A stretch of DNA of 64,000 bases, taken from NCBI RefSeq assembly GCF_000949475.1, contig NZ_JRHC01000001.1:868001-932000 (forward strand). The letters are read 5' to 3'. Shown piece after piece: positions 1-64,000 of the stretch. The position numbers were made by a program, and so were the translations under genes. The notes beneath the pieces were generated by a model that was given only the letters and a program-made list of their open reading frames with translations, was not told the origin of the DNA and made no database searches. Position 1 is the first letter of the stretch. Each line of letters begins with the position of its first letter. The DNA comes from Draconibacterium sediminis. Its GTDB lineage: Bacteria > Bacteroidota > Bacteroidia > Bacteroidales > Prolixibacteraceae.

Positions 1-155
1 TTGATTTGTTTGGCGAGCCCGACCGGAGCAACGACAACTACATTTATTATCTGATTAAACAGGAGCGGCTGCTTTTCTGGCCGCTGCACAGCAAATTTAT
101 GGTGGTAAAGTTTAAGGACGATTCAACGGTTGATTGGATCAGGATTCATCAGTAG
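1..155 (+). CDS. C-terminal fragment of an unrecognised protein
   Basis: The frame is open from the window edge (first full codon at base 3) to a TAG at 153-155, giving about 50 residues that end in DWIRIHQ. The fragment is rich in aromatic and charged residues (for example NYIYYLIKQE and LLFWPLHSK) and has no recognisable motif. Codon use and composition look like those of neighbouring real genes, so I read it as the end of a gene that starts outside the window. The function cannot be judged from this piece. Confidence 0.55.
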   Translation, partial: DLFGEPDRSNDNYIYYLIKQERLLFWPLHSKFMVVKFKDDSTVDWIRIHQ

Positions 156-685
156 AATCTAAAAAGAATCCAGCGGATTCTCATATTTATAGCAAATTCA
201 AATTCACATGATAGGTACGACTCCGGCCGGAGTCGAATCTTTTTTCATTAGAAACATACTTTAAATATTTGATGCCTCCGGCATAACAAAAGACAACTAC
301 CCCTTGTTAAAAACGAGGCTTTTCCAAATGAAAATCCAACCCCGACGGGGTTGTAATTCTACAGGTATATTCTCATTATTATAATCAAACTCCGATGGAG
401 TTTTCTTTCGGCTATTTAAAATCCGGTACGGTAGAGTTTAGTAAAAGAGAGTTGAAGGTTGTTGACGATAACCCGGTACGGGTTAGATACCACAGCTCCC
501 CTTTCTTCGTAACGAGAGGCAGGAGAACCCGGAGAATTATCTAATTTCTTAAATGCCAAATCTAAAATTAAACAGGTGTTTGCTGAATATCAGGTAATAT
601 TGAAAATGGAAATTTGGTTTATAGTAGCCAGAGTTCGACTATAAAATAACAAAACATAATAAATCGGTAAAACCAACTTAACTTT
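156..685. repeat. Intergenic field of short hairpins with 3-nt loops
   Basis: This 530-bp gap has no convincing gene but holds a string of short perfect dyads. They are CGACTCC/GGAGTCG (218-235), ATGCC-TCC-GGCAT (272-284), CAACCCC-GAC-GGGGTTG (337-353), AAACTCC-GAT-GGAGTTT (387-403) and TAACCCG-GTA-CGGGTTA (469-485). The arm sequences differ while the architecture (5-7 bp arms, usually a 3-nt loop) stays the same. The first is followed by a T-rich stretch and might also act as a terminator for the upstream gene. No promoter for the GH9 gene could be fixed. Confidence 0.6.
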
Positions 686-3214
686 ATGAAAAAACTTTCA
701 TTTTTATCACTCATTTTGCTGCTATTGGCGGCATGTAGTCCTGAACCAAACCAGGATATGGTACTCAACGATCTTGAGTATTTCGAAACACAAGGCGTAA
801 ATGTATTGGTGTACAGTAACCTTTTTACCGGAGGCTTTAACGACGAGAAAAACGCCGGTATTGAATTGATCCACCATGGAGTAAGAACCGCACAAGGTGG
901 GGCCGTGCGACTTTCGCATACCCCGGAGCAGTGGGATCTGGTGCCTGAAATACCAACCCGAACAGTTGACAGTGTAAGCAACAGTATTTCGGCAACCTTA
1001 CGGTACGATGATTACGATTTCGACTCGCGTGTGGTTGTTACAGCTAAGGGCAAAGGTGTTGAGATATCTGTTTTTCTCGACGAACCACTTCCTGAATCTG
1101 TAGAAGGGAGCGCCGGGTTTAACCTCGAGTTTTTGCCTTCGCAATACTGGGGCAAAACCTATTTAATGGATGGGCGTATTAACCGCTTTTCGCGCTACGT
1201 GGCAAGTAATACCATTACAAGGCCCAACAGCGAAAAACCCAAACAATATAAAGGATATGTAACTTCCGACGACAGGGGAACCGGCAAATTTATCGATCCG
1301 CTTCCGCTCGAAACCGGGCGTACAATGCTGCTTGCTCCCGATGAGCCCGAACGTATGGTGAAAATCACTTCTGCTGATGCCGACATTATGCTTTTTGATG
1401 GCCGTGTGCTGGCCCAAAACGGCTGGTATGTAGTTCGTAGTTTGCTTCCGGCCGGAAAAACAGGCAAAGTTTTAACCTGGACCGTTGAGCCCAATGCCGT
1501 TAAAGGCTGGGTAAGAGAGCCCAATATTGGTTTCTCGCAGGTGGGCTACCTGCCTTCGCAACAAAAGGTTTCGGTTATTGAACTCGACAAAAAAGACGAA
1601 CCGCTTGCAAAAGCCTCTATTTACAGGGTAGGCGAAGATGGTAATGCCACCGAAGTATTCCGCGGCAATATCGAATCATGGGGCGACTATTATAAATATC
1701 ACTACGTGAAATTCGATTTTTCTTCTGTTGAAACACCCGGTATTTACTACATTCAGTATGGCGACTTTAAAACCAATAACTTTATTATAGAAGACAACGT
1801 TTACGATTGGATTACCGATGCCACCAGCGATGTTTGGATACCAATTCATATGAACCACATGTATGTGAACGAAGCGTACAGGGTTTGGCACGGCGAACCT
1901 TTTAAAGAAGGCTACTTGCAGGCTCCGCCAAATACTGATCACTTCGATTTGCATAGCCAGGGGCCAACAACCGATACCAAATACAAAGCGCTGGAAACCA
2001 TACCGGGATTAAACGTTGGTGGCTTTTTCGATGCCGGTGATTTTGACATAGAAACCGGATCGAACATTTCTGTTGTGCAGAATTTTGTTCAAACCTGGGA
2101 ATATTTCAAACCCTTGCGCGATCAGACTTTTGTTGACGAGGAGCAGCGCTATGTCGATCTTCATCGTCCGGACGGAACACCTGATATTTTGCAGTATATC
2201 GAGCATGGAACAATGAACCTTGTTGCCCAGGCTGAAATTATCGGTCATATGGCACAAACGCTTTCCAACTCTGTTCTCGATAATTATCATCACCTTGGCG
2301 ATGCCGCTTCAATAACCGACGGCCTTCCGTATAATCCGAATCTGGGGCCGTACGAAGTAGCCCGCGATGGCAAATCAAGCGGTGTAAAAGATGATATGTG
2401 GGCGTTCACAAGCCGTAATCCCAGCCTCGATCTCAGGGCAGCTGCTATGTTTGCTGCAACAAGCCGTGCTCTGAAAGGCTATAACGACGATCTTTCGGGA
2501 AGGGCGTTGATACAGTCGAAAAGACTACTGAAAGAGTCTACTGAATTACTTGCCAATGTGCCGGAGGACAACCGCAGATGGGGAAGAGGTGCAGACATGG
2601 GCACCAATCTGCAACTGTACATTTCAACCGGCGAGCAGCAGTACAGCGATAAGTTTCAGGAATCGCTGTGGCCGTCACTCGACCGGTTCGTAAGTTTCAG
2701 CATTTTAACAGCTTTACACGCTATACCGCACATGGACGAAGCGTACAAAGAAAAGCTACGGCCATATGTGGTGAAATACAAAGAATATATCGAAGAACTT
2801 GAAAAAGATAATCCGTACGGCGTGCCGATCGGACTTCGGAACTGGGCAGGCAATGGCGGTGTGGTTAACTTTGGAACTACCATTTGTTTTGCCAGCCAGT
2901 ATTACCCTGATATTATTGATGCAAGCCATGCATTTAAGGCTACAAACTGGTTGTTTGGATGCCATCCGTATCACAATTATTCGTTTGTGGCAGCGGTGGG
3001 CGCTGCTCGTCCCAAAGCAGTATTTTATGGTAACAACAGGGCCGATTTCTCGTTTATTCCTGGCAATGTTGCTCCCGGCGTATTGTTCAGGCAACCCGAC
3101 CACTTTGAGAACTACGACGACTGGCCGTTTTTATGGGGCCAAAACGAAGGTACCATCGGAGGAAATACCAGTTACCTGATTTTTGGATCAGCTTTTAAAA
3201 ATCTGGTAAAATAA
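686..3214 (+). CDS. Glycoside hydrolase family 9 lipoprotein
   Basis: This is an 842-residue surface or periplasmic polysaccharide hydrolase. Residues 1-17 form a lipoprotein signal peptide with lipobox LAAC. Residues about 20-275 are a beta-rich region I cannot name. About 278-370 resemble the N-terminal Ig-like (CelD_N) module of GH9 enzymes (GFSQVGYLP). The rest is the (alpha/alpha)6 catalytic domain with the DAGD motif at 449-452, which holds the catalytic base, and the C-terminal NEG motif with the probable proton donor E821. GH9 members are mostly endoglucanases, but Bacteroidota lipoprotein members may act on other beta-glycans, so the substrate is open. A strong terminator follows. 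The next gene is a fucosidase, suggesting use of a fucosylated or mixed polysaccharide (inference). Confidence 0.85.
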   Translation: MKKLSFLSLILLLLAACSPEPNQDMVLNDLEYFETQGVNVLVYSNLFTGGFNDEKNAGIELIHHGVRTAQGGAVRLSHTPEQWDLVPEIPTRTVDSVSNSISATLRYDDYDFDSRVVVTAKGKGVEISVFLDEPLPESVEGSAGFNLEFLPSQYWGKTYLMDGRINRFSRYVASNTITRPNSEKPKQYKGYVTSDDRGTGKFIDPLPLETGRTMLLAPDEPERMVKITSADADIMLFDGRVLAQNGWYVVRSLLPAGKTGKVLTWTVEPNAVKGWVREPNIGFSQVGYLPSQQKVSVIELDKKDEPLAKASIYRVGEDGNATEVFRGNIESWGDYYKYHYVKFDFSSVETPGIYYIQYGDFKTNNFIIEDNVYDWITDATSDVWIPIHMNHMYVNEAYRVWHGEPFKEGYLQAPPNTDHFDLHSQGPTTDTKYKALETIPGLNVGGFFDAGDFDIETGSNISVVQNFVQTWEYFKPLRDQTFVDEEQRYVDLHRPDGTPDILQYIEHGTMNLVAQAEIIGHMAQTLSNSVLDNYHHLGDAASITDGLPYNPNLGPYEVARDGKSSGVKDDMWAFTSRNPSLDLRAAAMFAATSRALKGYNDDLSGRALIQSKRLLKESTELLANVPEDNRRWGRGADMGTNLQLYISTGEQQYSDKFQESLWPSLDRFVSFSILTALHAIPHMDEAYKEKLRPYVVKYKEYIEELEKDNPYGVPIGLRNWAGNGGVVNFGTTICFASQYYPDIIDASHAFKATNWLFGCHPYHNYSFVAAVGAARPKAVFYGNNRADFSFIPGNVAPGVLFRQPDHFENYDDWPFLWGQNEGTIGGNTSYLIFGSAFKNLVK

Positions 3215-3221
3215 TTATAGC

Positions 3222-3254
3222 AGGTGTCGGTTATTAATCGGCACCTTTTTTTTT
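3222..3254 (+). terminator. Rho-independent terminator after the GH9 gene
   Basis: The inverted repeat AGGTGTCG / CGGCACCT (one G-T wobble, 9-nt loop) is followed directly by a run of nine T. It starts seven bases after the GH9 stop codon and separates that gene from the fucosidase. Confidence 0.85.
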
Positions 3255-3451
3255 GTCTTATTTTCAGGAATTGATCTTTAAAAGCTATTTTTAAACCAAA
3301 GAAACCAACTACCTGGAATTACAATGGAAACAAGCTGTTCCAAAAACTGCTCCTCAAAATGTTTTATATTCCTTGTTTGTATTGTCCCGATAATGAGTTT
3401 CTTGACAGACTTACGGTGTGGCAAAGTAGATAACATCAAAGACAATCGATA

Positions 3452-4579
3452 ATGGAAAGAAGAAAATTCGTGCAATTAACAGGCTTAGGATTAACGTTTT
3501 CAATGGCTCCATCGCTTTTCAATTCATGTAAAATGAATGATGTGCCGGCCTATTTAAAAAACCACTCCGGGTTGTATGCAACAAACCCACTGGAAGCTGC
3601 CAGACAGTGGTTTATTGACGCAAAATTTGGTTTATTCTTACATTACGGACTATACAGTCTGCATGGCAGAGGAGAATGGGTGCAGTTCAGAGAAAACATT
3701 CATGTAGGTGAATATGAAAAATTGAAAGAAAAATTTACAGCAGAAAAATTTGATGCCGATTTTATTGCCAACCTGGCCGTAGAAGCCGAAATGAAGTATG
3801 TGAACATCACCACCCGCCATCATGATAGTTTCTGCCTTTTTAATACAAAAACAACTGACTTCAATAGTGTTCAGTCTGCTGCAAAACGTGATTTGGTTGA
3901 AGAACTTGCAGTAGCCTGCGAAAAAAGAGGATTAGGATTGTGTCTGTATTATTCTCACGGAAGAGATTGGCGTCATCCGCATGCTCCAAATAACGACAGG
4001 TGGGGTGGTAGTGCACGACCAAAATATGATGAGGAAGAACCTTATTATGCATATGGTGAAAACCACGATCTGAATATGTATATCGACTATATGCACGAGC
4101 AACTGACCGAATTGCTTACTCAATACGGCCCCATTGCCAGTATATGGCTCGATGGGTACGGAACTCCCGTAAGCGGACCAATTGAAAAATTCAGAATACC
4201 TGAAACGTATGAATTAATCAGGAAACTTCAACCTCAATCGCTGATATCGGCAAAGTGGGGATATACCGGAACCGAAGATTATTATGCACCGGAATATCAT
4301 TGGCTGGAAAATAATGCGGATAAAACCAGGCAAATGGTACAATCAGGAAAGCCAATTGAAATTTGCACTAATATTGCCGGTTGGGGGTATACAAAAGAAA
4401 TGGACGGAAAACATCGTGGTGCTGATTCTATCATCGAAAATCTAAAATATGCCGCTAAATTTAATGCAAACTTGCTGTTGAATACCGCCCCGCTACCTGA
4501 TGGATCGATTGATAAACAAGATATTCACTCGCTTAAACAAACCGGGCAAACAATCCGAAAAGATGGATGGCCCGTTTGA
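3452..4579 (+). CDS. Alpha-L-fucosidase, GH29
   Basis: This 375-residue enzyme is predicted to remove alpha-L-fucose from glycans outside the cytoplasm. The N-terminus has a twin-arginine-like start (RR at 3-4) and a hydrophobic stretch ending near a cysteine at 26, so export by Tat or as a lipoprotein is likely. The GH29 signatures seen are FGLFLHYGLYS, the TTRHHDSFCLF block and IWLDGYG, whose D234 is the expected catalytic nucleophile. The acid/base glutamate of GH29 is poorly conserved and I do not assign it. The protein is shorter than many fucosidases and appears to lack the C-terminal beta-sandwich. It lies 237 bp after the GH9 gene, beyond a terminator, so it is probably transcribed separately. 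Confidence 0.88.
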   Translation: MERRKFVQLTGLGLTFSMAPSLFNSCKMNDVPAYLKNHSGLYATNPLEAARQWFIDAKFGLFLHYGLYSLHGRGEWVQFRENIHVGEYEKLKEKFTAEKFDADFIANLAVEAEMKYVNITTRHHDSFCLFNTKTTDFNSVQSAAKRDLVEELAVACEKRGLGLCLYYSHGRDWRHPHAPNNDRWGGSARPKYDEEEPYYAYGENHDLNMYIDYMHEQLTELLTQYGPIASIWLDGYGTPVSGPIEKFRIPETYELIRKLQPQSLISAKWGYTGTEDYYAPEYHWLENNADKTRQMVQSGKPIEICTNIAGWGYTKEMDGKHRGADSIIENLKYAAKFNANLLLNTAPLPDGSIDKQDIHSLKQTGQTIRKDGWPV

Positions 4580-4622
4580 GTATGAACAATAAATGAGATC
4601 CAAATCCTAAACGAATACAACA

Positions 4623-4946
4623 ATGAAAAACTGTCCAAATTGCAACGCAGAGATCGAAGATAATTTTGAATTATGCTGGAATTGTAATTATAGCCTAACG
4701 GAGCAGAAAATAATCGACATAAAAGATTTAAACGAGAATAAAAAAGAAATTGACTGTTTAAGGTGCCATGTGTTAATGCTATATAGCGGCGAATACAAAT
4801 TTCATGAGGGGCCTAAAATTGGAGTTTTGGGAAATATATTTGAGGCTTTTGTTAATCGTGAGTCATTTGACTTATATATGTGCCCCAAATGCGGCAAGGT
4901 GGAATTCTTCGCTCCCCTACAAAATAGTGAATATAAATTTGAGTAA
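4623..4946 (+). CDS. Small double zinc-ribbon protein
   Basis: This 107-residue soluble protein has two treble-cysteine modules: CPNC (4-7) with CWNC (18-21), and CLRC (45-48) with CPKC (87-90). All eight cysteines suit two zinc sites. It has no signal peptide or membrane segment. The role is unknown; such stand-alone zinc ribbons often mediate protein or nucleic-acid contacts. It starts 43 bp after the fucosidase stop. Its sequence is more AT-rich than the flanking genes, which may mean a different origin. Confidence 0.75.
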   Translation: MKNCPNCNAEIEDNFELCWNCNYSLTEQKIIDIKDLNENKKEIDCLRCHVLMLYSGEYKFHEGPKIGVLGNIFEAFVNRESFDLYMCPKCGKVEFFAPLQNSEYKFE

Positions 4947-5058
4947 CCACCCTTCGAAATTGCTTGCTCCAAATAGGCAAAATGCTGAAAAATGACCATT
5001 TTATAATCAGAAATCGGTAAAAATCTGATTAGGAGTGTAGTATGAATTGAAAAAAAAT

Positions 5059-5066
5059 TATATTTG
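5059..5066 (+). promoter_or_regulatory. Candidate Bacteroidota -7 box for the polysaccharide locus
   Basis: TATATTTG matches the -7 consensus TAnnTTTG. It lies about 155 bases before the receiver-domain start codon, upstream of a structured leader. No good -33 TTTG at the usual spacing is visible, so support is weak. Confidence 0.35.
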
Positions 5067-5115
5067 CTTTTAGGACGCAATACAATATTTTAAAAAAAGT
5101 TAAAAAAGAATAGGG

Positions 5116-5167
5116 CTTTTACACTTGTCTCTGAATTTTTTCAGGATGCTGATAGGTGTTGTAAAAG
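5116..5167 (+). promoter_or_regulatory. Nested hairpins in the leader of the polysaccharide locus
   Basis: An outer 8-bp perfect stem (CTTTTACA at 5116-5123 with TGTAAAAG at 5160-5167) encloses a second perfect hairpin CTGAA-TTTT-TTCAG (5131-5144). It ends 53 bases before the ATG at 5221. It may be a folded 5' leader with a regulatory role; no known riboswitch class was recognised. Confidence 0.4.
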
Positions 5168-5220
5168 TCTCTTCAAGTTGCAGTCTGTGTATTTTATTGT
5201 TTAACTAAAATCATTGTATT

Positions 5221-5589
5221 ATGAAACGAATTTTAGTAGCAGAAGACAACAGATTAATCCTTGAGACAGTGGCGCATAGTTTATCCAGAGAGGGTTACGA
5301 GATTATAAAAGCCGAGGATGGAAAAGACTGCTTAGCAAAGCTCGAAGGTAATGAAGTGGATATGCTGATTACCGATCTGTACATGCCAAATTTAAATGGA
5401 CTCGAAGTAATTTCGAAATTGCATGAGTTTTACAAAAAGTTAATACCGGTAATGGTGCTTTCGGCGGCAGGAGCTGAAGAAAGTGTGATGAAAGCTTTTG
5501 ATCTTGGTGCTGATGATTACATGGTAAAACCTTTTAGCCTGATTGAACTAAATATGAGGGTAAAAAGACTATTATCTGTAAGGAAATAG
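5221..5589 (+). CDS. Single-domain response regulator
   Basis: This 122-residue protein is a complete CheY-like receiver and nothing else. Seen: the acidic pair E8/D9, phospho-acceptor D52 in LITDLYMPNLNG, switch residue S81 and K103 in YMVKPF. With no output domain it must act by protein contact. It is the first gene of a same-strand run with an HEAT-like membrane protein, a GT2 synthase, a YaiO-type barrel and an LtaS-like transferase, so it probably adjusts activity of the membrane complex in response to an unlinked histidine kinase (inference). The gap to the next gene is 32 bp. Confidence 0.85.
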   Translation: MKRILVAEDNRLILETVAHSLSREGYEIIKAEDGKDCLAKLEGNEVDMLITDLYMPNLNGLEVISKLHEFYKKLIPVMVLSAAGAEESVMKAFDLGADDYMVKPFSLIELNMRVKRLLSVRK

Positions 5590-5621
5590 TATATTTAGTT
5601 TCAATTAGAAACTTGTAATCA

Positions 5622-7067
5622 ATGCGACATCTCAGCTATGCGGTTAATAAATTGATCGTAATTAGTTTTGTTTTTGTATGTTTCTTCATAGTGCCTCATG
5701 CCGTTCAGGCGAAGCACTTATTATTTGTTCAAGTAGGAATTTCAATTCAACAAACCGATACCTTTGAAAATTCTGAGACTGAAAATGACATTATTGCCAT
5801 TACCCGGGAAGCAACAGAAGAAAATCCTGAATTAAATTCTGAAACTACCTCCCCAACTAAAAAAACAGCTGATCCTTCAAAAAAACATTCGGTAATCAAT
5901 GTCTTTATTTCTGATGAAAAAATCGGGCTGGTAAAAAATAACCTGAACGAGTACGGCGAAAGACATTTACCACGAAAAATCAGAACGGTTTACCTCGATA
6001 TAATTGAAAAAGTTTTTGATTATTCCATATTGCTGCTTTTTGCTGCGCTGATTTTATTCTTTATCGCAAACATTGTATTTGTGCTGTTAACTTTAAATTT
6101 TACCATCAAAAGAAAAAACCAAAAAGAAAGGTTCGAACGGATTTATGGGAAAATGTACGAAGAGGTGGTTATGGATTACATTTTCGGAAACATTGATTGG
6201 GAAAAAGCACGGATTAAACTCAAAAAAATTAAAAACAAAGCCAACCGCAGAATTCTAATCTCGGTTCTTATGAATTTCAAGGCCAACTTTAAGGGCGAGC
6301 TCGAAAGTTTTATTCCTGAGATTTATTTGAAATTAAATCTGCAAAAAGATTCGCTTAAACTGGCCAAATCAAGATACAGCCATAAAAAGGTTAAGGGAAT
6401 AATGGAGCTCACTCACCTTTATCCGCAGGGTGCAAAAGGATTGATTAAAACTCTGATTAACGACCCCAACGATTACGTGCGCACAGAAGCACAAATTGCC
6501 TATGTTACCTTAAACGCCGATAGACCGTTTAGTTTTTTCGATAATCTGAAACAACCCTTTGCCAAATGGGCGCAATTGTCGGTGTTTTACCTCATACGCC
6601 TAAACCAGATACCGGTGCCTGCTTTTGCCCGCTACCTGTCTTTTAAACATTACAATATCCGGAATTTCAGTTTGAAAATGATTACTTTTTTTCAGCAACT
6701 TGAAGATGTTTCGGAAGTGATTAAAATGGTGGAGAGCGACATGGAAGAGACTCGATTTCTGGCCTACAAAGCCATTAACGACCTTCGCTTATACGATAGC
6801 CGCGAATTGATAAAAAAGAAATTTGATGGCGAAACAAAACGGAACAAACTCGAAATTCTGAAGGCATTTAAAAATATTGGCGATACCGATGATTTTGCTT
6901 TTCTTGAGGAGGTAATGAAAACCGGTTCAACATTGTTAAAGCTTGAGGCATGCCGCTCGGCGTATTACATGGGGCAGGAGAGCAGAGAAAAAATTACTCA
7001 GCACACAAAAGAAGAAATACCGGAGCTTGAACTATTATTGGCTCATGTAAAGGATCCGCGGAATTAA
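5622..7067 (+). CDS. Membrane-anchored HEAT-like repeat protein
   Basis: This 481-residue protein has an N-terminal signal sequence, a low-complexity extracytoplasmic stretch of about 100 residues (rich in E, T, S, K), one membrane segment near 132-160, and a cytoplasmic C-terminal half of helical pairs resembling HEAT/armadillo repeats (for example the blocks around 280 to 460). No catalytic motif is visible. It ends three bases before the GT2 start, so the two are translationally close. I infer a scaffold that links the receiver protein to the synthase. The exact family is not recognised. Confidence 0.65.
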   Translation: MRHLSYAVNKLIVISFVFVCFFIVPHAVQAKHLLFVQVGISIQQTDTFENSETENDIIAITREATEENPELNSETTSPTKKTADPSKKHSVINVFISDEKIGLVKNNLNEYGERHLPRKIRTVYLDIIEKVFDYSILLLFAALILFFIANIVFVLLTLNFTIKRKNQKERFERIYGKMYEEVVMDYIFGNIDWEKARIKLKKIKNKANRRILISVLMNFKANFKGELESFIPEIYLKLNLQKDSLKLAKSRYSHKKVKGIMELTHLYPQGAKGLIKTLINDPNDYVRTEAQIAYVTLNADRPFSFFDNLKQPFAKWAQLSVFYLIRLNQIPVPAFARYLSFKHYNIRNFSLKMITFFQQLEDVSEVIKMVESDMEETRFLAYKAINDLRLYDSRELIKKKFDGETKRNKLEILKAFKNIGDTDDFAFLEEVMKTGSTLLKLEACRSAYYMGQESREKITQHTKEEIPELELLLAHVKDPRN

Positions 7068-7070
7068 TTT

Positions 7071-8495
7071 ATGGGAATTGTAAGAACTATAATAGAATCG
7101 TTATTTCTGATTTATACCATCGGTATTTTCAGTTTTTATTTTTGGCTTGCCATTGTTTCGGCAAGGGAATTGATACGAAATGTTCGCGAAGCCAAAACCA
7201 CTAACTTCGATGCGCTTCTGTCTTCTCCTTTTGCTCCGAAAATTTCGCTGTTGGCACCGGCATACAACGAATCGCTTACCATTGTCGACAACATAAAAGC
7301 ACTGCTTGGGCTGTATTACCAGAATTTCGAGATAATTGTTATTAACGATGGCAGCAAAGACGATTCGCTGGAGAAAACAATTGCCGCGTTTGATCTCGAG
7401 AAAGTACCTTTTGCGATTGATTACCAGATTCAGTGCCAGGAGATTCTTGGTGTGTATAAATCGCGGGCAAAGGCCTACTCAAACCTCACCGTGGTTGATA
7501 AGCGCAACGGGGGAAAAGCCGATGCGCTAAATGCAGGTATAAACATTGCTAAAGGCGATTATTTTATTTCAATTGATGTGGATTCGATTATCGATCCGCA
7601 TGCACTGAAAAAGCTGATAAAACCCTTCCTCGAAGCAAGCGATAAAAAGGTAATTGCGGCAGGTGGTGTAATTCAAATTGCCAATTCGTGTGTAATCGAA
7701 AACGGGCAGCTGGTGGAAGTAAATGTTCCCGACAAACTTATTCCCCGTTTCCAGGTCATCGAATACAGCCGTTCGTTTCTGATGGGCAGGCTGGCCTGGA
7801 GCCGCCTCGATGGTTTATTGCTGATATCGGGGGCACTCGGTCTTTTTGATAAAGAGGTGGTTATAAACTGCGGAGGCTACTACACGAAAACCGTTGGCGA
7901 AGATATGGAGTTGGTGGTGCGTATGCGTAAATACATGGCCAACCAGGGGATAAAATACAAGGTAGTTTATATATCCGATCCCTTGTGCTGGACCGAAGCA
8001 CCTTCAACCCTAAAAGTACTCGGATCACAACGAAACAGGTGGACACGCGGCACCATTGATACCATAATGCTGCACCGCGATATTTTTATGAATCCGAAGT
8101 TTGGTTTTATGGGTATGGTTTCGCACCCCTATTGGGTGTTTTTCGAATGGCTGGCCCCTATTGTTGAATTTTTAGGCATATCTTATTTTATTACCATAGC
8201 CTTGCTTGGGCTGGCCGATTGGTCGTTTTTTTATGTGATGTTTGGTTTTATATACTTTTTTGCGATTATGATTTCGACCTATGCCATCCTTTTCGACCAT
8301 CTTTCATACAACCGCTACAAGAAAAAACGAATGATAATAAAGTTGCTGATGACAACCTGGCTCGAGCCGTTTATCTACCATCCTTTAATTGTGTATTGGG
8401 GACTCCGGGGGAACTACGATTATTTCATAAAAAAGAAAAAGTCGTGGGGAAAAATGACACGTGCCGGCTTTGACATTTCGAAACAAAAAAAATAA
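7071..8495 (+). CDS. Processive family 2 glycosyltransferase (membrane polysaccharide synthase)
   Basis: This 474-residue integral membrane enzyme is predicted to polymerise a beta-linked polysaccharide from a nucleotide sugar and pass it across the inner membrane. It has an N-terminal membrane helix (about 5-30), a GT-A domain with D93 (INDGS), the DxD pair D169/D171, the GED acceptor motif at 276-278 and Q320-R-N-R-W324, the QxxRW hallmark of processive GT2 enzymes (cellulose, poly-GlcNAc, hyaluronan synthases). Three or more C-terminal membrane helices follow (about 345-440). No PilZ domain is fused, so c-di-GMP control is not indicated. The sugar used cannot be told from sequence. Confidence 0.85.
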   Translation: MGIVRTIIESLFLIYTIGIFSFYFWLAIVSARELIRNVREAKTTNFDALLSSPFAPKISLLAPAYNESLTIVDNIKALLGLYYQNFEIIVINDGSKDDSLEKTIAAFDLEKVPFAIDYQIQCQEILGVYKSRAKAYSNLTVVDKRNGGKADALNAGINIAKGDYFISIDVDSIIDPHALKKLIKPFLEASDKKVIAAGGVIQIANSCVIENGQLVEVNVPDKLIPRFQVIEYSRSFLMGRLAWSRLDGLLLISGALGLFDKEVVINCGGYYTKTVGEDMELVVRMRKYMANQGIKYKVVYISDPLCWTEAPSTLKVLGSQRNRWTRGTIDTIMLHRDIFMNPKFGFMGMVSHPYWVFFEWLAPIVEFLGISYFITIALLGLADWSFFYVMFGFIYFFAIMISTYAILFDHLSYNRYKKKRMIIKLLMTTWLEPFIYHPLIVYWGLRGNYDYFIKKKKSWGKMTRAGFDISKQKK

Positions 8496-8501
8496 AATAC
8501 A

Positions 8502-9740
8502 GTGAGAAAGAATCGTTTGTATTTCCAAATAGTAAGTGTACTTTTTATTCTGCTGGGCACGGGAGCATCGGGTATTCTGCAGGCACAAACCTTTGATGAG
8601 GCCCGGAACTTTGCCTTTAACGGAGAACGGGAAAAAGCCCGTAGCGTTTGCCGCCAGATTCTTTCCGAAGGTTTTAATTCGGATGTGGCCTTATTGATGG
8701 GACGTACCTATGCCTGGGATGGAATGTACGATTCGGCAAGAGTGGTATTACAGGAGGTTTTAATACAACGCCCCGAAAATATGGAAGCCTACGATGCGCT
8801 TTCGGATGTTGAGTTTTGGGCTGATGACAATGCAAAAGCTATTGAATATTGTAACGCAGCCTTAAAGCAGGAGCCTGAGTCGTCGAAGTTTGCATTGAAA
8901 AAAGCCCGGATACTATACAGCGATGAGCAATACGAGGAGGCAGTTGAGGTGCTGGAAACCTACCTGCATAAAAACCCGGGAGAACCCGATTTTCTGCTCA
9001 AGTTAAAAGAATACCGGCTCGACCTGATGAAAAACAGAATCAGGCTGGTTTACACTTTCGATAACTTTAACAGCGATTTTAACCGCGATCCCTGGCATTT
9101 TCTGGCCCTGTCGTACGGGCGAAAAACCAAACTGGGATCTGTTATCGCTCGTTTGAATTACGCCAATCGTTTCGATTCGAACGGGCTGCAGTTTGAAATA
9201 GATGCTTACCCGAAAATTGGCGAAAACAATTATGCCTACGTAAATTACGGGTACTCGTCGGATGCGCTTTTCCCGGGAAACCGTTTTGGTTTTGAGTTGT
9301 ACCACAACTTTCCAAATGCCTGGGAAGGTTCGCTGGGAATGCGCTACCTCGATTTTAGTTCTTCGGGAGTTGACATTTATACCGCTACTCTTGGAAAATA
9401 TGTGGGGAATTACTGGGTTTCGCTGCGATCGTACGTTACGCCGGATTCCGACGGAACATCGGTTTCCGGGGCTTTATCGGTACGTCGCTATTTCGCCGAT
9501 TCAGAAAATTATTTGGGACTTAAACTAAGTTATGGTGTTTCGCCCGACGATAACAGGAAACCAATAGATACAGAACAGAACCTGACTTTAAAAACCAGGT
9601 CGGTAAGGGCGGAATACAACCGCTTAATTAAAAAATTGTGGATTGTTAGTGTCGGATTTAATATTGGCAGCGAACAACTGGAACCCGGTAATTATTCGGG
9701 CTACTATTCGTTCGATATAGGTTTTTCGAGGTTGTTTTAA
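8502..9740 (+). CDS. TPR protein with YaiO-type outer-membrane beta-barrel
   Basis: This 412-residue protein starts with GTG at 8502, six bases after the synthase stop. It has a signal peptide cleaved near residue 28 (after ILQAQ), TPR-like helical repeats to about 165, and a C-terminal half of alternating aromatic/polar strands ending in F, typical of an outer-membrane barrel. The barrel resembles the YaiO family. TPR plus barrel is the layout of outer-membrane exporters such as PgaA, BcsC and AlgK/E, so an export role for the synthase product is likely (inference). Confidence 0.75.
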   Translation: MRKNRLYFQIVSVLFILLGTGASGILQAQTFDEARNFAFNGEREKARSVCRQILSEGFNSDVALLMGRTYAWDGMYDSARVVLQEVLIQRPENMEAYDALSDVEFWADDNAKAIEYCNAALKQEPESSKFALKKARILYSDEQYEEAVEVLETYLHKNPGEPDFLLKLKEYRLDLMKNRIRLVYTFDNFNSDFNRDPWHFLALSYGRKTKLGSVIARLNYANRFDSNGLQFEIDAYPKIGENNYAYVNYGYSSDALFPGNRFGFELYHNFPNAWEGSLGMRYLDFSSSGVDIYTATLGKYVGNYWVSLRSYVTPDSDGTSVSGALSVRRYFADSENYLGLKLSYGVSPDDNRKPIDTEQNLTLKTRSVRAEYNRLIKKLWIVSVGFNIGSEQLEPGNYSGYYSFDIGFSRLF

Positions 9741-9751
9741 TGAAGAATTAA

Positions 9752-11773
9752 ATGGGGAAAATTACCGATATATTTGGCTTGCTCGTACGCACATTAAGGC
9801 GTTTTATCAGCCTGAGTTTTATTCTGGCCGTGATGATTTTACTCGTGCGTTTACATGAGATGGTAATCCTCTCCAATTACCACAATTATCCGCCGGGGAG
9901 TTTTAGTACGCTGCTTTTCGGAATAAAATACGACATTATCCTCTACCTTAGGGTTTCAGCCGTACTCATGATTCCTTTTTTACTGTTGGGTTTGTTCAGC
10001 CAAAAGGCGGCACGTGTATTTTTTATTTCCGCTTCGGTATTATTGGTGTTGGGCGATATGCTGCTGCTGAAATACTTCTCTGCCGCAGGAGTTCCGCTGG
10101 GCGCCGATTTGTTTGCCTATTCCATCGATGAAATCACCCAAACCGTGAAAAGTTCGGGAGAAATAAATGTGTGGCCTTTTATTTTTATGACCCTCTTTTT
10201 GGTTTACATGGTGCGGGTTTTTATAAAACATGTTTACTACAAGCTAAAACCGTGGATGCTATTACTTATTTCGGCCGCCATGTTTGCGTCACTGGCTCCG
10301 TTTGGTTTTTTAAAACCACAACCTTCTGATTTTGAAAACGAATTTTCGCTTTATGCAGCCACCAACAAACTCAACTTTTTTAGCGAAAGTGTACTAAAAC
10401 GTTATGTCTTTAACGAGCAGATAGACAAACAATCCTACACTTTTAAAACAAATGTGGCCACTGCTGATGGTTCTTTTACTTACCTTGACGAAGACTACCC
10501 TTTCCTCCACCAGGAAACAACACCCGATGTTTTGGGTAAATACTTTGAACCACTGGAAACCAAGCCAAACATCGTTTTTGTAATTGTAGAAAGTCTTGGC
10601 CGGGCTTACAGCGGCAAGGACGCCTACCTGGGCAGTTTTACGCCTTTTCTGGATTCGTTGATGGATAGGAGTTTATACTGGGAAAACAGTTTAAGCACTT
10701 CGGGCCGAACCTTTGCGGTGCTTCCGTCAACCCTGGCTTCGCTTCCTTTTGGCGACCGTGGTTTTACCGAGCTTGGCGAAGATATGCCCGATCATTTAAG
10801 CCTGATGAGTATTTTGAAAACCCAGGCCGGTTATAACAGCTCGTTTACCTACGGTGGTGAAGCGCATTTCGACAACATGGATGTTTTTCTGAAACGGCAG
10901 GGGACCGATAAAATTATTGACAATACCGGTTTTGGCACAGGCTATGAAAAAATGCCAGCCTCAGCCAGTGGTTTTTCCTGGGGATTTGGCGACAAAGAGA
11001 TTTTCAGACGGTATATCGATGAAATTAAAGCCGACACTGCAAGTGCGCGAATGGATGTTATTCTTACGCTGGCCATGCACAGCCCTTTTGAGGTGGAAAA
11101 CCAGGAATATTACCTATCGAAATTTAACGAACGTTTGGCGGAACTGAAACTTCCCGGAAAAACAGAAGCATTTAACCGCAACTATGAAAAACAGTTTTCA
11201 ACGGTGCTTTATTTTGATGATGCGCTAAGGTATTTCTTTTACGAATTCAGTAAACTGCCTTCGTTTAATAACACCATTTTTGTAATTACGGGCGACCACC
11301 GTATGCCCGAAATTCCCATAAGTACGCAGCTCGACAGGTTTCATGTGCCGTTGGTGATTTATTCGCCCATGCTTAAAAAAGCAGCCAAATTCTCATCTGT
11401 TGTTTCGCATTTCGACATTACTCCGTCGTTGCTTGCCCTGCTTGATGCCGATAGTATCATTTCGCGACCCAAGGCAGCAGCCTGGATCGGGCATGGCCTC
11501 GATGACGAAGAAGATTTCAGGGTTGCCAATGCCTATCCGCTGATGCGAAACAAAAACGAAATCCTTGATTTTATCGATGGTGAGCGGATGTTGGCCAACA
11601 AAGAAATTTACCAGATTTACGAAAACATGGACATTGAAACCGTTAATGAGCCCGATAAGGAGAAAGAACTGGAAGCTGAACTCAATAATTTCCTGTTAAA
11701 GAATAATCATGCCTGTAAAAACAACAAGCTTATTCCCGATTCGCTGAAAGTATATACTTACCACGGGCAATAA
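9752..11773 (+). CDS. LtaS/OpgB-like phosphoglycerol or phosphoethanolamine transferase
   Basis: This 673-residue protein has five N-terminal membrane segments (roughly 15-215) and an extracytoplasmic alkaline-phosphatase/sulfatase-fold domain from about 275. Likely metal and catalytic residues are E280 (VIVESLG), T320 (SGRTFA, the position of the LtaS nucleophile threonine) and D515-H516 (TGDHRMPE). In this superfamily the enzyme moves a phospho-alcohol from a lipid to a glycan. It is 12 bp after the YaiO gene, so I infer that it decorates the exported polysaccharide. Whether the group is phosphoglycerol or phosphoethanolamine is not decided by sequence. Confidence 0.75.
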   Translation: MGKITDIFGLLVRTLRRFISLSFILAVMILLVRLHEMVILSNYHNYPPGSFSTLLFGIKYDIILYLRVSAVLMIPFLLLGLFSQKAARVFFISASVLLVLGDMLLLKYFSAAGVPLGADLFAYSIDEITQTVKSSGEINVWPFIFMTLFLVYMVRVFIKHVYYKLKPWMLLLISAAMFASLAPFGFLKPQPSDFENEFSLYAATNKLNFFSESVLKRYVFNEQIDKQSYTFKTNVATADGSFTYLDEDYPFLHQETTPDVLGKYFEPLETKPNIVFVIVESLGRAYSGKDAYLGSFTPFLDSLMDRSLYWENSLSTSGRTFAVLPSTLASLPFGDRGFTELGEDMPDHLSLMSILKTQAGYNSSFTYGGEAHFDNMDVFLKRQGTDKIIDNTGFGTGYEKMPASASGFSWGFGDKEIFRRYIDEIKADTASARMDVILTLAMHSPFEVENQEYYLSKFNERLAELKLPGKTEAFNRNYEKQFSTVLYFDDALRYFFYEFSKLPSFNNTIFVITGDHRMPEIPISTQLDRFHVPLVIYSPMLKKAAKFSSVVSHFDITPSLLALLDADSIISRPKAAAWIGHGLDDEEDFRVANAYPLMRNKNEILDFIDGERMLANKEIYQIYENMDIETVNEPDKEKELEAELNNFLLKNNHACKNNKLIPDSLKVYTYHGQ

Positions 11774-11949
11774 TCAGAACTACTTCGGTAATTGGTTTTT
11801 AAAAATCACCTTATAGCCTGATTAAGAAAAGACCCGGACTATAAACGTTATTCGGAGAAGTACAGATGAATTATCAATGTCAAATCCAACTGAACTGGTA
11901 GCTTTTAACTTATTAGATCTATATCTTTAGGCAATAAACAAACAAGCGA

Positions 11950-12915
11950 ATGAAATATCTCTGCTTTATATTTTTACTTCTAACGCCCATCGTAAACTTC
12001 GGACAGGAAGAGAAGGAGGCTTCGAAAAAGATTTCTAACGAATTCGAGCAACTCTATAACGCTGATAAATACACGGATATATTTGAACGCTTTTCTCCTG
12101 AGATGAAAAAAGATTTACCTGTTGAGAAAACGATTGATTTTTTAAAGGGACTAAAAAAGCAGGCCGGAAATATTGAACACCGGGAGTTTATTCGATACGA
12201 AAACAAAACTTTTGCTTCGTACAAAACCAGATTTGAACGTGCTCTGTTTTCTTTAAATATTTCGATTGATAAACAGGATAAAATAAACGGTTTACTGGTA
12301 AAACCATTTAAAGAAGATAATCTGCCAAAACCCGATAGAAACAAAACAAAACTCGATTTGCCATTTCGTGGTGTATGGACTGTAGTTTGGGGTGGCGACA
12401 CTGAAGAACTTAACTATCACGTGGAGAATGAAGCCCAGAAAAATGCATTCGATTTTATAATTACCGATAAAGAAGGTAAATCATACAAAACTGATGGAAA
12501 AACGAACGAAGATTATTATGCTTTTGGAAAAGAGATAATTGCACCATGTAACGCCGAAGTGGTTCGGGTTATAGATGGTATACCGGATAATACGCCGGGG
12601 GAATTCGACCTTTTTTATATCCCGGGAAACACAGTTATTCTTAAAACAGCTGATGATGAATATTTATACTTTGCGCATTTCAAACAAAACTCAATTGTAG
12701 TAAAACAAGGACAAAAGATTAATAAAGGCGATGTGCTGGGACTTTGTGGTAATTCGGGCAATTCGTCAGAAGCACATTTGCATTATCATATCCAAAATGT
12801 TGAAGATATTAATGAGGCTACAGGTGTAAAATGCTTTTTTGACAGTATTAAAGTGAATGGATTTTTGAAAAACGACTATTCTCCTTTAAAAGGTGAACGG
12901 ATACAAAACAATTAA
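11950..12915 (+). CDS. M23-like metallopeptidase with N-terminal DUF3887-like domain
   Basis: This 321-residue exported protein has a signal peptide (1-19) and a helical/beta N-terminal domain (25-120) resembling DUF3887. A LytM/M23 fold follows (about 130-300), with YAFGKEIIAPCNAEVVRV, the GNTVIL strand and the AHLHYHI motif (H276, H278). D168 in NAFDF fits the second metal ligand. The position four residues before it, where classical M23 enzymes have the first His, is K164; H157 is nearby. It may belong to an M23 subgroup with shifted ligands or be catalytically weak. Peptidoglycan remodelling is the likely role. Confidence 0.7.
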   Translation: MKYLCFIFLLLTPIVNFGQEEKEASKKISNEFEQLYNADKYTDIFERFSPEMKKDLPVEKTIDFLKGLKKQAGNIEHREFIRYENKTFASYKTRFERALFSLNISIDKQDKINGLLVKPFKEDNLPKPDRNKTKLDLPFRGVWTVVWGGDTEELNYHVENEAQKNAFDFIITDKEGKSYKTDGKTNEDYYAFGKEIIAPCNAEVVRVIDGIPDNTPGEFDLFYIPGNTVILKTADDEYLYFAHFKQNSIVVKQGQKINKGDVLGLCGNSGNSSEAHLHYHIQNVEDINEATGVKCFFDSIKVNGFLKNDYSPLKGERIQNN

Positions 12916-13138
12916 CTATTGCCGACAGGTTCTGCACATGGCAAGGCGGTGGCCGCCGGTTTGTACCGGCATCATTTCTCCCCTTTTTTCTTTGTCAGTG
13001 GCCGGAGAGAAAAACATCATGCAAATCGCAGCAGCAGCAGAATCTGAATTAAAGCCGAAAAAACGATAGCGTTACACGGCAAATGATACGTTTAAACTGA
13101 GCTAATTATAAAACGAATCAACACCTAAATTATACGAA

Positions 13139-14542
13139 ATGAAACTAAAAAACATTGCACTTATCGTTTTAAGCTTAATGCTAACACAAGCTTGCGGGAT
13201 AAAAGAGCCGGATACTAAAAATTTAAAACCACGAATTGTAGTGCTAACCGATATTGCGCCCAATAACATTGAACCTGACGATATGGAGTCGATGATTCGG
13301 TTGCTGGTACATGCCGACCAGTTTGAGATTGAAGCACTTATTGCCACAACGGGGTGGAGTAATAATGGAGGGAACGAGCGGATTGATTTAATTCATGATG
13401 CGTTAAATGCCTATGAAAAGGATTTGCCAAATTTAAAGAAACGATCTGATCAGGAGATGTTTGCCGCAGATGAATCAACGCAGGAAATTGGCTACTGGCC
13501 GTCAGTCGATTATTTGCGCAAGCGAACTGTGATGGGAAGTACAAAAATGGGCATGAAATTTATTGGTGAGGACAACGACTCAGAAGGAAGTAAACGGATA
13601 ATTGATTTGGCAGATGAAAAGGACGACCGTCCGATATGGCTTACCGTTTGGGGCGGTGGAAATACATTTGCTCAGGCTGTTTGGCGCATACAACAGGAGC
13701 GGACCCCCGAAGAACTCAAAGCCTTTTTGCATAAATTTCGTATTTATACGATTACTGATCAGGACAGGCCATGGTCAAGTGGAGATACCATCAGTTATGA
13801 TATTAGTTCTCATCAGTGGATGCGGAAATTTGAAAAAGATCTGCTGTTTTTTTGGGATGAATGTGCATGGAAACATCAAAACGGTACGGGCGTTAATAAC
13901 TGGAATGAATACGCACGTCATATCCAAAATCATGGTAATCTTGGCGCTTTATATCCAAAATATAAATGGGGAGTTGAAGGAGATACTCCGGCCTTTATGC
14001 ATGTTATGCCCAACGGCTTGTCAAACCCGGATGTCCCAGTGCAGGTGAGCTGGAGTGGTTATTTTGAATTTGGCCTGGGGCGCGATAGCCTCACAAATGC
14101 TTATACAAATTATACCGGCGAACCCTATAATATCAGCACAAAATACTTTGCCTATTTCTACCCGGCAATATTTAACAATTTTGCCGCCCGTATGGATTGG
14201 GCCAAAGAAGGAAAGGGAAACCGCAATCCGGTTGTAATTGTTAACGGCCATAAAGGCATTAAACCAATTGAGAAAGTTTGCAAAGCAGGGGAAGAATTAC
14301 AGCTTAGCGCATCAAAATCATTCGATCCCGATGGCGATCGGTTACATTTTAAATGGTGGGTAATACCCGAAGCCGGGGATTATTCGGGAGAGATAAAAAT
14401 ATCAATTGGTGAATCAAATACTGCCACGATTCAAATACCGTCTGATGCCGCAGGAAAAGAATTTCATGTAATCTGTGAGGTGAGTGATGATGGCGTTCCC
14501 AACTTAACCAGCTACCAAAGGATAATTGTAAACGCAGAATAA
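13139..14542 (+). CDS. DUF1593 nucleoside-hydrolase-like lipoprotein
   Basis: This 467-residue lipoprotein (signal peptide, lipobox ending at C19) belongs to the DUF1593 group. About 30-330 is a nucleoside-hydrolase-like domain with the acidic cluster TDIAPNNIEPDDMES near the N-terminus and LTVWGGGNT in the middle. About 360-465 is an immunoglobulin-like C-terminal domain (DPDGDRLHFKWWV). Relatives occur near polysaccharide-degrading genes in Bacteroidota and are suspected carbohydrate-active proteins, but the reaction is not established as far as I know. The 223-bp gap before it holds one hairpin (GCCGGT/ACCGGC, 12955-12970). Confidence 0.75.
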   Translation: MKLKNIALIVLSLMLTQACGIKEPDTKNLKPRIVVLTDIAPNNIEPDDMESMIRLLVHADQFEIEALIATTGWSNNGGNERIDLIHDALNAYEKDLPNLKKRSDQEMFAADESTQEIGYWPSVDYLRKRTVMGSTKMGMKFIGEDNDSEGSKRIIDLADEKDDRPIWLTVWGGGNTFAQAVWRIQQERTPEELKAFLHKFRIYTITDQDRPWSSGDTISYDISSHQWMRKFEKDLLFFWDECAWKHQNGTGVNNWNEYARHIQNHGNLGALYPKYKWGVEGDTPAFMHVMPNGLSNPDVPVQVSWSGYFEFGLGRDSLTNAYTNYTGEPYNISTKYFAYFYPAIFNNFAARMDWAKEGKGNRNPVVIVNGHKGIKPIEKVCKAGEELQLSASKSFDPDGDRLHFKWWVIPEAGDYSGEIKISIGESNTATIQIPSDAAGKEFHVICEVSDDGVPNLTSYQRIIVNAE

Positions 14543-14547
14543 TAGTG

Positions 14548-14569
14548 TGCAAGAAAAAAGGAGAACCGG
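14548..14569 (+). repeat. 22-bp direct repeat, left copy
   Basis: The 22 bases from TGCAAG to AACCGG, including AAGAAAAAAGGAGAACC, recur exactly at 17105-17126 in the same orientation. The two copies bracket the DUF6261 gene and the two-gene cassette. Confidence 0.75.
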
Positions 14570-14867
14570 GGCAGGAGAACAAAACAAGCATGATTCCCGG
14601 GTTTCACCCGGGGGGGAGTCACATTTTATCCCTTCGGGATAGTGAGCTGAATAACAAAGTTAAGACGAGTTTATTGACCTGCAATGTTGCAATTACAAGT
14701 TTTTATGACGCTGGAAGCGTCGAATGTAATTAACCCGGTGTGTAACGCCGGGATGAAATGACCAAAGGGAAATCGTCCGGCGAAAAAAGCAGATCGAAGC
14801 CAGATGGTTCACCCGGACGAAACTCAAAGGGCAATAACATAAAAAGATAGGGACTTTCAGAAAAAAA
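14570..14867. repeat. Second field of short 3-nt-loop hairpins
   Basis: The gap between the DUF1593 and DUF6261 genes holds no gene but a chain of perfect dyads. They are CCCGGGT-TTC-ACCCGGG (14596-14612), TATCCC-TTC-GGGATA (14627-14641), GACGCT-GGA-AGCGTC (14707-14721) and a looser CCCGG...CCGGG (14734-14752). The architecture matches the field at 218-485 while the arms differ. Confidence 0.6.
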
Positions 14868-14891
14868 GGGATGCGCACAAAGCAACATCCC
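14861..14891 (-). terminator. Terminator of the DUF6261 gene
   Basis: Read on the minus strand, GGGATG / CATCCC form a 6-bp stem followed by a run of seven T. It lies 30 bases past the DUF6261 stop codon. Confidence 0.75.
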
Positions 14892-14920
14892 CTTTTAACG
14901 TGTTAAACAAAATTTATCAA

Positions 14921-15634
14921 TTAATCCACAGGTTCTTGTTTCTTTCGGCGTTTTTTCACCACTTCGTTGTTTTCGGCAATAATAGTGGCAATGGTGCGCG
15001 CAAAGGCGCCATAGGTTTCCACGTCAACTACCTCCATGGCGCGCAGGTACACCACTATTTTCTCGTTAATAAGCGCCACAAGCTCCGGTTTTTGTTTGGT
15101 GGCACTGGCCTGGGTGCTTTCCTCTGCCTTCTCCTGTTCGTAGGTAATACGGGCAGCCTCGAATGCCTGCTGTGCCGCCTGCAGCGCTGTTATTACATCG
15201 GCGCAACCCGGAAGTATTGCAATGGCATCCTTAATTTTTTGCACAGAAAGATCGTTAAGTAGCGAGGAAATAAGTGACGACTCAGTGGCATAGCTCTCGC
15301 CGGTAATACTAACACCGTATTTTGCAAATACCTTATCTACAGTTTCGGCAGCTTGCCGAATAGCTGCATCGGGGTGATGTAAGAAACCCATAACTACATA
15401 GTACAATGCACGGATTTGTGTGTCGCGGGCTTCGTCTTTTTCTTCCAGATCGCTTTCGGCCTTACCACGGTTTATGGCAGCGGTAAGGGCTGCCGACAGG
15501 CTTTCTAACCCGGTGAACATGGCACTAAGGTGCTGATCGGTATTAAGCGATGTGGTTTGGTAAGCGCCAAGCATGCGCATACTTACGGCGTCAACTTCAG
15601 TGACACGACTGGTAGACATAAGATTGTCAATCAT
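14921..15634 (-). CDS. DUF6261 family protein
   Basis: The open frame reaches 15673, but the start at 15634 (MIDNLMSTSRV) is the more natural one, giving 238 residues. The protein is almost wholly alpha-helical, with alanine-rich helices, no signal peptide or membrane segment, and a basic tail (KKRRKK). It resembles the Bacteroidota-restricted DUF6261 family, whose function is unknown to me. It stands alone, and its upstream region holds five phased 41-bp dyad repeats that may be its control region. That combination, plus the surrounding hairpin fields and direct repeats, suggests a mobile or accessory unit. Confidence 0.7.
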   Translation of the reverse strand: MIDNLMSTSRVTEVDAVSMRMLGAYQTTSLNTDQHLSAMFTGLESLSAALTAAINRGKAESDLEEKDEARDTQIRALYYVVMGFLHHPDAAIRQAAETVDKVFAKYGVSITGESYATESSLISSLLNDLSVQKIKDAIAILPGCADVITALQAAQQAFEAARITYEQEKAEESTQASATKQKPELVALINEKIVVYLRAMEVVDVETYGAFARTIATIIAENNEVVKKRRKKQEPVD

Positions 15635-15785
15635 AATTTTAAATTTTAGTTTGTAATTGGTTAACCTTTGCATTTTTACAGGGTAGAAAAAGTGCTGTGG
15701 TTGTTATTGTTAAGTAATTTACAACAACATACTGAAATACAGCAACTATTTTTATATGTTTTAGAAGATATTAAGCTGTTGAGCA

Positions 15786-15977
15786 AATGGCATAACGACA
15801 TTCTCCCGCCTATGGGCCAGGCAGCGAATGGGAAGCCGACATTGCTCCACCTGAGCGTTGGGGAGCGAATGGGAAGTTGACATTGCTCCAACTTTGCACC
15901 GGGAAACAAATGTCGGGTTGACATTGCCTCAGTTTTGCGTAGGGCAAGGAATGGCATGATGACATTCATCGAACACA
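15786..15977. repeat. Five 41-bp phased repeats with dyad AATG-N7-GACATT
   Basis: GACATT starts at 15797, 15838, 15879, 15920 and 15961, exactly 41 bp apart each time. Each is preceded at fixed distance by AATG or AATG-like bases, forming a 17-bp dyad (AATG-N7-GACATT). Copy four is AATGTC-N5-GACATT, a perfect dyad. The intervening 24 bases are partly conserved (CTCC..., GGG.A.CG). Forty-one bp is close to four helical turns. The repeats lie 150-345 bp upstream of the DUF6261 start. Confidence 0.85.
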
Positions 15978-16053
15978 ATTTTTTCAATGTCATAAAAATT
16001 ATGCTTAGCTTTAATGCACTAAAGATTCTAAATGCCCGATACATTGAAAAAAT
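15978..16053. repeat. 13-bp perfect inverted repeat upstream of the DUF6261 gene
   Basis: ATTTTTTCAATGT (15978-15990) and ACATTGAAAAAAT (16041-16053) are exact reverse complements separated by 50 bp. They sit directly beyond the 41-bp repeat array. The rest of the stretch to 16140 is AT-rich and holds nothing else I can name. Confidence 0.6.
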
Positions 16054-16199
16054 CTCTTGCAAATACAAAACGAAAATATAGTCTGATATTTACAGACAAT
16101 GCATGTATTATCAGTGTGTTGTGGCGATGCGCGCTAATAAGAGATATGTTGCATTGCAACATACACATACGTTACCAACAAGGCTAAAAAACAAAAACC

Positions 16200-16472
16200 A
16201 TGGACGAAAAACACATTGCTGATTTAGAAATTCGTTGTATTACATGTGGTGATACAAAATTTGAATTTAAAGAAGATTATTCCTGGATAAAATGTGCTAG
16301 ATGCGGTAGAGAATATCCAGGAGGCAAAGACGAGCTGCTTGAATTAAATCAAGAAAACATTGATAATGCAATTGATGAGAATAAGGAAGATATATTAAAA
16401 GCAGCTCAAAAAGATTTAAAGGATATGCTTAAAAAATCGTTTAAAGGAAATGACTTTTTAAAATTTAAATAA
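16200..16472 (+). CDS. Small zinc-binding protein, ECs_2282-like
   Basis: This 90-residue protein has the N-terminal zinc ribbon CITC (13-16) and CARC (32-35), each followed by glycine as in typical knuckles. An acidic linker and a basic amphipathic C-terminal helix (KDLKDMLKKSFKG) follow. The layout resembles the ECs_2282 family of small putative zinc-binding proteins often found on mobile DNA; that match is from memory. It is AT-rich and lies one base before the next gene, so the two form one unit inside the putative cassette. Confidence 0.65.
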   Translation: MDEKHIADLEIRCITCGDTKFEFKEDYSWIKCARCGREYPGGKDELLELNQENIDNAIDENKEDILKAAQKDLKDMLKKSFKGNDFLKFK

Positions 16473-16473
16473 A

Positions 16474-16908
16474 ATGGAAATAGCTGGACTAATCATTTCG
16501 TTAGCTGCATTAAGTCTTGCAATCTTTACATATTTTAAGCATGACTTGAAAATAAAAAAGCAGGACTCTTTGCTGAAAACTTATCAAATTGAGAAAATAA
16601 ATCAGGAAAAAGAACAAGAAAAAAAAGCAATTATTGAAGCTAATGTAATTAAATACAACAAAGGAAAAAGAATAATTAAAATTTATAATAAGGGAAAATC
16701 GACTGCTAAAAATGTCAAAGTGCATATACCTGATGACGATGGATATGAGATAATGACTAATCCAAGCCCGATTGATATTAAATCTTTAAACAGCGTTGAA
16801 ATTGTTCTACTTACTTTCAATAGCAGTCCTGACAAAGTGAAAATTGATTTTGAATGGGATGATGAGTTCATGAAATTAAATACGGATTCTCAGACAATTC
16901 AAATTTGA
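16474..16908 (+). CDS. Single-pass membrane protein with coiled coil and beta domain
   Basis: This 144-residue protein has one N-terminal membrane segment (about 4-24), a highly charged coiled-coil stretch (about 28-55: KKQD, EKEQEKKA) and a C-terminal beta-rich domain (about 58-140) that looks like an immunoglobulin-type fold. It follows the zinc protein by one base. I do not recognise the family. Small membrane-anchored proteins of this type are common cassette or defence-adjacent genes, but nothing here proves such a role. Confidence 0.6.
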   Translation: MEIAGLIISLAALSLAIFTYFKHDLKIKKQDSLLKTYQIEKINQEKEQEKKAIIEANVIKYNKGKRIIKIYNKGKSTAKNVKVHIPDDDGYEIMTNPSPIDIKSLNSVEIVLLTFNSSPDKVKIDFEWDDEFMKLNTDSQTIQI

Positions 16909-16923
16909 AATATAAAGCCCAGT

Positions 16924-17056
16924 TGGTAACAAAGTACATATTGCAGGGCGGGGTTTGGTGGTACGCCAACTGCGGATTCTCGTTTCGCAGTTCCGTGTCC
17001 TTCGGACAGGAACGCTCTCCGAAATCCGCCCCGACAACATGTACCAACCGTTAACA
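16924..17056. mobile_element. attC-like recombination site
   Basis: The left end TGGTAAC (16924-16930) and right end GTTAACA (17050-17056) are complementary at six of seven positions, as R'' and R' boxes of integron attC sites are. Inside them GTACATATTG (16934-16943) pairs with CAACATGTAC (17034-17043), and GGGCGGGGTTT pairs with AAATCCGCCCC, with asymmetric spacers. The centre carries two further hairpins (ACTGCG/CGCAGT and TGTCC-TTC-GGACA). The 133-bp length suits large attC sites. The core is GTTAAC or GTTACC, not the usual GTTRRR. Confidence 0.5.
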
Positions 17057-17094
17057 AAAAAAAGGGCTACCCTCCCGGGAAGCCCATATTCTAA
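17057..17094 (-). terminator. Terminator downstream of gltD
   Basis: On the minus strand GGGCTTCCC-GGGA-GGGTAGCCC forms a GC-rich stem with one mismatch, followed by eight T. It is the likely end of the gltB-gltD transcript, about 210 bases past the gltD stop. Confidence 0.75.
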
Positions 17095-17104
17095 ATTAAA
17101 ATTT

Positions 17105-17126
17105 TGCAAGAAAAAAGGAGAACCGG
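17105..17126 (+). repeat. 22-bp direct repeat, right copy
   Basis: This is an exact copy of 14548-14569 in the same orientation. The rest of the gap to 17299 contains a TCCGGCCGGA dyad near 17182 and no gene. Confidence 0.75.
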
Positions 17127-17299
17127 CGTTTCACATTCTGGTCAAGGGAAAGTGATTTAGTTTCGGATAATAAATTTCCTCCTCCGGCCGGATCTCCTGA
17201 AAAAACTGCACTATAAAATAGCATAGCCCACTACAGCATATGCTAACTTTCAAATTTTAGGCGAGCGAATTTAATCGCTCTTGTCACAGAACAATTGCC

Positions 17300-18784
17300 T
17301 TATGGCAAAACAGTGTCGCCCATTAAGTAGGTGTCTACCTCGCGGGCTGCGGCGCGACCTTCGTTAATGGCCCAAACCACCAACGATTGTCCGCGGCGCG
17401 AATCACCGGCAGCAAAAACCTTTTTAATGCTGGTTTTAAACTGTCCGTATTCGGCTTTGTAATTCGAACGTGCATCACGTTCCATATCCATTTCCTCAGC
17501 AATTTTATCTTCAGGTCCCAAAAATCCCATCGCCAACAACACTAAGTCTGCTTTAATGTATCTTTCGGTACCAGGAACCGCTTGTGGCATTCTTCCGCCA
17601 TTGTCGGTTTTTATCCACTCAACCTGAACGGTGTGCAAAGCTTTTACTTTACCGTTTTCACCTTCAATTTTGGTGGTCATTATCGAGTATTTCCGTGGAT
17701 CTTTTCCTTTTGCCAAAATAGCTTCGTGCTGGCCGTAATCGGTTTTTTCGTTACCCGGCCATTCCGGCCACGGGTTACCTTCTGTATTGCGTTCTTTTGG
17801 TGGCTGAGGCATAATCTCCAACTGAGTTATACTTTTACAACCATGACGCAGCGATGTAGCTACACAGTCGGTACCGGTATCGCCACCACCAATTACAATT
17901 ACGTTTTTATCTTTTGCCGAGATGTAATTTCCATCTTCCAGTTTACTGTCGAGCAAACTTTTTGTGTTGGCTTTCAGAAACTCCATAGCGAAATGTACAC
18001 CCTCCAACTCGCGGCCTTCAACATTCAGGTCGCGAGGTTTTGTGGCTCCGGTAGTTAAAACAACCGCGTCAAAATCGTCGAGCAACTTTTTGCTGCGAAT
18101 GTCTTTTCCAACCTCGGTATTGGTTTTGAAAATAATACCTTCTGCTTCCAATATATCAACACGGCGTTGTACTACTTCTTTATCCAGTTTCATGTTCGGA
18201 ATACCGTACATCAGCAAACCGCCGATACGATCGTCGCGCTCGAAAACAGTAACGGTATGACCTGCTTTGTTCAGCTGAGCTGCACACGCCAGTCCGGCAG
18301 GACCAGATCCAACAACGGCAACTGTTTTTCCGGTGCGCGATTCCGGTGGTTCAGGAACTACCCACCCTTGCTCGAAACCATTGTCGATAATGGTTCGTTC
18401 GTTGTCGTGGATGGTAACAGCCGGTTCGTTAATTCCCAACACACAACCTGCTTCGCAAGGTGCAGGGCAAACTCTTCCTGTAAATTCAGGAAAGTTATTG
18501 GTGTGGTGAAGTCGTTCCAGTGCATCTTTCCAGCGACCTTTGTAAATCAGGTCGTTCCACTCCGGAATCAGGTTATAAACCGGACATCCCGAAGCTCCGT
18601 TGTGCAATAATGCTCCACGGTGGCAGAATGGAACACCGCAGTCCATGCAGCGTGCACCCTGTGTTTCACACGTTTCTTTATCGCGTAATATATATACCTC
18701 GTTCCAATCTTTAAGGCGTTCCTCAATTTTTCGTGTTGGATTGGAAACTCTTTTATATTCTAAAAATCCTGTTGGCTTTCCCAT
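17300..18784 (-). CDS. gltD: Glutamate synthase small subunit
   Basis: This 494-residue FAD/NAD(P)H oxidoreductase feeds electrons to GltB, which makes two glutamates from glutamine and 2-oxoglutarate. The N-terminal cysteine clusters (C46, C49, C54 and a later CPAPCEAGC) fit the iron-sulfur centres of the small subunit. The FAD-binding VVGSGPAGL and the pyridine-nucleotide-binding [11 protein letters not shown] motifs are intact. It begins 19 bp after gltB and both share one transcript. The length is normal. It is the final gene before a strong terminator. Confidence 0.97.
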
Positions 18785-18803
18785 GTCTTAGCGTCTATAA
18801 AAA

Positions 18804-21800
18804 TTACAAATTGGCCAGATGCATATCAAATGCTGCATCAATTACATCCGACTCTTTTTCGTATTTACCCGTTTTACGGGCCTCTTCAATGTAGGTCAGC
18901 ATTCGTTTGTAGTCGGTAGGAATTACTTTTACAAACTTGCCTATTGTCTCCTCCCAGTCAGATAGAACATATTCTGCAACAGTCGATTCTGTTTTATCCA
19001 TATGCTTCTGAATCATTGCTTTCAGTTCTTCCTGTTCAGCTTTATCCGTAACTCTTTCCAGTTGAATCATTCCCTTGTTGCAAAGACCTGGGAATGTTCC
19101 GTCGATATCGAGCACATAAGCAACTCCACCCGACATACCGGCACCAAAGTTTCGTCCTGTTTTTCCAAGAATAACAGCTTTTCCTCCTGTCATGTATTCG
19201 CAGCCGTGGTCGCCAATACCTTCAACAACAACTTGTGCTCCCGAGTTACGAACGCAGAAACGTTCGCCTGCAATACCGCGGATATAAGCCTCGCCGCCAG
19301 TTGCTCCGTAGAAACAAACGTTACCTACAATAATGTTTTGTTCCGGAATGAACTGTACATTTTTAGCAGGGTAGATGGCTAAATGACCACCGGATAATCC
19401 TTTTCCGAAGTAGTCGTTCGCATCTCCCTCAACTTCCAGTTCAATACCTTTGCAAACAAATGCACCGAACGATTGTCCTGCAGAACCTATCATTTTGAAA
19501 TGAATAGTTCCGTCGGGTAATCCTTCTCCTTTATGTACTTTGGTTACTTCGTGTGACAGAACAGTACCAACACTTCGGTTGATATTTTTTATCTCGAATT
19601 CTGCGGCTACTTTTTCACCGTCTTTTATTGCTTTTTGTGCGGCTTCAACCAATTTCCAGTCAAGGATCTCTTCCAACTGGTGATCTTGTTTTTTGCTGCA
19701 GTATAGACCTTCTTCCGCACCCATTTCTTCTTTATACAGAATCGGGCTCAGGTCAAGACCTTTGTATTTCCAGTGATCAATGTCGTCTTTGAATTTCAGG
19801 CACTGCGACTGACCCACCATTTCATTAATAGTGCGGAAGCCCAGCTCTGCCATAATCTCACGAAGACCTTCAACAAGGAATTCGAAGTAGTTTACAACGT
19901 GATCAGGATTACCTTTAAATTTACCACGCAATCTTTCGTTTTGTGTTGCTACACCTACCGGACAAGTATTGCTGTGGCATTTACGCATCATGATACATCC
20001 TTCAACAACCAGCGCCATGGTGGCAACTCCCCACTCTTCAGCACCAAGCAGTGTTGCGATAGCAAGGTCGCGCGATGTTTTCATCTGGCCATCAGACTGC
20101 ACCACAATACGGTTACGCAAGCGGTTGCGAACCAGCGTTTGGTGTGTTTCCGACAAACCAAGCTCCCAAGGCAGTCCGGCATGTTTAATCGAACTAACCG
20201 GCGATGCTCCTGTTCCTCCGTCGTATCCTGAAATCAGTACGGCATCGGCTTTTGCTTTACAAACACCGGCGGCAACAGTTCCAACACCTGTTTCAGAAAC
20301 CAGTTTCACGTTGATACGTGCATCGCGGTTACTGTTTTTCAGGTCGAAGATCAACTGTGCCAAATCCTCAATCGAGTAAATATCGTGGTGCGGTGGAGGA
20401 GAAATCAATCCTACACCAGGAGTTGAGTTACGTGTACGTCCGATCCAGCCATTTACTTTATGACCCGGAAGGTGACCACCTTCACCCGGTTTTGCTCCCT
20501 GCGCCATTTTAATCTGAAGCTCTTTCGCCATGCTCAGGTAGTAGCTGTTAACACCGAAACGTCCTGATGCGATCTGCTTGGTAGCCGAACACATGTCGTC
20601 GCCATTTGGCAATTTGGTGTAACGAACCGGGTCTTCACCCCCTTCTCCCGAGTTTGATTTTGAACCAATTCGGTTCATGGCAATGGCCAGTGTAGTGTGT
20701 GCTTCCCACGAGATAGAACCAAACGACATTGCTCCCGTAGCAAAACGGGTAAGAATGCTTTCTGCCGGTTCAACTTCGTCGAGCGGAATCGATTGGCGGT
20801 CAGAGGTAAAGTCCATCAATCCACGTAAAGTGAATGCGGCTTTTGCCTGATCGTCAACTACACTACAGTATTTTTTGTATTTCTCGTAATCGTTCTTTCT
20901 TGTTGCTTCCTGAATCAGTTGAATCGCTTCAGGACTCAGCAAGTGGCGCTCGCCATCTTTACGCCAGTGGTATTCGCCACCCGGCTCCAGAACTTTCGCT
21001 CCGCCCTGGCGGGTTGGGAATCCCTGACGATGACGCATCATTGCTTCTTTGGCAATGTCGTCAAGACTTAAACCTTCAACACGACTAACGGTTCCGGTAA
21101 AGTACTTGTCAATTACTTCCTGCTTGATTCCGACAGCTTCAAAAATCTGTGCTCCCTGGTACGATGCCAATGTTGAAATACCCATTTTCGAGAATACTTT
21201 CAACAGTCCGCCGCCAATAGCTTTAACGTAGTTTTGTATTGCTTGATCTTTGGTAATGTCTCCCAATGCTCCTTCATCAACCAGATTCTTAATGGTATCG
21301 ATGGCCATATATGGATTTACCGCAGAAACACCGTAGCCCAACAAAGTGGCAAAATGGTGTACTTCGCGCACATCTCCGGCTTCCATAATAATGTCGGCTT
21401 TTCCACGCTTTCCAACACGGATAAGGTGGTGGTGAACAGCCGAAGCTGCCAGTAAGGAAGGAATCGGCGCATGGTCGGTGCTTACCGCAAAGTCGGAAAG
21501 CAAAATGATTGAGTAAGCTTCATCAATCGCGTCTTCAACATACTGACACAAACGTTCCAGTTTCTTTTCCAGTGTTCCTTCTTTTCCATCGGCGTGGAAA
21601 ACAATACTGATCTTTTTCGTTTGGAAATGCGTGTGATCCACGTAGGCCAGTTTAATCAACTGCTCGTTGGTTAAAACAGGCTGGTGAACCGCAATTCTGC
21701 GGCAATGTTCAGGCGACTCTGTCAGAATATTTTTGAAACCTCCCAAATAGGTTCTCAAATCCATTACAATACGCTCCCTGATCGGGTCGATTGGCGGATT

Positions 21801-23396
21801 GGTAACCTGTGCGAATAATTGTTTAAAGTAGTGCGACAAATGCACCGGACGATCAGAAAGAACAGCCAGCGGGTTGTCGGCTCCCATCGAGCCAAGTGCT
21901 TCGCCACCATTCATCGCCATTGGTTTCAGTATCACTTCAATATCTTCGTGAGTGAAACCAAAAGCTTTTTGTCGTTTAAATACAGTTTTCTTATCCGGCT
22001 CCTTTAATTCCAGGTCAGGAATAAAAGGAAGTTCGTCCAGGTAAGTCATATTTTCTTTTACCCAATCGCCATACGGTTGGCTTGAGCAAATTTCAGCTTT
22101 AACTTCTTCGTCAGAAATAATGCGTCCTTGTTCCAAATCGGCAACAAACATTTTTCCGGGTTGCAAACGACCTCTGATTTTTACCTGATCGTGTGGAACA
22201 TCAATTGCACCGGTTTCTGACGACATTATTAATGTATCATCTTCGGTAAGGCAATAACGTGATGGACGCAATCCGTTACGGTCGAGTGTTGCTCCAACCA
22301 GTACACCATCAGTAAAACATACCGACGCCGGACCGTCCCATGGTTCCATCATTGCAGAATAGAATTCGTAGAACTCTTTCTTTTTCGGATCCATATCCGG
22401 ATTATTTTGCCATGCTTCAGGGATAAGCATCATCAGTACGTGTGGTAACGATCGTCCGCTTAACACAAGCATCTCAATAGCCATATCGAGGTTGGCACTA
22501 TCCGAGTCGCGGATGTCGCAAATCGGGAAGATCATTTCCAACTCTTCCTTCGTAAATGCCGAGCACTCCAGAAGCACTTCGCGGGCGCGCATCCAGTTAA
22601 TGTTACCCTTGTTGGTGTTGATTTCGCCGTTGTGCGCAATATATCGGAAAGGCTGCGACAGTTTCCACGAAGGGAAAGTGTTGGTTGAAAAACGTGAGTG
22701 TACCAATGATATGGCACTCACTGCCAACGGATTGGTAAGGTCTTTGAAATATAACGAAACCTGCTCGGTTGTTAACTGACCTTTATAAATAATGGTTTTA
22801 TATGAACACGAAATGATATTCATTCCGTTGTATCCAATTCCGGTAACGGACTCGCGAACCAGTTTTTCAGTATATTTTCTGAAAACAAAAAGTTTGCGGT
22901 CGAACTCCTCTACCGACATGCCATCGGGTTTACCGATGAACAATTGCTGTACATATGGTTCTGATGCCAAAGAATCGCGCCCCAGGTCAGAATTGTCAAC
23001 CGGAACTTTGCGATAACCCAAATAGGGTAGTCCAAACTTCTTTAAATTTCGTCCGATAATATCTTTACACTCTGAACGTTTTCGGTCCTCCTTTGGGAAG
23101 AAAATCATGGCCACGCCATATTCGCCAAACTGAGGTAATTTAATGTCCTGTTTCGGACACTCTTCCATAAAAAGTTCGTGTGGAATTTGTAGTAATATCC
23201 CTGCACCGTCACCGCTTTTAATATCAAACCCGGTACCCCCGCGATGTTCCATACGAGCAAGCATCGACAAAGCATCAGAAATCACACTGTGTTTCTTTCT
23301 GCCCTTTAGGTTTGCTACAAACCCGATACCACAACTCCCATGCTCAAATTCAGGGCGGTACAATCCCTTTGCTACAGGTTCTTTTGTCTGCATCAT
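18804..23396 (-). CDS. gltB: Glutamate synthase large subunit
   Basis: The protein is about 1530 residues. The open frame begins at 23453, but the ATG at 23396 (MMQTKEPVAKG) is preceded by an AGAAAGGA purine stretch and places the class II amidotransferase start sensibly. The nucleophile lies in HGSCGIGF, about 20 residues in, which implies processing or a retained leader. Domains in order are glutaminase (to about 430), central domain, FMN-binding synthase barrel with the cysteine cluster MRKCHSNTCPVG, and the C-terminal GXGXG beta-helix. It forms an operon with gltD, and argH lies next upstream on the same strand. Confidence 0.96.
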   Translation of the reverse strand: MMQTKEPVAKGLYRPEFEHGSCGIGFVANLKGRKKHSVISDALSMLARMEHRGGTGFDIKSGDGAGILLQIPHELFMEECPKQDIKLPQFGEYGVAMIFFPKEDRKRSECKDIIGRNLKKFGLPYLGYRKVPVDNSDLGRDSLASEPYVQQLFIGKPDGMSVEEFDRKLFVFRKYTEKLVRESVTGIGYNGMNIISCSYKTIIYKGQLTTEQVSLYFKDLTNPLAVSAISLVHSRFSTNTFPSWKLSQPFRYIAHNGEINTNKGNINWMRAREVLLECSAFTKEELEMIFPICDIRDSDSANLDMAIEMLVLSGRSLPHVLMMLIPEAWQNNPDMDPKKKEFYEFYSAMMEPWDGPASVCFTDGVLVGATLDRNGLRPSRYCLTEDDTLIMSSETGAIDVPHDQVKIRGRLQPGKMFVADLEQGRIISDEEVKAEICSSQPYGDWVKENMTYLDELPFIPDLELKEPDKKTVFKRQKAFGFTHEDIEVILKPMAMNGGEALGSMGADNPLAVLSDRPVHLSHYFKQLFAQVTNPPIDPIRERIVMDLRTYLGGFKNILTESPEHCRRIAVHQPVLTNEQLIKLAYVDHTHFQTKKISIVFHADGKEGTLEKKLERLCQYVEDAIDEAYSIILLSDFAVSTDHAPIPSLLAASAVHHHLIRVGKRGKADIIMEAGDVREVHHFATLLGYGVSAVNPYMAIDTIKNLVDEGALGDITKDQAIQNYVKAIGGGLLKVFSKMGISTLASYQGAQIFEAVGIKQEVIDKYFTGTVSRVEGLSLDDIAKEAMMRHRQGFPTRQGGAKVLEPGGEYHWRKDGERHLLSPEAIQLIQEATRKNDYEKYKKYCSVVDDQAKAAFTLRGLMDFTSDRQSIPLDEVEPAESILTRFATGAMSFGSISWEAHTTLAIAMNRIGSKSNSGEGGEDPVRYTKLPNGDDMCSATKQIASGRFGVNSYYLSMAKELQIKMAQGAKPGEGGHLPGHKVNGWIGRTRNSTPGVGLISPPPHHDIYSIEDLAQLIFDLKNSNRDARINVKLVSETGVGTVAAGVCKAKADAVLISGYDGGTGASPVSSIKHAGLPWELGLSETHQTLVRNRLRNRIVVQSDGQMKTSRDLAIATLLGAEEWGVATMALVVEGCIMMRKCHSNTCPVGVATQNERLRGKFKGNPDHVVNYFEFLVEGLREIMAELGFRTINEMVGQSQCLKFKDDIDHWKYKGLDLSPILYKEEMGAEEGLYCSKKQDHQLEEILDWKLVEAAQKAIKDGEKVAAEFEIKNINRSVGTVLSHEVTKVHKGEGLPDGTIHFKMIGSAGQSFGAFVCKGIELEVEGDANDYFGKGLSGGHLAIYPAKNVQFIPEQNIIVGNVCFYGATGGEAYIRGIAGERFCVRNSGAQVVVEGIGDHGCEYMTGGKAVILGKTGRNFGAGMSGGVAYVLDIDGTFPGLCNKGMIQLERVTDKAEQEELKAMIQKHMDKTESTVAEYVLSDWEETIGKFVKVIPTDYKRMLTYIEEARKTGKYEKESDVIDAAFDMHLANL

Positions 23397-23661
23397 TTTT
23401 TCCTTTCTCTTTAAAATTCGCACTAGCGCAGCAATTGGCGCTGTCAATACCAAATTACTGCAAAACTGTAAGTGAAAATCCCGTTTTTACTTACGAAGTG
23501 AAATCAAAAATAATCAAAGAGGTGTGTATTCGCAATCTTAGCAGGTGTAAATTGTGTTTAATAACATACAATTAACCTTGAGAAAAATCATAAAAAACGT
23601 AATCCTTTATCCGAATTTTATATGATTCTGACATTTGTTAGGTTTCAAATAGTCTGAAATC

Positions 23662-24993
23662 TTATTGAAGCAGGTTCTTTTTTGCTTCTTCTATTTTGTT
23701 AAATAGAAATTTTTTAATGATTTCCTCTTTCTTATTTGAAATACTATCCAAACATAAATTTCCGATGCTCCCTTCGTGGCTATGGTCTACGCATTTTTCG
23801 GGCGTAAAGTTTCCCTCTTCAATTTGAGCGCCAACTTGTTTGTAGGCTTCGCGGAATGGAATTCCCTGCAAAACAAGTTTGTTAACTTCCTCAACACTAA
23901 AAAGGTAATCGTATTTGCTGTCGTTAAGAATTTCGGTGTTTACCGACATTTTATCGATGGCCAGACTAACAATATTAAGGCAGTCGTTCATTTCTTTAAA
24001 CGACGGAAGAAAAACTTCTTTTACCATTTGCAAATCGCGGAAATAGCCGCTTGGCAGGTTGTTAATGATTAAGCTGATTTGTGCCGGAACACCTTGCAAT
24101 TTGTTGCAGCGGGCACGGGTAAGCTCAAAAACATCGGGATTTTTTTTGTGGGGCATAATGCTCGAACCTGTAGTAAACTCGGTGGGCAAACTTACAAAAT
24201 TGAAATTCTGGCTCATAAACAAACAAACATCGTAAGCCAGTTTTGATAATGTTCCGGCAATGTTTGCTAAGGCAAACGAAACGATTTTTTCAACTTTTCC
24301 GCGACCCATTTGCGCATAAACCACGTTGTAGTTCATGTTGTTAAAACCAAGCAAGTCGGTCGTCATTTGGCGGTTAAGCGGAAACGATGAACCATAACCG
24401 GCTGCCGAACCCAATGGGTTTTGGTTGGTAATATTAAAGGCCGACAAAAGTAACTCCAAATCATCGGATAAACTTTCGGCATAGGCGCTAAACCACAGTC
24501 CAAAAGACGAAGGCATAGCCACCTGCAAGTGGGTGTAGCCCGGCAATAAGATGTCTTTTGTTTCTTCGGCACGTTTTAGCAGAATATCGATAAGGCCCGA
24601 AGTTGTTTCGGCAATTTCTTTAATGGCATCGCGGGTAAACAGTTTCAGGTCGAGTAAAACCTGGTCGTTACGCGAACGTCCGCTGTGTATTTTTTTGCCA
24701 AGGTCGCCCAGTTTTTCGGTAAGCATAAATTCAACCTGAGAGTGTACATCCTCAACACCTTCTTCAATCGTGAATTCTCCTTTTTCGGCAATTGCATAAA
24801 GATTTTTCAGCTCGGACAGAAGTGTCGGAAGCTCATCCTTTTCAATAAGCCCAACCGACTCGAGCATGGTTACATGCGCCATCGAGCCCAAAATATCGTG
24901 CGTGGCCAAAAACAAATCCAGTTCACGATCTTTACCAACAGTAAATTCTTCAATTGCTTTGTTAACAGGTGTACCTTTATCCCAGAGTTTCAT
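23662..24993 (-). CDS. argH: Argininosuccinate lyase
   Basis: This 443-residue enzyme splits argininosuccinate into arginine and fumarate, the last step of arginine synthesis. The fumarase/aspartase superfamily signature GSSIMPHKKNPD is intact and supplies the flexible-loop catalytic serine; HSGRSRNDQ and GYTHLQ are also present. The length is slightly short but all core blocks are there. It is detached from the main arg operon 20 kb away and sits upstream of gltBD on the same strand with a 265-bp gap. A candidate ARG box lies 67 bases upstream. Confidence 0.97.
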   Translation of the reverse strand: MKLWDKGTPVNKAIEEFTVGKDRELDLFLATHDILGSMAHVTMLESVGLIEKDELPTLLSELKNLYAIAEKGEFTIEEGVEDVHSQVEFMLTEKLGDLGKKIHSGRSRNDQVLLDLKLFTRDAIKEIAETTSGLIDILLKRAEETKDILLPGYTHLQVAMPSSFGLWFSAYAESLSDDLELLLSAFNITNQNPLGSAAGYGSSFPLNRQMTTDLLGFNNMNYNVVYAQMGRGKVEKIVSFALANIAGTLSKLAYDVCLFMSQNFNFVSLPTEFTTGSSIMPHKKNPDVFELTRARCNKLQGVPAQISLIINNLPSGYFRDLQMVKEVFLPSFKEMNDCLNIVSLAIDKMSVNTEILNDSKYDYLFSVEEVNKLVLQGIPFREAYKQVGAQIEEGNFTPEKCVDHSHEGSIGNLCLDSISNKKEEIIKKFLFNKIEEAKKNLLQ

Positions 24994-25059
24994 ATTAAAA
25001 TAGTTGGAAGACGGAAGGCAGAAGACGGAAGATGAGAACCTGAATGCAGCCCTGTCGCT

Positions 25060-25073
25060 TCAATTAATATTAA
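25060..25073 (-). promoter_or_regulatory. Candidate ARG box upstream of argH
   Basis: TCAATTAATATTAA fits TnAATnnnnATTnA at every fixed position and lies 67 bases from the argH start codon. The region is AT-rich, so a chance match is possible. The rest of the 303-bp gap (24994-25296) holds a purine-rich GAAGACGGAAG direct repeat (about 25009-25033) and a TAGATTTG -7-like box at 25228-25235 facing the next plus-strand gene. Confidence 0.45.
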
Positions 25074-25296
25074 TAACTGCAAAGATAAAATTTCAAATGA
25101 AAGCTTCTTTCAATTTGCCGGAACTAAAACCTATTAATAACATGCAAAACCGAGATGCCGAAACAGCGATGGGAAATTGGCATCAGATAAGCTGATTTGA
25201 AAGAGATTTTTTTGGCTTAATATTATTAGATTTGCACTTCGTTATAGGTATCCCTGATGACGCGGTTATTGGGGTGTAGCCGGAAAAATTTAAACA

Positions 25297-25953
25297 ATGA
25301 AGAAAGTATTATCGATTATATCTTACCTGATTATTGCTGTGGCTTTATACTCGGCTGCAAGTTTTTATTTTAATTACGATTTTTGCCACACTATGGTAGC
25401 CGAAGACGGCCCGCTTGAAAATCTTACCGCTCTGGGTTTGCTGCTGATATCGGTATTGTTTGCTATTCGTCTGTTCAGGCAGTATAAAGACAGAAACAAA
25501 CTTTGGGTGGCTTTAAGCCTGATAATTATTATCGGTGCATTTTTCGGTTTTGGTGAAGAAATATCATGGGGGCAAAGGATATTCGCTGTTGAAACCAAAG
25601 GTTTTTTTGCTCAGCATAATTTTCAGGGAGAAACCAACCTGCACAATTTGGAGATAGGAGGCGTAAACCTGAATAAATTGATTTTCTCGACGGGGCTGGT
25701 AGTGGTTTTCGGAACTTATTTTGTTTTAACACTTCTACTGTATAATAAGTGGCCCTTTTTCACACGTACTATCGATCTGTGGGGTATTCCTGTTCCTAAA
25801 ATCAAATACTCATTACTGATACTGGTGTGTACGGGAATAGTTTTACTCATTCCGGAAAGACGAATATGGGAGCTGTGGGAAGCAATTTTTGTTGCTGTTT
25901 TACTGTTGGTATTTCTCGATCCTTACAACCAGAAAGAGGAGCTTCTTGCCTAA
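25297..25953 (+). CDS. Polytopic membrane protein with EEISWGQR motif (paralog A)
   Basis: This 218-residue protein has about six membrane segments and no enzyme signature I can name. A conserved block in the middle contains FGEEISWGQRIF, then QGETNLHNLEIGGV; charged residues inside such a hydrophobic setting suggest a functional site in the membrane. The first periplasmic stretch has VAEDGPLENLTAL. The same blocks appear in the convergent gene at 26000-26686, so the two are paralogs. The function is unknown. Its 3' end faces that gene across 46 bp. Confidence 0.75.
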   Translation: MKKVLSIISYLIIAVALYSAASFYFNYDFCHTMVAEDGPLENLTALGLLLISVLFAIRLFRQYKDRNKLWVALSLIIIIGAFFGFGEEISWGQRIFAVETKGFFAQHNFQGETNLHNLEIGGVNLNKLIFSTGLVVVFGTYFVLTLLLYNKWPFFTRTIDLWGIPVPKIKYSLLILVCTGIVLLIPERRIWELWEAIFVAVLLLVFLDPYNQKEELLA

Positions 25954-25999
25954 AAAAATAATTTTCTCAGAACATTAAAGTCCTCCTATATTGCAGGCA

Positions 26000-26686
26000 T
26001 TAGCTTGTTAAACTAACATCCTTAATTTTTTTTGCCGGATTAATCAGAATTAAAAAGAGGATTCCGGTTAAGGCAAGTTCGTGTAGTTCGCTTTCTTTAA
26101 CCAGGTTTATGGCCAGTGGAATAAAGGTATTTACGGCCAATAGAACTATAATGTGATGCAGGCGGGGAATCGGAACGCCATAATCAATTACCAGTTTGCG
26201 AATAGCCTTAACTTTCCAGGTAAGTAATGGCAGTATAATAAAGTAACTGATTAACGCCACAAACATCAGCTTCGAAAAAATGAGGATGTTTAAATCTACT
26301 CCACCAATTTCAAGGTTATGCAGGTTGGTTTCGCCCTGGTAGTTGTTTTGCATAAAATATTCGCCGGATTCAATTGAAAATATACGCTGGCCCCATGATA
26401 TTTCTTCTCCAAGTCCAAAAATAAAAACGATTGATGCAAGCGCGTTGAAGAATATTTTTTTCCGGTTTTTCTCTTTTCCGGCTTTAACTGCCCTGGTAGC
26501 AAAAAGTATAGCTCCCAATAGCAGAAACAATGCTGTAAGGTATTCTACCCAGCCATCTTCGCGAATAACTTTATCAAAAGCTTCCTGTCCGAAATTGCTC
26601 TGGCTTTTTCCGTAAGCCACAAAACCAATAATAACGGAATAAACTATAATGTCGAGAATTGTAATCCACGAAATATTTTTCTTCAT
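26000..26686 (-). CDS. Polytopic membrane protein with EEISWGQR motif (paralog B)
   Basis: This 228-residue protein is the paralog of 25297-25953. It shares FGLGEEISWGQRIFS, the QGETNLHNLEIGGVDL block and the IREDGWVEYLTALFLLLG block, with the same number and spacing of membrane segments. Tail-to-tail pairing with 46 bp between stops is unusual for a fresh tandem duplication and suggests inversion or two independent insertions. The function is unknown. A GT39-type transferase starts 72 bp beyond its start in the divergent direction. Confidence 0.75.
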   Translation of the reverse strand: MKKNISWITILDIIVYSVIIGFVAYGKSQSNFGQEAFDKVIREDGWVEYLTALFLLLGAILFATRAVKAGKEKNRKKIFFNALASIVFIFGLGEEISWGQRIFSIESGEYFMQNNYQGETNLHNLEIGGVDLNILIFSKLMFVALISYFIILPLLTWKVKAIRKLVIDYGVPIPRLHHIIVLLAVNTFIPLAINLVKESELHELALTGILFLILINPAKKIKDVSLTS

Positions 26687-26758
26687 TTGTATTCAAATTA
26701 AAAATGTGGGCGTAAAATTAGTATTTTTTGTTTGTGCGCTTGCCATAATTCGTCACTA

Positions 26759-28393
26759 ATGAATAATCGACATATATACTTTCTGGTCCTGATTACCCTT
26801 CTATTAATTATAATACCAGCCTTGCCGGTTTTTTTGGTTGGAAACGCTGCAAAATATGCAGAGGTGGGTCGCGAAATGCTGATGAATAACGACTGGATTA
26901 ACCTTACTATTGGCGGCGATGCTTACGATCAGAAACCTCCTATGTTGTTTTGGATTGCGGCGGTTACTTTTAAGTTGTTTGGTTTGTCGATCCCGGCCTT
27001 CAAATTGGCCGTTTTATTGTTTTCGGTCATCGGAATTTATTCGACATACCGGCTGGGAAAACTGCATTACGGAAAAGAAACCGGTATGCTGGCAGCCTTT
27101 TTTTGGATATCGTCTTTGGGATTTCAGCATTTTAACAACGATATACATACCGATACCTTGTTGGCCAACTTTGTGGTATTCTCGGTATGGCAGTTCTCGG
27201 TGTATTTAAAAAACCATAAATGGCACAATTTTTTGCTTGGTGCAGTTGGTGTTGGTTTGTCGATGCTGGCAAAAGGGCCGGTGGGAGTAGTAATTCCTGC
27301 AGCAGCAATTGGCGGAACAATGTTAGTGCATAAGCAATGGAAAGAAATATTTAACTACCGTTGGCTGATTGCCCTGGTAGTGGTGGGAATTATGATTTTG
27401 CCTGCCATGGTAGGATTACTAAACCAGTTTGGGCTCGAGGGAATCAAATTCTATTTCTGGACCAATAACGTAGGGCGTGTTACCGGTTCGTATAGGGGAA
27501 GCGGTGCCGATTATTCGTTTTACCTGCATACATCCTTATATGTATTGTTGCCCTGGACTATATTTATGGTTTATGGTTTTTTTAAAGAAGTGAAAAGCCT
27601 GAACAGAATATGGAAAAATAAAACCGAAGATTTTGAGGTAGTAAACATTTTTGCGGTTGTGGTTTACCTGGGAATACTGTCGGTAGCCAAACAGCAAAAT
27701 CCACACTATATGCTTTCGGCACTTCCTTTTATGTATATAATTACCGCCAAATGGACCGTGCGCTTATTTTCTTCCGAAGAAAGAGCGAAAACCCGTAACA
27801 TAATTGCAACAATAAATAAAGGAATAGCAGTTGTTGGGCCGCTAATATTATTAGTGCTGCCCATTGTGGTGTTCCCTGAAAAACGTTTCTGGTTTTGGGG
27901 TGTATACGGATTGCTTTATGCCGGAATAGTGATAGTGTTTGTAAAAAAGAATAATTTGCAGAGGCAGATTGTGATGCTGACTTTCACCATTGCAGTAATG
28001 CTGTTTACCGTTAATGTAAACATGCTGCCAAATATGCTGAAGTTTCATACTTCGATTGAAGCTGCCGAAATTTTTAATGAAAAAGCACCTGAAGGCTCAA
28101 CACTGAGCATGTATACCGAGAAGGCCAGGCTTTGGAATTTGTTTCTGTATTCAAAATCTCCGGGAAAATATCTTGTTGAGAAAGAAGATCTGGAAGCATT
28201 TCTTCCGAATGCGGGGGCGTGGATATTTACTTCGGAAGCCGGGTATAATGATATGCTTGAAATGGGATTGAATATGAATGTGGTTCAGAAATTTACGGAG
28301 CACAAACCTCTAACCGGTCAGTCGGCACGATTTTTAAATCCCAAAACCAGGGCGAGCAGATTTAATACCATGTATCTTCTTGAGTTAAGATAA
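26759..28393 (+). CDS. ArnT/PMT-like family 39 glycosyltransferase
   Basis: The open frame begins with a TTG at 26732, but the ATG at 26759 (MNNRHIYFLV) directly precedes the first membrane helix and is the likely start, giving 544 residues. The protein has about 11-12 membrane segments and the GT-C signature region GNAAKYAEVGREML...DQKPPMLFW in the first periplasmic loop, where ArnT-like enzymes carry the catalytic acid (E of the AEVGREM stretch). It probably transfers a sugar from a polyprenyl phosphate to a lipid or glycan at the outer face of the inner membrane. The acceptor is unknown. Confidence 0.8.
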   Translation: MNNRHIYFLVLITLLLIIIPALPVFLVGNAAKYAEVGREMLMNNDWINLTIGGDAYDQKPPMLFWIAAVTFKLFGLSIPAFKLAVLLFSVIGIYSTYRLGKLHYGKETGMLAAFFWISSLGFQHFNNDIHTDTLLANFVVFSVWQFSVYLKNHKWHNFLLGAVGVGLSMLAKGPVGVVIPAAAIGGTMLVHKQWKEIFNYRWLIALVVVGIMILPAMVGLLNQFGLEGIKFYFWTNNVGRVTGSYRGSGADYSFYLHTSLYVLLPWTIFMVYGFFKEVKSLNRIWKNKTEDFEVVNIFAVVVYLGILSVAKQQNPHYMLSALPFMYIITAKWTVRLFSSEERAKTRNIIATINKGIAVVGPLILLVLPIVVFPEKRFWFWGVYGLLYAGIVIVFVKKNNLQRQIVMLTFTIAVMLFTVNVNMLPNMLKFHTSIEAAEIFNEKAPEGSTLSMYTEKARLWNLFLYSKSPGKYLVEKEDLEAFLPNAGAWIFTSEAGYNDMLEMGLNMNVVQKFTEHKPLTGQSARFLNPKTRASRFNTMYLLELR

Positions 28394-28959
28394 GTAAATC
28401 ACAAAAAAAATATTTCTTTCCCCCCCTGTACCGATTGTTATACTTTTCGATCAGTATTAATTCTTTTGCACAATTCATAAAATTTAGACAGGAAACCAAT
28501 TCATCATTAATAAATGATTTTCTGTTGCTGTTTTATGTCTCTCTTATTAATATATGATGAGCTGTCACACTTCATTGTGGTGATAGTCTGCATCTTTCGT
28601 TTGGGCAGTATCCTTTGTCCTTTAATTAATTCTTGTTGTTCGGCTAATAAAAGCATGTAATAATTTGTGCTTTTTGAACTAATTGTGGCTGTTTGGTGTA
28701 AAAACGGCAATAAAAAGCATGGAAGTATGTCAAAAAGGTACAATATTGTGTCAAATATTAATAATTTGTTAAGCGAATTAACATGTGGGGTAAAAATGGG
28801 GTTGTGAATGAAAAAAAGTGCATTTATTTGAATCAGGAATTAAAAACAGAGGGTGTTGAGGAGAAAAAGAGGTTAGAAAAGAAAAACACCCCCTGTTAAA
28901 ACAGGGCAGACGAGATTTAAAATTAAAAAATAGCAGTTTAACTTTTAAAATTTACGATT
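28394..28959. other. 566-bp regulatory gap before the porin-PII-Amt operon
   Basis: No gene is seen. An ACAATATTGT perfect palindrome (about 28740-28749) is flanked by two TGTCAAA words, which could be a regulator site. CCCTGT-TAAA-ACAGGG (28891-28906) forms a hairpin 54 bases before the porin ATG and probably sits in the mRNA leader. I looked for a sigma-54 -24/-12 pair and found no convincing one. Confidence 0.4.
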
Positions 28960-29625
28960 ATGAAAAAGACACTACTGATTACAGTAAGTATGTTATTACT
29001 TTTAGTTGTATCAACAACGAATGTTAAAGCTCAGGAATGGAGTACGGGTTTAGACATTTACAGTAGTTATTTATGGCGTGGTGCCAAGTTTGGAACAGGG
29101 GCAGCTTTTCAGCCCGGAGTTGAGTTTAGTGCAGGAGGTTTTGCCATTGGTGCATGGGGATCTTACAGTACTGGTTCAGAGGAAGCAGCTGAGGCCGACC
29201 TTTACATGGGTTATGGTTTCGATTTAGGCGAAAATGCTTCGTTAAGCTTTACCTTGACCGACTACTACTTCCCGGGATCAGACTGGACCGAAGGAGAATC
29301 GCACTACTTCGAACCTATGGTTAGTTTGGGTGTTGGTGCTTTTACTTTCACTGCAGCTTACATGGAAGGACTTGGAGATGATGAGATCAACACCACAAGC
29401 GACTTGTATCTTGAAGCAGCAGTTTCTGCAGGTCCGGTAGACATTACTCTTGGTGGTGGCGATGGCCAGTACACTGACAATGGCGATTTCAACATCTGTA
29501 ACATCATGGTTGGAACTTCAAAAGAAGTACAGATTACCGAAAGCTTTACTCTGCCGGTTTCAGGAGCAGTTATGCTGAACCCATCAACGGGAGGATTCCA
29601 CATTGCAGTTGGTATTTCACTGTAA
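28960..29625 (+). CDS. TorF-like outer-membrane porin, ammonium-linked
   Basis: This 221-residue protein has a clean signal peptide (1-24, cleaved after VKAQ or nearby), then alternating beta strands rich in glycine and aromatics, starting with STGLDIYSSYLWRG and ending in HIAVGISL. It resembles the TorF/TIGR02001-type putative porins. Such a small barrel is a usual first partner of PII and Amt genes in Bacteroidota. I infer a role in passage of ammonium or another small nitrogen compound through the outer membrane. The PII gene follows after 85 bp, which include a GAGTCCGTATAACTCGGACTC hairpin (29650-29670). Confidence 0.7.
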   Translation: MKKTLLITVSMLLLLVVSTTNVKAQEWSTGLDIYSSYLWRGAKFGTGAAFQPGVEFSAGGFAIGAWGSYSTGSEEAAEADLYMGYGFDLGENASLSFTLTDYYFPGSDWTEGESHYFEPMVSLGVGAFTFTAAYMEGLGDDEINTTSDLYLEAAVSAGPVDITLGGGDGQYTDNGDFNICNIMVGTSKEVQITESFTLPVSGAVMLNPSTGGFHIAVGISL

Positions 29626-29710
29626 CAGAGAAGATATTTTGATATGAAACGAGTCCGTATAACTCGGACTCGTTACATCTTATACTAAAAAACAAATAAC
29701 ATTAAATAAG

Positions 29711-30067
29711 ATGAAAAAGATTGAAGCAGTAATACGCAAATCAAAATTTGAAGAGGTAAAAGACGCCCTGTATGAAGCAGGTATTGAGTTCTTCTCTTTC
29801 TGGGATGTGAGAGGAGTTGGCCAGGCTCGCGAAGGTCGTGCTTACCGCGGTGTTGTATACGACACCAGTACAATCGAAAGAATAAAATTGTCCATTATCG
29901 TTCGCGATAAGAATATTGATAAAACGGTTCAGGCCATTTTAGGCTCAGCAAGAACAGGAGAGATCGGTGACGGTAAAGTGTTCGTTGTGCCTATTGAAGA
30001 GTCATACCGAATCAGAACCGGAGAACACGGTGATGAATCACTTTTTATTAAAGGAAAAGAAGAGTAG
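29711..30067 (+). CDS. PII nitrogen regulatory protein
   Basis: This 118-residue trimeric signal protein senses ATP/ADP and 2-oxoglutarate and gates the ammonium channel. Family blocks are intact: MKKIEAVIRKSKFEEVKDAL at the start, T-loop region with EGRAYRGVVYD, and the C-signature TGEIGDGKVFVVPIEE. Y50 occupies the place of the uridylylated tyrosine 51 of E. coli GlnB; the loop before it is one residue shorter and different, so modification is uncertain. Linkage to amtB, 24 bp downstream, points to a GlnK-type role. Confidence 0.95.
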   Translation: MKKIEAVIRKSKFEEVKDALYEAGIEFFSFWDVRGVGQAREGRAYRGVVYDTSTIERIKLSIIVRDKNIDKTVQAILGSARTGEIGDGKVFVVPIEESYRIRTGEHGDESLFIKGKEE

Positions 30068-30091
30068 TAACTGAAAAAAGATTAGATTATC

Positions 30092-31324
30092 ATGGAAGAA
30101 ACTTTGCAAGGCCTACAAATAGGTATAGATAATATGTGGTTATTGGTTGCTGCATTTCTGGTAATGTTCATGCAGCCTGGATTTGCCCTGGTTGAGGCAG
30201 GTTTTACACGATCGAAGAACACGGCGAATATTTTAATGAAAAACCTGATGGACTTTTCTATCGGCTCAATACTTTATTGGGTTATTGGTTTTACCATTAT
30301 GTATGGAGACTCAATAGGTGGATTTATTGGAATGCCAGATCTTTTCTTTATGAGCGACGGTTTTGGCGATAATTATTCTGATTATGCCGACTTGTTTTTC
30401 CAAACTGTATTTGCTGCAACTGCTGCAACTATTGTTTCGGGAGCAATGGCTGAAAGAACAGAATTTAAAGCCTACTTGATTTTTAGTATTGTAATTACCG
30501 TAATTATTTACCCAATTTCAGGTCACTGGACATGGGGTGGTGGTTGGTTAAGCCAACTTGGATTCCACGATTTCGCCGGTTCATCTATTGTACACTCTGT
30601 TGGTGCATGGGTTGGTTTAGCTGGTGCGTCTATTATTGGACCTCGTTTAGGAAAATATGGAAAAGACGGAGAGGCGAAAGCAATTCCGGGACACAACCTG
30701 GCAATGGGAGCATTGGGTGTATTCATCCTATGGTTCGGATGGTTCGGATTTAACCCCGGATCTCAGTTAGCCGCTGCCGGTACAGATAACGCTGTTGCAA
30801 TTGGTCATATCGCGGTTACCACTAACCTGGCTGCTGCAGCCGGTGCTGTTACTGCAATGATGGTTGCATGGTTCCGTTACAAACGCCCATCACTTTCAAT
30901 TTCGTTGAACGGTGCATTGGCCGGTTTGGTTGCCATTACTGCTGGTTGTGATGCTGTTAATCCTATGGGAGCATTATTCATCGGTATAATTGCAGGTTTC
31001 ATTCTGCCATTTGCTGTTGAGTTCTTCGATAAAATATTAAAAGTAGACGACCCTGTTGGTGCGATATCTGTTCACGGAGTGAGCGGTGCATTTGGTACAC
31101 TGGCTGTAGGTTTGTTCTCAACCTCTGAAGGTTTATTCTACGGCGGTGGTGCAAAATTACTGGGTATTCAGGCTATTGGAGTGTTAGCATTCTTTGCCTG
31201 GGCATTCGGTTTAGGTTTGGTATTATTCTTCATCCTGAAGAAAGCAAATATACTGCGCGTTTCTAAGCGCATTGAAGAAGAGGGCCTCGATGTTTACGAA
31301 CATGGTGAGAGTGCCTATAACTAA
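30092..31324 (+). CDS. amtB: Ammonium transporter
   Basis: This 410-residue channel has about 11 membrane segments and no separate signal peptide. Amt signatures include FMQPGFALVEAGFTR near the N-terminus, GAMAERTEF, SGHWTWGGGWL, DFAGSSIVHSVG (with the first pore histidine) and SVHGVSGAFGTLAVG (second pore histidine). It conducts ammonium across the inner membrane and is expected to be blocked by the PII protein encoded just upstream. A strong terminator follows 38 bases after the stop. Confidence 0.96.
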   Translation: MEETLQGLQIGIDNMWLLVAAFLVMFMQPGFALVEAGFTRSKNTANILMKNLMDFSIGSILYWVIGFTIMYGDSIGGFIGMPDLFFMSDGFGDNYSDYADLFFQTVFAATAATIVSGAMAERTEFKAYLIFSIVITVIIYPISGHWTWGGGWLSQLGFHDFAGSSIVHSVGAWVGLAGASIIGPRLGKYGKDGEAKAIPGHNLAMGALGVFILWFGWFGFNPGSQLAAAGTDNAVAIGHIAVTTNLAAAAGAVTAMMVAWFRYKRPSLSISLNGALAGLVAITAGCDAVNPMGALFIGIIAGFILPFAVEFFDKILKVDDPVGAISVHGVSGAFGTLAVGLFSTSEGLFYGGGAKLLGIQAIGVLAFFAWAFGLGLVLFFILKKANILRVSKRIEEEGLDVYEHGESAYN

Positions 31325-31339
31325 AATCTTCTTCAGCTT

Positions 31340-31359
31340 TTAAGTCTGTAGCTGTCTGT
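31340..31359 (+). repeat. 20-bp dispersed repeat, copy 1
   Basis: TTAAGTCTGTAGCTGTCTGT recurs exactly at 43341-43360, within the hairpin between the GNAT gene and argG. Here it directly precedes the amtB terminator. Confidence 0.75.
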
Positions 31360-31362
31360 TTG

Positions 31363-31395
31363 TGGCCCCGTCGTTGGGCGGGGCCATTTTTCTTT
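31363..31395 (+). terminator. Terminator of the porin-PII-amtB operon
   Basis: TGGCCCCG / CGGGGCCA (8 bp, 8-nt loop) is followed by TTTTTCTTTT. Confidence 0.9.
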
Positions 31396-31526
31396 TCAAC
31401 TACACTACTTAAAAATGAAAAATTAGAACTAAAGATATTTTAACTGCATATAATACATTTCGTTTTACGTTAAATTAAGGTCAAGGGTAGTTATTAGTTA
31501 GTTTAGTTAGATTAAAAGAATCGGAG

Positions 31527-31554
31527 ACCGACTGCAAATTGTAGTCGGTTTTTT
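31527..31554 (+). terminator. Second terminator-like hairpin, before the DUF4494 gene
   Basis: ACCGACT / AGTCGGT (7 bp, 9-nt loop) runs into seven T. It is 130 bp past the amtB terminator and has no gene of its own upstream, so it may end a small RNA made from 31396-31554 or be an attenuator. Confidence 0.65.
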
Positions 31555-31600
31555 GTTGATAAAAATGCAGGCTTTTAAGCGAAAGTATTTGAGGCTTATG

Positions 31601-31608
31601 TATTTTTG
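31601..31608 (+). promoter_or_regulatory. Candidate -7 box of the DUF4494 gene
   Basis: TATTTTTG matches TAnnTTTG and lies 26 bp before the ATG at 31634. This argues against the earlier in-frame TTG at 31553. Confidence 0.45.
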
Positions 31609-31633
31609 TCACTTCTTAAAAAATGTAGAAATT

Positions 31634-32236
31634 ATGATGCAGACTTGGTTCGAGAGTAAAGTAAAATATATGAAAGTTTCCGAGAGCGGAAGCGAATCGA
31701 TGGTAACAGAAAACTTTTTGTTGGATGCCGTATCGTACACCGATGCCGAAACGCGGATTATTCGCCAGATGCAACAAATGGTTAGAGGCGGAGAGTTTCA
31801 GATTGTTGACATTAAAAAATCGCGGATTGCCGAAGTTTTTCCATACGAAAACGGCGAGTGGTGGTTTAAAGCAGCCATTAATCTGGTTACAATTGACGAG
31901 GAAGCAGGTAAGGAGAAAAAAATAAAAACAAATTACCTGATTATGGCCGACGACATTAAAGAAGCACTTAACCGGTTGGACGAAAGTCTGGAGTACCTGG
32001 TTATTCCTTTTGTTGTTACTTCGTTGGCGGTTAGTCCGATTGTAGATGTATTTCCTTACAATCCTGAGGAAGCACAAATCCCTGATGGTTTTGTGCCGGT
32101 AGCAGAAGCTGCGGAGAAAAAGAATCCGATATTTACCGATGGAGTAAATCCGTTCATCGAAGAAGAGGAGGAAGAGGTTTCGGCTGAAGAGGAGACCGAG
32201 GCTCCGGAAGAAACCGAAGATTCGAACGACGAATAA
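31634..32236 (+). CDS. DUF4494 family protein
   Basis: The start at 31634 (MMQTWFESKVKYMKV) fits the family's usual N-terminus, giving 200 residues; upstream codons overlap a hairpin and a -7 box. The conserved core is QTWFESKVKY, TENFLLDAVSYTDAETRII and the following mixed alpha/beta domain to about 140. The tail from about 160 is very acidic (runs of E). No enzyme motif or signal peptide is seen. DUF4494 is a Bacteroidota family of unknown function. A bidirectional terminator separates it from the convergent gene. Confidence 0.8.
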   Translation: MMQTWFESKVKYMKVSESGSESMVTENFLLDAVSYTDAETRIIRQMQQMVRGGEFQIVDIKKSRIAEVFPYENGEWWFKAAINLVTIDEEAGKEKKIKTNYLIMADDIKEALNRLDESLEYLVIPFVVTSLAVSPIVDVFPYNPEEAQIPDGFVPVAEAAEKKNPIFTDGVNPFIEEEEEEVSAEEETEAPEETEDSNDE

Positions 32237-32253
32237 ACGGAAGAATAGTATAA

Positions 32254-32299
32254 AAAAATTGCAGTCCGCCTGTAAAAAATGTGCAGGCAGACTGCATTT
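32254..32299. terminator. Bidirectional terminator between convergent genes
   Basis: GCAGTCCGCCTG (32261-32272) and CAGGCAGACTGC (32284-32295) form a 12-bp stem with one mismatch. It is preceded by AAAAAAATT and followed by ATTTTG, so it can end transcripts from both sides. Confidence 0.8.
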
Positions 32300-32336
32300 T
32301 GAATTAATTATTAAGTAGTTGACGAAAAAAAAGTCG

Positions 32337-33017
32337 TTATAAGTTCACCATTACTTTGTAGTAATTGAATTTGCAACGCATTTTCGGATCGAACTGGTAA
32401 TAGGCAATTGCAATCCGGCAAATGTCTTGTATTGTTTCGTAAATCTGGGCAACTTCTTTTTTGCCGTAATTATCCAATTCGGTATCTCCTTCCAAAGCAA
32501 TAAAAAAGTCTTCGAATTGACTGATACGATTCGCACAAACAAGGATCTTATCGAACAAGGTGTCAGGAGTTCCTTTTTCGCTGATTTTTTGCCTTACGTT
32601 TTCGTTTAAATTGGCGGCAAATGTTTTCAGGAATTTAAACAGGCTGATGTGGTCGCCGTTTTTGGCATCGCTAAAATAATCGGTGTAGCCGGTGGTTTTG
32701 AAAAATTCTTTCAGAAAGGCTTTGTCTTTTTTAAAGTCGACTTTTACGGATGCCCGCAGAACTTTTAGGTGCTGAAGGCCTTCAACCATAATCTCGTGCC
32801 ATTCGCGATAACGTTCATCTTCCAAAACATCCAGATTTTCAGCGTAGTGTTTGTCGATGGTGTCATCAATCCACACCATTAACGATGTTGCGAATTCCGG
32901 ATCCCATTCCTTTCGCAAAATCGACAACTCGTAGATGTTTTCTTTAAAGGTTTTTGCAATCTGTTGACAAGCTAAAATTGTGGCGGTACTGGTAGGACAA
33001 ATGGTTATTGTTTCCAT
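32337..33017 (-). CDS. Unrecognised cytosolic helical protein
   Basis: This 226-residue protein is mostly alpha-helical, with many charged residues, no signal peptide and no membrane segment. The N-terminus contains a CPTSTATILACQQ stretch. No catalytic pattern is apparent, and I do not recognise the family. It is convergent with the DUF4494 gene and separated from hisIE by 228 bp. That gap carries three copies of an AACTATGTT-like word spaced 13 bp apart (33111, 33124, 33137), possibly an operator for this gene. Confidence 0.65.
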   Translation of the reverse strand: METITICPTSTATILACQQIAKTFKENIYELSILRKEWDPEFATSLMVWIDDTIDKHYAENLDVLEDERYREWHEIMVEGLQHLKVLRASVKVDFKKDKAFLKEFFKTTGYTDYFSDAKNGDHISLFKFLKTFAANLNENVRQKISEKGTPDTLFDKILVCANRISQFEDFFIALEGDTELDNYGKKEVAQIYETIQDICRIAIAYYQFDPKMRCKFNYYKVMVNL

Positions 33018-33110
33018 ACAAGCGGTATTTTGTAGTTAGAAGATATAACAAAGCTACGGAGTACCGCCGAAATATGCCTAATTGTAAAGTGGTAATATAC
33101 AATGTTTTAT

Positions 33111-33146
33111 AACTATGTTATGGAACTATGTTTCATAACTGTGTTC
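33111..33146. promoter_or_regulatory. Three 13-bp-spaced AACTATGTT words
   Basis: AACTATGTTA (33111), AACTATGTTT (33124) and AACTGTGTTC (33137) lie head to tail at equal 13-bp spacing, about 95-130 bp upstream of the gene that starts at 33017. They may be a regulator-binding array. Confidence 0.4.
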
Positions 33147-33245
33147 TACAATATGTTTATTGGTCTCCGAAAAGGCAGTCTTTTCTGAACCAGGTGAGGG
33201 AGTAGACGAAATTCTTAAGATTTTAAGTCGCTGAAAGACAGTTGC

Positions 33246-33863
33246 TTATTTGTGTCTTTTTTTGAGCTCACGAACCACATCTTCAATACGGTAACCTTTA
33301 TGCGTAAGCAACACAACTAAGTGATAAAGCAAATCGCCGGCTTCGTACATAAAGTTCTCATCATCGTTTGCCATGGCTCCAATAATAGTTTCAACAGCTT
33401 CTTCGCCAACTTTTTGCGTAATTTTTCGTGTTCCTCTTTGGAATAACGAAGTGGTGTACGAACCTTCCGGCATTTCAGCTTTGCGTTTGTCGATAAAATC
33501 CTGCAGGTAGCTAAGGAATTGAATATCATTGCCTGCGTTTGATTCTTCAAAACAAGTATCATCGCCTTTGTGACAAACCGGTCCAACAGGATTTGCTTTT
33601 ATAAGCAGTGTGTCGTTGTCGCAATCAATGGCAATCGAAACAACATCCAGAAAATTTCCCGATTCCTCGCCTTTGGTCCACAGGCGGTTTTTGGTGCGGC
33701 TAAAAAACGTTACTTTACCAATCTCCTGAGTTTTGGCAAGCGCATCTTCGTTCATAAAACCAAGCATCAGAACATTTTGCGTTTCTGCATCCTGAATGAT
33801 CGCCGGAATTAGCCCGTCCATTTTATTGAAATCGATTGTTGATATATCTGTTAGCTGTCTCAT
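33246..33863 (-). CDS. hisI: Bifunctional phosphoribosyl-AMP cyclohydrolase / phosphoribosyl-ATP diphosphatase
   Basis: This 205-residue fusion enzyme catalyses the second and third steps of histidine synthesis. The first half (to about 110) has the cyclohydrolase motifs RLWTKGEESGN and the zinc-binding DCDNDTLL and CHKGDDTCF blocks. The second half has the pyrophosphohydrolase signature KVGEEAVETIIGAM and the ENFMYEAGDLLYHL helix. It is the last gene of the long minus-strand arg-pro-his operon, 84 bp after hisF. The gap carries a purine-rich repeat (GAAGTCCGAAGCCGGAAG-like). Confidence 0.96.
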   Translation of the reverse strand: MRQLTDISTIDFNKMDGLIPAIIQDAETQNVLMLGFMNEDALAKTQEIGKVTFFSRTKNRLWTKGEESGNFLDVVSIAIDCDNDTLLIKANPVGPVCHKGDDTCFEESNAGNDIQFLSYLQDFIDKRKAEMPEGSYTTSLFQRGTRKITQKVGEEAVETIIGAMANDDENFMYEAGDLLYHLVVLLTHKGYRIEDVVRELKKRHK

Positions 33864-33947
33864 AATCTTTTGTCAGAAGTCCGAAGCCGGAAGCCCGGAG
33901 CAATTTTTAATTCAGTAATTGTGTTGCGAAGTTACTATTTTGATCGG

Positions 33948-34703
33948 CTATCGAACTACAATGCCTTTTTCTTTTAAGTATTTCTTAAGAACCGGAATTG
34001 GAATTTCGTTGTAATGAAATATACTGGCTGCCAGTCCGGCGTCGGCTTTGCCTTTTGTAAAAACATCAACAAAATGCTCCTCGGCACCTGCCCCGCCCGA
34101 AGCAATGATCGGAATCTTCAGCATATCGGCCATTTTCGAAAGCTCTTTATTGGCGAATCCATTTTTTGTTCCGTCGTGGTTCATCGAAGTAAAAAGTATC
34201 TCTCCGGCACCACGGTCTTCGGCTTCTTTTGCCCACGAAAAAAGTTCTTTGTCGGTCGGAATTCGGCCACCGTTTACGGTAACTGTCCAATGCTCGTTTT
34301 CATCGCCGCGTGCATCGATAGCTACAACAACAAACTGGCTTCCAAAATTCAGCGCCAGGTCATCGATCAGTTTTGGATTACGAACCGCCGATGAGTTAAT
34401 CGAGATTTTATCGGCACCTGCAGCCAAAAGTTTTTCAGCATCGCTCAATTCGCTGATACCGCCACCAACCGTAAACGGAATGTTGATATGCGCTGCAATA
34501 CGTTTTACCAGTTCTACAAAAGTTTTGCGCCCTTCGTGTGTAGCTGTGATATCGAGGAAACAAAGTTCGTCGGCACCTTCGGCTGCATATTTTGCACCCA
34601 GTTCCACAGGGTCGCCAACTTCTTTAATATCTACAAAGTTGATTCCTTTAACGGTTTGCCCGTTGCGGATATCGAGGCATGGTATTATTCGTTTTGCAAG
34701 CAT
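33948..34703 (-). CDS. hisF: Imidazole glycerol phosphate synthase, cyclase subunit
   Basis: This 251-residue (beta/alpha)8 barrel closes the imidazole ring, using ammonia from His[21 protein letters not shown] carries the catalytic D11, and [10 protein letters not shown] carries the second catalytic Asp. The phosphate-binding loops TVGGGI and IIASGGAGA are intact. HisH is not in this window, so the partner is encoded elsewhere. It follows hisA by 31 bp. Confidence 0.97.
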
Positions 34704-34734
34704 TTTTATTCGTTCCGAGTTAAAAGATCAAATA

Positions 34735-35466
34735 CTATGAAATGAACTTCTCAATTTCTTTCAAAGTTATGCGATTTTCATAAATGGCTTTTCCGGTAAT
34801 TACACCCGGAACGCCCATTTCATCTAATTTTAATATGTCGTCCATGGTGGCAATTCCGCCACTGGCAATAATTTCCACTTCGGGAAGCGTTTTCATAATG
34901 TCGGCGTACAATTCAAAAGAAGGGCCGCTTAACATTCCATCGCGGCTAATATCCGTTGAAATTACTTTGCTGATTCCCTGTCTGTGAAATTCCGATATAA
35001 AATCGATAACCGCTAATTCAGTGGTTTCCATCCAGCCGCTTACCGCAATGTTGCCGTCTTTTGCATCGGCACCCAAAATGATCTTTTCGCTACCGAATTT
35101 CTCCAGCCAGCTCAGAAAAGTATCTTTCTCTTTTACTGCGATACTTCCGCCGGTAACCATTGCTGCGCCTGAATTAAAGGCTATTTCCAAATCTTCATCC
35201 GATTTCAGTCCGCCGCCAAAGTCGATCACCAGGTTGGTCTTGCCGGCTATGGTTTCCAGTACCTTGTAGTTTACAATGTGCTTGGCTTTTGCCCCGTCCA
35301 AATCAACGAGGTGCAAACGTTTGATTCCTGCATCTTCAAACATTTTGGCGACCTCCAGCGGGTTCTCATTGTAAACCGTTTTCTGGTTGTAATCGCCCTG
35401 AGAAAGTCGCACACATTTGGCGTCAATCAGGTCGATGGCAGGAATTATTTCTATTTTTTTGGTCAT
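34735..35466 (-). CDS. hisA: ProFAR isomerase
   Basis: The open frame starts at 35499 but the ATG at 35466 ([21 protein letters not shown]) matches the family N-terminus, giving 243 residues. It isomerises ProFAR to PRFAR, the substrate of HisF. The barrel has D8-type catalytic Asp in [16 protein letters not shown], and [13 protein letters not shown] with the second catalytic Asp. It lies 44 bp after the transcarbamylase gene, joining the his genes to the arg-pro genes in one transcript. Confidence 0.96.
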
Positions 35467-35510
35467 GTTTTTAAATTCTCTCAATCCACAAGGCCGCAAA
35501 GGTAGCAGAA

Positions 35511-36458
35511 TTAAGCATTTTCAAGAATCATTTTCAATACTGCCTGTGCAGTAATTTCGCGGTTGTAGGCTTGTTCAACTACAATTGAATTCGGGCTGTC
35601 GATAACGCCATCGCTTACTACCATGTTACGGCGTACTGGAAGACAGTGCATAAATTTGGCATCGTTTGTTAAAGCCATTTTTGCTTCATCAACCGTCCAG
35701 CTCATATCTTTCGATAGAATCTGGCCATAATCGGTGTACGATGCCCAGTTTTTTGCATAAATAAAATCAGCACCTTCAAAAGCTTTTTTCTGATCGTACT
35801 CAACTTGTACATCGCCCATAAATTCAGGTGCCAGTTCATATCCTTTCGGGTGTGTAACCACCAGTTCGTAATCGGTTTCGCGCATCCACTCCACAAACGA
35901 GTTTGGCACGGCCTGGGGTAGAGCACGTGGGTGAGGTGCCCATGTAAGAACTACTTTGGGTTTTTCAACTTTTTTATGTTCTTCGATGGTAACCAGGTCG
36001 GCAAAACTTTGCAGCGGGTGGCGGGTGGCGGCTTCCATGCTTACCACCGGAACGCCTGCATATTGAACAAACTGGCTTAGTATTTTTTCAGCGTAGTCGT
36101 CTTCTCGATTTTCGAATTTCGCAAAAGCACGCACTCCAATTACATCGCAATATTTTCCAATAACCGGGATGGCTTCGCGCAGGTGTTCGGCATTTTTACC
36201 GTCCATAACTACGCCCATTTCCGATTCCAGTTGCCAGCTGTCTTCGTTTACGTTCATCACCATGGTGTTCATGCCCATATTCTGAGCAGCTTTTTGGGTG
36301 CTGAGACGCGTACGCAAACTTGAGTTGAAAAATACCAAAACCATAGTTTTGTTTTTTCCCAGGTGCTGAAATCCAAATTTGCTATTTTTTACTTCGAATG
36401 CGGTTGCCAGCGCTTTTTCAATGCTGGGAATATCTTTTACTGATGTAAATTTTTTCAT
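35511..36458 (-). CDS. argF': N-succinyl/N-acetylornithine carbamoyltransferase
   Basis: This 315-residue member of the Bacteroidota branch carbamoylates an acylated ornithine, not ornithine itself. The carbamoyl-phosphate motif SSLRTRLS (46-53) and the HCLPVRRNM block are intact, as are [16 protein letters not shown] and [15 protein letters not shown]. From memory, B. fragilis succinylornithine transcarbamylase has Pro90 as the acyl-chain selector where acetylornithine enzymes have Glu; here the aligned DGKNAEHL has A90, so the preferred acyl group is open. It sits between proA and hisA. Confidence 0.9.
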
Positions 36459-36547
36459 GTTTTAAAGTTTGAAAATGGAAGCACGAAGACCGAAGTTTCA
36501 GCTTCCATAGTTTATATTTTTGCCTTTTTACTTTTGCCTTTTACCTT

Positions 36548-37798
36548 TTACCTTGGACGAACTTGTCCGTTTCCTTCAATAATCCATTTATAGCTGGTCA
36601 ATTCTTCCAGAGCCATCGGCCCGCGGGCGTGTAATTTTTGTGTGCTGATGCCAATTTCAGCTCCCAGTCCGAATTGTGCTCCGTCGGTAAAAGCAGTAGA
36701 GGCGTTGGAATAAACGGATGATGCATCTACCATTTTTCGGAATTTCTCAATTCGCTCCGGGTTTTCAGTAATGATAGCCTCACTGTGTTTTGAAGTATAT
36801 TTATTAATATGTTCCAATGCTTCATCAAAAGAACCCACTGTTTTTACCGACATTTTCATCGATAAGAATTCTGTTCCGAATGATTCTTCAGTTGCCTCAA
36901 ACAAAAGCTCTGCCGGATAAACCGATTCTATTTGTTTGTATGCTTTTTCGTCGGCATAAATTACCACCTGTTCTTCCGAAAGTTTTTTGGCAAAATCGTT
37001 CAGCTCATTCAATCGGTTTTCGTGAATTACCAAACAATCCAGCGCATTACAAACTGAGCAACGGCGGGTTTTGGCGTTGAAAATAATCTCGCGGCCTTTT
37101 TCTGCGTCGCCAAATTCATCGAAATAAGTATGGCATATTCCGGCACCGGTTTCAATTACCGGAATGGTAGCATTTTCGCGAACAAAATTTATCAATCCCT
37201 GGCTTCCGCGTGGAATGATCAAATCGATATATCCGCGAGCCCGCAACATTTCGTTGGTTTCTTCGCGCCCGGCAGGAAGGAGTGTTACTGTATTTTCGTC
37301 GAAACCGAATTTCTTAAGCACATCGCGTATGATAGAAACAATGGCCTGATTAGAGTAAATGGCATCGCTGCCACCTTTTAAAACACAGGCGTTTCCAGAC
37401 TTTAGACACAAGGCAAAAACATCGAAAGTAACATTCGGGCGGGCTTCATAAATTATCCCAATTACACCAAACGGCACCGTAACTTTTTTGATTTTCAGGC
37501 CATTTTCGCGAACCGTTTCCTTTAAGGTTTTTCCTACCGGACTTTCAAGGCGGGCAACGTTTTCCATGTCGGAAGCAATGCCTTCAATTCGTTCTTCTGA
37601 TAATTTAAGCCGGTCGAATTTCGGATCTTCAGGATCCATACGATCCAGATCTTTTTGGTTCTCGGTAAGAATAAATTCCGACTTTGCCCTCGCTTCGTTT
37701 GCCAGCTCCAGCAGCAGCTGTCTAACCTGGTCGTCGTACACCAGGTTTAATTTGCGCGATGCTTCTAACGTTTTTTTTAGCTGTTGTTCTATCTTCAT
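36548..37798 (-). CDS. proA: Glutamate-5-semialdehyde dehydrogenase (gamma-glutamyl phosphate reductase)
   Basis: The ATG at 37798 ([13 protein letters not shown]) is preferred over a TTG two codons earlier. The 416-residue enzyme reduces glutamyl 5-phosphate to the semialdehyde in proline synthesis. The aldehyde-dehydrogenase fold shows [16 protein letters not shown], the LKGGSDA cofactor region and [14 protein letters not shown] with the catalytic cysteine. It lies downstream of proB after 158 bp, a gap that includes a GC-rich hairpin. Confidence 0.96.
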
Positions 37799-37824
37799 AG
37801 TCAATGGTCTTTCAACGAAAAACC

Positions 37825-37850
37825 CTCTCCCGGGGGAGGGAGAGGGAGCT
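37825..37850. repeat. GC-rich hairpin in the proB-proA gap
   Basis: CCCTCTCCC and GGGAGAGGG pair perfectly across a 6-nt loop inside the operon. The wording (CCCTCTCCC...GGAGGGAGAGGG) looks like a relic of a dispersed Bacteroidota intergenic element, seen in another form at 61801-61959. Confidence 0.6.
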
Positions 37851-37956
37851 CAGAATATGTTCAAATTAAGGCATCAAAAAAAAGGGAGTAAGGGTAGTTT
37901 GTCGTGGTAGACAAACTTCGTTAAAGGTTACTCTGAGCTATTTTTATATTTCTATA

Positions 37957-39060
37957 TTAATGTTTTGTTGTTTTATATTCTAAATACAAATAATCGTAAT
38001 GTACTACCGGTTTTTGCTTGTCGGATTGTTTCTCCTTCTCAATTTTTTCCGAGCCGTACGAGGCTTTTCCCATGCCGACAAACTCGCCGTTTATGCCTGT
38101 TATTTTTATTAAATCTCCTTTTTTGAATTCGCTTTCAATTTTTTCAATTCCCACCGGAAGCAAGCTTACGGCCTTATCTGAAAGCAGTGCTTTTCTTGCT
38201 CCTTCGTTAATTTGTACCTCTCCTTTTGCAAAACCATCAGAATAGCCGATCCATTTTTTTACTCCGCTTGATGGTTTCTGGTTAGGTACGAAAAAAGTGT
38301 GCTTTAGGTTTTTCGATTTGTCGAGCAGATCGATAAGAATATTGGTGCGGGTTCCGTTGGCAACATGAACCCCGATTCCATCGCCGGCCACTTTTTTGGC
38401 AATTCGAAATTTGGTAAGCATTCCGCCGCGGCCAAATTCTGATCGTTCAGGCGAAATTGCATCCTGCGGTCCTTTGTCATTTACCTGAATACGCTCGATC
38501 AGTTCGGCTCCCTCGCTATCGGGATGAGCGGTGTAAACACCATCGATATTGCTGAGGATGACCAGTGCTTCGGAATCTACCATCGATGCAATCAACCCCG
38601 ACAGTTCGTCGTTATCGGTAAACATCAGCTCGGTTACCGAGATGGTATCATTTTCGTTTACAATCGGTATCACTTTGTTTTCAAGCAAGGTAGTGATACA
38701 GTTTTTCATGTTCAGGTAATGTCGGCGGCTCGAGAAATTTTCCTTGGTGGTAAGCACCTGGGCGCAGGTGAGACCTTCTTCGTGGAAAAAGTCAGAATAA
38801 CGCGATATTAATTTTACTTGACCCAGTGCAGCCCATAACTGTCGTTGCGATACGGCGTCCGACTTTTTTGTTTCTTTCATAACCGCGCGGCCTGCAGCAA
38901 CTGCCCCCGATGATACCAAAACCACCTCAACGCCATTTTTTTGCAGATGAGCAATTTGATCAACCAGGTGAGCAATGCGCGCCACGTTGAGCGTTCCGTC
39001 GGATTTGGCCAGAACATTACTACCTACTTTTACTGTTATTTTCTTGTAGCGGGTCTGCAC
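37957..39060 (-). CDS. proB: Glutamate 5-kinase with PUA domain
   Basis: This 367-residue enzyme starts with GTG at 39060, five bases after proC. It phosphorylates glutamate as the first step to proline. The amino-acid kinase domain (1-260) has KITVKVGSNVLAKSDG, VLVSSGAVAAGR and the NENDTISV block. The C-terminal PUA domain (about 275-355, with KGDLIKITGINGEFVGMG) is typical of bacterial ProB and often tied to proline feedback. Confidence 0.96.
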   Translation of the reverse strand: MQTRYKKITVKVGSNVLAKSDGTLNVARIAHLVDQIAHLQKNGVEVVLVSSGAVAAGRAVMKETKKSDAVSQRQLWAALGQVKLISRYSDFFHEEGLTCAQVLTTKENFSSRRHYLNMKNCITTLLENKVIPIVNENDTISVTELMFTDNDELSGLIASMVDSEALVILSNIDGVYTAHPDSEGAELIERIQVNDKGPQDAISPERSEFGRGGMLTKFRIAKKVAGDGIGVHVANGTRTNILIDLLDKSKNLKHTFFVPNQKPSSGVKKWIGYSDGFAKGEVQINEGARKALLSDKAVSLLPVGIEKIESEFKKGDLIKITGINGEFVGMGKASYGSEKIEKEKQSDKQKPVVHYDYLYLEYKTTKH

Positions 39061-39065
39061 AGTTT

Positions 39066-39863
39066 TTAGTTGTCTTTTATTTTTTTGTACGAGGCCAGAA
39101 CTCCTTGAATAAGTGACGAGCTAAAGCCTTTATGTTCCATTTCGTTCAATCCGGTAATGGTAACGCCCATTGGGGTGGTTACTTTATCGATCTCTCTTTC
39201 GGGGTGATGTCCCGACTGTAGCAGCAATTCGGTCGCACCTTTTACTGTTTGTGCGGTGATTAGCTGTGCCATTTCGGCGCTAAACCCAATCTCGATGCCA
39301 CCTTGCATAGCCGCACGAATATAACGCAACGCATAAGCAATACCACACGACGAAAGTACAGTTGCAGCTGCCATTAATTCTTCAGGAATCTCAATTGTTT
39401 TTCCCAACTTATCAAACAACTCAACCACATACTCGCGGTAAGGTTCGGTGTTGCCGTTTGCCGAAATACAGGTTAACGATTCCTGCAAAGCAATTGCGGT
39501 GTTTGGCATTACCCGGAAAATAGGAATGTCGTTTCCGGCCATTTCTCCCAAGTCATCAATGCCAACTCCGGCAACAATGGAAATGAAAATTTTCTCCGGC
39601 GACAAAATGGGTTTCAGGCTGTTAATTACTCCCTCAATATGATAGGGTTTTACGGCTACAATAATCACATCAGCATCTTTTGCTGCATCGATATTGTTTT
39701 CGTAAGCACTAATTCCCAGGTCGCTCATGTTTTTGAGCGTAGCTTCTTTTCTGTCGGAAACCGAGATATTGCTTGCTTCAACTGAGCCCGATTTTAAAAG
39801 ACCAAGTGCAATGGCACCTCCCATGTTTCCTACCCCGATTATTGCTATTTTTTTATTTTCCAT
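39066..39863 (-). CDS. proC: Pyrroline-5-carboxylate reductase
   Basis: The ATG at 39863 (MENKKIAIIGVGNMGGAIA) places the Rossmann GxGxMG motif normally; the ten upstream codons lack support. The 265-residue enzyme makes proline from pyrroline-5-carboxylate. Other blocks are VAVKPYHIEGV, RVMPNTAIALQE and the C-terminal VTTPMGVTITGLNEME signature. It lies 38 bp after argD and 5 bp before proB. All three proline genes therefore sit inside the arginine operon. Confidence 0.96.
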   Translation of the reverse strand: MENKKIAIIGVGNMGGAIALGLLKSGSVEASNISVSDRKEATLKNMSDLGISAYENNIDAAKDADVIIVAVKPYHIEGVINSLKPILSPEKIFISIVAGVGIDDLGEMAGNDIPIFRVMPNTAIALQESLTCISANGNTEPYREYVVELFDKLGKTIEIPEELMAAATVLSSCGIAYALRYIRAAMQGGIEIGFSAEMAQLITAQTVKGATELLLQSGHHPEREIDKVTTPMGVTITGLNEMEHKGFSSSLIQGVLASYKKIKDN

Positions 39864-39901
39864 TTTGTCGAATTTAGAAAATGTCGTATTCAAATCATTT
39901 T

Positions 39902-41038
39902 TTATTCAGCGAACGAACCAAGTACTTCTGCAAACGCAGCTAAAAAGGTGTCGGCTTGTTCGGTTGTAAGGCTGAGCGGTGGTAACAGCCTGATAATATT
40001 TTGCCCTGATACGCCGGTGAAAATACCGTAATCGAAAAGCAATTTTTTGCGAATTTCGGCAATTGGTTGCTTAAATTCCAAACCGATCATCAATCCTTCT
40101 CCTCTGATCTCAAACGCAGCATCAATTGCCGCCAATTTATCCATCAGGTAATTTCCAACTTTTTCGGCATTCTCAACCAGGTTTTCGTCTTTCATTACGT
40201 CGAGAACTGCAATGGCAGCAGCACAAGCCAGGTGATTGCCGCCAAATGTGGTTCCGAGCATGCCAAACCACGGCTCAATTTCCGGCTGAATGAGTACACC
40301 GCCAATCGGAAACCCGTTACCCATTCCTTTGGCCATGGTAACAATGTCGGGTTTTATTTCGGTATGCTGGTAGGCGAAGAATTTTCCGCTTCGTCCGTAA
40401 CCCGACTGAATTTCATCCAGAATTAGAACGGCCACATATTTTTCGGTCAGTTGTTTTAGTTTGGTCAGGAATTCGGTATCGGGAACGTAAATCCCTCCAA
40501 TTCCCTGAATTCCTTCAACAATGACCGCAGCCACATCGCCTTTTTTCAATGCTTCTTCCGTTGCGTCAATGTCGTTGAAGGGCAGGATTAGTGCATTGTC
40601 TGTTTCGTTAACAGGAGCAATTATTTTCGGATTATCGGTAATGGCTACCGCAGCCGAAGTACGCCCGTGGAAACCTTTTTTATAAGAGATAATTTTCTTT
40701 TTACCGGTTATAAAAGAGGCGAGTTTCAGTGCATTCTCATTGGCCTCGGCACCCGAGTTACAAAGAAACAACTGGTAATCTTCGCAACCCGATTGTTTGC
40801 CTAATTTTTCTGCCAGTTCCTTTTGCAAAGGATTCTGAACCGAGTTGGAATAAAATCCAATCTGTTGAAGCTGCGTGCTTATCTTTTCAACATAAGTCGG
40901 GTGGCTGTGCCCGATTGAAATTACCGCATGACCGCCGTAAAGATCGAGGTACTTCTTCCCGTTCTCATCCCAAACATAACAGCCTTCTGCCTTAACAGGA
41001 GTGATGTCGAAAAGTGGATATACGTTAAATAGTTCCAT
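39902..41038 (-). CDS. argD: Acetylornithine/succinylornithine aminotransferase
   Basis: The ATG at 41038 (MELFNVYPLFDITPVKAEG) is the family start; earlier codons overlap an intergenic hairpin. The 378-residue PLP enzyme transfers an amino group from glutamate to N-acyl glutamate semialdehyde. Seen: CNSGAEANENALKLA, LILDEIQSGYGRSGKFFA with the PLP-contacting Asp, and TMAKGMGNGFPIGG with the Schiff-base lysine. In Bacteroidota the acyl group may be succinyl. It is 97 bp after argC. Confidence 0.94.
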   Translation of the reverse strand: MELFNVYPLFDITPVKAEGCYVWDENGKKYLDLYGGHAVISIGHSHPTYVEKISTQLQQIGFYSNSVQNPLQKELAEKLGKQSGCEDYQLFLCNSGAEANENALKLASFITGKKKIISYKKGFHGRTSAAVAITDNPKIIAPVNETDNALILPFNDIDATEEALKKGDVAAVIVEGIQGIGGIYVPDTEFLTKLKQLTEKYVAVLILDEIQSGYGRSGKFFAYQHTEIKPDIVTMAKGMGNGFPIGGVLIQPEIEPWFGMLGTTFGGNHLACAAAIAVLDVMKDENLVENAEKVGNYLMDKLAAIDAAFEIRGEGLMIGLEFKQPIAEIRKKLLFDYGIFTGVSGQNIIRLLPPLSLTTEQADTFLAAFAEVLGSFAE

Positions 41039-41052
41039 TCGTTTGTGATTGG

Positions 41053-41131
41053 AACGCTGATGACGCTGATTTAGTTGATGTGCACTGATCTTTTCAGTGA
41101 GAATCTGCAAAATCTGTGTTATCTGCGTTCA
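41053..41131. repeat. Long imperfect hairpin between argC and argD
   Basis: AACGCTGATGACGCTGATTT (41053-41072) is roughly complementary to AAAATCTGTGTTATCTGCGTT (41109-41129). Between them lies a perfect hairpin CACTGA-TCTTT-TCAGTG (41083-41099). The wording resembles a recurrent Bacteroidota intergenic sequence (AACGCAGATnACGCAGATT). Confidence 0.6.
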
Positions 41132-41134
41132 GTT

Positions 41135-42103
41135 TTAAAATGCTACCGGTTTTAAGTTGAGTCCGGTTTTCTCATCCAGGCCAAACATCAGGTTCATATT
41201 CTGAACTGCCTGTCCGGATGCGCCTTTTATTAAATTGTCGGTTAAACTGATTATAACCAGTTTGTTTCCGTGTTTTTCCAAATAAATTACGCCTTTGTTG
41301 GTGTTCACCACCTGTTTTACTCCCGGGTTTTTGTCGGTTACAAAAACGAACGGATGATCGGCGTAGTAATCTTTATATATTTCGTTGCCTTCTTCAAGCG
41401 AACCGTCAAATTTTGTATAACAGGCAACAAAAATACCGCGTGTGTGGTTTCCGCGAATCGGTACAAAGTTGAAATCCTTTTCAAAATCGGGTTGCAATTG
41501 TTTCAGGCTCTGAATGATCTCGCCTTCGTGCTGGTGCTCGAAAATTTTGTATGCTGAAACATTACTGCTACGCCAGCTGAAATGCGACGTTGCCGTTGGT
41601 TTTTGACCCGCACCGGTTGATCCGGTAATGGCCTGGACATGGATTTCATCCTGCAACAAATTATTAGCAGCAAGTGGCAACAGTGCCAGTTGAATGCCTG
41701 TGGCAAAACATCCCGGATTCGCAATCCGTTCTGATGATTCAATTTCTTCGCGGTTTAGTTCAGGTAAACCGTAAACAAAGTCATTGCCTTCTCTTTTTAG
41801 TCTGAAGTCGTGGCTTAAGTCGATAATTTTCAAATATTGAGGGAAAGTATTTTTCTCCACAAATTCGATCGACTTGCCATGCCCCATACAAAGGAAAATA
41901 ACATCCACTTCGTCAAAAGGCATCTGGTCGGTGAATTTGATATCGGTTTCGCCCAGCAAATCAATGTGTACATCCGAAATCAGGTTGCCCGCATTACTGG
42001 TGCTTTGCACAAAACCAATTTCTGCTTGCGGATGATTTAATAAGATTCTCAACAGCTCTCCGGCAGTATATCCGGCTCCTCCTATAATTCCAACTTTAAT
42101 CAT
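41135..42103 (-). CDS. argC: N-acetyl(succinyl)-gamma-glutamyl-phosphate reductase
   Basis: This 322-residue enzyme reduces the acyl-glutamyl phosphate to the semialdehyde. VGIIGGAGYTAGELLRIL is the nucleotide-binding start and NPGCFATGIQLALLPL carries the catalytic cysteine; GSTGAGQKP and the HEGEI block also fit. It begins one base after argG ends, so translation is probably coupled. Confidence 0.96.
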   Translation of the reverse strand: MIKVGIIGGAGYTAGELLRILLNHPQAEIGFVQSTSNAGNLISDVHIDLLGETDIKFTDQMPFDEVDVIFLCMGHGKSIEFVEKNTFPQYLKIIDLSHDFRLKREGNDFVYGLPELNREEIESSERIANPGCFATGIQLALLPLAANNLLQDEIHVQAITGSTGAGQKPTATSHFSWRSSNVSAYKIFEHQHEGEIIQSLKQLQPDFEKDFNFVPIRGNHTRGIFVACYTKFDGSLEEGNEIYKDYYADHPFVFVTDKNPGVKQVVNTNKGVIYLEKHGNKLVIISLTDNLIKGASGQAVQNMNLMFGLDEKTGLNLKPVAF

Positions 42104-42104
42104 C

Positions 42105-43298
42105 CTATAAATTTCCGTTTACTTTATTGTAGATTTTTAGTGAGTTCGCTAAGATTTTGGTAAATCCTTTTACATCGTCAGCAGTCCAGGCTTCAACAGT
42201 TTCGCCGTATTGGCCAAATCCTGAATTCATTAAATCGTGCTCCGATTCAATACCAACCAGCTCGAAGTTGTAAGGTCTCAGTTTTACGATCACTTTTCCG
42301 GTTACATTTTCCTGAGTTGATTCAAGGAAATCTTCGATGTTACGCATCACCGGCTCCTGGTACATGGCTTCGTGCAGGAACATGCCGTACCAGTTGCCCA
42401 ACTGCTCTTTCCAGTACGATTGCCATTTTGTAAGTGTATGTTTTTCCAACAGGTGGTGTGCTTTAATGGTAATTAGCGGAGCAGCAGCCTCAAAACCAAC
42501 GCGGCCTTTAATACCAATAATGGTGTCGCCAACGTGTGTGTCGCGGCCAATGGCATATTTCGATGCTACATCTTCCAATGCGCGAATCACATCGGGACCG
42601 TTTTCGTAAAATTCACCGTCGAGCGAAACCAGTTCGCCTTTTTCAAAACCCAATTCAATGGTTTTGGGCTCGGTAGCTTCCAATTGACTTGGGTAAGCTT
42701 CTTCAGGAAGATTTTTGTCAGTGGTCAATGTCTCTTTTCCGCCAACGCTGGTTCCCCAAAGTCCCTGATTAATGGAATATTCCATTTTGGTGAAATCGGC
42801 TTCAAAACCGTATTTTTTCAGGTAATCAATTTCGTACTGGCGGGTAAGCAACATATCGCGGGTTGGCGTAATGATTTCAATCTCGGGAGCCAAAACCTGG
42901 AAAGTCAGGTCGAAACGAATCTGATCGTTTCCGGCACCGGTACTACCATGAGCGATGTACTGTGCACCAATTTCTTTGGCATACTCGATAATGGCGATGG
43001 CCTGAAATGCTCTTTCTGAACTTACCGAAATAGGGTAGGTGTTATTACGCAGTACATTGCCAAAAACCATGTAGCGAATACATTTTTCGTAATACTCGTT
43101 AGTTACGTCGAGCGTAATGTGCTCAACTGCGCCCAGCGCCAGCGCACGTTCTTCAATGGCTTTTAACTCCTCATCGGAGAATCCGCCTGTGTTGGCAATT
43201 GCTGTATAAACATCATAACCTTTTTCTTCCTTCAGGTATTTTACACAAAACGATGTGTCTAAACCTCCACTAAATGCCAGTACCAATTTTTTACTCAT
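42105..43298 (-). CDS. argG: Argininosuccinate synthase
   Basis: This 397-residue ATP-dependent enzyme joins citrulline and aspartate. The PP-loop LAFSGGLDTS is at the N-terminus, and STGAGNDQIRFDL and SINQGLWGTSVGG are present. It is the third gene of the operon, after argR and the GNAT gene. The 81-bp gap upstream contains a long hairpin with a short T-run, which may reduce read-through or stabilise the downstream message. Confidence 0.96.
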   Translation of the reverse strand: MSKKLVLAFSGGLDTSFCVKYLKEEKGYDVYTAIANTGGFSDEELKAIEERALALGAVEHITLDVTNEYYEKCIRYMVFGNVLRNNTYPISVSSERAFQAIAIIEYAKEIGAQYIAHGSTGAGNDQIRFDLTFQVLAPEIEIITPTRDMLLTRQYEIDYLKKYGFEADFTKMEYSINQGLWGTSVGGKETLTTDKNLPEEAYPSQLEATEPKTIELGFEKGELVSLDGEFYENGPDVIRALEDVASKYAIGRDTHVGDTIIGIKGRVGFEAAAPLITIKAHHLLEKHTLTKWQSYWKEQLGNWYGMFLHEAMYQEPVMRNIEDFLESTQENVTGKVIVKLRPYNFELVGIESEHDLMNSGFGQYGETVEAWTADDVKGFTKILANSLKIYNKVNGNL

Positions 43299-43312
43299 GT
43301 CTAAATATCTTT

Positions 43313-43381
43313 AAAAGAGTGACGGCGTTTGTTATTCAACTTAAGTCTGTAGCTGTCTGTCGAATAGCGAGCCGCCACTCT
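43313..43381 (-). promoter_or_regulatory. Intercistronic hairpin between the GNAT gene and argG
   Basis: On the minus strand AGAGTGGCGG (43381-43372) pairs with CCGTCACTCT (43325-43316), nine of ten bases, with inner CTATTC/GAATA pairing, and is followed by TTTT. It overlaps the GNAT stop codon. Its loop holds the second copy of the 20-bp repeat (43341-43360). Confidence 0.65.
43341..43360 (+). repeat. 20-bp dispersed repeat, copy 2
   Basis: This is an exact copy of 31340-31359, within the loop of the intercistronic hairpin. Confidence 0.75.
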
Positions 43382-44033
43382 ACTTATTTTTATCTGTTAT
43401 TTTCTTTTTTGCAACGCCTACAAATCGTTTTGGCAGAAGATCGAGCAGGCTGCGTTTCTTAATTCCGTTTCCGTTGGCGTATGTTGGTTTTTCCCATGCC
43501 GGATCGTAAAGCATTCCTGTACACAGACATTTTGTTCGCCCGGTACGCTCTAAGATATCGTGGTTAACACATCCCTGGCAACCTTTCCAAAACTGGTCGT
43601 CTAAGGTTAACTCCGAAAATGTTACCGGACGGTAGCCCAGTTCGTGGTTAATTTTCATTACCGCCAAACCGGTAGTTAAACCAAATATTTTTGAATTCGG
43701 ATATTTCTTACGCGAAAGCTCGAAAGCCTTTTTCTTAATCGCTTTTGCAAGCCCTATTCCACGGTATTCTTCACCAACAATTAAACCCGAATTGGCCACA
43801 AAACCTTTTTCCTGCCAGGTTTCTATGTAGCAAAAACCGGCAAAGGTGTCTCCTTCAAGGGCAATAATTGCTTTCCCTTCCTTCATCTTCGAAGACAGGT
43901 ACTCAAATGTACGACGCGCAATACCGGTGCCCCGTTGTTTCGATGCACTGTCGATAGCGTCGTTTATGTCGTCGATGAATTTCAAGTGATTTTCGTCGGC
44001 AATTAAAACTTTAATATTTTCTAAACTCTTCAT
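43380..44033 (-). CDS. GNAT acetyl/succinyltransferase, candidate acylglutamate synthase
   Basis: This 217-residue acyl-CoA transferase carries the GNAT core: GKAIIALEGDTFAGFCYIE, then the acyl-CoA loop GLIVGEEYRGIGLAKAIKKKA. C-terminal additions contain a cysteine set CQGC and CLC (within about 150-175) that could bind metal. Placement between argR and argG suggests the first step, N-acylation of glutamate with acetyl- or succinyl-CoA. That step has no other candidate in the window. The activity itself is inferred from context. It lies 8 bp after argR. Confidence 0.75.
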   Translation of the reverse strand: MKSLENIKVLIADENHLKFIDDINDAIDSASKQRGTGIARRTFEYLSSKMKEGKAIIALEGDTFAGFCYIETWQEKGFVANSGLIVGEEYRGIGLAKAIKKKAFELSRKKYPNSKIFGLTTGLAVMKINHELGYRPVTFSELTLDDQFWKGCQGCVNHDILERTGRTKCLCTGMLYDPAWEKPTYANGNGIKKRSLLDLLPKRFVGVAKKKITDKNK

Positions 44034-44041
44034 CCTTCGAT

Positions 44042-44527
44042 CTACAATTTGTCGTTAAGCTTTGGCAGAATTTTAATTAATGCCTCAGTCAAATCATTTT
44101 TCGATATTCCTTCCCTTTGTATTATTAATATAGTATCGTCTCCGGCAACGGTTCCTAAAATTTCCCACGGACTAGCTGAATCAATTACGGCTGCAATGCT
44201 GTTGGCGTATCCGGGTAAGGTACGTATAACAGCCAGGTTTCCCGAAAACTGTATGTCCTTAAATCCGTCGGCCAGGTAATTTATACGGTTAACATGTTCT
44301 GAATTTTGACGTTCAGATTGTCCGTTTTCAGGAATCGTATAAAGGTATCCTTTAACCGGATGTGGCACTTTTGCTACCTGCAGCACTTTTAAATCGCGCG
44401 ATAAGGTAGCTTGTGTCAGTTCGAACCCGCGGCGTTTTAACTCAACCAATAATTCGTCCTGGCTGTGTACACTGCCTCTCTGGATTATTTTTCGGATTTC
44501 TCGTTGTCGTTGTACTTTATTCTTCAT
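44042..44527 (-). CDS. argR: Arginine repressor
   Basis: The ATG at 44527 (MKNKVQRQREIRKIIQRG) begins the winged helix directly; earlier in-frame ATGs run into the operator and -7 box. The 161-residue protein has the N-terminal DNA-binding domain with the SR motif in TQATLSRDLKVLQ and the C-terminal oligomerisation/arginine-binding domain with AGDDTILII. It is the first gene of its operon, and two ARG-box-like dyads overlap its promoter, so autorepression in the presence of arginine is expected. Confidence 0.93.
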   Translation of the reverse strand: MKNKVQRQREIRKIIQRGSVHSQDELLVELKRRGFELTQATLSRDLKVLQVAKVPHPVKGYLYTIPENGQSERQNSEHVNRINYLADGFKDIQFSGNLAVIRTLPGYANSIAAVIDSASPWEILGTVAGDDTILIIQREGISKNDLTEALIKILPKLNDKL

Positions 44528-44564
44528 TGAATAAATATTCATTTGTAATGCAAAAATATACATT
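44528..44564 (-). promoter_or_regulatory. Tandem ARG boxes over the argR promoter
   Basis: TGAATAAATATTCA (44528-44541) fits TnAATwwwwATTnA fully. A second dyad, AATGCAAAAATATACATT (44547-44564), has its centre exactly 21 bp away, the spacing of paired ARG boxes in E. coli. The minus-strand -7 box TATTTTTG (44558-44551) lies inside the second, so bound ArgR would cover the promoter and the start site. Confidence 0.8.
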
Positions 44565-44601
44565 TTCATAAAAGAACAGGTAAGAATTTCAGAATATTTT
44601 C

Positions 44602-44609
44602 TATTTTTG
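44602..44609 (+). promoter_or_regulatory. Candidate -7 box of carA
   Basis: TATTTTTG matches TAnnTTTG. Ten bases further is the 16-bp near-dyad ATGATTTTAATATCAT (44619-44634), which partly resembles an ARG box and could be an operator. Confidence 0.5.
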
Positions 44610-44646
44610 CATCGGAAAATGATTTTAATATCATGTTCTTAACATT

Positions 44647-44691
44647 ATGGCTGAGAAAGTGTATTTGAAAATAAGTATAAAGAATAACTGA
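44647..44691 (+). CDS. Possible 14-residue leader peptide of carAB
   Basis: A short open frame MAEKVYLKISIKNN ends in TGA overlapping the first base of the terminator-like stem before carA. Its position suits translational control of attenuation, but it has no arginine codons and no run of any one amino acid. It may be chance. Confidence 0.25.
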   Translation: MAEKVYLKISIKNN

Positions 44692-44730
44692 AATGCGTTT
44701 GAACTATTTTAGGGCAAGCGCATTTTTTTT
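44691..44730 (+). terminator. Terminator-like attenuator in the carA leader
   Basis: AAATGCGTTTG (44691-44701) and CAAGCGCATTT (44715-44725) form an 11-bp stem with one wobble and a 13-nt loop, running into an eight-T tract. No plus-strand gene lies upstream (argR is divergent), so the hairpin is within the carA leader and fits attenuation. It ends 17 bases before the carA ATG. Confidence 0.7.
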
Positions 44731-44747
44731 AATTATTAAATCGGAAT

Positions 44748-45827
44748 ATGTACAAAGTAAAACAGGCAAAATTAACGCTTGAAGACGGGACGGTTTTTAT
44801 GGGAAAATCCTTCGGAAGCGAAAAGTCGGTGGCCGGAGAGGTCGTTTTTTATACAGCAATGACGGGGTATCCGGAGAGTTTGACTGATCCATCTTACACC
44901 GGGCAAATACTGGTGTCGACTTACCCAATGATTGGGAATTATGGCGTTCCTTTTAACAGAAAAGAGAACGGAATACACAAATATTACGAATCGCACAAAT
45001 TGCACATTTCCGGTCTGATAATCTCTGATTACTCGTTTGAGTTTAGTCACTGGAATGCTGAGAAAAGTTTGAGTGATTGGTTAAAAGAATACGAAGTACC
45101 GGGTTTATTCGACATCGACACGAGAGCCTTAACGAAAATTTTACGTGAGAAAGGATCGATGCTTGGAAAGATCGAATTCGGTGATGAAATTGACTTTTAC
45201 GATCCGAATAAAGAAAACCTGGTAGCTGTTGCCAGTTGCAAAGAACGTGAGGTATACGGAGACGGAGAGCACAAAGTGGTATTAATTGATTGCGGTGTGA
45301 AAAACAACATTATCCGTTGTTTGCTTAATCGCGGAGCTACGGTAATTCGTGTGCCATGGGATTATGATTTTACCAATGAAGAATTCGACGGATTGTTTAT
45401 CTCGAACGGCCCGGGCGACCCGGCAAATTGTGATGTAACTGTTGACTACATTAAAAATGTAATTGAGGCAGAGAAACCAATTATGGGAATTTGTTTGGGT
45501 AACCAATTGCTGGCACGTGCCGCCGGCGCCGAGACCTATAAATTGAAATTCGGGCACCGCAGCCACAACCAACCGGTGTTGTTGGAAGGAACAAACAAAT
45601 GTTACATCACTTCGCAAAACCATGGTTTTGCGGTAGCAACCGAAACGTTGCCAAACGACTGGGAGCCATTATTTACTAACGTGAACGATGAAACCAACGA
45701 AGGAATCAGGCACAAAACAAAGCCTTTCTTCTCAACACAGTTTCACCCGGAAGCGTCGAGCGGGCCTGTTGATACCGAGTTTTTATTCGACGAGTTCATT
45801 AAAAATATCGTAGAGTCGAAGAAATAA
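44748..45827 (+). CDS. carA: Carbamoyl phosphate synthase small subunit
   Basis: This 359-residue glutamine amidotransferase supplies ammonia to CarB for arginine and pyrimidine synthesis. The N-terminal domain has LEDGTVFMGKSFG and the TGYPESLTDPSYTGQI block; the class I amidotransferase domain has LFISNGPGDPA, MGICLGNQLLA with the nucleophile cysteine, and FHPEASSGP with the catalytic His/Glu. It is divergent from argR and 27 bp before carB. Confidence 0.97.
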   Translation: MYKVKQAKLTLEDGTVFMGKSFGSEKSVAGEVVFYTAMTGYPESLTDPSYTGQILVSTYPMIGNYGVPFNRKENGIHKYYESHKLHISGLIISDYSFEFSHWNAEKSLSDWLKEYEVPGLFDIDTRALTKILREKGSMLGKIEFGDEIDFYDPNKENLVAVASCKEREVYGDGEHKVVLIDCGVKNNIIRCLLNRGATVIRVPWDYDFTNEEFDGLFISNGPGDPANCDVTVDYIKNVIEAEKPIMGICLGNQLLARAAGAETYKLKFGHRSHNQPVLLEGTNKCYITSQNHGFAVATETLPNDWEPLFTNVNDETNEGIRHKTKPFFSTQFHPEASSGPVDTEFLFDEFIKNIVESKK

Positions 45828-45854
45828 TCTTTCAATGTAATTTCAAAAATTATC

Positions 45855-48800
45855 ATGATAGAAACACATATTAAAAAAGCAATTGTTCTTGGTTCGGGAG
45901 CACTAAAAATTGGAGAGGCCGGTGAGTTCGATTATTCCGGTTCGCAGGCGCTAAAAGCGTTGAAAGAAGAAGGTGTTGAAACGGTTCTTATCAATCCGAA
46001 TATTGCAACCATTCAAACATCTGAAGACATTGCAGACAAAATCTACTTTTTGCCTGTTACGCCTCATTTTGTTGAAGAGGTAATTAAAAAAGAAAAACCA
46101 CAGGGAATACTTCTGGCATTCGGAGGTCAAACTGCGCTGAACTGCGGGGTTGCACTTTACGAATCGGGAGTACTCGAAAAATACAATGTTGAGGTAGTTG
46201 GTACGCCGGTTCAGTCGATTATTGATACCGAAGACCGCGATATTTTTGCCAATATGCTGGCCGAAATTGGTGTAAAAACACCAAAAAGTATCGCCGCTGC
46301 AAATATGGCCGAAGCAAAAGCTGCTGCTAAAGAGGTTGGCTTCCCAATTATCATCCGCGCGGCATATACGCTCGGAGGTTTAGGGTCCGGTTTCTGCGAA
46401 AACGAAGAGGAACTGGAAAAACTGGCAGGAAGCGCATTTGCTTACTCGCCGCAAATCCTGGTTGAAGAATCAATTAAAGGATGGAAAGAAGTAGAGTACG
46501 AGGTAGTTCGCGATAAATACGACAACTGTATTACGGTTTGTAACATGGAGAACTTCGATCCGCTTGGAATTCACACTGGCGAGAGTATCGTTGTAGCTCC
46601 ATCGCAAACAATGTCGAACTCAGAATATCACAAACTGCGCGAAATATCAATTAAGATTATTCGTCGTGTTGGAGTAATCGGAGAATGTAACGTTCAGTTC
46701 GCGCTCGATCCTTACTCAGAAGATTATCGTGTGATTGAGGTGAATGCCCGTCTGTCACGTTCGTCGGCACTGGCATCGAAAGCTACCGGTTATCCGCTGG
46801 CATTTGTTGCTGCAAAATTAGGTTTGGGTTACGGTTTGCACCAACTTAAAAACTCGGTTACCAAAGTAACTACTGCATGTTTCGAGCCTGCGCTCGACTA
46901 CTGTGTAGTAAAGATTCCTCGCTGGGATTTGAGCAAATTCGTAGGTGTTTCGAAAAATATCGGAAGCTCGATGAAATCGGTTGGCGAGATTATGGCCATC
47001 GGTCGAACTTTTGAAGAAGCCATTCAGAAAGGTATTCGAATGGTTGGTTTGGGAATGCACGGTTTTGTGGGCAACAGAGAGGAGATTACCATTGAGGGAA
47101 TCGAGGAGGAGTTGACAAATCCTACCGACCGCCGAATATTTGCCATTGCGGAGGCGTTCAACAAAGGTTATTCAATCGATCAGATTCACGAGAAAACAAA
47201 AATCGATCGCTGGTTCCTGCAGAAGTTGAATAATATTTACAAAATAAAACTGGAGCTGAAGAAGTTTAACGAGTTGGAGAAATTGCCAATTCCACTGTTA
47301 AAAGCATCAAAACAAGCCGGTTATTCCGATTTTCAGATCGCACGTTTGGTAATGAGGAGCAAGAATGCAAACATCAATGAAGATCTTCTGAAAGTAAGGG
47401 CTTTCCGTAAAGCTAACGGAATTGTGCCGGTAGTTAAACAAATTGATACACTTGCAGGTGAGTATCCTGCTCAAACCAACTACCTGTACCTGACGCATAA
47501 TGGCACGGAGAACGACGTTACTTACTTAGGCGATCATAAATCGGTGATGGTACTTGGATCAGGTGCTTACCGTATCGGAAGTTCGGTAGAATTCGACTGG
47601 TGTAGTGTAAATACCATCAATACGATTAAAAAAGAGGGATATCGTTCAGTAATGATCAACTACAACCCGGAGACGGTGAGTACGGATTACGATACCTGCG
47701 ACAGACTTTATTTTGATGAGCTGACTTTTGAGCGTGTAATGGATGTGTACGACCTGGAGAATCCGCACGGAGTTGTGGTTTCAATGGGAGGACAAATTCC
47801 GAATAACCTGGCAATGAAACTTGACAGCCAAAATGTCCCGATCCTTGGTACATCGGCCAAAAAGATCGACAATGCCGAGGACCGTGAGAAATTCTCATCA
47901 CTGCTTGATGAGCTGGGTGTTGATCAGCCACGCTGGGCACGCCTGTCAACCATCGAAGAAATTCACAAGTTTGTGGATGAGGTGGGTTATCCGGTGTTGA
48001 TTCGTCCATCATACGTACTTTCGGGTGCAGCCATGAATGTGGTTTCTAACCCCGATCAGCTGGAGCATTTCCTTGAAATGGCGGCCAATGTATCGAAAGA
48101 ACATCCGGTGGTTGTTACCGAGTTTATCGAGCAGGCCAAAGAAATTGAAATTGACGCAGTTGCCAATAAAGGCGAGATGGTTGCTTATGCCATTTCGGAG
48201 CACGTGGAGTTTGCCGGAGTTCACTCGGGCGATGCTACCATCGTTTTCCCGCCGCAAAAACTATATGTTGAGACCATCCGCAGGGTGAAGAAAATCGCTC
48301 GTCAGATTGCAAAGGGGCTGGAAATTACCGGACCTTTCAATATGCAGTTCCTGGCAAAAGATAACGACATAAAAGTTATTGAGTGTAACCTGCGTGCATC
48401 GCGAAGCTTCCCGTTTGTTTCAAAGGTGATGAAATTGAACCTGATTGAAATTGCCACGAAAGTAATGTTGGGAATCGATGTGCCGAAACCGGATAAATCG
48501 TTGTTCGAGCTGGATTATGTGGGGGTTAAAGCTCCGCAGTTCTCGTTTGCACGATTACTGAAAGCCGACCCTGTTTTAGGTGTAGATATGTCGTCGACCG
48601 GAGAGGTTGGATGTATCGGCGATACCTATTACGAGGCGATTCTGAAAGCGATGTTGTCGGTAGGATACAACTTTCCGAAAAAGAACATCTTGATTTCATC
48701 AGGACCATCACGAGGCAAAGTGGAGTTGCTGAACAGCACCAGAATGCTGGTTGAAAAAGGCTACAATATTTTCGCCACTGAAGGAACGCACAAGTTCTTC

Positions 48801-49088
48801 CGCGATAATGGTATTGAGAATACGCTGGTGCACTGGCCCGACGAAGAAGATCAGTCACCAAATACCATTGAAATGATCAAGAATAAAAAGATCGACCTGG
48901 TGGTTAATATCCCGAAAAACCATACCAACCGCGAGTTGAAAAATGGTTATACGATTCGCCGTAGTGCCATCGATTATAACATCCCGCTTATTACCAATGC
49001 CCGTGTTGCAAGTGCATTCCTTTACGGAATTTGCAAATACAGCCTCGAGGACATTAAAGTGGTAAGCTGGGACGAATACAAAGAGTAG
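45855..49088 (+). CDS. carB: Carbamoyl phosphate synthase large subunit
   Basis: The 1077-residue synthase has the usual duplicated ATP-grasp organisation. The first half (bicarbonate phosphorylation) begins with VLGSGALKIGEAGEFDYSG. The second (carbamate phosphorylation) has MVLGSGAYRIGSSVEFDWC near residue 560. A methylglyoxal-synthase-like allosteric domain occupies the last 130 residues or so. The length is normal and the usual blocks are present. A terminator follows. Confidence 0.97.
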   Translation: MIETHIKKAIVLGSGALKIGEAGEFDYSGSQALKALKEEGVETVLINPNIATIQTSEDIADKIYFLPVTPHFVEEVIKKEKPQGILLAFGGQTALNCGVALYESGVLEKYNVEVVGTPVQSIIDTEDRDIFANMLAEIGVKTPKSIAAANMAEAKAAAKEVGFPIIIRAAYTLGGLGSGFCENEEELEKLAGSAFAYSPQILVEESIKGWKEVEYEVVRDKYDNCITVCNMENFDPLGIHTGESIVVAPSQTMSNSEYHKLREISIKIIRRVGVIGECNVQFALDPYSEDYRVIEVNARLSRSSALASKATGYPLAFVAAKLGLGYGLHQLKNSVTKVTTACFEPALDYCVVKIPRWDLSKFVGVSKNIGSSMKSVGEIMAIGRTFEEAIQKGIRMVGLGMHGFVGNREEITIEGIEEELTNPTDRRIFAIAEAFNKGYSIDQIHEKTKIDRWFLQKLNNIYKIKLELKKFNELEKLPIPLLKASKQAGYSDFQIARLVMRSKNANINEDLLKVRAFRKANGIVPVVKQIDTLAGEYPAQTNYLYLTHNGTENDVTYLGDHKSVMVLGSGAYRIGSSVEFDWCSVNTINTIKKEGYRSVMINYNPETVSTDYDTCDRLYFDELTFERVMDVYDLENPHGVVVSMGGQIPNNLAMKLDSQNVPILGTSAKKIDNAEDREKFSSLLDELGVDQPRWARLSTIEEIHKFVDEVGYPVLIRPSYVLSGAAMNVVSNPDQLEHFLEMAANVSKEHPVVVTEFIEQAKEIEIDAVANKGEMVAYAISEHVEFAGVHSGDATIVFPPQKLYVETIRRVKKIARQIAKGLEITGPFNMQFLAKDNDIKVIECNLRASRSFPFVSKVMKLNLIEIATKVMLGIDVPKPDKSLFELDYVGVKAPQFSFARLLKADPVLGVDMSSTGEVGCIGDTYYEAILKAMLSVGYNFPKKNILISSGPSRGKVELLNSTRMLVEKGYNIFATEGTHKFFRDNGIENTLVHWPDEEDQSPNTIEMIKNKKIDLVVNIPKNHTNRELKNGYTIRRSAIDYNIPLITNARVASAFLYGICKYSLEDIKVVSWDEYKE

Positions 49089-49112
49089 AAGCTTTATTTC
49101 AATATTAGAGAA

Positions 49113-49140
49113 GCTCCGGCCATTGGTCGGAGCTTTTTTG
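49113..49140 (+). terminator. Terminator of carAB
   Basis: AGCTCCG / CGGAGCT with an inner CC/GG pair is followed by six T, 24 bases after the carB stop. Confidence 0.85.
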
Positions 49141-49197
49141 TTTTAATAAGTGGCCCATTAATTTGACGGGCTTATTTTGTATGATTTTTTACCCATA

Positions 49198-49226
49198 AAA
49201 AAAGCCCGCAGTAAAACTGCAGGCTT
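49198..49226 (-). terminator. Terminator of tRNA-Gln
   Basis: On the minus strand AAAGCCTGCAG-TTTTA-CTGCGGGCTTT runs into a seven-T tract just past the tRNA 3' end. Confidence 0.8.
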
Positions 49227-49232
49227 TGGTGG

Positions 49233-49305
49233 TTGACCCGCCAGGGCTCGAACCTGGACTCTTCTGAACCAAAATCAGACGTGTTGCCAATTACACCACG
49301 GGTCA
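49233..49305 (-). tRNA. tRNA-Gln (UUG)
   Basis: The cloverleaf is complete on the minus strand. TGACCCG pairs with CGGGTCA in the acceptor stem, TCTGA/TCAGA form the anticodon stem with loop TTTTGGT (anticodon TTG), and CCAGG-TTCGAGC-CCTGG forms the T arm. CCA is not encoded. Confidence 0.93.
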
Positions 49306-49453
49306 GTCCTTATTGCGTCTTTTCGTTAAAGACGGTGCAAAAGTATAAAAAAATTTTATTCTGCAATATCTGGGCAAAAAAAAATTCCCTCTTTCGAAAA
49401 AAAGGTGAAATTCTTTTTGATAATTATGTTCTAAGCATTCTTGTATAAAAGCT

Positions 49454-49461
49454 TATATTTG
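49454..49461 (+). promoter_or_regulatory. Candidate -7 box of the DUF2723 gene
   Basis: TATATTTG matches TAnnTTTG and lies 18 bp before the ATG at 49480. This argues that upstream in-frame codons back to 49441 are not translated. Confidence 0.5.
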
Positions 49462-49479
49462 CCTTTGTTCAAAAATAAA

Positions 49480-52400
49480 ATGCAGATCATGCAACACACA
49501 AAATTAATCAATAACATTCTTGGTTGGCTTGTTTTTACTGTCGCTTGTATAACCTATTTTGCTACTATTGAACCCACGGTTAGCTGGTGGGATTGCGGAG
49601 AGTTTATAACAAGTGCATTTAAACTGGAGGTTGGTCACCCACCGGGTGCGCCTACCTTTATGATTTTGGGACGGATATTTACACTGTTTGCTCCCGATGT
49701 TACCAAAGCCGCAGTTATGGTTAATTCCTTATCGGCTATTGCAAGTGCCGCAACCATCATGTTTTTGTACTGGACGATTGTACATCTTGCCAAAAAACTT
49801 TTTCCCGGGGATGAACTAAGCACTGGCGAACAGATTGCCGTGTGGGGTAGTGGTTTGGTTGGAGCGCTGGCTTTTACTTTTACCGATTCGTTTTGGTTTT
49901 CGGCAGTAGAAGGAGAGGTTTACGCACTTTCATCGCTGTTTACGGCCATGGTATTTTGGGCCATTTTGAAATGGGAAAATGTGGCGCACGAAAAATACGC
50001 GAACCGTTGGTTGGTGCTAATTGCGTATTTAATGGGCTTGTCAATTGGTGTTCACTTGTTGAACCTGCTGGCTATTCCAGCTATCGGAATGGTTTATTAT
50101 TTCAAAAAATACGAATTCTCGTGGAAAGGTGTGTTTTATGCGCTGGCAACCTCGATGGGTATTTTGCTGGGTATTCAGTATGGAATTATTCCGGGAGTAC
50201 CGCACGTTGCTTTTATCTTCGACCGCATTTTTGTGAATGCATTCGGATTGCCGTTTAACTCCGGAATATTATTTATGGGTGCCCTGGTGGTAGCCGGTTC
50301 CGTGTGGGGCATCAATTACACCCGAAAAAGAAATAAGGTAGTGCTGAATACCGCACTTACAATGTTTATTGTAATTCTGATCGGCTATTCGTCGTTTGCA
50401 CTCATCGTTATTCGAGCGTCGGCTAATCCGCCAATGAATCAGAGTAGCCCCGATAATGCTTTTGCTTTGGTTCGTTACCTGAACCGCGAACAGTATGGCG
50501 ACCGGCCGCTGGCAAAAGGACCATATTATAATGCCCCGCGAATTGCATCAAAAGCTCCAAAAGAACAATACAACAAGGTAGACGGGAAATACAAAATTAC
50601 CGGAACAATGCCGGGTGGTTCAGTGTACGAGCCAAAAATGGAAACCATTTTCCCGCGAATGTACAGCGATAAAGCAAACCACATTCAGGCTTATAAAGAT
50701 TGGGGAAAAGTAAAAGGAACTCCGGTACGGGTACGCGACCGAGGCGAAGTAAAAACCTTGCAAAAACCAACTTTTGGCGAGAACCTGCGCTTCTTTTTTA
50801 GTTACCAGGTTGGACATATGTACATGCGTTATTTTATGTGGAATTTTGTTGGGCGGCAAAACGATGTACAAGGTCACGGAGGTTTCGATAATGGGAACTG
50901 GGTAAGCGGAATCTCGTTTATTGATGAGCCAAAAACCGGGCCGCGCGATAATATGCCCGAATGGATGAAAAACGATCCGAGCAGAAACGTATATTACTTT
51001 TTGCCGCTGTTGCTGGGGCTTCTGGGTTTGTTCTTTCAATATAACCAGGGTAAAAAGGGCAAAGAAACATTTGCAGTAACCATGCTGCTGTTTATCCTTA
51101 CCGGTCTTGCCATTGTGGTTTACCTCAACCAGTATCCGTACCAACCACGCGAGCGCGATTATGCTTACGCCGGCTCGTTTTATGCCTTTGCCATCTGGAT
51201 TGGCCTGGGAGTGCTGGCCATTTATTCCGGTTTAAAGAAAGTGCTGAAAGGAGCGCCCGGAGCAGTGCTGGCAACTGTAATTTCAATGGTGGCCGTGCCG
51301 GGAGTGCTTGCATCGCAAAACTGGGATGATCACGACCGGTCAGGAAAATACATGACACGTGATTACGCGATCAATTACCTGGAGTCGTGTGCGCCAAATG
51401 CAATCCTGTTTACTTATGGCGATAACGATACTTTCCCGCTGTGGTATGTGCAGGAAGTGGAGGGCGTACGCCGGGATATAAAAATCATAAATATCAGTTA
51501 CCTTGGAATGGACTGGTACATCAATCAGCAGCAGTTTAAAACATACGATGCCGATCCGGTACCATTTACTTTCACCAAAGATAAATACTACATGGGCCGT
51601 ATGGATGCGGTGCTCTTCCAGGACCGGATAAAAGGATCGGTGGAGCTGAGCGAAGCCATGGAGTTTTTAGGTAGCGACGATGTGCGCACAAAAGTAAAAG
51701 TTACCAGTGGTGATATGATGGATTACCTGCCGTCGCGCGATTTTCATATTACGGTTGATAAGCAAAAAGTTCTGGATTCGGGAACGGTAAAACAGAAAGA
51801 TGCAGATCTTATTGCCGACAGAGTGAGCTTTAAGATCTCAGATAATTTGATCTCGAAAAGTGAAATGGCGGTACTGAATATGATTGCTGCCAACAACTGG
51901 GAACGCCCTATATATATCGATCACAGTTTGGTGTTTACCGGAAATATTCACTTCCTTGACTGGTTGCAGTTTGAAGGATTGGCTTACCGGTTTGTGCCGA
52001 TACGAACACCAAAACAAGGCGTAACTGCCGGACGAATCGACCCCGATATTCTTTATGATAATGTGATGAATAAATTTGTTTGGGGAAATGTAAACGACCC
52101 GGATATTCATATGGACGAGTATAACCGCAAGCAGATAAACATTATGCAGGCACAATATATGTTTACGCGTTTGTCGCAAGCTTTACTGGCCCAGGGAGAA
52201 AAGGAAAAAGCCATTGAGGTGGCCGATAAAATGTTTGAGCTTTTCCCGAACGAGAAAATTCCGCTCGATTACAGTTCGTTCCAAATGGCAGCACAGTATT
52301 ACGGTGCCGGGGCCACAGAAAAAGGAAATGAAAAAGTGCGTATTATGGCGGATAACTGTTTTGCTTTGCTTGATTATTATGCTTCGTTGCCCGACAATTT

Positions 52401-52557
52401 TGCGGCAGCAGTACAAAGCGAACAAAATCGCCAGATCTCACATTTACAAAACATGATAATTCTTACGCGAAACTACAAACAAGAGGAATTGAATACTGAA
52501 CTGGATGCCAAATTGCAGGAATTGATTGTAAAGTTTCAGAATAAAGCCGGTTCTTAA
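49480..52557 (+). CDS. DUF2723 membrane protein, probable protein O-mannosyltransferase-like
   Basis: The start at 49480 (MQIMQHTKLINNILGW) gives 1025 residues; 49489 is an alternative. The protein has about a dozen membrane segments in the first 320 residues and again at 510-640. The DUF2723 signature TVSWWDCGEFITSAFKLEVGHPPGAP lies in the first extracytoplasmic loop, where GT-C enzymes keep the catalytic acid. A large soluble C-terminal part ends in TPR-like helices (about 890-1020). The family is related to eukaryotic TMEM260. I infer transfer of a sugar to exported proteins. Its stop overlaps the convergent gene by four bases. Confidence 0.8.
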   Translation: MQIMQHTKLINNILGWLVFTVACITYFATIEPTVSWWDCGEFITSAFKLEVGHPPGAPTFMILGRIFTLFAPDVTKAAVMVNSLSAIASAATIMFLYWTIVHLAKKLFPGDELSTGEQIAVWGSGLVGALAFTFTDSFWFSAVEGEVYALSSLFTAMVFWAILKWENVAHEKYANRWLVLIAYLMGLSIGVHLLNLLAIPAIGMVYYFKKYEFSWKGVFYALATSMGILLGIQYGIIPGVPHVAFIFDRIFVNAFGLPFNSGILFMGALVVAGSVWGINYTRKRNKVVLNTALTMFIVILIGYSSFALIVIRASANPPMNQSSPDNAFALVRYLNREQYGDRPLAKGPYYNAPRIASKAPKEQYNKVDGKYKITGTMPGGSVYEPKMETIFPRMYSDKANHIQAYKDWGKVKGTPVRVRDRGEVKTLQKPTFGENLRFFFSYQVGHMYMRYFMWNFVGRQNDVQGHGGFDNGNWVSGISFIDEPKTGPRDNMPEWMKNDPSRNVYYFLPLLLGLLGLFFQYNQGKKGKETFAVTMLLFILTGLAIVVYLNQYPYQPRERDYAYAGSFYAFAIWIGLGVLAIYSGLKKVLKGAPGAVLATVISMVAVPGVLASQNWDDHDRSGKYMTRDYAINYLESCAPNAILFTYGDNDTFPLWYVQEVEGVRRDIKIINISYLGMDWYINQQQFKTYDADPVPFTFTKDKYYMGRMDAVLFQDRIKGSVELSEAMEFLGSDDVRTKVKVTSGDMMDYLPSRDFHITVDKQKVLDSGTVKQKDADLIADRVSFKISDNLISKSEMAVLNMIAANNWERPIYIDHSLVFTGNIHFLDWLQFEGLAYRFVPIRTPKQGVTAGRIDPDILYDNVMNKFVWGNVNDPDIHMDEYNRKQINIMQAQYMFTRLSQALLAQGEKEKAIEVADKMFELFPNEKIPLDYSSFQMAAQYYGAGATEKGNEKVRIMADNCFALLDYYASLPDNFAAAVQSEQNRQISHLQNMIILTRNYKQEELNTELDAKLQELIVKFQNKAGS

Positions 52558-53090
52558 TCGCTGTTTTGTTGAATTTGCCGGAATAATTTAGTGGCCAGTT
52601 TTTTACCCCGCGACCGGATGCCGGCTGTTGGATGGAATTCCATCTCCTGCTCGATTAACTGCAGAACCTCCGGTTTCAGGTCGGGTTCCAGTTCTGATAT
52701 GTTGTACAGAATTTGCATGGCATGCACGCGCACTGCCACGGCCTCGTTACCCGAGGTGAATGTTTCAATGCAGTAATCAAACAGAAAACCACTATGCTCT
52801 TCAGGTATAGCATTCATGCTGATAAGCTTTAACCAGTGACGGCGTTTGCTGGCATTCTTCTCTGTTTTTAATTGTCCGATCAGCGCCGGGAGATAAGGCT
52901 GCAACAATTCCGGTTTTTCGTCATGAATTTTATCGACAAGGTAAGCAGCACGCCAGCTTTTTTGCCGCGTATCGTTTAGGGCGAGCTGTACGAGGGTATT
53001 AAACTGCCGCGTATCGTTTAGCATTGCTGCTGCAATAATTTCAATATTCTCCCATGCATCGAGGTGTTCGAAAAGTTCTTGTTCTGTCAT
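52554..53090 (-). CDS. HEAT-like helical repeat protein
   Basis: The ATG at 53090 (MTEQELFEHLDAWEN) is preferred over 53138, giving 178 residues. It is a soluble chain of paired helices (for example WRAAYLVDKIHDEKPELLQPYLPALI) without signal peptide, resembling HEAT/armadillo repeats; the ligand is unknown. It is convergent with the DUF2723 gene (four-base overlap of ends) and divergent from the NUDIX gene 65 bp away. Confidence 0.7.
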   Translation of the reverse strand: MTEQELFEHLDAWENIEIIAAAMLNDTRQFNTLVQLALNDTRQKSWRAAYLVDKIHDEKPELLQPYLPALIGQLKTEKNASKRRHWLKLISMNAIPEEHSGFLFDYCIETFTSGNEAVAVRVHAMQILYNISELEPDLKPEVLQLIEQEMEFHPTAGIRSRGKKLATKLFRQIQQNSD

Positions 53091-53155
53091 CGGTGGTTGA
53101 TTTTCAAGTGCGCAGAAAAGATAGAAAATATTCTTCAAGTTTCTATTTTTACCGA

Positions 53156-53572
53156 ATGATTCAAGTTACCTGCGCCATAATAATCCATCAGGGGAAAATC
53201 CTTGTTGCTCAAAACAATGAAAGTTCCGATCATCCTTTTCAGTGGGAATTTCCAGGTGGAAAAGTAAAATCCGACGAAACTGAAAAAGAGTGTATCGTTC
53301 GCGAAATAAAGGAAGAATTAAATCTGACAGTGGAAGTTCAGGGAGCACTAACTCCGGTTGAACACGATTATCAGATTAAAGCCATCCGTTTGATTCCCTT
53401 TGTTTGTTCGTTGGTTTCGGGTAAAATAAAGTTGAACGATCATAACGCTGTAAAATGGGTGACTGTTGGTGAGTTGGATGAGCTTGACTTAGCAGAAGCC
53501 GATAAGATGCTAATCCAAACGACCGAAAACCGCGATTGTTTAAAGAAATACGCCCGGGAAAAGATGCACTAA
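53156..53572 (+). CDS. NUDIX hydrolase, MutT-like (deoxy)nucleoside triphosphate pyrophosphohydrolase
   Basis: The start at 53156 (MIQVTCAIIIHQGKILVAQ) gives 138 residues; the frame upstream is open but overlaps the neighbour's 5' end. The NUDIX box GKVKSDE-x7-REIKEEL is complete. The flanking pattern WEFPGGKVK and C-terminal AVKWVTVGELDELDL match small MutT/CTP pyrophosphohydrolase-type sanitising enzymes. Its 3' end overlaps the convergent membrane gene by 33 bp. Confidence 0.88.
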   Translation: MIQVTCAIIIHQGKILVAQNNESSDHPFQWEFPGGKVKSDETEKECIVREIKEELNLTVEVQGALTPVEHDYQIKAIRLIPFVCSLVSGKIKLNDHNAVKWVTVGELDELDLAEADKMLIQTTENRDCLKKYAREKMH

Positions 53573-54043
53573 TCCTGACAAAACGCCTGCCCAACCTATT
53601 ATTGATAAAATCATGTACAAAACAGTATGCCTTCGTTGCGCATAATATTTATTGGCCAGAAATGCGCCAATGGGGATGGTTAAAATAATCGGTGTAGCAA
53701 TTATCACTCCCCAAAATCCGTAGTTCGATTTCATACGGGTAATAAAACGGTTTCGTCGGGTAAATATTCGTTTGGGCTTTTTCTTCATTCTGTTGATGCA
53801 CCAGTTACGGTAGCGTCCGCGCATTGAATTCGGAATAGCTTTACACAAACACGGCCACAAAATCAATAGCCCGCGGTTTAAGGGTTTGCTGATGTAGTAA
53901 AAAAACAGAAAACCGCCTATTCCCCCGGTAAGCACAGCCAGCAGCGCGTACTTGTAATCGAGTCCGATAATCATGGCATAAGGAAGAGTAACAATATACT
54001 TCACCGATGCCAGCAATACGATATGTAGTATTTTAAGCAACAC
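53540..54043 (-). CDS. Small membrane protein with basic central loop
   Basis: This 167-residue protein has about four membrane segments in two pairs (about 5-55 and 105-160). They are separated by a strongly basic loop with many R and K (about 70-103), so the loop is probably cytoplasmic. The family is not recognised; small integral proteins of this layout are common in Bacteroidota genomes. The last 33 bp overlap the NUDIX gene tail to tail. Confidence 0.7.
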   Translation of the reverse strand: MLLKILHIVLLASVKYIVTLPYAMIIGLDYKYALLAVLTGGIGGFLFFYYISKPLNRGLLILWPCLCKAIPNSMRGRYRNWCINRMKKKPKRIFTRRNRFITRMKSNYGFWGVIIATPIILTIPIGAFLANKYYAQRRHTVLYMILSIIGWAGVLSGLVHLFPGVFL

Positions 54044-54139
54044 AATTACCCTTTTCGTGTGCTGATAGAACGCACGAGGGATGGAAAAGGTTGCGTGCCC
54101 CGGACGGGCTTTATATATTCTTAACGATTATTAAACATC

Positions 54140-55090
54140 TCAGCCAACCACATTGATCGGTTGCCCGTCAATAAATGCCTTTAGATTGTCAACTGCAATC
54201 TGCATTAACCGTTGGCGGGCTTCGAGCGTTGCCCATGCAATGTGTGGCGTTATAAAGCAGTTCTTGGCTTTCGGCAGCGGATTTTCGGGTTGGGCCGGCT
54301 CAACCGACAATACATCGAGGCTGGCACCGGCAATCTTGTCATTGTTTAGCGCATCAGCCAGATCCTGTTCATTTATCAGTGGTCCGCGGCCGGTGTTTAT
54401 CAGAAAAGCCGTTGGTTTCATTTTGGCAATGCTTGTTTTATTTATGAATCCCTGGTTTTCGCTGGTAAGCGGGCAGTTAATGCTAATAAAATCGCTGCTC
54501 TCCAGTAAAGTATCAAGATCTACCTGATGCGCATCCAGATCGGTAGTTTTTTTGCTGCGGTTGTTAAAAATTACCTTCATTCCAAAAGCCAGTGCTATGC
54601 GGGCGACGGCTTGTCCAATCTGCCCAAAACCAATAATACCCAGTGTTTTCCCGGCCAGCTCGCTTTGCGGCGACAGCCAATAGGCAAAGTCCTTACTAGA
54701 GGCCCATTCGCCATTGTTTACCGATTTGGCGTGCAGGGCCACGTTGTTGGTAAAATGTAATATGTGGGCAAAAACCAATTGCGCCACCGACTGCGTGCTG
54801 TACGCCGGAATATTGCAAACGGTAATTCCTGCGTCGTTTGCGGCAGCTGTATCAACCACATTATAACCTGTTGCAAGTACTCCAATGAATTTTAGCTTTG
54901 GCAGCCTGCCAATGATTTCGCGGTTAAGAATGACCTTGTTGGTGTAAACGATCTCGGCATCTGCAGCCCGTTCAAGGGTTTGCTCCGGAGCGGTGCGGTC
55001 GTAAACGGTTAATTCTCCCAATGTTTTCATTTTCTCCCAGCATAAGTCTCCGGGATTTAGTGCATAGCCATCCAAAACAACGATCTTCAT
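54140..55090 (-). CDS. D-2-hydroxyacid dehydrogenase (glycerate/hydroxypyruvate type)
   Basis: This 316-residue NAD(P)-dependent enzyme of the D-isomer 2-hydroxyacid family has the Rossmann motif GIIGFGQIGQAVARIA (about 146-160), the catalytic arginine in LINTGRGPLI and the catalytic histidine in ITPHIAWAT. The overall pattern is closest to glycerate (hydroxypyruvate) dehydrogenases. The substrate is not certain. It is followed downstream by the membrane gene after 96 bp. Confidence 0.9.
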   Translation of the reverse strand: MKIVVLDGYALNPGDLCWEKMKTLGELTVYDRTAPEQTLERAADAEIVYTNKVILNREIIGRLPKLKFIGVLATGYNVVDTAAANDAGITVCNIPAYSTQSVAQLVFAHILHFTNNVALHAKSVNNGEWASSKDFAYWLSPQSELAGKTLGIIGFGQIGQAVARIALAFGMKVIFNNRSKKTTDLDAHQVDLDTLLESSDFISINCPLTSENQGFINKTSIAKMKPTAFLINTGRGPLINEQDLADALNNDKIAGASLDVLSVEPAQPENPLPKAKNCFITPHIAWATLEARQRLMQIAVDNLKAFIDGQPINVVG

Positions 55091-55288
55091 ACTTCTGATT
55101 TTTTATTTCTTGTCAAAAATAAACAAAATGAGCAACCCGCTTATTTCGCGAATCGAAATGAAAGCTCTATATTTAATGTGTTATACAAAAAAAGATAAAA
55201 TAAGGACGAATTAAATTGTGGATTCTTTGCCCGGCACAATACTGTCTTTACTGTGCTGTGTTAGCCATTCACAAAAACTAATGACCCT

Positions 55289-55684
55289 ATGGAAACGAGT
55301 AACCCGGGCAGTGCACCTGCCATAAAAAAATTAAGAATTCTACTGGCTGAAGACGACCAGATTAATCAGAAGTTGTTTTCGTATATGTTAAACGATATTG
55401 CCGAAGAACTGCTTATTGCGTCAACGGGAGTAGAAGCCATAAATATGCATAAAGAACATTCTGATATCGATTTAATTTTAATGGATTTAAAGATGCCCGA
55501 AATGGATGGCTACGAGGCTGTAAAAAATATCAGGGAATTGGATAAGGAGATAAAAATATTTGCCTTATCGGCCTTTGCCCCCGAAACGCAGAAGGCAGCA
55601 TCAAACGGAAACGATTTTAACGATTACGTGAGCAAACCCATTCGTAAAGCTGACCTTTTAAAAATTATCGGGAAACATTTTTAA
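55289..55684 (+). CDS. Single-domain response regulator
   Basis: This 131-residue receiver protein has a short N-terminal tail of about 14 residues. Seen: acidic pocket D22/D23, phospho-acceptor D66 in LILMDLKMPEMDG, switch S (FALSAF) and the YVSKPI lysine. It resembles receivers that accept phosphate from hybrid kinases. There is no output domain. The only kinase in the window is 4 kb downstream (59649) and could be its partner, but nothing links them firmly. Confidence 0.85.
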   Translation: METSNPGSAPAIKKLRILLAEDDQINQKLFSYMLNDIAEELLIASTGVEAINMHKEHSDIDLILMDLKMPEMDGYEAVKNIRELDKEIKIFALSAFAPETQKAASNGNDFNDYVSKPIRKADLLKIIGKHF

Positions 55685-55702
55685 AACTATTTCAACTTAA
55701 AA

Positions 55703-56455
55703 TCAAAACTCTTTAACTATTCCGATGGTAAATCCCAGGTCATCGGCTTCGTCGGTAATAAGTGGCCGGTTGAGAACGATATCAAGCGTTGTTTTCAGGG
55801 GGACAAATTCTGCTGAAAGATCAAGAACTTCGCCTAGAACAAAAGCATCCCACTCTTTTTCCACCACTTTAACGGCAATGGTTTTCAGGTTGCCCGAAAG
55901 AATCCATTTATCGAGGTGTTTGGTGTAGTTGTACTGGGCGTTGATAAAGCCACCGTCCTGGTAGCGGTCGCCACGTTGTATCGACATCCATGGCGAAACT
56001 TCAGCAGTAAAGGTATGTACCGAATTTGAGGGTTTCCGGAGAAAGTTCCAGTTCCAGGTAACTACCGGCTGAATCCACGAAAGGTTGTCAACCGTTTCGC
56101 TGTACTGGTAACTGAGAAAAATTACCCGCGACCGATTGGGTATCATTCGTGCTTCCTGTCGCGCAAAAACAAGGCTGTCGGCTTTTTCCGATTCGCGCGT
56201 GTGGTTCACGCCGCCAATTAAATAAATCGGAGTCAGGTTTTTTAAATCGTGGGCGTAGTAAAAATACAGACTCCAGGGGCCGCCAACCGAAAACTCAGTA
56301 CTAAACTCGCCCGTTGGTTTTTCTTCGGTAAATAAATTGGTAGGATCTAGCCATTGCGAGCGCAACGAAACACTGGTTTGCGCCTTGCAATTCAATACAA
56401 ATACGAATAGAAGTGCGGCGATGCCAATGCGGTAAATACAGGTTTTAGTTGTCAT
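55703..56455 (-). CDS. Exported beta-rich protein, probable outer-membrane barrel
   Basis: The ATG at 56455 (MTTKTCIYRIGIAALLFVF) begins a normal signal peptide cleaved after NCKAQ; an upstream Met at 56488 is less likely. The 250-residue product alternates hydrophobic and polar residues in strands with many aromatics (WSLYFYYAHDL, VVTWNWNFL) and ends in F, as outer-membrane barrels do. I do not recognise the family with confidence. It is convergent with the receiver gene (18-bp gap). Confidence 0.65.
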   Translation of the reverse strand: MTTKTCIYRIGIAALLFVFVLNCKAQTSVSLRSQWLDPTNLFTEEKPTGEFSTEFSVGGPWSLYFYYAHDLKNLTPIYLIGGVNHTRESEKADSLVFARQEARMIPNRSRVIFLSYQYSETVDNLSWIQPVVTWNWNFLRKPSNSVHTFTAEVSPWMSIQRGDRYQDGGFINAQYNYTKHLDKWILSGNLKTIAVKVVEKEWDAFVLGEVLDLSAEFVPLKTTLDIVLNRPLITDEADDLGFTIGIVKEF

Positions 56456-56687
56456 GGTTAAGTTGATTGTAGTCAAACCAAAAATCACAGGATTTCTGAT
56501 TTAAATGAATACTTTCTGAATAAATAGACGCTTAATTCCGGGAAATACCTATTGATTTTAACATAAGATGTTTAAATTTAGAGCACCAAAAACGTTAAAC
56601 CTTTGCCGTTGCAGGCAGAAATAATGAAGTTCTTCTTATTGCAATAAAGCAGTTGCCCATTAAAAATAGCACAACAAAAAGCAAAAA

Positions 56688-57059
56688 ATGAAAAACAATC
56701 GAATCAGAAATGTATTAAAAGGCCTCAGTTTTACATCAGCGATGTTCATCTTTCAGGCGTGTTATGGTACCCCGCAGGATTTCGGATACGATAGACTGGT
56801 TGAAGGACAGGTTACTTCCGAAACAACCGGATTGCCGATAAAGGGGATTAAAGTATCGGTTGCCGGTGATAACAGTTATTACGTCACAACAGATGATGAA
56901 GGGAAATTCTTGATGTATTCGGAAAAATTTGAGAATTTAGTGGTTGGATTCGAGGATATTGATGGGGCAGAAAACGGATCTTTTCGGGATTTGTTCAAAA
57001 CGGTTGAGGATATAAGCGAATCGGTGTACCTGGAAATCGCGTTGAAGGACAAACTATGA
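56688..57059 (+). CDS. Radical SAM-associated putative lipoprotein
   Basis: This 123-residue protein has a signal peptide with lipobox-like end at C25 (FIFQAC). The mature part is a carboxypeptidase-regulatory-like beta sandwich (VEGQVTSETTGLPIKGIKVSV ... VTTDDEGKFL). It matches the lipoprotein regularly paired with a radical SAM/SPASM protein in Bacteroidales (the TIGR04134-type partner, from memory). Its last four bases (ATGA) overlap the start of that enzyme, so the two are translationally coupled. A modification of the lipoprotein by the enzyme is suspected but unproven. Confidence 0.75.
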   Translation: MKNNRIRNVLKGLSFTSAMFIFQACYGTPQDFGYDRLVEGQVTSETTGLPIKGIKVSVAGDNSYYVTTDDEGKFLMYSEKFENLVVGFEDIDGAENGSFRDLFKTVEDISESVYLEIALKDKL

Positions 57060-58114
57060 TTTCGCTTAAAAAATATGCTTTCAGGCAATTTAAAAAGATA
57101 GAGACCCGGGCGCACGAACTTAATTATTTGTTTTGGGAGTGTACCACCCGATGTAATTTAAATTGTATCCACTGCGGAAGCGATTGTGCAAAAGACAGCA
57201 CTTTTAACGATATGCCGCTCAATGATTTTCTGAAGGCCATTGACACCATTGAAGGTAAAGCCCCAAATTTTACCATCGTATTTACCGGAGGAGAACCTTT
57301 GTTGCGAAACGATTTGGAACAGTGTGGAAAAGAACTGAGAAGGAGAGGGTTTCGGTGGTCGATGGTATCAAATGGGCACCTGTATAATAATGAAAGACAC
57401 TATTCCTTATTAAATGCCGGAATGGGCGCATTAACGATTAGTCTCGACGGGTTGGAAGCATCGCATAACTGGATGAGAAATAACAGCAACAGTTTTCAGA
57501 AAGTGCTAAATGCCATTGAGTTGGCAGCTTCGTCCAAGCGTTTAAACTTTGATGTGGTTACCTGTGTAAATCAGAAAAACATTAACGAGCTGAGGCAGAT
57601 TAAAGACCTGCTGCTTGCAAAAAATGTCAAAGCCTGGCGTTTATTTACCATTATTCCGATTGGCCGTGCGGCAAACAATCCCGATTTGCAATTAACCGAT
57701 AAGCAGTTTGTCGAGCTGATGGATTTTATTGCTGAACAACGAAAGTCAAAAGACATTGATGTGAAATTTAGTTGCGAGGGATACGTGGGCAAATACGAAT
57801 CGCTGGTGCGCGATAGCTCATTCTTTTGCCGGGCAGGCATAAATATTGGCTCGGTTTTAATCGACGGCTCCATTTCGGCTTGCCCAAATATAGATAGAAG
57901 CTTTGCGCAGGGAAATATTTATACCGACAATTTTTACGAAGTGTGGCAGAATAAATTTCAGCCCTTTCGAAATCGGAACTGGACAAAAACCGGGCAATGT
58001 AAATCGTGCCGCGAGTACAAGGATTGCCAGGGAAACGGATTTCATAACTGGCACGGCAACAAACAGAATGTTTTGGTTTGTCATCATCAGAAAATAGAAA
58101 AGGGAAGTGCTTAG
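57056..58114 (+). CDS. Radical SAM/SPASM maturase paired with lipoprotein
   Basis: This 352-residue enzyme has the radical SAM cluster motif C33-N-L-N-C37-I-H-C40, the SAM-binding FTGGEPLL and the ISLDGL block. The C-terminal SPASM-type region has a cysteine series (CRAG, ISACPNI, CKSCREYKDCQGNGFH, CHH) able to hold auxiliary iron-sulfur clusters. It resembles the TIGR04133 family, found beside the small lipoprotein just upstream. SPASM enzymes modify peptides, so a post-translational modification of the lipoprotein or another exported protein is inferred. Confidence 0.85.
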   Translation: MISLKKYAFRQFKKIETRAHELNYLFWECTTRCNLNCIHCGSDCAKDSTFNDMPLNDFLKAIDTIEGKAPNFTIVFTGGEPLLRNDLEQCGKELRRRGFRWSMVSNGHLYNNERHYSLLNAGMGALTISLDGLEASHNWMRNNSNSFQKVLNAIELAASSKRLNFDVVTCVNQKNINELRQIKDLLLAKNVKAWRLFTIIPIGRAANNPDLQLTDKQFVELMDFIAEQRKSKDIDVKFSCEGYVGKYESLVRDSSFFCRAGINIGSVLIDGSISACPNIDRSFAQGNIYTDNFYEVWQNKFQPFRNRNWTKTGQCKSCREYKDCQGNGFHNWHGNKQNVLVCHHQKIEKGSA

Positions 58115-58160
58115 TTATCCCTGCAGTGTTCCGAAGCTTTGGGACTTACCCGCTACGGGA

Positions 58161-58332
58161 ATAAGGTTAATAAGGTTTTGTAATGTTGGCTATTGGTTGC
58201 TACAAAGGTTAATTTTGAAAATAAGGTTTTTACGCGAAGAAATTATAAACCTTATCGAATTGGGAACCTTAGTAGCCTGTGTTTATCAATTCCAGCCAAC
58301 CTTATTATTTTTTGTTGGCGCCTTGCACAGCA
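58161..58332 (+). repeat. ~172-bp repeat, copy 1
   Basis: It starts ATAAGGTTAATAAGGTTTT and ends near TTGTTGGCGCCTTGCACAGC. Three ATAAGGTT words in the first half and three AACCTTA words in the second make a large inverted structure. A CCCG-CTA-CGGG hairpin lies just before it. Confidence 0.85.
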
Positions 58333-58412
58333 ATTACAGAATCAGCGATTTTAAGTGTTTGCTCTGCCGCTCATTCGTAAGCCAACGGAAACTCCTCTTG
58401 TAGAAGTAAGCT

Positions 58413-58583
58413 GGTTTTAATAAGGTTTTGCAATGTTGTGTGTGGGTTGCTTCTAAGGTTAATTTTGAAAATAAGGTTTTTACGCGAAGAAATTATAAAC
58501 CTTGTCGAATTGGGGAACCTTAGTAGCCTGTGTTTATCAATTCCAGCCAACCTTATTATTTTTTGTTGGTGGCTTGCACAGCA
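58413..58583 (+). repeat. ~172-bp repeat, copy 2
   Basis: It is in the same orientation as copy 1 and nearly identical across the central ~115 bp. The ends diverge slightly (TGTGTGGGTTGCTTC against TATTGGTTGCTAC). With copy 1 it fills most of the 623-bp gap after the radical SAM gene; the remainder (58584-58737) holds nothing I recognise. Confidence 0.85.
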
Positions 58584-58737
58584 AGAACGGTGAGATTGCG
58601 TCATACTGATGTCCGCTGCCCGTCTTCCCCTTGTAACAGAACGCCCCTCAATGCGTATAAAACAAAGCCTGATGCGTACCGTAGTGATCATTTTTTACGA
58701 CCGTATATTTTAAAGTTATAACATTAAATCAAAAGCT

Positions 58738-59283
58738 ATGAATCCAACAAGTAACATAAAAAATCGCGAGCGAATAGTTCATATCCCGGTTCCCGGAAAA
58801 CTAAAACCGATGGCCCATGCAAACCGCATACAGGCATTGATTGATGATATAGATGAGGAACTGAACAGCAAATTAAAAATCGGCTATAAAGCCTGGAAAG
58901 AGGATGGTAGTCCGATTGAAAAAGGAGACGAATTTAATTTAGATATTATCGTCTCGGTAGATGATAAGCACTACAAGAATTTAGCCTTCGAGAATATCAA
59001 GGTCACCTTTGCGTCCGATAATAAATTTGCTACGTTGCTAAATCCAACACAGACAAAATTCATCCGGTGTATCGAAAAAGAATTTAGCCGGATTACCGGA
59101 TCACATTCGGCAAAAGTACAAGCCCGGCTTTTGGCCACTGCAGCCATTTATACTGAAGATGTTAAGGATACAATCGAAAATATGGGAATGTTGGTGGTTG
59201 AAGCCGATCCGATCATTCAGTCACTATTCCATATCCACCGGGTAATGAGCGATATTCCTGTTGAGATACAACCTGGGCATTAA
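58738..59283 (+). CDS. Unrecognised cytosolic protein
   Basis: This 181-residue protein has no signal peptide or membrane segment. It has a helical first part (RIQALIDDIDEELNSKLKIG), a beta-rich middle (about 65-100) and a helical end. No motif is recognised. It lies between repeat copy 2 and the histidine kinase (365 bp away), the only other gene inside the repeat-bracketed block. The gap 59284-59648 holds a CTAATTTTTG promoter-like word near 59551 but no other feature. Confidence 0.6.
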   Translation: MNPTSNIKNRERIVHIPVPGKLKPMAHANRIQALIDDIDEELNSKLKIGYKAWKEDGSPIEKGDEFNLDIIVSVDDKHYKNLAFENIKVTFASDNKFATLLNPTQTKFIRCIEKEFSRITGSHSAKVQARLLATAAIYTEDVKDTIENMGMLVVEADPIIQSLFHIHRVMSDIPVEIQPGH

Positions 59284-59648
59284 CTGAAAATACCGCCCGC
59301 GTTCTCCAGATGTTTCAGGATGTATTTGGTGCGCTATTCGTTAGAGTTGAAATGAAAGATTCATTCATTGGCAGAGGTACGGAATTTAAATAATTAGGAT
59401 GAGTAAGGATTCAGTCTGTCAGGGAGTTACTGTTTGTGTTTTTATGGCTGAAGCAACAGTCGGTTTTCACCAATAAACAAGCAAAAGTTTAATCTGGTAC
59501 AAGCGCATACAACCAAAAGTGCATTTGTGTGTTTATAGTTCAAAAAAAGACTAATTTTTGTGCATTGGTAAAACAATAAATTTTCAGTCTCATCGGAAGT
59601 TTATTCGCCAAATACCTTTATTGCGCACGAGAACTAACTTGTACCGCT

Positions 59649-61460
59649 ATGACTAATCTAAAAACCTTACTCAAATCGATTGCCTATCTGGGCACTGCTG
59701 AAACGTATTTAATTGTTGAAAAGAGTGCAATTGCGCTGGTAAACATGATCAGCTTTTTTTCGGTTGGCGTGTTGCTAACAGTTTCCATTCTCGATTTTAT
59801 TTACTCGCCGGGCGAATTCTACTTTAATATTCTGTACCTGTTTTTATTTCTGCTGCCGCTGTATTTGAATCATAAAAAGCGTCATGATTTGGCCAAAACA
59901 GTGCTGCTGGGCATTTTTTTGTCGGCCATTTACCTCGGAACGTTTGTAATGAAATTCGGTGGTTACTTCCAGTTTACCATCATTCTGCCCGTATCGCTGT
60001 ATTTTTTGCTTTTTGTTGAAATCCGGGGTTGGCGGTTTTATTCAGTATTGTCCGTTGCCGGGCTTTATATTGCCCTTAATATTGTCGAGTTCTTTTTCAG
60101 TGATTCGGTATTCACCCTCAACAGTGTTATCGATTTTCTGGTGTATCTCGGCTCGCTGTTGGTGTTTACATTGGCGCTTATTTTCTTTATTAAAAAGATT
60201 AAGTTATCAGAAGATCTGTTAAAGGCAAAGTTGCGGTTTGAAAATGCCATTGCCGAATTTTCGCAGGCGATTTTAACCCATGGCAATAACGGCATAAAAC
60301 GAGGATTGGGTATTGTGCTGAATGCATCGAAAGTGTCGCGCATTTATATTTTCGAACTTTCAGCCGACGGGGGATTTATAAGTCAAACCTACGAAGTTTG
60401 TGCGAAAGGTGTGAAACCCGAAATCGATAATCCTGCATTGCAGCACATTCCGGTTAGCGAACCCGTAATATCCCGCTGGGTCGAAAATTTCAAACAGAAA
60501 CAGATAATTAAAGGTCTGGTTGAAGATTTCCCTCCAATAGAAAAAGAGGTTCTGAAAAACCAGGGCATTCAGTCGATACTTGTAATTCCAATTTATTCGG
60601 GCAACGAATGGGTTGGGTTTATAGGATTTGATGATGTGTACGAGAAACGAATCTGGGATCGTGCATTTATTGGTTTGTTGTATACCATTGCCGATATTAT
60701 TGGCCTGCACATGTGGAATGTAAAAAACCAGGAGAAAATAATGAGGCAAAACGAAGAACTGCAAATGCTGAATGCCACAAAAGATAAGTTCTTTTCGATT
60801 GTTGCACACGACCTGAAAAATCCATTCAATTCGTTGATAGGCTTTAGCGATTTACTCGAGGAGGAAGTAAAACGGAGCGATAACAGTATGATTAAACAGT
60901 TTTCGCACTACATAAACAGAGGATTGTTGCAGTCGTACGATTATTTAACGAACCTGCTCGAATGGTCGCGCATTCAATCCAAACGAATAGAATACCGGCC
61001 CACCGAGTTTCGTCTCGATCATTTAGTGCAGGAAGCCGCCGATATGCTTTTTATTCAGGCCCAAAGTAAAGACATAAAGCTAAAGGTGTCGGTGCAGCCC
61101 GAATTAAAAATTGTAGCCGACCTTAATATGATAAGAACGGTGATTGTAAACATGGTTTCGAACGCCATAAAATACAGCGAAAAAGGCGAGGAGGTAAAAA
61201 TCATCAGCGAGCGCCGGCCAGAACATGTATCCATTCAGATAGTGGATAACGGTGTGGGCATTAGCAACGAGATGTGCGAGAAACTTTTTTGCATTGAAGG
61301 GTCGAGCAGTACGCCCGGCACGAACAACGAAACCGGAACCGGGCTGGGGCTGATTATCTGTAAGGAACTGATAGGTATGCACCAGGGAGATATTCGTGTT
61401 AACAGCGAAGAAAACAAGGGAAGCGTATTCCAGATTTTATTGCCTGTTGGCTTAAACTAA
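59649..61460 (+). CDS. Membrane histidine kinase with GAF domain
   Basis: This 603-residue sensor kinase has six or seven N-terminal membrane helices (about 20-190), a GAF-like domain (about 205-355; SILVIPIYSGNEWVGFIGFDDV), a HisKA dimerisation domain with phospho-acceptor H387 (FFSIVAHDLKNPFNSLIGF), and an HATPase with N box NMVSNAIKYSEKG, G1 DNGVGIS and G2 GTGLGL. No receiver is fused and no regulator gene adjoins it, so it is an orphan. It may serve one of the two single-domain receivers in the window. It is bracketed by the ~172-bp repeats. Confidence 0.9.
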   Translation: MTNLKTLLKSIAYLGTAETYLIVEKSAIALVNMISFFSVGVLLTVSILDFIYSPGEFYFNILYLFLFLLPLYLNHKKRHDLAKTVLLGIFLSAIYLGTFVMKFGGYFQFTIILPVSLYFLLFVEIRGWRFYSVLSVAGLYIALNIVEFFFSDSVFTLNSVIDFLVYLGSLLVFTLALIFFIKKIKLSEDLLKAKLRFENAIAEFSQAILTHGNNGIKRGLGIVLNASKVSRIYIFELSADGGFISQTYEVCAKGVKPEIDNPALQHIPVSEPVISRWVENFKQKQIIKGLVEDFPPIEKEVLKNQGIQSILVIPIYSGNEWVGFIGFDDVYEKRIWDRAFIGLLYTIADIIGLHMWNVKNQEKIMRQNEELQMLNATKDKFFSIVAHDLKNPFNSLIGFSDLLEEEVKRSDNSMIKQFSHYINRGLLQSYDYLTNLLEWSRIQSKRIEYRPTEFRLDHLVQEAADMLFIQAQSKDIKLKVSVQPELKIVADLNMIRTVIVNMVSNAIKYSEKGEEVKIISERRPEHVSIQIVDNGVGISNEMCEKLFCIEGSSSTPGTNNETGTGLGLIICKELIGMHQGDIRVNSEENKGSVFQILLPVGLN

Positions 61461-61581
61461 ACTCCGCTGGCGCCTTCCTTAACCTGGGGATGTAATTGGT
61501 GTGCAAATGGGAAGTATTAATAAGAGCAAACTTTTAGCCGCTGGCAGAGGCGAGAGTTATAAATCCGCATCAACGAAGGAT

Positions 61582-61754
61582 ATAAGGTTAATAAGGTTTT
61601 TGAATGTTGTATGTTGGTTTCTACTAATGTTAATTTTGAAAATAAGGTTTTCATGTGACGAAATTACAAACCTTATCGAATTTCGGGTAAGCTTAGTAGC
61701 CTGTGTTTATCGATTCCAACCAACCTTATTATTTTTTATTGGTGGCTTGCATCG
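61582..61754 (+). repeat. ~172-bp repeat, copy 3
   Basis: It is in the same orientation as copies 1 and 2 but more diverged (for example TTTTCATGTGACG for TTTTTACGCGAAG). It lies 122 bp after the histidine kinase stop. Confidence 0.8.
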
Positions 61755-61800
61755 CGATTATGGGAGATTTCTTCGGTCGTTAGATAAGCGACAACCGTTT

Positions 61801-61959
61801 ACCACCCCATCCGTCAGCCGACGGATACACCCCTCCTGGCAGGAGGGGAAATTGGGCTTCTGGAAAATTGGTTTTGTCATTGAGGTATGAAGGTGAGTAC
61901 GAACGTTTCTCCTCCTCGAGAGGAGGAGTACACCACGATTCATCGGGGTGGGAGGTGGT
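61801..61959. repeat. Inverted pair of a dispersed CCCCTCCT element
   Basis: ACCACCCC...CCCCTCCT-GGC-AGGAGGGG (61801-61848) and CTCCTCCTCGAGAGGAGGAG...GGGAGGTGGT (61909-61959) are diverged copies of one element in opposite orientation, each with its own hairpin. Similar wording is widespread between genes of Bacteroidota. The rest of the gap 61461-62128 holds no gene. Confidence 0.65.
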
Positions 61960-62128
61960 GTCGATTTTCAAACTCATTTCAAGCGGCTGTTCCGGAGGGC
62001 AGCCTTTTGTTTTTGGAAATAGTCCGTTAATAACTATTGGTCGATGTAAATCCTGATATATGTTTGTTGGGATTTTTTTGTTAAATTGGAAGTTTAATAT
62101 TTGTATGTAAAACATTGGTCTCAAAATT

Positions 62129-62662
62129 ATGGAGGTAAAGGATCTTTTAACTACTTACTGGAGTCAAATGACATTGGTGCTTTTAGGCATTGGGTACTTA
62201 ATAAAAAGGGTTTTAGATATTAAATTGAAAAAAAGAGAAATAAATCATGATTTGTTTCAGCGTAATAGGATTGGTGTTGTTAATAGGTTTTTTGAGAGCT
62301 ATGCTCAAATGGAGCTAGTATGGGAACATATTGCGGTATATGAAATATTAAATAGAAAATATAGCACAAAAGAGATAGATGAAATTATTTTTCCATCATT
62401 AAATAAGTTGTCAAATATACTGTTTGAATTGAAAATTTATTTTGCAAAAAGTGATATGAGTAATTTCGAAGAGGTTGTGGAGGGAATGAAAAAAATTAAT
62501 TCAAGGTTGAGTGAGTTATATTTTAGACATAGCAAGGAGGATAAGGTAACAGAGAAGGCAAACGATTTTTGGATCTATAGAAGAGAAGTGTTAAAGAGGA
62601 ATAGCGAGTTGATTGAAAAATTATGTATAAATATTCGAAAAACATATGGTGAATATAGATAG
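62129..62662 (+). CDS. Small membrane-anchored helical protein, unknown
   Basis: This 177-residue protein has one N-terminal membrane segment (about 11-31) followed by a basic stretch and a long soluble helical domain (about 40-175) without recognisable motif. The sequence is strikingly AT-rich compared with its neighbours, using many ATA, AAA and TTA codons, which suggests recent acquisition. It lies just past the inverted-repeat element and ends 157 bp before tRNA-Phe, a common insertion site for foreign DNA. The function is unknown. Confidence 0.65.
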   Translation: MEVKDLLTTYWSQMTLVLLGIGYLIKRVLDIKLKKREINHDLFQRNRIGVVNRFFESYAQMELVWEHIAVYEILNRKYSTKEIDEIIFPSLNKLSNILFELKIYFAKSDMSNFEEVVEGMKKINSRLSELYFRHSKEDKVTEKANDFWIYRREVLKRNSELIEKLCINIRKTYGEYR

Positions 62663-62788
62663 TGGATTTTGAGTCAATATATCAATTGAAAGCATTTTTG
62701 GTTAACTTCCTCGCTCGCGCCAATATTCAATCGGTGTGCAATTCGGTAGAATTGAATTTACAATCGCATTACAAAGTGTATATAAAAA

Positions 62789-62819
62789 CAAAAGGGAAAA
62801 ACTTAGTTTTTCCCTTTTG
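62789..62819 (-). terminator. Terminator of tRNA-Phe
   Basis: CAAAAGGGAAAAAC and GTTTTTCCCTTTTG are exact complements with a short loop, followed on the minus strand by TTTTTATA, directly after the tRNA 3' end. Confidence 0.75.
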
Positions 62820-62892
<73 letters not shown>

Positions 62893-63285
62893 TTTCTAAA
62901 GTTGGGCTTTAAGTAGCACCCCCTTTATTTTGGTGTTGCAAAAGTATACATTTTTTTAAAATCACAAAGTTCAACACAAAAAAAAGTGAAAAAAAATTGA
63001 TTTTTTCAGCTCAGAGAATTAGTCGTATTTATATAGGACCGGGCATTAATTATGTGTTTTTATTTGAAATAGAATTACTTGAGCCCCTAAACTCCCAAAG
63101 AGAGATAGTTCCACCTCTTTTTTCGGGTTAGTGTGGCGCTACAAATTCCGCAATAAGCATTTCGTAAATTTTGGCCGATCATCGATGTTTTCGATTTTAC
63201 ATAGAAACCTTTCATGCGTTTTGTATACGGTATGAGCTTGCAATCCAATACTTTTTATACTTTTGCACGATTAGTTTAAAAGACA
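62893..63285. other. Gap between tRNA-Phe and the M16 peptidase gene
   Basis: This 393-bp stretch has no credible gene. Upstream of the tRNA, AT-rich DNA with poly-A tracts (62940-63000) probably holds its promoter. The only other signal is the promoter of the next gene at its right end. Confidence 0.5.
63238..63265 (+). promoter_or_regulatory. Promoter of the M16 peptidase gene
   Basis: TACTTTTG (63258-63265) matches the -7 box TAnnTTTG, with TTG at 63238-63240 as a -33-like element 17 bp upstream. The ATG is 21 bp downstream. Confidence 0.55.
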
Positions 63286-64000
63286 ATGGTTGATACTGAT
63301 TATCTGATACATACATTACATAACGGCATTCGAATAATTCATCAGCAAACCGATTCGCCGGTGGGGCATCTGGGGGTTTTAATAAATACCGGATCGCGCG
63401 ACGAAATGGAGGATGAACATGGCCTGGCACACTTTATCGAGCACTCGGTTTTTAAGGGCACAAAAAAGCGCAAGTCGTTTCACGTGTTGAGCCGCATCGA
63501 GGGTGTTGGCGGCGAGCTGAATGCCTATACCACAAAAGAAGAAACCGTGCTGTATGCTACTTTTTTAAGCGAGCATTACGAACGCACGGCCGAACTGCTG
63601 AGCGATATTCTTTTTAACAGCACTTACCCCGAAAAAGAACTCAACCTCGAAAAAGAGGTGGTGGTAGAGGAGATAAATTCGTACTACGATTCGCCTTCGG
63701 AATTGATCTTCGATGAGTTTGAGGAGCAGGTTTTTGATGGTCATCCCATTGCCCGCAATATTCTGGGCACAAAAGAAAAGCTGCGTTCTTTTAACCGCGA
63801 TATGATTTTCAATTTTATTGCCAATAACTACCATACCGATCAAATGGTGATCAGTTCGGTGGGGAATATTGATTTTGCGGCTTTGCTAAAAATGCTGGAG
63901 AAGTATTTTGGCGAGGTGGAGCAAAGTTTGCGTCAGTTGAAAAGAGAGCAGTTTGTGAATTACCAGCCGCAATCAAAAACGGTAGTAAAAGATACTTTTC
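63286..64000 (+). CDS. M16 family zinc peptidase, N-terminal part
   Basis: The ATG at 63286 opens a frame that runs off the window, so 238 residues are visible. The inverted zinc motif HFIEH (HxxEH) within GLAHFIEHSVFKGTKKR, and the downstream E of the EKEVVVEEINSY helix, are those of active pitrilysin/insulinase-type peptidases. No signal peptide is present, suggesting a cytosolic processing peptidase like the small single-unit M16B enzymes. The total length is unknown. Confidence 0.92.
   Translation, partial: MVDTDYLIHTLHNGIRIIHQQTDSPVGHLGVLINTGSRDEMEDEHGLAHFIEHSVFKGTKKRKSFHVLSRIEGVGGELNAYTTKEETVLYATFLSEHYERTAELLSDILFNSTYPEKELNLEKEVVVEEINSYYDSPSELIFDEFEEQVFDGHPIARNILGTKEKLRSFNRDMIFNFIANNYHTDQMVISSVGNIDFAALLKMLEKYFGEVEQSLRQLKREQFVNYQPQSKTVVKDTF

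Follow-up and report, generated by a model that had tools for sequence, protein, structure and literature searches.

A single integron-type cassette at an apparent fossil platform in Draconibacterium sediminis, and a Bacteroidota tyrosine recombinase without the IntI domain that may have moved it

Background

Each cassette of an integron has an outer left core complementary to the R'' core of its own attC site, as the cassette circle is cut between G and TT, and the usual layout is divergent. Messier and Roy, in 2001, are said to be the reference for the need of the IntI-specific domain in recombination. PMC9668308 describes this domain as necessary for integron recombination. In a 2022 survey (PMC9024848), one complete integron is named in Bacteroidetes proper, that of Salinibacter, and CALIN are reported by IntegronFinder 2 from at least 2 attC sites. 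Another kind of array, rAID (recombinase-associated acquired interbacterial defence) of gut Bacteroidales, is characterized in a 2025 preprint by short genes in one orientation with a tyrosine recombinase and with motifs conserved between the genes; the preprint calls the biogenesis of these arrays unclear, and the way gut bacteria collect immunity genes an area of active research (PMC12247911). Titles and abstract openings in the literature gave no paper recognisable as describing the system reported here.

The window analysed in this study is a stretch of 64,000 nucleotides from Draconibacterium sediminis (contig NZ_JRHC01000001.1, positions 868,001 to 932,000 of the forward strand), in which a first-pass annotation had placed a lone integron-type cassette that might use a different recombinase. 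Our reading, to which we assign a probability of about 0.85, is that the window holds one integron-type cassette of a Bacteroidota capture system, moved by a recombinase without the IntI domain and situated at an apparent fossil platform. The site structure, the exchange point, the different cassettes at a fixed locus, the recombinase-array link and the absence of IntI from the genome are legible in the sequence itself.

Results and discussion

The cassette and its genes

The genome is 5.99 Mb in size, and the spot between 16171 and 17056 contains two compact genes and a hairpin of ~130 bp. The following features, all on the plus strand, were assigned to the locus:

15998..16023, plus strand: possible fossil integrase promoter, a block resembling the promoter region found at array recombinases; 22/26 letters agree with the corresponding block before the recombinase gene of contig C13
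16032..16144, plus strand: remnant of a short reading frame (MPDTLKKSLA...), in the place occupied by the recombinase gene at intact loci; the first ~10 codons are similar in other copies and the rest has diverged (by eye)
16145..16171, plus strand: attI-like left end, a 19-nt palindrome TATGTTGCATTGCAACATA followed by CACATACG; near-identical ends lie on contigs C14 and C17
16172..17050, plus strand: putative cassette as recombination unit (879 bp), with cores GTTACCAAC/GTTGGTAAC paired 9/9 and with other cassettes between the same flanks in five relatives
16200..16472, plus strand: cassette gene 1, encoding a 90-aa CxxC zinc-binding protein of the ECs_2282 type (NF047912, 43.9 bits, cut-off 37)
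16474..16908, plus strand: cassette gene 2, 144 aa, with an apparent N-terminal membrane helix (read from the sequence) and no family match
16922..17056, plus strand: attC-like site, with R'' at 16922-16930, the left arm from 16934, inner hairpins, the right arm to 17044 and R' from 17050

The two genes agree with their first description as compact and AT-rich, with a one-base gap between 16472 and 16474 and a GC content of 0.27-0.32 over the cassette genes against about 0.45 further out. The product of gene 1 also resembles Ribosomal_S27e, with a score under the cut-off of that family, and is the subject of a single PADLOC match (E 0.0046). Gene 2 had no match in Pfam, NCBIfam or PADLOC. Neither window gene matched an immunity family in Pfam or NCBIfam, and neither protein had a match in any other fetched locus.

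Structure of the attC-like site

The element after gene 2, to which the order of an attC site had been ascribed, reads as described. The R'' core GTTGGTAAC (16922-16930) is followed by the arm GTACAT (16934-16939), whose partner ATGTAC lies at 17039-17044; with an arrow marking the exchange point, the right core is G↓TTAAC (G at 17050) and the left core of the cassette is G↓TTACCAAC (G at 16171). Folding energies are -30.6 kcal/mol for the bottom strand (z -4.5; equalled by 0/200 shuffles) and -27.0 kcal/mol for the top strand (z -3.3; equalled by 1/200 shuffles). A fold devoid of extrahelical bases had been named as evidence against an attC-like nature, and a single such base is visible in the bottom-strand fold. 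The substrate may be a single strand.

BLAST with the element hit 10 places in the own genome including the window, and a single array on contig C13 accounts for 4 of these. When the C13 region was scanned for hairpins with a home-made routine, a looser setting yielded 14 hits versus 3 to 8 in five shuffles and a strict one 1 hit, and a covariance model was used instead. With this model (R1), constructed from 10 sites of the own genome that consequently match by construction, a genome-wide search gave 24 matches at E ≤ 1, and the 21 below 1e-3 comprised 7 in the C13 array and 14 dispersed sites, the window among them. Rfam 15, run over the window and two array loci, gave two tRNAs alone, both in the window.

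In a MAFFT alignment of the 10 model sites, 93.7% of the stem cells pair and both sides have changed in 18/27 pairs. None of 500 shuffles reached any of five covariation measures; as related sequences can exceed such shuffles, the better control is to slide the partners by one column, upon which pairing fell to 38-40%. One site (L022:4660-4793) folds weakly on both strands (z -0.8 and -1.2), and its support is thus covariation and not energy. The anatomy of these sites is attC-like: the outer cores TAAC/GTTA pair, spacers of ~3 and ~5 nt stay unpaired, the stem is interrupted by single unpaired bases and the inner part varies, so that the imperfect palindrome, the conserved outer cores and the unpaired spacers of integron sites are all present. 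The fixed core pair GTTAAC/GTTACC suggested earlier did not hold, the letters after GTT being cassette-specific.

Exchange point and own-cassette core rule

In the window cassette, the left core GTTACCAAC and the right (R'') core GTTGGTAAC are reverse complements of each other over 9/9 letters. When eight cassettes of the C13 array were compared, six matched in this way over 9-10 letters and one over 7, and the eighth matches by eye. In related loci, neighbouring cassette pairs 100-6000 bp apart were taken from the own array and 19 recombinase loci, 20 sources in all, in which 121 of 126 sites could be parsed. At least 6/7 letters matched within the own cassette in 82/99 pairs, 98 of the 99 being distinct, and within the same site in 1/99. 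These pairs are without full independence, since related species share some history; 17/99 miss the rule, and sites overlooked in between are the likely explanation. In the named Bacteroidota loci described below, among the matches listed, the own-cassette match was found in 20/24 and the same-site match in 2/24, or 17/21 and 2/21 without locus L102, which is the same place as L084.

The 82 own-cassette matches against 1 same-site match in 99 pairs are the signature of exchange at G↓TT, the outer cores of one site coming from different cassettes as in integrons. This own-cassette core rule is the strongest single result of the study.

The window locus as an apparent fossil platform

A recombinase gene is absent at the window locus, and the left flank looks like a fossil integron in which the promoter-like block and the attI-like end are kept and the recombinase is gone. 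The block at 15998 is the best of 1,660,428 own-genome positions after the C13 recombinase gene itself, and in a Markov control 0/443,500 positions score 20 or more of 26 against the promoter block. Seven other sites score 20-21/26, two at other fossil ends (C14 and C13:301135) and one before an ordinary gene. The last of these lies in the window at 56565-56590, where 21/26 letters agree with the recombinase promoter ahead of an ordinary gene for a 123-aa product (56688-57059); the likeness to the promoter is therefore partly generic to the host.

The remnant frame at 16032..16144 may derive from the recombinase gene, and the local recombinase was presumably deleted. At the same locus of genome G069, the start and about eight recombinase codons are kept (NTHPEIT), and the platform on contig C19 of the own genome keeps NTYPEIT. 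The end at C13:301135 (L018:16352, minus strand) has a promoter-like block, a start codon with NTH and attI-like AACCCAA/TTGGGTT repeats, with no cassette in the 900 bases looked at.

The palindrome and the ending before 16172 recur nearly unchanged at C14 and C17 and in a similar form after the intact recombinase of genome G060. Among 21 blocks after recombinase stops, compared by eye, 14 end in TACG↓TT, 6 in TAG↓TT and 1 in CACG↓TT, with divergence beginning at the core, and the crossover point in the window probably lies between 16171 and 16172. A left core could be placed for 6 of the 14 dispersed sites, and all 6 have an attI-like end by eye. The left edge of the unit had been defined by a GTTACCA core; the core is there, but the edge consists of a whole attI-like end and not of the core alone. 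Likewise, the cassette is lone as far as the window goes, but it sits at an apparent fossil integron, and the same genome has a full array with its recombinase on C13.

Downstream of the cassette is a gene that, from its open reading frame, we take to be of the gltD family. This flank is present in 36/37 genomes of the genus, the own genome included, and the region was fetched from 15 others. Five of them keep the right and part of the left flank with other cassettes between (G064, G067, G070, G041 and G069, with 1, 1, 2, 2 and 3 R1 sites, respectively), G039 has one R1 site and G037 a partial one, and no R1 site was found in the regions of 8/15 (G035, G053, G060, G061, G062, G065, G066 and G068). 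Both flanks and a palindrome ending CATACG↓TT are kept in G065, with other DNA between. The cassette DNA itself (16171-16925) was found in 0/139 other family genomes (E 1e-5), while the flanks are shared. Relatives carrying the element with unrelated genes had been proposed as a search target, and the five are of this kind; a fixed unit of the two genes and the palindrome, the contrary expectation, was found in none of the 139. The integron-type nature of the cassette is supported by the covarying stem, the own-cassette core rule and the different cassettes between the same flanks.

Association of the recombinase with arrays

The C13 array is immediately preceded, on its own strand, by a gene for a 376-aa tyrosine recombinase (C13:381589-382719). 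In 20 fetched recombinase loci of the family, 119/119 R1 matches (E ≤ 0.1), in 19 loci, are on the recombinase strand; in the twentieth, without an R1 match, the contig ends about 1.1 kb past the recombinase gene. The 114 parsed matches are all downstream of this gene, ~3 kb of upstream sequence having been fetched. A pattern search of named genomes gave at least 80 loci, 38 of those listed being from Bacteroidota, and for the listed loci 42/42 R1 matches, in 18/80 loci, are on the recombinase strand and downstream; the bases searched in the 38 Bacteroidota loci numbered 319,245 upstream versus 161,544 downstream. As 4 of the 42 matches (L102) repeat L084, there are 17 distinct named loci and 157 distinct matches overall, and all 157 (from 19/20 family loci and 17 named Bacteroidota loci) lie on the recombinase strand.

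Named loci with at least 3 kb downstream have sites in 15/19, with none in L114, L123, L127 and L135; in the tree described below, L127 and L135, though from Bacteroidota, fall outside the recombinase clade and L114 and L123 inside it. The other 42 listed loci, titled as other phyla or unplaced, had no R1 match, which says little on unrelated site types since R1 was built in Draconibacterium. Loci with sites include those of Winogradskyella, Xanthomarina, Eudoraea, Natronoflexus, Alkalitalea, Marinifilum and Lunatimonas. Within the family, a recombinase match at 1e-30 (plain Xer paralogues included) was obtained in 122/140 genomes, and R1 sites at 1e-3 in 122/140.

Some array units are of unusual form. 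In L082:7200-12349, three equal-scoring attC-like sites lie ~2.5 kb apart, suggesting a tandem-amplified cassette. The 8.5-kb unit C13:380372-371848 (L022) has several large genes by eye and might be one cassette of many genes or a run of cassettes whose sites were lost, and the ~1.45-kb units C13:364319-362860 and C13:369452-368001 (L021, L022) are near-identical by eye, suggesting a recent duplication in the same array.

The array recombinase and its relation to IntI

The recombinase is without the ~40-residue IntI domain and has an N-terminal extension of ~100 residues. Its best PDB match is IntI4 (2a3v), the alignment breaking at the additional domain of IntI. As a whole protein it scores 203 bits against TIGR02249 (cut-off 265), with model positions 178-238 skipped, and 224 bits against NF040815 (cut-off 220), whose NCBI name is 'site-specific tyrosine recombinase/integron integrase'. 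Residues R230, K255, H319, R322, H345 and Y354 are invariant in 21 recombinases. The spacing from KG..R to HxxRH is 64-65 in 45/47 Bacteroidota rows (2 unparsed), 62-74 in the parsed Xer-like rows and 106 in the 7/14 IntI rows that parsed. In a tree of 89 chosen rows, four of which hold a stop, the 14 IntI form a clade of their own (100/100), and a second clade (94/93) unites 45 Bacteroidota rows, the deep order of IntI and the new family being without resolution. The predicted structure of the D. orientale recombinase (pLDDT 81.3, pTM 0.50) has an N-terminal alpha-beta domain at residues 5-72 and no predicted extra helix at residues 280-295, presumably where IntI carries its inserted helix. 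By spacing, TIGR02249 score and separate clade, this enzyme is not an IntI with its additional domain.

A tyrosine recombinase with the integron-specific insertion had been suggested as something to look for, and no canonical IntI over the cut-off was found in the own genome. Such genes occur in 5/140 family genomes and in 85/296 sampled genomes of the phylum, and the fetched flanks of the 5 family genes contain no R1 sites. Three genomes (G111-G113) have model sites and canonical IntI without a full-length copy of the array recombinase, so another enzyme could handle such sites there. The earlier idea of a different recombinase is supported on two counts: canonical IntI is absent from the genome, and the arrays regularly accompany a tyrosine recombinase that has no IntI domain. 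The enzyme working the sites is very probably the array recombinase.

rAID arrays of gut Bacteroidales

A plasmid of Phocaeicola massiliensis encodes a recombinase with 43% identity over 374 residues, and Imm22 and SUKH genes come after it. Comparable arrays, annotated as containing immunity genes, are present on plasmids of Parabacteroides distasonis and Bacteroides ovatus. These arrays were called rAID by their layout. Taking the best match over candidate positions in all three classes of comparison, an own-cassette core match of at least 7/10 letters was found in 6/6 cases in Parabacteroides, 9/15 in Bacteroides and 5/6 in Phocaeicola (20/27 in total), versus 1, 0 and 0 same-site matches and 5/30, 10/210 and 4/30 for other pairings. 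R1 gave 0 matches on one Phocaeicola rAID plasmid. The gut rAID arrays thus seem, from their core sequences, to be built by the same cassette system. In viral contigs the rAID recombinase had one distant match, and in the class sample it was found in 6/296 genomes at 1e-70, own genome included, a count that is no measure of the spread of the system. On two gut plasmids (L249 and L250) the recombinase gene is closely preceded by a gene of the TetR family, a possible regulator.

Proposed mechanism and alternative explanations

The 376-aa recombinase very probably joins attC-like sites, folded as hairpins, to an attI-like site that follows the recombinase gene closely, and strands would be exchanged before TT (G↓TT in Draconibacterium). 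Since the attI-like site is just downstream of the recombinase gene, cassettes would pile up downstream and on the recombinase strand. The window copy would be located at a platform minus the recombinase gene, at which the promoter-like block and the attI-like end stay and the cassettes differ between species; exchange there was probably made in trans by the C13 recombinase, or took place before the local gene was lost. We lean, with a good deal less assurance than for the window itself, towards a broader view: Bacteroidota may have their own integron-like system, separate from IntI, in which a XerA/XerD-like recombinase without the IntI domain acts on folded attC-like sites and serves several attI platforms per genome in trans, some of them recombinase-less, and rAID would be its immunity-gene branch. 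If gut rAID arrays are such a branch, they would have been assembled by cassette capture. That this is a separate system has a fair chance.

The window might instead hold an ordinary integron cassette, with a canonical IntI in the lineage now or formerly and the neighbouring tyrosine recombinase as a bystander. The site anatomy and the G↓TT exchange point are indeed those of integrons, and canonical IntI is found in the phylum and the family, including G111-G113. We nevertheless consider this unlikely, as the five family IntI genes have no R1 site in their fetched flanks, the own genome has no IntI over the cut-off, and the sites are on the strand of the array recombinase in 19/20 family loci and, among the matches listed, in 18 named loci. 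A slightly smaller chance is given to a lone cassette inserted at a random secondary site rather than at an old integron: IntI1 is reported to use attG sites (PMC12901181), and the window has one cassette and no integrase nearby, but the left end is structured and attI-like, with close copies at two other loci and a similar end following an intact recombinase, and between the same flanks one to three sites are present in five relatives. Such an insertion was our first reading of the window and was dropped once the attI-like left ends appeared. Finally, inner hairpins and a position after a gene end would also suit a repeat or terminator whose adjoining genes vary for other reasons. A terminator does not explain the core rule, by which every site is linked to the two ends of the cassette it belongs to, and the stem covaries with conserved TAAC/GTTA ends; this possibility is close to negligible.

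Under the preferred reading, a cassette moved by a recombinase without the IntI domain, the same exchange signature would arise without that domain, and the question is how else a folded site is recognised. Searches requiring IntI would miss such arrays or file them as CALIN, and the link to rAID offers an explanation, open to testing, of the way immunity genes are gathered by gut bacteria.

Comparison with known systems

Four described systems are close to the one reported here. 1) CALIN also have sites without an integrase beside them. A CALIN has at least 2 attC sites without IntI, whereas one R1 site is present in the window, with one to three at the locus in five relatives, and a non-IntI recombinase is encoded elsewhere in the genome. 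2) XerA, XerC and XerD share the core domain, the KG..R to HxxRH spacing and an NF040815 score over the cut-off, but not the N-terminal extension and the steady link to cassette arrays. 3) rAID arrays share the 43% identical recombinase, the apparently co-oriented downstream array, conserved intergenic motifs and the same own-cassette core rule. They differ in having immunity genes, ~60-bp sites and A↓TTA in their attC-like copies; with regard to their layout, a tyrosine recombinase upstream of co-directional short genes, the C13 array has the recombinase homology and the site strand, and the window locus is without a recombinase. 4) Integrons share the folded attC-like site, the pairing of outer cores within the own cassette, exchange at G↓TT, a putative attI-like site beside the recombinase gene and small AT-rich genes. 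In contrast to integrons, the recombinase here is without the IntI domain, has the ~100-residue N-terminal extension and forms a separate clade, the array is downstream of and co-oriented with the recombinase gene, and several attI-like platforms without a recombinase occur in the same genome. Judged from these sequence comparisons, the system works like an integron, and it is not a member of the IntI-defined integron family because its recombinase, when compared for the defining IntI feature, does not have it.
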